Assembly (NCBI GenBank): GCA_016213455.1
Contig: JACRAG010000590.1
Span: 1 to 13,452, forward strand
DNA: 13,452 nt
Source: Anaerolineae bacterium
Lineage (GTDB): Bacteria > Chloroflexota > Anaerolineae > Anaerolineales > Anaerolineaceae
Direction of reading: 5' to 3'
This document shows positions 1-13,452 of the stretch, piece after piece. Positions within the stretch are counted from its first letter, which is position 1. Each line of letters opens with the position of its first letter. The notes beneath the pieces were generated by a model that saw only the letters and a list, made by a program, of their open reading frames with translations, had not been told where the DNA came from and ran no database searches. The translations under genes were made by a program, and so were the position numbers.

Positions 1-92
1 AGCCGGGCGCCAACCTGATGCAGTTGGGTCGGGGTCAGTCCTTTGAATAGGCGGATGGAAGTAAGTGCATGGGTGAGGTCTGCAGTGTTCAT
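1..92 (-). CDS. Cyclic-nucleotide-binding-type protein, N-terminal fragment (runs off window)
   Basis: Only the first 30 codons are visible, read leftward from the ATG at 92 to the window edge. The peptide contains the segment RLFKGLTPTQLHQVGA. This resembles the usual opening of a cNMP-binding (CAP_ED) domain, where a phenylalanine-containing 'lF.gLs..ql' helix precedes the beta-roll. Whether it is a Crp/Fnr-type transcription factor, a stand-alone cNMP sensor or a larger protein cannot be seen. It starts 33 nt after the stop of the MBL hydrolase on the same strand, so the two may be co-transcribed. The ATG is directly preceded by AAGGG, too close for a normal Shine-Dalgarno, and by a TATAAAAT stretch that could be a -10 box. 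The gene may therefore have its own near-leaderless start. The family call rests on a short motif only. Confidence 0.55.
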   Translation of the reverse strand, partial: MNTADLTHALTSIRLFKGLTPTQLHQVGAR

Positions 93-125
93 CCCTTATT
101 TTATAACACAGCCGCCATCGAATTT

Positions 126-1127
126 CTACGCGTTGGCGTTGGTTTGCGCTTTTGTATGGAGGGCGGCGGGTTCTTCCGTTGACGATGTTTGGGCGGCATC
201 ATCCAACCGGATGACCATGCCCTCCCTGGCGATCAACGTGCCGGGATGAATGCGGTCCACCTGTTCGGCGATGCGGTCGAGTTGGGCGTCGTCGTATTCC
301 GGTGCATGATGGAACAGCGCCAGTTTGCGCGTGTGGCTGACCTGCGCAGCCTGGATGGCGATGCTGGTGGTCGAATGTCCGTAGCCCTGGGTGGTGGGTA
401 GACCGGGAGCCAGGCCGAGGTAATGTTCGTCGGTGTATTGTGCGTCGTGGATGAGCAGGTCTGCGCCGCTGGCAAAGTTGGCCAAGCGGCGGTCGCCGTT
501 GACATAGCCTTCGGTGTCGGTGGCGTACACGACCGATTTACCGCGCCAGTCGATGCGATAATGCAGCACGCCGTTGGGGTGGGCATAAGAGCGCAGCACG
601 CGTACGCGGATCAGGTCCGGGTCGGATTGAAGGGCCGGGTCGTTGGCAGAACCCAGCGCCACACCGCCCACCGATTCGCCGATCATCAGCACATCCGGCT
701 CGCGCAGGGTGGCAAAACTGAGCCAGGCGTTCAATTCGGCCAGGCGCACCGGAAAGTAAGGGGGAGTCATCACCGTGTCGAGGGTGACTTTGGGGCTGGA
801 GTTGAGGAAATCGGGGCCGAACAGGTGCAGGCGCGTGGTTGGGACAAAAGCAGGCGCGAAGAAGGGAAATCCCTGGGTATGGTCGTGGTGCAGGTGGCTG
901 AAGAGCAGCACCGCCTCAACCGGTTTGCCGCGTTCCCGTGAGCGGCGCAGCAGGTCGCGGCCCAGGTTGATGATGCCGGTGCCGGCGTCCAGAATCAACA
1001 CATACCCGCCGGCTTCCACTTCCACGCAGGGGGTGTTGCCCCCGTAACGCACCGTGGTCGGGCCGGGAGTCGGGTAACTGCCGCGGACACCCCAAAAACG
1101 CACCACAAATTTGTCCTGTTCGTTCAT
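126..1127 (-). CDS. MBL-fold metallohydrolase
   Basis: This 333-residue protein is a soluble metallo-beta-lactamase-fold hydrolase, with no signal peptide. The N-terminus has the FWGVRGSYPTPGP and YGGNTPCVEV blocks (residues 11-38) typical of the COG1235/PhnP-like and RNase Z-like branch. The dinuclear metal motif is complete: H78-x-H80-x-D82-H83 (SHLHHDH), H183 (YAHPNG), D204 (ATDTEG) and a late histidine in LFHHAPEYDD (H273/H274). HD at 227-228 and GHST at 250-253 are further family landmarks. I chose the ATG at 1127 because TGGAGG lies 8 nt upstream. An in-frame ATG at 1154 lacks such a site. The C-terminal 25 residues are low-complexity and probably disordered. The next gene on this strand begins a cNMP-binding-type protein, which hints at a cyclic-nucleotide or other phosphodiester substrate, but that is inference. 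The substrate is unknown. Confidence 0.85.
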   Translation of the reverse strand: MNEQDKFVVRFWGVRGSYPTPGPTTVRYGGNTPCVEVEAGGYVLILDAGTGIINLGRDLLRRSRERGKPVEAVLLFSHLHHDHTQGFPFFAPAFVPTTRLHLFGPDFLNSSPKVTLDTVMTPPYFPVRLAELNAWLSFATLREPDVLMIGESVGGVALGSANDPALQSDPDLIRVRVLRSYAHPNGVLHYRIDWRGKSVVYATDTEGYVNGDRRLANFASGADLLIHDAQYTDEHYLGLAPGLPTTQGYGHSTTSIAIQAAQVSHTRKLALFHHAPEYDDAQLDRIAEQVDRIHPGTLIAREGMVIRLDDAAQTSSTEEPAALHTKAQTNANA

Positions 1128-1167
1128 CCCCTTACCTCCAATTCCTTTCTGCATAGAAATATTAATG

Positions 1168-1187
1168 GATTATGGACAATGTCCATA
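1168..1187 (-). promoter_or_regulatory. 17-bp palindrome overlapping a candidate -10 box of the MBL gene
   Basis: Positions 1171-1187 read TATGGACA-A-TGTCCATA, a perfect 8-1-8 inverted repeat. On the minus strand its downstream end runs into CATAAT (complement of 1168-1173), five of six matches to the -10 consensus and about 40 nt upstream of the MBL ATG. A dimeric regulator bound here would cover the promoter. No convincing -35 box is visible: TTATTT at a 16-nt spacing is the best. The binding protein is unknown, and the sequence does not match the Crp, Fnr, LexA or CIRCE consensus. Confidence 0.4.
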
Positions 1188-1326
1188 GGAAATAATTCCC
1201 AACGATAAGAACAAATGCCCCAAAAACGCTTAACGATCTTGCAAGGTGATTCTTAAGGGACGGGTGACCATTGAAACCGCTATGATTGCGGCCCGGCGGC
1301 GAGCCGTGCGACCGCGCGGGTGGATG

Positions 1327-1335
1327 TGATATACT
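1327..1335 (+). promoter_or_regulatory. Extended -10 promoter of the HAD hydrolase gene (probable leaderless start)
   Basis: TG-A-TATACT is an extended -10 element. Its last base is 7 nt before the ATG at 1343, so transcription should begin on or just before that ATG. No purine-rich Shine-Dalgarno lies in the intervening TCTTGCGC region. No good -35 hexamer is seen, which is normal for extended -10 promoters. Confidence 0.55.
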
Positions 1336-1342
1336 CTTGCGC

Positions 1343-1969
1343 ATGCCCCAAATTGACGCAATTGTTTTTGATATTGGCGGAGTGCTGCTGCGTACGGACT
1401 TTCCGGCACGCAGGGTGGCGTTGGCGCAGCGATATGGACTGGATCGGACCGGCATCGATGAACTGGTGTTTGGTTCGGCGGCTGCCCGCGCTGCCGAAGT
1501 AGGCCAGGCGAGTGAAGCGGAACTCTGGCGGTCCGTTCAGGAGAGGTTAAACCTTTCGGACGATGCGCTGGAAGTCTTTCAACGAGAATTTTGGGGCGGC
1601 GACCAGGTTGACCTGAGCTTGCTGGAGTGGATGGCGGCTCAACGTCCGCGCCGCAAGGTGGCGCTGCTGACCAACAGCTGGTGGCAGGACCCGTTGGGGA
1701 TGCTGGTGGGGCGCTTTCATGTGCCGGCGATATTGGCGCAAGCTGCCGTGGAGCGGGTGATCAGCTCAGCGGTGGTGGGGGTGAGAAAACCCGATCCGCG
1801 CATCTTCCAGATCGCGCTGGACGGATTGGGCGTGGATGCGAACCGGGCGATATTCGTGGATGATTTTATCGAAAATGTGGAGGCAGCCCGCGCTTTGGGT
1901 TGGCACGGCGTGCATTTTCGTACGGCTGACCAGGCGCGCCTGGCATTGACCTCCCTGCTTGAAGGCTGA
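1343..1969 (+). CDS. HAD-superfamily hydrolase (subfamily IA-like)
   Basis: This 208-residue cytosolic protein is of the haloacid dehalogenase type, probably a small-molecule phosphatase. Motif I is VFDIGGVL with nucleophile D10. The usual second aspartate (D-x-D) is glycine 12, as in the YihX-like 'FDxGG/NV' group. Motif II is the threonine in ALLTNSW (T110), motif III is K149 in VRKPDPRIF, and motif IV is FVDDFIENV (D173, D174). A helical cap of about residues 18-95 separates motifs I and II, which fits subfamily IA. I chose the ATG at 1343 because the protein then begins directly at the first strand and the ATG abuts a good -10 box. An upstream in-frame ATG at 1286 would add an unconserved stretch that crosses the promoter. 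The stop is 6 nt before the metallophosphoesterase, so the two likely form an operon. The substrate cannot be told. Confidence 0.85.
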   Translation: MPQIDAIVFDIGGVLLRTDFPARRVALAQRYGLDRTGIDELVFGSAAARAAEVGQASEAELWRSVQERLNLSDDALEVFQREFWGGDQVDLSLLEWMAAQRPRRKVALLTNSWWQDPLGMLVGRFHVPAILAQAAVERVISSAVVGVRKPDPRIFQIALDGLGVDANRAIFVDDFIENVEAARALGWHGVHFRTADQARLALTSLLEG

Positions 1970-1975
1970 TAAACC

Positions 1976-2584
1976 ATGCCCGCGGTGACCATTGGCGTTG
2001 TGGCGGATACACATGTGCCTGACCGGGTCGACAGCCTGCACCCGGGATTAATTTCGGGTCTGCGCGCAGCCGGGGTGGAGCGCATTTTCCATCTGGGGGA
2101 CATCAGCACGAACCGGGTGCTGGATGAACTGGTCCAGGTTGCCCCGGTGACGGCTGTGTGTGGCAACCGCGACCTGTGGATGCAGCCGCAGCCCGCTTGG
2201 TCAGCCCAGGTTGAGGTGAATGGTTTGCGGGTGGTGCTGCAGCACGGTATGGGCAATTGGGTCACATACTGGCTGGATAAGTTTCAATACCTGGTCCAGG
2301 GCTACCGTTTTGAACGTTACCACCGCATTCTCACCCGCGAGATAACCAATGCGGATGTGTATATTTATGGGCATACCCATTCCTGTGAGGAACGCTGGGA
2401 AAATGGCCGGTTTTTCTTCAATCCCGGCTCGGCCAGTTTCGGCTTTCTGTCCACTCACCGGAAACCGTCCTTTGGCATCATGCGTATATCCGAGACGGGC
2501 AAAGTGGAAACCCGCATCTGTCTCTTGAATGGTTATCGCGCATCTCGAGGAAAATGGATTTCCCTGGATCAGCGTGATATTTGA
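1976..2584 (+). CDS. Metallophosphoesterase, YfcE/MJ0936-like
   Basis: This 202-residue calcineurin-like phosphoesterase should use two metal ions to hydrolyse phosphodiesters or phosphomonoesters in the cytoplasm. The motif series is complete and in order: D11-T-H13, G41-D42, G63-N-R-D66, H90, G132-H-T-H135 and NPGS at 149-152. Length and order fit the YfcE family. The ATG lies 6 nt after the HAD stop, and GAAGG at the end of the HAD gene can serve as ribosome-binding site. Being paired with a phosphatase-type gene suggests a shared role in phosphate-ester turnover, but this is not specific. A second member of the family lies at 6016-6507 on the other strand. The two differ in length and loop content and are not a recent duplicate. 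Confidence 0.88.
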   Translation: MPAVTIGVVADTHVPDRVDSLHPGLISGLRAAGVERIFHLGDISTNRVLDELVQVAPVTAVCGNRDLWMQPQPAWSAQVEVNGLRVVLQHGMGNWVTYWLDKFQYLVQGYRFERYHRILTREITNADVYIYGHTHSCEERWENGRFFFNPGSASFGFLSTHRKPSFGIMRISETGKVETRICLLNGYRASRGKWISLDQRDI

Positions 2585-2604
2585 TGAAAAATTCCGTATA
2601 AATA

Positions 2605-2638
2605 AGATGGGCATGAGGCTTACCCTCACGGCCCATTT
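2605..2638 (+). terminator. Hairpin after the HAD/phosphoesterase pair (weak terminator candidate)
   Basis: ATGGGC (2607-2612) pairs with GCCCAT (2631-2636) and, inside it, TGAGG (2614-2618) pairs with CCTCA (2624-2628) around a 5-nt loop. Only TTT follows, then GC, so it is a poor intrinsic terminator. It could also be a stem at the start of the permease transcript. It sits in the 170-nt gap before the permease genes, in which I see no convincing gene. Confidence 0.35.
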
Positions 2639-2754
2639 GCAGCCTCTTCGTAAACAACACACATTCTTTAATAAATTTCCAATGATCAAACGCCTGGTCC
2701 AGTCTGGCTTCGATTCATGCCACCGGCGGACCAGTATGGTATTGGGGAGATTCC

Positions 2755-3738
2755 ATGAACCGGTTTTTGCTTCGTAGATTGCTATTGCTGCCGGTGATTT
2801 TGGTGGTGTTGAACCTGGCGGGTTTTACCTATGCCAGCCTGGCGCAACGCAACCAGTCCGCGCAGAGCGCATTCGGTATGCGCCAGGTTGAAGAGCCGCC
2901 ATTGTGGGACCAGTATCGGGTTTACCTGGAGGGGGTATTCCAGGGTGATCTGGGGTCCATGCCGGTCGGCGCGAACCTTGGGGTGGGGTCTTTTGTTTGG
3001 AATGCGTTGTGGCCAAGCGTGGGGCTGTTCATCCTGGCGTTTCTGCTCAGCCTGCTGGTTGGCTTGCCGCTCGGACGGGCAGCGGTGCGGGTGGATCCTC
3101 CGGAAGTGCGTTCATGGTTGCCGCTGCTTTCCACCATTGGCCTGGCGATGCCGGGTTTTTACGTGGGCACCCTGCTGGTATCGCTGCTGCTCATTCAAGC
3201 CATCCAATCCGGTTCGCGCGCGATTCTGCCGGTCGCAGGATACGGTTGGGACCTGCACCTGGTCCTGCCGGTGATTGCCCTGGCCATTCGTCCTGCCATG
3301 CAGGTGGCGCGGGTGTCTGCCGGGCTGCTTTCAGAGGAGCTGAGCAAACGCTATGTCACCTCGGCGCGCGGTTTTGGCCATACCTGGAAGACAATCCTCA
3401 ACCGCAAGGCTTTGAAGAATGTGCTGGCTCCGTTATTTTTGGCCGTATCCAGCGCATTCCGCCTGACGATCGCTGAACTGGTGCTGGTTGAATACCTGTT
3501 TGATTGGCCAGGCATCGGACGCATGCTGGCGCGCACACTTGTCCCTCCCAGCACCATTTCACCGGGTGGGGGATTGGATTTGACCGTGTATTTCCTTCAT
3601 CCACCGCTGCTTGCACTGCTGTTACCCATCTTTGGCGTTGTGTTTTATCTGGTGGATACGATTGCTTCCTCCTCTGCACGCCAGATCGATCCACGCCTGG
3701 GGGGCGCGGGCCAGGCGGAGGAGGTGGTTTATGGCTAA
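2755..3738 (+). CDS. ABC transporter permease, OppB/DppB-like
   Basis: This 327-residue inner-membrane protein is related to the first permease subunit of peptide, nickel and other oligopeptide-family importers. It opens with a basic MNRFLLRR stretch and a hydrophobic helix (about 9-30), then a periplasmic-type loop ending in EGVFQGDLG. Further membrane segments are near 88-108, 122-148, 166-182, 222-245 and 283-305. The cytoplasmic coupling region is RYVTSARGFG...ALKNVL (199-224), and VEYLFDWPGIGRML (245-258) and IDPRL (311-315) are family hallmarks. The loop after the first helix lacks the common PGDP motif. GGGGAGA lies just upstream of the ATG. Its end overlaps the next permease by 8 nt, so the pair is translationally coupled. 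Permeases of this type work with a solute-binding protein and two ATPases, none of which is in the window. The substrate is unknown. Confidence 0.88.
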   Translation: MNRFLLRRLLLLPVILVVLNLAGFTYASLAQRNQSAQSAFGMRQVEEPPLWDQYRVYLEGVFQGDLGSMPVGANLGVGSFVWNALWPSVGLFILAFLLSLLVGLPLGRAAVRVDPPEVRSWLPLLSTIGLAMPGFYVGTLLVSLLLIQAIQSGSRAILPVAGYGWDLHLVLPVIALAIRPAMQVARVSAGLLSEELSKRYVTSARGFGHTWKTILNRKALKNVLAPLFLAVSSAFRLTIAELVLVEYLFDWPGIGRMLARTLVPPSTISPGGGLDLTVYFLHPPLLALLLPIFGVVFYLVDTIASSSARQIDPRLGGAGQAEEVVYG

Positions 3739-5920
3739 TGCAATGCGGAGACCTGCTTCTTCCTGGAATTGGGCGCTGTGGACCGGCTTGCTGATGGCTT
3801 TGATCGTCCTTCTGATGGCATTTGTGGGTCCAATGCTCGCGCCTGCCGACCCGATGAAAGAGAACTATATCGGTCAGGTGGGAGAACGCTTCATCAAGCC
3901 GCCATTCCCACCCAATACGATTGAGGGTTTTCCGTTGGGCTCGGACGAGTGGGGACGGGATCTGCTCAGCCGGCTCTTGTTTGCGATCAAACCCACCATG
4001 ACGTTGGTGCTGGTGGTGGCGGCGGTGCGCCTGGTGATTGGCATTGCCGCCGGCATGATCAGCGGCTGGTCGCGCTCGTGGTTTTCGCGGGTGCTGGATG
4101 TGTTGATTTCAGCATCGCTGACCATCCCTGTGTTGTTTGTGGCTTTGTTTGTTATCGCCTTGATGGGCAGCCGGTGGGGGGTGTGGGCCTTCATCCTGGG
4201 TTTGGCGATCACCGGTTGGGCCGAACCGGCGCGTATTGTGCGCGAACAGACCCGCGGTTTGAAGTCTCAGGCATTTGTGGAGGCTGCCTATGCCATGGGC
4301 GCCTCACCTGAGCAGGGTGTGCTCTCGCACGTGCTGCCGCATGTGCTGCCGATGATGTGGATTCAACTGGCCTTCGAAGTAGCCGGCAGCCTGCTGGTGA
4401 CCGCTTCGCTGGGTTTTCTGGGATATTTCATGAACGGCATCTGGGTGCCGGTTGGAGATTGGGTTGGGCAGCGCACCGCGGGCATGCCGGAACTGGGTGA
4501 AATGCTCGGGTCGGCGACCACGCAGCGCGTGCCCTGGTCGGCATTGTTTGCCGGTGCGCTGGTGGCCTTGATTGTGCTGGCGTTCAACTTGTTGGGTGAA
4601 GGACTGCGCGCGCAGCTAAACCCAGATCGGCAGCGCCGACGCGCGGATATGACCCTGGCTTCGGCGCGGGCCGGTGCCTGGGTGGAAGACAAAGTGTATG
4701 TTGCCAGCGCCAATCTGATGCGGTTGGCCTCAGGCAATGGTGTGGTGGTCCTGCTGGGTGTGGTGATCATCGGCGGAATATGGACCATTCAGGCCAGTCA
4801 ACCCCAACCAGAGGTTGGCCCGGCAGTCAGCGTGCAGGGCGGGCATTTTTGGCCGGTCACGCGCCATGATCCACAGGGCACCTATTGGACGGGTGTGGAA
4901 GGCCCTCGCAGCGCCAGCCTGTTGTGGCGCTTCCAATCCAGCAGTCCCATCACCAGCGGACCGGTGGTGGATGCACTCGGTCGCCTCTACGTGGGAACGC
5001 AGGAGCGCGAGCTGGTCGCAGTGAGCCCATCCGGTCAGGTATTATGGAAGGTAGAGCTCCCGGATGTTCCTTTCGGTTCACCAGCCCTGGCTGGCGATGG
5101 CTCCATATTCGTGGTGGATGCCAGCGCCGGGATCAGCTCCGTTTCTCCTGAGGGAAAACTCAACTGGTCGGCCAAATACACTGAGGGGCAGCAGCCGTTC
5201 AGTGGACCCGTCCTGGGTGTGGATGGCACGGCGTATTACGGTACAACCAGCCGCCTGGTGGCGGTATATCCCAGTGGGAATTTGCGTTTCCTGGTCAACC
5301 TGCCCACGTACAGCCTGGTGGATTTCATGCCGCGCCTGTCAGCGGATGGACGCTACCTGTTTATGGAGGACACCGTCACCGACACGGACACCGGCTCGCT
5401 GGTCTTTGACCAGACCCAACCCCCCATGGATGCTTACTTCGTCGGCTCCGATGCCGTGACCTATCTACGCGGGAAGGATGGGATTGATCAGTGGGAACCG
5501 ACCGACACCGGTTATGTATTGATCCAGAAGGCTAAGGTGGATGCGCGCCTGCTGGGGACCAACCTGCAGCGCCCTCAACAAAGCGGCGTCAGTCCAGGCG
5601 GCAATGTGTGGATCGTGTACAGTTCGGGCTTCGATGCTGCGCGTTTTGTCTGGATCAACACCGAATCGTCGGCTGTCAATATCATTCCCTTCCCGTCGGA
5701 ACAGACCCGGCTGATCGGCATTGACCAATCCGGCGCGGTGTACACCTGTGGAGAGGTCATGGGGGAGGGGGCGTTCTGCCGTTCCAACACAGCCGCGAGC
5801 GGCGAATTGAACTGGCAGATGGATCTGCCCGAGGGCGCCGGTGTGGTGGACGGCGCAATCGCGCCGAATCGCCTGTATGTGACGGTTGGACCGTTCCTGT
5901 ACGCCATCGGCGGTCAATGA
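3731..5920 (+). CDS. Fusion of an OppC/DppC-like ABC permease and a PQQ-type beta-propeller
   Basis: This 729-residue protein has two parts. Residues 1-300 are a full OppC/DppC permease: first helix about 17-36, the signature LGSDEWGRDLLSRLL (69-83), helices near 88-112, 122-145, 150-168, 208-233 and 270-292, and the coupling motif EAAYAMGASPEQG (184-196) ending in HVLP. A charged segment with RQRRR (300-304) follows. A seventh helix (about 336-354, GVVVLLGVVIIGG) leads to a tail of some 370 residues. The tail carries repeats such as PVVDALGRLYVGT...LVAVSPSGQVLWK (411-440) and a similar unit ending SPEGKLNWS (472-480). Less regular copies follow, up to SGELNWQ (690-696) and the closing LYAIGG. 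This is the pattern of a PQQ/Trp-docking-type beta-propeller. Six helices plus one would put the propeller outside the cytoplasm. I chose the ATG at 3731 because GGAGGAGG precedes it. The propeller's role is unknown. Substrate capture, sensing or docking are guesses. Confidence 0.88.
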   Translation: MANAMRRPASSWNWALWTGLLMALIVLLMAFVGPMLAPADPMKENYIGQVGERFIKPPFPPNTIEGFPLGSDEWGRDLLSRLLFAIKPTMTLVLVVAAVRLVIGIAAGMISGWSRSWFSRVLDVLISASLTIPVLFVALFVIALMGSRWGVWAFILGLAITGWAEPARIVREQTRGLKSQAFVEAAYAMGASPEQGVLSHVLPHVLPMMWIQLAFEVAGSLLVTASLGFLGYFMNGIWVPVGDWVGQRTAGMPELGEMLGSATTQRVPWSALFAGALVALIVLAFNLLGEGLRAQLNPDRQRRRADMTLASARAGAWVEDKVYVASANLMRLASGNGVVVLLGVVIIGGIWTIQASQPQPEVGPAVSVQGGHFWPVTRHDPQGTYWTGVEGPRSASLLWRFQSSSPITSGPVVDALGRLYVGTQERELVAVSPSGQVLWKVELPDVPFGSPALAGDGSIFVVDASAGISSVSPEGKLNWSAKYTEGQQPFSGPVLGVDGTAYYGTTSRLVAVYPSGNLRFLVNLPTYSLVDFMPRLSADGRYLFMEDTVTDTDTGSLVFDQTQPPMDAYFVGSDAVTYLRGKDGIDQWEPTDTGYVLIQKAKVDARLLGTNLQRPQQSGVSPGGNVWIVYSSGFDAARFVWINTESSAVNIIPFPSEQTRLIGIDQSGAVYTCGEVMGEGAFCRSNTAASGELNWQMDLPEGAGVVDGAIAPNRLYVTVGPFLYAIGGQ

Positions 5921-5944
5921 ACGGGGTCTGAATGTGAATGACCC

Positions 5945-5985
5945 AACGCGCTGCGGTGTTACGCCCTGCAGCGCGTTTCTTTTTT
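5945..5985 (+). terminator. Intrinsic terminator of the permease operon
   Basis: AACGCGCTGC (5945-5954) and GCAGCGCGTT (5968-5977) form a perfect 10-bp stem around a 13-nt loop, followed by TCTTTTTT. It begins 25 nt after the permease-fusion stop. The minus-strand side has no T tract, so it should act on rightward transcription only. Confidence 0.88.
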
Positions 5986-6015
5986 AATCTCCTGTGCCCC
6001 AATCGTGGTGTTGGC

Positions 6016-6507
6016 TCAGAGAATCACAAATCGACCCGCGCCGCTGTGCAAATCCAGAATGAAAATGGACCGCTCCTCCACCTTCAGCCCACCCAACGCG
6101 CCGGGATTGATGATGCGTGTGGCGCCGTGCTGTTCGTCGCGCCGGCGGTGCGAGTGACCGGTGAACAGGTAAGCCAGGTCGCCGCGAGCGGTCAACTCAT
6201 CCATGCGCGGGGTCAGATGCCCGTGGGCTGCCCCGATGGTCACGCCATCCACCGATCCAGTGTAGGTCATGCCGGAATAATTCAACGGGTTGAGGTCGAG
6301 CAGGGTTTGCCGGATCGCGCCGCTGGCGTAATCGTTATTCCCAAAAACGTGGATCACCTGAAAGCCCTGCAGCATCGCGGCGGTTTCGGGTGAGGTGAGG
6401 TCACCGCAGTGCAGCAGCAACTGGATGCCTTCCTGCTGAAAAATCGCCAGGGCAGCCCGCAGGTTGACCAGGTTGTTATGGGTGTCGGAGAGGATCCCGA
6501 TGCGCAT
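6016..6507 (-). CDS. Metallophosphoesterase, YfcE-like phosphodiesterase
   Basis: This compact 163-residue YfcE-family enzyme is a cytosolic metal-dependent phosphodiesterase. All motifs are present in order: D8-T-H10, G35-D36, G56-N-N-D59, AAHGH (H95, H97), G117-H-S-H120 and NPGA (134-137). The length is typical of the family. Its ATG is 3 nt after the stop of the rel gene on the same strand. A GGAG within the end of rel, about 12 nt upstream, is the likely ribosome-binding site, so the two genes form one operon. Linkage to a ppGpp hydrolase raises the idea that it acts on a nucleotide product, but family members are best known for artificial substrates and the physiological one is unclear. 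No T-rich terminator is visible beyond its stop. Confidence 0.9.
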   Translation of the reverse strand: MRIGILSDTHNNLVNLRAALAIFQQEGIQLLLHCGDLTSPETAAMLQGFQVIHVFGNNDYASGAIRQTLLDLNPLNYSGMTYTGSVDGVTIGAAHGHLTPRMDELTARGDLAYLFTGHSHRRRDEQHGATRIINPGALGGLKVEERSIFILDLHSGAGRFVIL

Positions 6508-6510
6508 CGA

Positions 6511-8370
6511 TCAAACGATCTCCAGCTCGCGGAAGTGGAAACCGCTGTGCAAAAAGGCCTTCTGCAGTGCGGCGCGTTGTTGTTCGTCTTCGACAAAGGA
6601 GACCACCAGGCGCAGGTAAAAGCCGCCGTCCGGGAGGGTGTTGTTGACCGAGCGCAGGATGTTGGCTTCGTGGTCCGAAACCAGGCCTGCCAGCCGGGCC
6701 AGCACGCCCGGGCGGTTGTCTTCTTTGGGCGCGTTGAGGTTGATGGTGGTCCAGTGCAGCGTCTCGCGGGTGATTTTGGCGTCATACAGCTTGCTGCGAA
6801 GGTCGTCCAGCGGAATGGCTCCTCCACCCACCGCGGTGTAAAGATCCTCCAGGCTGGCGCAGCCCAATTGTTCGAGCAGAAAATCCACCCGGTTGGTCTC
6901 CAGCGCCTGCACATCTTCCAGCGTCAGAATGCCTTGTGCGGCGATGATTTCGCGAACCAATTGCCGTCCGTGCTCGGCGGAGCGTTTGAGTGATTCGGTC
7001 GCCAGCACCAGGCGCAGCAGGCGGGCGGTGGACTCATTGCAGAAGTTCAGCCAGTCTTCACTCGGCACCAGGCGTTTACCGCTGGTGACCACTTCGACCA
7101 CATCACCCGGATTAACCCGGTCGGATAACCGCGCCAGGTTGCCGTTGACTTTGACGGCTGAGATTTTGTCGAGCAAAAACTCCTGTTGAATTGAGGCGAC
7201 CGCGTCCAGTACCGTGGAGCCTTCGCGCAGAAAGCGCGCCCCGCCGGATGGGGTGAGGATCTCCACCGGGCGGTAGAGGCTGGTGTCGCGCTGTTTTTTG
7301 ATACAATCCACCACGCCCCAGGTGTTTTCGCCTTCCATTTCGCGCGTCGCGATGGCTACTTCCACCGCGCCATAGTCGGGCAGCCAGCCGGTGACCTGGA
7401 TGGCGCGGTATCCGTTTTGTGGGAAGGCGATGAAATCGTCGAAGCGGTCGTTGTCCAGGTAGGGACCAAAGAAAGTGTTGACAGCCCCCAGCAGGTTGTA
7501 GCACTGCGCGCGGTCTTCGTCATCCACCACCAGGCGGAAGCTGATCAAGTCGTTGAGGTGCATGAAGCTGGTGAGGGGGGCTTTGCGGGCGCGCGCCATG
7601 CGGCGCAGTTTTTGCCAGGATTGCCAGTAGCCGTTGACCAGGATGTTCACTGAGCCGCTTACGCCGGTTTTTTCCATCAGATGACTGAGCTGATCCATGA
7701 ACGGATTGATGAAGGAGATCTGCAGGCGCGGATCGGCATCCACCCGGGCGCGCACATCGGTATAGGTGTCCGGCTCGGCGAAGGGGAAAGCCATATCTTC
7801 CAGCCAGCAGCGCCACTTGTGGCAGTTGAGGATGCCCGCCAGTTTTCCGTAAGCGCGGATGGCTTCGGTGGCTTTCTGTACGCGCTTGGCAGGCGACATG
7901 TGTTCCAAAGTGAGCAGGTTGTGGCTTTTGTCCGCCAGTTTGACCAGGAACACGCCCGGGTCGCGAAACATGGCGATTTTGCGCAGGGTTTCCATTTCGC
8001 GCGAGCGACCGTCGCGCGGGTTGCTCAGCTTGGTTACGCCGTCCACAATGTAAGCCACATCTTCGCCCAGCTTGCCAGGGAAAAGCGTGCGAATCTGGTC
8101 CAGGCTTTCGCCGGAGTCTTCCACGGCATCATGCAGCAGACCGGCGATGGTCCAGGCTTCGTTCCCAACCAGGCGGTCCAGGAAAGCAGCCACCCAGGCG
8201 CAGTGCGTCTCGAAGTAGGGTTCGCCGCTGATACGCTTTTGACCGGCGTGGACTTTTTGCCCCCACGCAAAGGCGGCAGCGATGGATTCCGTACGAGGGA
8301 TGAACTCGCCGGGGTTGAATTCATCCGCGATGGATGGACGCAAGGAGTGAACCGGTAATATATCGACCAT
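6511..8370 (-). CDS. rel: RelA/SpoT homologue: intact hydrolase domain, degenerate synthetase domain
   Basis: This 619-residue cytosolic protein is of the long stringent-response family that makes or degrades (p)ppGpp. The N-terminal HD hydrolase domain (about 30-200) keeps its landmarks: HAGQKRISGEPY (41-52), H56, LLHDAVED (H80, D81, E84, D85) and KLADKSHN (D147, N151). The synthetase domain (about 220-360) is recognisable but worn. D274 (NDLISFR), Y321 (NGY) and E337 (VEVAIAT) remain. The GRPK block is NGYWQ, RFKDY is RFDDF, QSxHT is RAIQV, and the QIRT...AAHW region is AIAT with no AAHW. A TGS domain (368-430), a short helical region and an ACT domain (541-619) follow. The cysteine-containing zinc-finger region between helix and ACT is absent, so the protein is about 100 residues short. 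I chose the ATG at 8370 because a -10 box abuts it and family similarity starts soon after. It most likely acts as a ppGpp hydrolase. Confidence 0.87.
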   Translation of the reverse strand: MVDILPVHSLRPSIADEFNPGEFIPRTESIAAAFAWGQKVHAGQKRISGEPYFETHCAWVAAFLDRLVGNEAWTIAGLLHDAVEDSGESLDQIRTLFPGKLGEDVAYIVDGVTKLSNPRDGRSREMETLRKIAMFRDPGVFLVKLADKSHNLLTLEHMSPAKRVQKATEAIRAYGKLAGILNCHKWRCWLEDMAFPFAEPDTYTDVRARVDADPRLQISFINPFMDQLSHLMEKTGVSGSVNILVNGYWQSWQKLRRMARARKAPLTSFMHLNDLISFRLVVDDEDRAQCYNLLGAVNTFFGPYLDNDRFDDFIAFPQNGYRAIQVTGWLPDYGAVEVAIATREMEGENTWGVVDCIKKQRDTSLYRPVEILTPSGGARFLREGSTVLDAVASIQQEFLLDKISAVKVNGNLARLSDRVNPGDVVEVVTSGKRLVPSEDWLNFCNESTARLLRLVLATESLKRSAEHGRQLVREIIAAQGILTLEDVQALETNRVDFLLEQLGCASLEDLYTAVGGGAIPLDDLRSKLYDAKITRETLHWTTINLNAPKEDNRPGVLARLAGLVSDHEANILRSVNNTLPDGGFYLRLVVSFVEDEQQRAALQKAFLHSGFHFRELEIV

Positions 8371-8376
8371 GTGTCC

Positions 8377-8405
8377 ATTGTACTCACTCGTTGTAGTCGA
8401 TACAA
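8377..8405 (-). promoter_or_regulatory. Promoter of the rel gene (probable leaderless start)
   Basis: On the minus strand TACAAT (complement of 8377-8382) ends 6 nt before the ATG at 8370. A partial -35, TTGTAT (complement of 8400-8405), lies at a 17-nt spacing. Transcription would begin at about the ATG itself. The bases between, GGACAC, offer no normal Shine-Dalgarno. Confidence 0.5.
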
Positions 8406-8466
8406 TTATGGATGGGGGAATGTGACAGAACCGGTTGAATACAGGAGGAAAATCACAGCCCGATGA

Positions 8467-8495
8467 TTGACAACCCGGCGACCGCACGTTATAAT
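8467..8495 (+). promoter_or_regulatory. Perfect-consensus sigma70 promoter of the S1-domain gene
   Basis: TTGACA (8467-8472) and TATAAT (8490-8495) are separated by exactly 17 nt. Transcription should start near 8502, leaving a leader of about 28 nt that contains the AGGGAGAG ribosome-binding site. This is the strongest promoter I can see in the window and suggests high constitutive expression. It is divergent from the rel promoter about 85 nt away. Confidence 0.85.
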
Positions 8496-8529
8496 CGACT
8501 GTCGCATCACTTTTTAGGGAGAGTACGTA

Positions 8530-9387
8530 ATGGAGCCTGAAGTAACTGTTGATATTATTGATACCCCAGAAGAGAATGAATCAGAAATAACCCCAAAGCA
8601 ACACTATACCGGTAAGGTTTTGAAAGTCGGTCTGGCTGGAGCGCTTGTGGATATTGGCACGGGTAAACCTGCGCTGATTCACATCTCCCAGCTGATCCCC
8701 CCCACGGATGAGCCGATCAAGCGCGTCGAAGACGTGCTGCAGGTTGGCCAGGAGTTGGAGGTGTGGGTGAAACGCATCAAAGACGAGCGCGTTGAGCTGA
8801 CCATGCTCAAACCGCTTGACATGGAATGGCGTGACATCCGCAAGGGCATGACCGTGAAGGGCAAGGTCGTGCGTCTGGAAAAATTTGGCGCTTTCGTTGA
8901 GATCGGCGCCGAACGCCCCGGGTTGATCCACATCTCCGAAATGGCCCACGGTTACGTGCGCCAGCCCTCGGATGTGGTCAAAGAAGGCGACGAGATTGAA
9001 GCGCAGGTGATTGACGTCAATCGCAAGAAACGCCAGATCAAACTGAGCATCAAAGCTCTGCTGCCCGAACCGGTTGTGGAAGAAGAACCCGCTCGCGCGT
9101 TTGTTTCCGACATGCCCAAACGCGACAAGCCCGTCCGCAAAAAGAAGACCAAATCTTCTCGCGGTCGTGGTGAAGATGGCGGCAGCGATGTGGACGAATT
9201 GCTGGCTGCGCTCGGTCACTCCGAGGGCGAAGGCGAATCCGAAACCGCGATGGCCGTCGCCTGGCGCGAAGCCATGGAGCGCGCTAAAGCCCGCAAGAAC
9301 GACGATAAATCTCGCCGTAAGGGTGTCTCAGAGGAAACCGAAGAAATCTTCAGCCGCACGCTGGACAATAAAGTCAAGACCAGCTAG
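8530..9387 (+). CDS. S1 RNA-binding domain protein (two S1 repeats)
   Basis: This 285-residue protein has two S1-type OB folds. The first spans about residues 25-95 (YTGKVLKVGLAGALVDIG, then ALIHISQL) and the second about 105-175 (GMTVKGKVVRLEKFGAFVEIG, then GLIHISEM and KLSIKAL). The second is the more canonical. A basic patch with KRDKPVRKKKTKSSRGRG (197-214) and a highly charged, probably disordered C-terminus follow. The S1 repeats are like those of ribosomal protein S1 and the Tex/PNPase S1 modules, so single-stranded RNA binding, perhaps in translation or RNA turnover, is likely. With two repeats it is much shorter than the four- to six-repeat S1 of many bacteria. AGGGAGAG precedes the ATG. 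It is monocistronic, between a perfect-consensus promoter and its own terminator. Its exact role is not evident from sequence. Confidence 0.88.
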   Translation: MEPEVTVDIIDTPEENESEITPKQHYTGKVLKVGLAGALVDIGTGKPALIHISQLIPPTDEPIKRVEDVLQVGQELEVWVKRIKDERVELTMLKPLDMEWRDIRKGMTVKGKVVRLEKFGAFVEIGAERPGLIHISEMAHGYVRQPSDVVKEGDEIEAQVIDVNRKKRQIKLSIKALLPEPVVEEEPARAFVSDMPKRDKPVRKKKTKSSRGRGEDGGSDVDELLAALGHSEGEGESETAMAVAWREAMERAKARKNDDKSRRKGVSEETEEIFSRTLDNKVKTS

Positions 9388-9430
9388 CGACCCAGGATTG
9401 GCTCCGGCTCTCCCACGGGAAGAAAAAAGA

Positions 9431-9460
9431 TCCCGCCGAAACCTCGGCGGGACTTTCTTT
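9431..9460 (+). terminator. Intrinsic terminator of the S1-domain gene
   Basis: TCCCGCCGA (9431-9439) and TCGGCGGGA (9444-9452) form a 9-bp GC-rich stem with an AACC loop, followed by CTTTCTTT. An A-rich run on the other side (AGAAAAAAGA) would let it also work on the minus strand. Confidence 0.88.
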
Positions 9461-9488
9461 GCAAAATGGATGCGCTTTATGGTAAACT
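9459..9488 (+). promoter_or_regulatory. Candidate pyrG promoter
   Basis: TTGCAA (9459-9464) and TAAACT (9483-9488) lie 18 nt apart, and TGG directly before the -10 hexamer gives an extended -10. Predicted transcription start is near 9495, leaving a leader of about 175 nt to the pyrG ATG. Neither hexamer is perfect. Confidence 0.45.
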
Positions 9489-9503
9489 GTCAGCATCATT
9501 CAT

Positions 9504-9522
9504 AACCTGCTGCTGGCAGGTT
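9504..9522 (+). other. Small hairpin early in the pyrG leader
   Basis: AACCTGC (9504-9510) pairs with GCAGGTT (9516-9522) around TGCTG, followed by TTGCTGTTTGTT. It could be a pause hairpin or a weak terminator at the 5' end of the leader. A second 7-bp hairpin, GTTTCAC/GTGAAAC (9569-9592), lies further down. Confidence 0.35.
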
Positions 9523-9611
9523 TTGCTGTTTGTTATTGGAATCATAACAATGATGAAAGCAGGATCAGGTTTCACCATACAACAAGTGAAACGAGCACCT
9601 TGAACCCAATG

Positions 9612-9655
9612 AAGTGGGGAGGCGCCGGTAACCGGCCCTCCCCACTTCTCTTTTT
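9612..9655 (+). terminator. Intrinsic terminator within the pyrG leader (putative attenuator)
   Basis: AAGTGGGGAGG (9612-9622) pairs perfectly with CCTCCCCACTT (9637-9647). Inside, GCCGG (9624-9628) pairs with CCGGC (9632-9636) around TAA, with a single bulged C. CTCTTTTT follows. The T tract ends 16 nt before the pyrG ATG, and those 16 nt hold the ribosome-binding site AAGGA and no room for a promoter. Any pyrG transcript must therefore read through this hairpin, which makes it a probable attenuator. The alternative is the 3' end of a small RNA with pyrG expressed by read-through. Confidence 0.8.
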
Positions 9656-9671
9656 GATGGAAGGATGAAGC

Positions 9672-11285
9672 ATGGCGACCAAGTATATTTTCTTCACCGG
9701 TGGTGTGGTCAGTTCGGTGGGTAAAGGCGTGACGGCGGCGGCAATGGGGCGCGCCCTGAAAGAGCGCGGTTTTTCGGTGGCGGTACAAAAGCTGGACCCG
9801 TATATTAATGTCGATCCGGGGACAATGAGCCCTTACCAGCACGGCGAAGTGTATGTGCTGGATGACGGCGCCGAAACCGACCTGGATTTGGGCCATTATG
9901 AGCGTTTCATTGATGTGCGCCTTAACCGGGTCTGCAACATCACCACCGGTCAGGTGTATGCCGAGGTGATTTCCAAGGAGCGGCGCGGTGATTATCTGGG
10001 CGGCACCATCCAGGTCCTCCCGCATATCACCAACGAGATCAAACGGCGCATCGCCATGGTGACCAAGACCACCGGCGCGGAGATTGTGCTGGTGGAGGTG
10101 GGCGGTACGGTCGGCGACATCGAAAGCCTGCCCTTCCTGGAAGCCATTCGCCAGCTGCGCGGTGACTTGGGGCGTGAGAACACATTCTACATTCATGTCA
10201 CCTGGCTGCCTTACATCGGCGCGACAGATGAGCTGAAGACCAAGCCCACCCAGCACTCAGTGCGCGAACTGCGCTCGATCGGTATCTCGCCGGATATGAT
10301 CGTGGCGCGTTCCGACCATCCGGTGGATGAAGGACTGCGCGAGAAGATCGCCCTGTTCTGCGACGTCGAGCGGCGGGCCGTGGTCCCCATGGTGACATCG
10401 CAGATCCTGTACGAAATTCCACTATTGATTGAGCAGGCCGGGGTTGCCGATTACCTGGTGCAGCGCCTGGGGCTGACCCCGCGCTCCCAGCCGGACTGGA
10501 CCGATTGGAAACACCTGGTGGATATGGTTCGCCAGCCCAAGCCAACGGTGACCATCGCGCTGGTGGGCAAGTATGTGGAGCTGCATGACGCTTATATGAG
10601 CGTGCGCGAGGCGCTGAAGCACGCTGCGCTCAAGCTGGGGGTCGAGCTTGACATCCGTTGGGTGCATTCGGCTGAGCTGGAAAAAGGCAAGGGATGGGAC
10701 CAGGTGAAGGCAGCCGATGGTGTGCTGGTGCCGGGTGGTTTTGGCAGCCGCGGCATCGAAGGGAAAATCCAGGCCATTCAATACGCGCGCTCCGAAAAGG
10801 TGCCTTTCCTGGGATTGTGCCTGGGCATGCAGTTGATGGTGGTCGAGTTCGGGCGCTGGGTGTACGGTACGGATGAGGTCAACTCAACGGAATTTGACCG
10901 CTCCACCCTGCACCCGGTGATTGACCTGATGCCCGAACAGCACGGCATCACCGACATGGGCGGGACGATGCGCCTGGGATTGTACCCCTGCAAGCTGCAG
11001 CCCGGCAGCATCGCCGAGGCTTGCTATGGCGTGGAAGAGGTGCAGGAACGCCACCGCCACCGCTTTGAGTTCAACAATGCCTTCCGGGATGAATTTTATG
11101 CGCGCGGCATGCGCTTCTCCGGGCTGTCACCGGATGGGCGCCTGGTGGAAATTGCTGAGTTGGTGGACCATCCCTTCATGCTCGCCACGCAATTCCACCC
11201 GGAATTTTTGTCACGTCCCAACCGGCCGCACCCGCTTTTCCTGGGCTTCATCAAGGCTGCGGCTGAAAAGGCCGGCGTAATCTAA
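9672..11285 (+). CDS. pyrG: CTP synthase (glutamine-hydrolysing)
   Basis: This 537-residue enzyme makes CTP from UTP, ATP and glutamine, the last step of de novo pyrimidine nucleotide synthesis. The N-terminal amidoligase domain (1-270) has [10 protein letters not shown] (10-19), the [21 protein letters not shown] block (40-60), [10 protein letters not shown] (70-79) and [11 protein letters not shown] (142-152). The C-terminal class I glutamine amidotransferase domain has the oxyanion strand VPGGFG (353-358), nucleophile C383 in GLCLGMQ, and the catalytic pair H509/E511 in HPEFLSRP. Length and motif order match the family. The ATG is supported by AAGGA upstream and by protein similarity from residue 2. 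A strong terminator hairpin lies between the promoter and this start, so expression is probably controlled by attenuation. The run of extra Gs used by Bacillus-type pyrG control is not evident here. Confidence 0.97.
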
Positions 11286-11342
11286 ATTGGCCGCCTGTGA
11301 AAAAATCCACAATGTTTCGCCGGTCAGCGCAGCCGATTTTGA

Positions 11343-12737
<1,395 letters not shown>

Positions 12738-12748
12738 GTCGTTTAATC

Positions 12749-12789
12749 ATCAAAAACAGCCGGCAGGCTTGCCTCCGGCTGTTTTTGAT
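12749..12789. terminator. Bidirectional terminator between eno and the alpha/beta hydrolase
   Basis: ATCAAAAACAGCCGG (12749-12763) pairs perfectly with CCGGCTGTTTTTGAT (12775-12789). Inside, AGGC pairs with GCCT around TT, with one bulged C. Each arm ends in a run of five A or T, so both the rightward eno transcript and the leftward hydrolase transcript can end here. Confidence 0.92.
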
Positions 12790-12800
12790 TCCTGTTGAAT

Positions 12801-13452
12801 TTATTGCGCCAGGAAGCGCTCGACTCTTTCCACCAATTCAGCAAAGCCTGGCCCATCCGGTTGGACGATCTGGTGCTCGCCGGGGATTTCCACATAGTCA
12901 ACGTTAGGGCCGAGCCTCTTCACCAGCTGTTGGGTGCGCTCCGGGCGAATGATCGGATCCTGTTTGCCTTGAATCACCAACACGGGCATCCGGATCGAGG
13001 CAGCGGAATCGCGGGCCAGCCGCACAGCCAGGTTGACCTGCTCGAAGAGCAGCATTGGCAGGCGCTGGCGGCGGATGGAAGCCTGTACCTGGGGGTCATC
13101 AAATTGGACGTCCGGAGAGATTTGGCGGATGGGCTCGCGGAAAGTCTCGAGCGGGATGAACCGGCTGCCGAAAGGCGCAAAGGTGTGCGGCAGAAAGACA
13201 CTCAGCGCGTTGCCCGCGAGGGTCACAGGCCAGGTCTCCTCCCAATACAATGGCGCCAGCAGGACCAGTTTGTCGGGGTTGGAAAGCGAGGCAGCCGTTA
13301 CAGCCAGGCCACCCCCCAACGAAAACCCCAACAGCATCACCGGCAGCCCCTCGCTGCGCGCCTGGTGGACTTCATTGGCAACCGCCTGCGCCCAGGATTT
13401 GGCGCGGGTCTGGAATAGGGCAGGCAGGTCCGGGCCATGACCCTGCAGCAGC
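12801..13452 (-). CDS. Alpha/beta hydrolase, C-terminal part (5' end beyond window)
   Basis: The visible 216 codons enter at the right window edge and stop at TAA 12801-12803. The start is outside. Visible landmarks, numbered from the edge, are the oxyanion-type LLQGHGPD (1-8), the nucleophile elbow GFSLGGG with S44, the acid D165 in VIQGKQDPII, and the histidine H193 in IPGEHQIV. This is a complete Ser-Asp-His triad of the alpha/beta hydrolase fold, with a lid-like insertion between strands (about residues 70-140). The nearest relatives by pattern are carboxylesterases and monoacylglycerol-lipase-like enzymes. No substrate can be assigned. It is convergent with eno and shares the bidirectional terminator. 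Confidence 0.85.
   Translation of the reverse strand, partial: LLQGHGPDLPALFQTRAKSWAQAVANEVHQARSEGLPVMLLGFSLGGGLAVTAASLSNPDKLVLLAPLYWEETWPVTLAGNALSVFLPHTFAPFGSRFIPLETFREPIRQISPDVQFDDPQVQASIRRQRLPMLLFEQVNLAVRLARDSAASIRMPVLVIQGKQDPIIRPERTQQLVKRLGPNVDYVEIPGEHQIVQPDGPGFAELVERVERFLAQ

Follow-up and report, generated by a model that had tools for sequence, protein, structure and literature searches.

A permease–propeller fusion conserved in Anaerolineae and its possible role in an ABC importer lacking a free binding protein

The two-lobed substrate-binding protein (SBP) is generally described as a needed part of type I ABC importers. The window analysed here, a stretch of 13,452 nucleotides from an Anaerolineae bacterium (contig JACRAG010000590.1, assembly GCA_016213455.1), holds a permease gene, here called C, that continues in the same frame into a PQQ-type propeller. 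This raises the question of whether the fusion is genuine, on which side of the membrane the propeller lies and whether it stands in for the binding protein. The features of C are as follows.

Positions 3717 to 3724, forward strand: ribosome-binding-like GGAGGAGG before the C start, by direct reading.
Positions 3731 to 5920, forward strand: C, permease–propeller fusion of 729 amino acids; ATG at 3731, stop at 5918-5920.
Positions 3770 to 4627, forward strand: permease core with six helices, residues 14-299 (profile, alignment, model and fold match).
Positions 4277 to 4354, forward strand: EAA (coupling) loop of C, residues 183-208 (alignment of 92 rows).
Positions 4604 to 4690, forward strand: positively charged loop with RQRRR, residues 292-320 (homologue charge count).
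Positions 4691 to 4795, forward strand: seventh transmembrane helix (TM7), model residues 321-355 (pLDDT low at 311-330).
Positions 4835 to 5917, forward strand: PQQ-type propeller with eight predicted blades, residues 369-729.
Positions 5747 to 5749, forward strand: Cys673, facing Cys683 in a modelled hairpin (strands 669-676 and 680-687).
Positions 5777 to 5779, forward strand: Cys683, a cysteine in 106 of 106 homologues.

The preliminary description of this DNA had read C as a complete OppC/DppC-type permease passing in a single frame into a seventh helix, at about residues 336-354, and a propeller of about 370 residues, and the analysis bears this out. The motifs LGSDEWGRD, EAAYAMGAS and RQRRR were found again at residues 69, 184 and 300, the frame is open, and the chain is hydrophobic from residue 336. 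BPD_transp_1 matches residues 104-299 (4.3e-22; 79.2 bits against a cut-off of 26.4), and PQQ_2 was found at residues 394-517 in the Pfam scan (1.1e-13). The AlphaFold2 model (pLDDT 86.9) shows the helices of the permease, one further helix spanning 321-355 and strands between 396 and 727. Its permease part matches DppC, with the six-helix DppC/OppC fold present by comparison with the solved 8z1v_B and others, while its propeller part matches YxaL, Rv3035 and BamB, none of them a permease by its entry title. This C-terminal match, from residue 362 or 369 to 729, is to eight-bladed proteins, which answers the call of the preliminary description for a predicted structure and a blade count. Since E. 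coli DppC can be aligned only up to about residue 300 of C, everything beyond is extra. Thus, compared with the OppC/DppC subunits of E. coli DppBCDF (8z1v) and M. tuberculosis OppABCD (8j5q), the fusion adds TM7 and the propeller. In the EAA loop G190 is invariant and E184, H200 and P203 are kept in at least 90% of the 92 aligned rows, the window's included. C falls under every listed NCBIfam cut-off for a curated OppC/DppC equivalog (best, Opp4C at 141.3 against 350), and a domain scan of the window's C protein gave no TPR match. Two other identities were rejected: PQQ-dependent dehydrogenase, PF01011 being absent from the matches of C at E up to 1, and true BamB, for which C scores 24.5 bits against the 285.2 of equivalog TIGR03300.

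The fusion is confirmed as real and conserved. A search for the same domain order, proposed in the preliminary description, gave 408 protein matches, and the order is kept throughout the best 120 of them and recurs in many contigs. The four proteins P0002-P0005 share 61-64% identity with the query over 99-100% of its length; among the 120 listed homologues, 106 are shorter than 900 residues and 14 are longer. With the window's genome counted throughout, matches were obtained in 14 of 396 genomes of the class at 1e-60, in 20 of 301 genomes of the order at 1e-50, two of them disrupted copies (G753 and G759), and in 3 of 400 genomes of the phylum, all three in the window's class and one (G067) missing the propeller; the three samples overlap, and some matches are not full fusions. 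Within the window's genus, G979 has the fusion at 63% identity, and G271 and G1001 gave no match. Its distribution is patchy, and within the genomes sampled the fusion is limited to the class Anaerolineae.

It had been suggested that relatives consistently encoding permease and propeller as separate genes, together with a sequencing error at the junction here, would speak against a true fusion. Only two apparent cases were found, and both are disrupted copies: in L082 the frame shifts where a base is unresolved or beside it, and L083 carries an internal deletion and a broken frame but retains the last blade. Nor do the short matches establish a shorter architecture. Twelve of the 49 (P0121-P0169) extend into the linker or the first part of the propeller; others stop close to the loop or within it, and P0157-P0160 stop soon after the sixth helix. 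We take many of the remaining short matches to be fragments that probably arose at a contig end or through a broken frame. P0142 and P0143 lie within the fused clade and have no propeller, by truncation or by loss.

That the propeller faces outward, with the RQRRR loop in the cytoplasm, had been proposed from the positive-inside rule, and several features now support this placement. The TM7 stretch is present in 105 of the 106 homologues below 900 residues (among the matches listed, the window's included). In the same 106 proteins the loop before TM7 (columns 292-334) carries a mean of 9.1 Lys+Arg and a net charge of +5.0, against 1.3 and -0.8 for the stretch after it. Moreover, Cys673 and Cys683 are cysteine in all 106, and no other propeller column reaches cysteine in 20; the two are opposed in the modelled hairpin, as would be expected for an extracellular disulphide. 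The joining of the domain to the permease is read directly, and its outer side is supported by the count of helices, the charge and the cysteines. Pro/Thr-rich tails occur in P0006-P0008 and L076, which we judge compatible with an outer location.

The second question concerns the gene in front of C, here called B.

Positions 2755 to 3738, forward strand: B, permease of OppB/DppB type, 327 amino acids.
Positions 2836 to 2901, forward strand: shortened outer segment of B between TM1 and the next helix, residues 28-49 (model without scoop helices, coil at 38-49).

In the window the last 8 bases of B are also the first 8 of C. We compared 35 loci (the window, L023-L035 and L064-L084), in 33 of which B was found. 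The preliminary description had asked whether the pairing with B is constant: leaving aside L083 and L084, which have no intact propeller, B precedes the fusion in 31 of the 33 propeller loci. In the two exceptions, the contig of L081 runs out behind another propeller ORF, and in L082 the place of B is taken by a DcrB-like ORF. Of 30 B-C pairs, 22 overlap by 1-11 bases when the C start nearest to the B stop is chosen. B also keeps its EAA loop, with E195 and G208 in 31 of 31 proteins. According to PMC12136057, the scoop of E. coli DppB binds the DppA cleft and seals the cavity. The corresponding segment is shortened here: the window's B has 28 residues between fixed points, whereas four distinct ordinary B permeases have 39-45, and it joins six OppB/NikB/GsiC profiles 7-15 positions late. 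All 31 B proteins measured, 29 of which adjoin an intact fusion, have 26-32 residues. Thus, in contrast to an SBP-dependent type I peptide importer, the scoop motif is not found in these proteins.

The surroundings of the fusion point the same way as B. In contrast to Opp/Dpp importers, the fusion loci have neither an adjoining peptide-SBP gene nor an adjoining Opp-type ATPase gene. ATPases of Opp type, defined by a match to the Opp ATPases of the same genome at E below 1e-60, lie within 2 kb in none of the 33 loci (nearest at 5.3 kb, L029). A profile built from six SBP ORFs, one of them partial, found a peptide-SBP gene within 4 kb in none of the 33 (nearest at 4.8 kb, L065). The flanks reach at least 2 kb on both sides in 22 of the 33 loci and 4 kb on both sides in 16. 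ABC ATPases of other kinds lie within about 2.2 kb in four of the 33 loci (L026, L075, L078 and L079), and none was kept as a dedicated partner. The protein of L079, with two ABC_tran domains and 85 bases upstream, is read as part of a neighbouring system, because an FtsX-type permease gene precedes it and oligo_HPY is absent from its best 25 of 31 families; L078 has the end of an ATPase at the same upstream place, and the protein of L026 and one of L075 are other ABC types. At the level of whole genomes, oligo_HPY ATPases occur in 30 of 30 genomes tested and in 11 of 14 control genomes, so that their presence says little about a partnership with the pair. As for other genes, 5 loci have a dihydropyrimidinase gene immediately downstream, 5 have a CcrM-like methylase and 3 have an unnamed ORF upstream of B.

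The propeller is not the only module carried by this family. Two propellers are present in each of the 14 long homologues (among the 120 listed) and in L070, L078, L079 and L080, and three in L081. In L075 and P0263 a DUF885 domain follows the propeller in frame. Pfam gives no function for DUF885, and a literature search found no paper on it by title; its HE..PGHH motif is intact in three fused DUF885 domains and in all 13 proteins used for comparison, and the domain may be a peptidase. One comparison protein, P0260, itself carries a partial propeller. A search with B as query, which matched 22 of the 298 genomes of the class searched at 1e-30, led to propeller-less relatives, of which nine new ones were taken. 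L112 joins B, C and an M28-like domain in one ORF, L114 has B followed by a C-M28 fusion, and P0357 combines B, C, M28 and DUF885 in a single chain, where a helix follows the C part; in L113 and L115, grouped with M28 by the tree only, the C extensions are cut by contig ends. In an alignment to the Aeromonas aminopeptidase, the metal-binding position of the bridging Asp is occupied by Ala in L112 and by Glu in L114. We therefore dropped the claim that the M28-like domains are working peptidases; these substitutions suggest that the domains may bind instead of cut. The unfused sister group contains L109 and L110 (one genus, near-identical), with two Opp-type ATPases alongside B and C; L108, with B and C fused to an oligo_HPY-bearing ATPase; and L084, L107 and L111, with B and C and without an Opp-type ATPase, L107 having a separate ZnuA-type system upstream. 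Opp-type ATPases are thus adjacent or fused in three of six sister loci, which count as two because L109 and L110 are near-identical, and a peptide SBP adjoins none of the six.

In a tree of 59 permease halves, the wider family occupies a single part (support 100/100) that also takes in four further unfused rows (P0167-P0170), first labelled ordinary. The 25 propeller rows form one branch (100/95), as do the five M28 rows (99/98) and ten unfused rows (100/97), while the unfused, long-branched P0162 joins next to the propeller rows (95/91); the branching order of the propeller, M28 and unfused groups is weakly supported (90/71). A separate 71-row tree unites all 47 fused rows in one clade, which includes the propeller-less P0142 and P0143. 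The scoop segment is also short in the unfused and M28 groups (20-29 residues, against 38-45 in five ordinary B), which suggests that the shortening predates the propeller. On this evidence, the scoop shortened first and the outer modules came later, probably more than once, since they differ.

How might such a pair work? Our preferred reading, to which we give somewhat less than an even chance, is that of a peptide-type ABC importer core without SBP, with a tethered outer module and ATPases acting in trans. We infer transport by the B-C pair, its substrate class, its ATPase partner and the receptor role of the propeller as follows. B and C would form the membrane core of an Opp/Dpp-type importer that has dropped its free or lipid-anchored binding protein. 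The propeller, carried by C beyond TM7, would lie beside the entrance of the pathway on the outer face and act as a tethered receptor, capturing either the substrate itself or a larger partner that carries it and delivering the catch to the pathway, and Opp-type ATPases encoded elsewhere would drive the pair through the retained EAA loops. The other modules, M28-like and DUF885, look peptidase-derived, which points to a cargo of peptides or fragments of them. A propeller at the position of M28 or DUF885 would most simply be a receptor or the holder of one. The preliminary description had offered that the propeller replaces or assists the binding protein. Replacement is favoured over mere assistance by the shortened scoop segment and the lack of a peptide-SBP gene nearby; unfused relatives share the shortening, so that the propeller itself need not have taken over the role. 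More broadly, and tentatively, the Anaerolineae may hold a lineage of binding-protein-independent peptide-type ABC importers that lost SBP docking and then gained exchangeable modules on C: one to three propellers, a propeller with DUF885, or M28-like domains possibly turned into binding domains.

Tethered binding domains and shared ATPases are already known. OpuA is, like GlnPQ, an importer with a tethered substrate-binding domain. GlnPQ carries covalently tethered substrate-binding domains in tandem, as described in PMC8025302. The fusion likewise bears, singly or repeated, an outer domain covalently attached to its membrane part, and its one to three propellers parallel the tandem domains. 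Unlike in GlnPQ and OpuA, the model shows the tethered domain not as a two-lobed Venus flytrap but as a propeller with eight blades, attached through a seventh helix behind the six permease helices. In carbohydrate importers of the MsmX/MsmK type, PMC7658222 describes permeases that have no ATPase gene of their own and borrow a multitask ATPase; the fusion loci resemble them in lacking one, and sharing would be the counterpart here.

The strongest rival, which we nevertheless consider unlikely, makes the propeller a docking platform that keeps a binding protein or an enzyme of the envelope close to the mouth of the permease, with the pair still importing peptides. Propellers of the PQQ kind can act as scaffolds, which counts against the receptor reading. 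Rv3035, tied with YxaL as the closest fold, is eight-bladed, and its solved entry is a complex with the SBP-like FecB. For Rv3035 with FecB and AftB, PMC12802301 reports mycobacterial co-precipitation and AlphaFold predictions, tagged AftB not being co-purified. The intact DUF885 domains behind the propellers of L075 and P0263 would also suit such a platform, whereas the shortened scoop segment and the fact that, besides B, few neighbours recur across families speak against it.

Rather improbable, in our view, is a sensor (transceptor) without transport, whose propeller would bind outside while the permease pair relays inward, via an N-terminal TPR where present. TPR matches (E up to 0.01) were found in seven of eight scanned proteins, out of 13 seen with an N-terminal extension, and in L070, the Pfam cut-off being reached in three of the eight; a separate TPR-like ORF lies upstream of B in L083, and a dedicated ATPase is absent nearby. 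However, both B and C retain their EAA loops, sister loci keep Opp ATPases and the window's own protein has no TPR match. Sensing would be likelier for the members with N-terminal TPR-like stretches. Finally, an assembly artefact, in which a frameshift joined two adjacent genes, could be feared for a copy on one contig of a 61.6% complete genome; we regard its chance as negligible, as the same domain order stands in open frames in many contigs and the linker and TM7 are conserved.

If the importer reading is true, a lineage without the docking element and with a propeller or peptidase-like domain on its permease would mean that the receptor of a type I ABC importer is exchangeable, and the family would offer a natural test system for the minimal needs of an importer in substrate delivery and ATPase activation. 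A search of titles and abstract beginnings, which covered few subscription papers, turned up no account of an Opp/Dpp permease with a tethered propeller or peptidase-like domain. The family also matters for annotation: several of the fusion proteins are annotated merely as 'peptide/nickel transport system permease protein'.

Directly 3' of the permease–propeller fusion, five comparison loci from two families (L028, L071, L072, L073 and L074) encode a dihydropyrimidinase-like amidohydrolase, a neighbour that may hint at the substrate; both amidohydrolases checked, from two of the five loci, exceed the D-hydantoinase cut-off. In L023, L024, L025, L078 and L079, again from two families, this place is taken by a gene for a CcrM-like adenine methyltransferase, and the sole copy checked, that of L023, scores below the CcrM cut-off.

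On the other side, several kinds of gene precede the partner permease gene, B, or the permease pair. The window itself carries a YfcE-family gene on each side of the pair:

1976-2584 (+), YfcE-family phosphodiesterase
6016-6507 (-), YfcE-family phosphodiesterase

In L009, B is preceded by an ORF that begins similarly. Mutually related ORFs of 187-194 aa lie 5' of B at three loci, the L071 copy matching neither Pfam nor NCBIfam:

L068:11568-12131 (-)
L071:6921-7505 (+)
L073:3712-4284 (+)

At a further locus, two genes lie immediately upstream of the pair:

L079:3455-7872 (+), FtsX-type permease gene, and a gene whose 549-aa product has two ABC_tran domains

In L078, the terminal part of an ATPase occupies the matching place. 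In the M28-type group, whose C permeases carry an M28-like domain and to which L113 and L115 are assigned by tree only, two ORFs 5' of B had no Pfam match:

L115:3086-4846 (-)
L113:1-852 (+)

The fusion itself also varies. In L076 (8008-10938, -), a Pro/Thr-rich linker leads into about 250 additional C-terminal residues, for which a Pfam scan gave no match. The disrupted copy in L083 (9534-10514, -) has an internal deletion and a broken frame and retains the last propeller blade; a separate TPR-like ORF (11473-11937) lies upstream of B.

Permease halves are also fused to other partners. In L108, from the unfused sister group, a single 671-aa frame (6535-8550, -) joins an OppC-type permease to an Opp-type ATPase with oligo_HPY, and B adjoins this gene. 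The homologous protein P0357 (1841 aa) combines B permease, C permease, extra helix, M28-like domain and DUF885 in a single chain.
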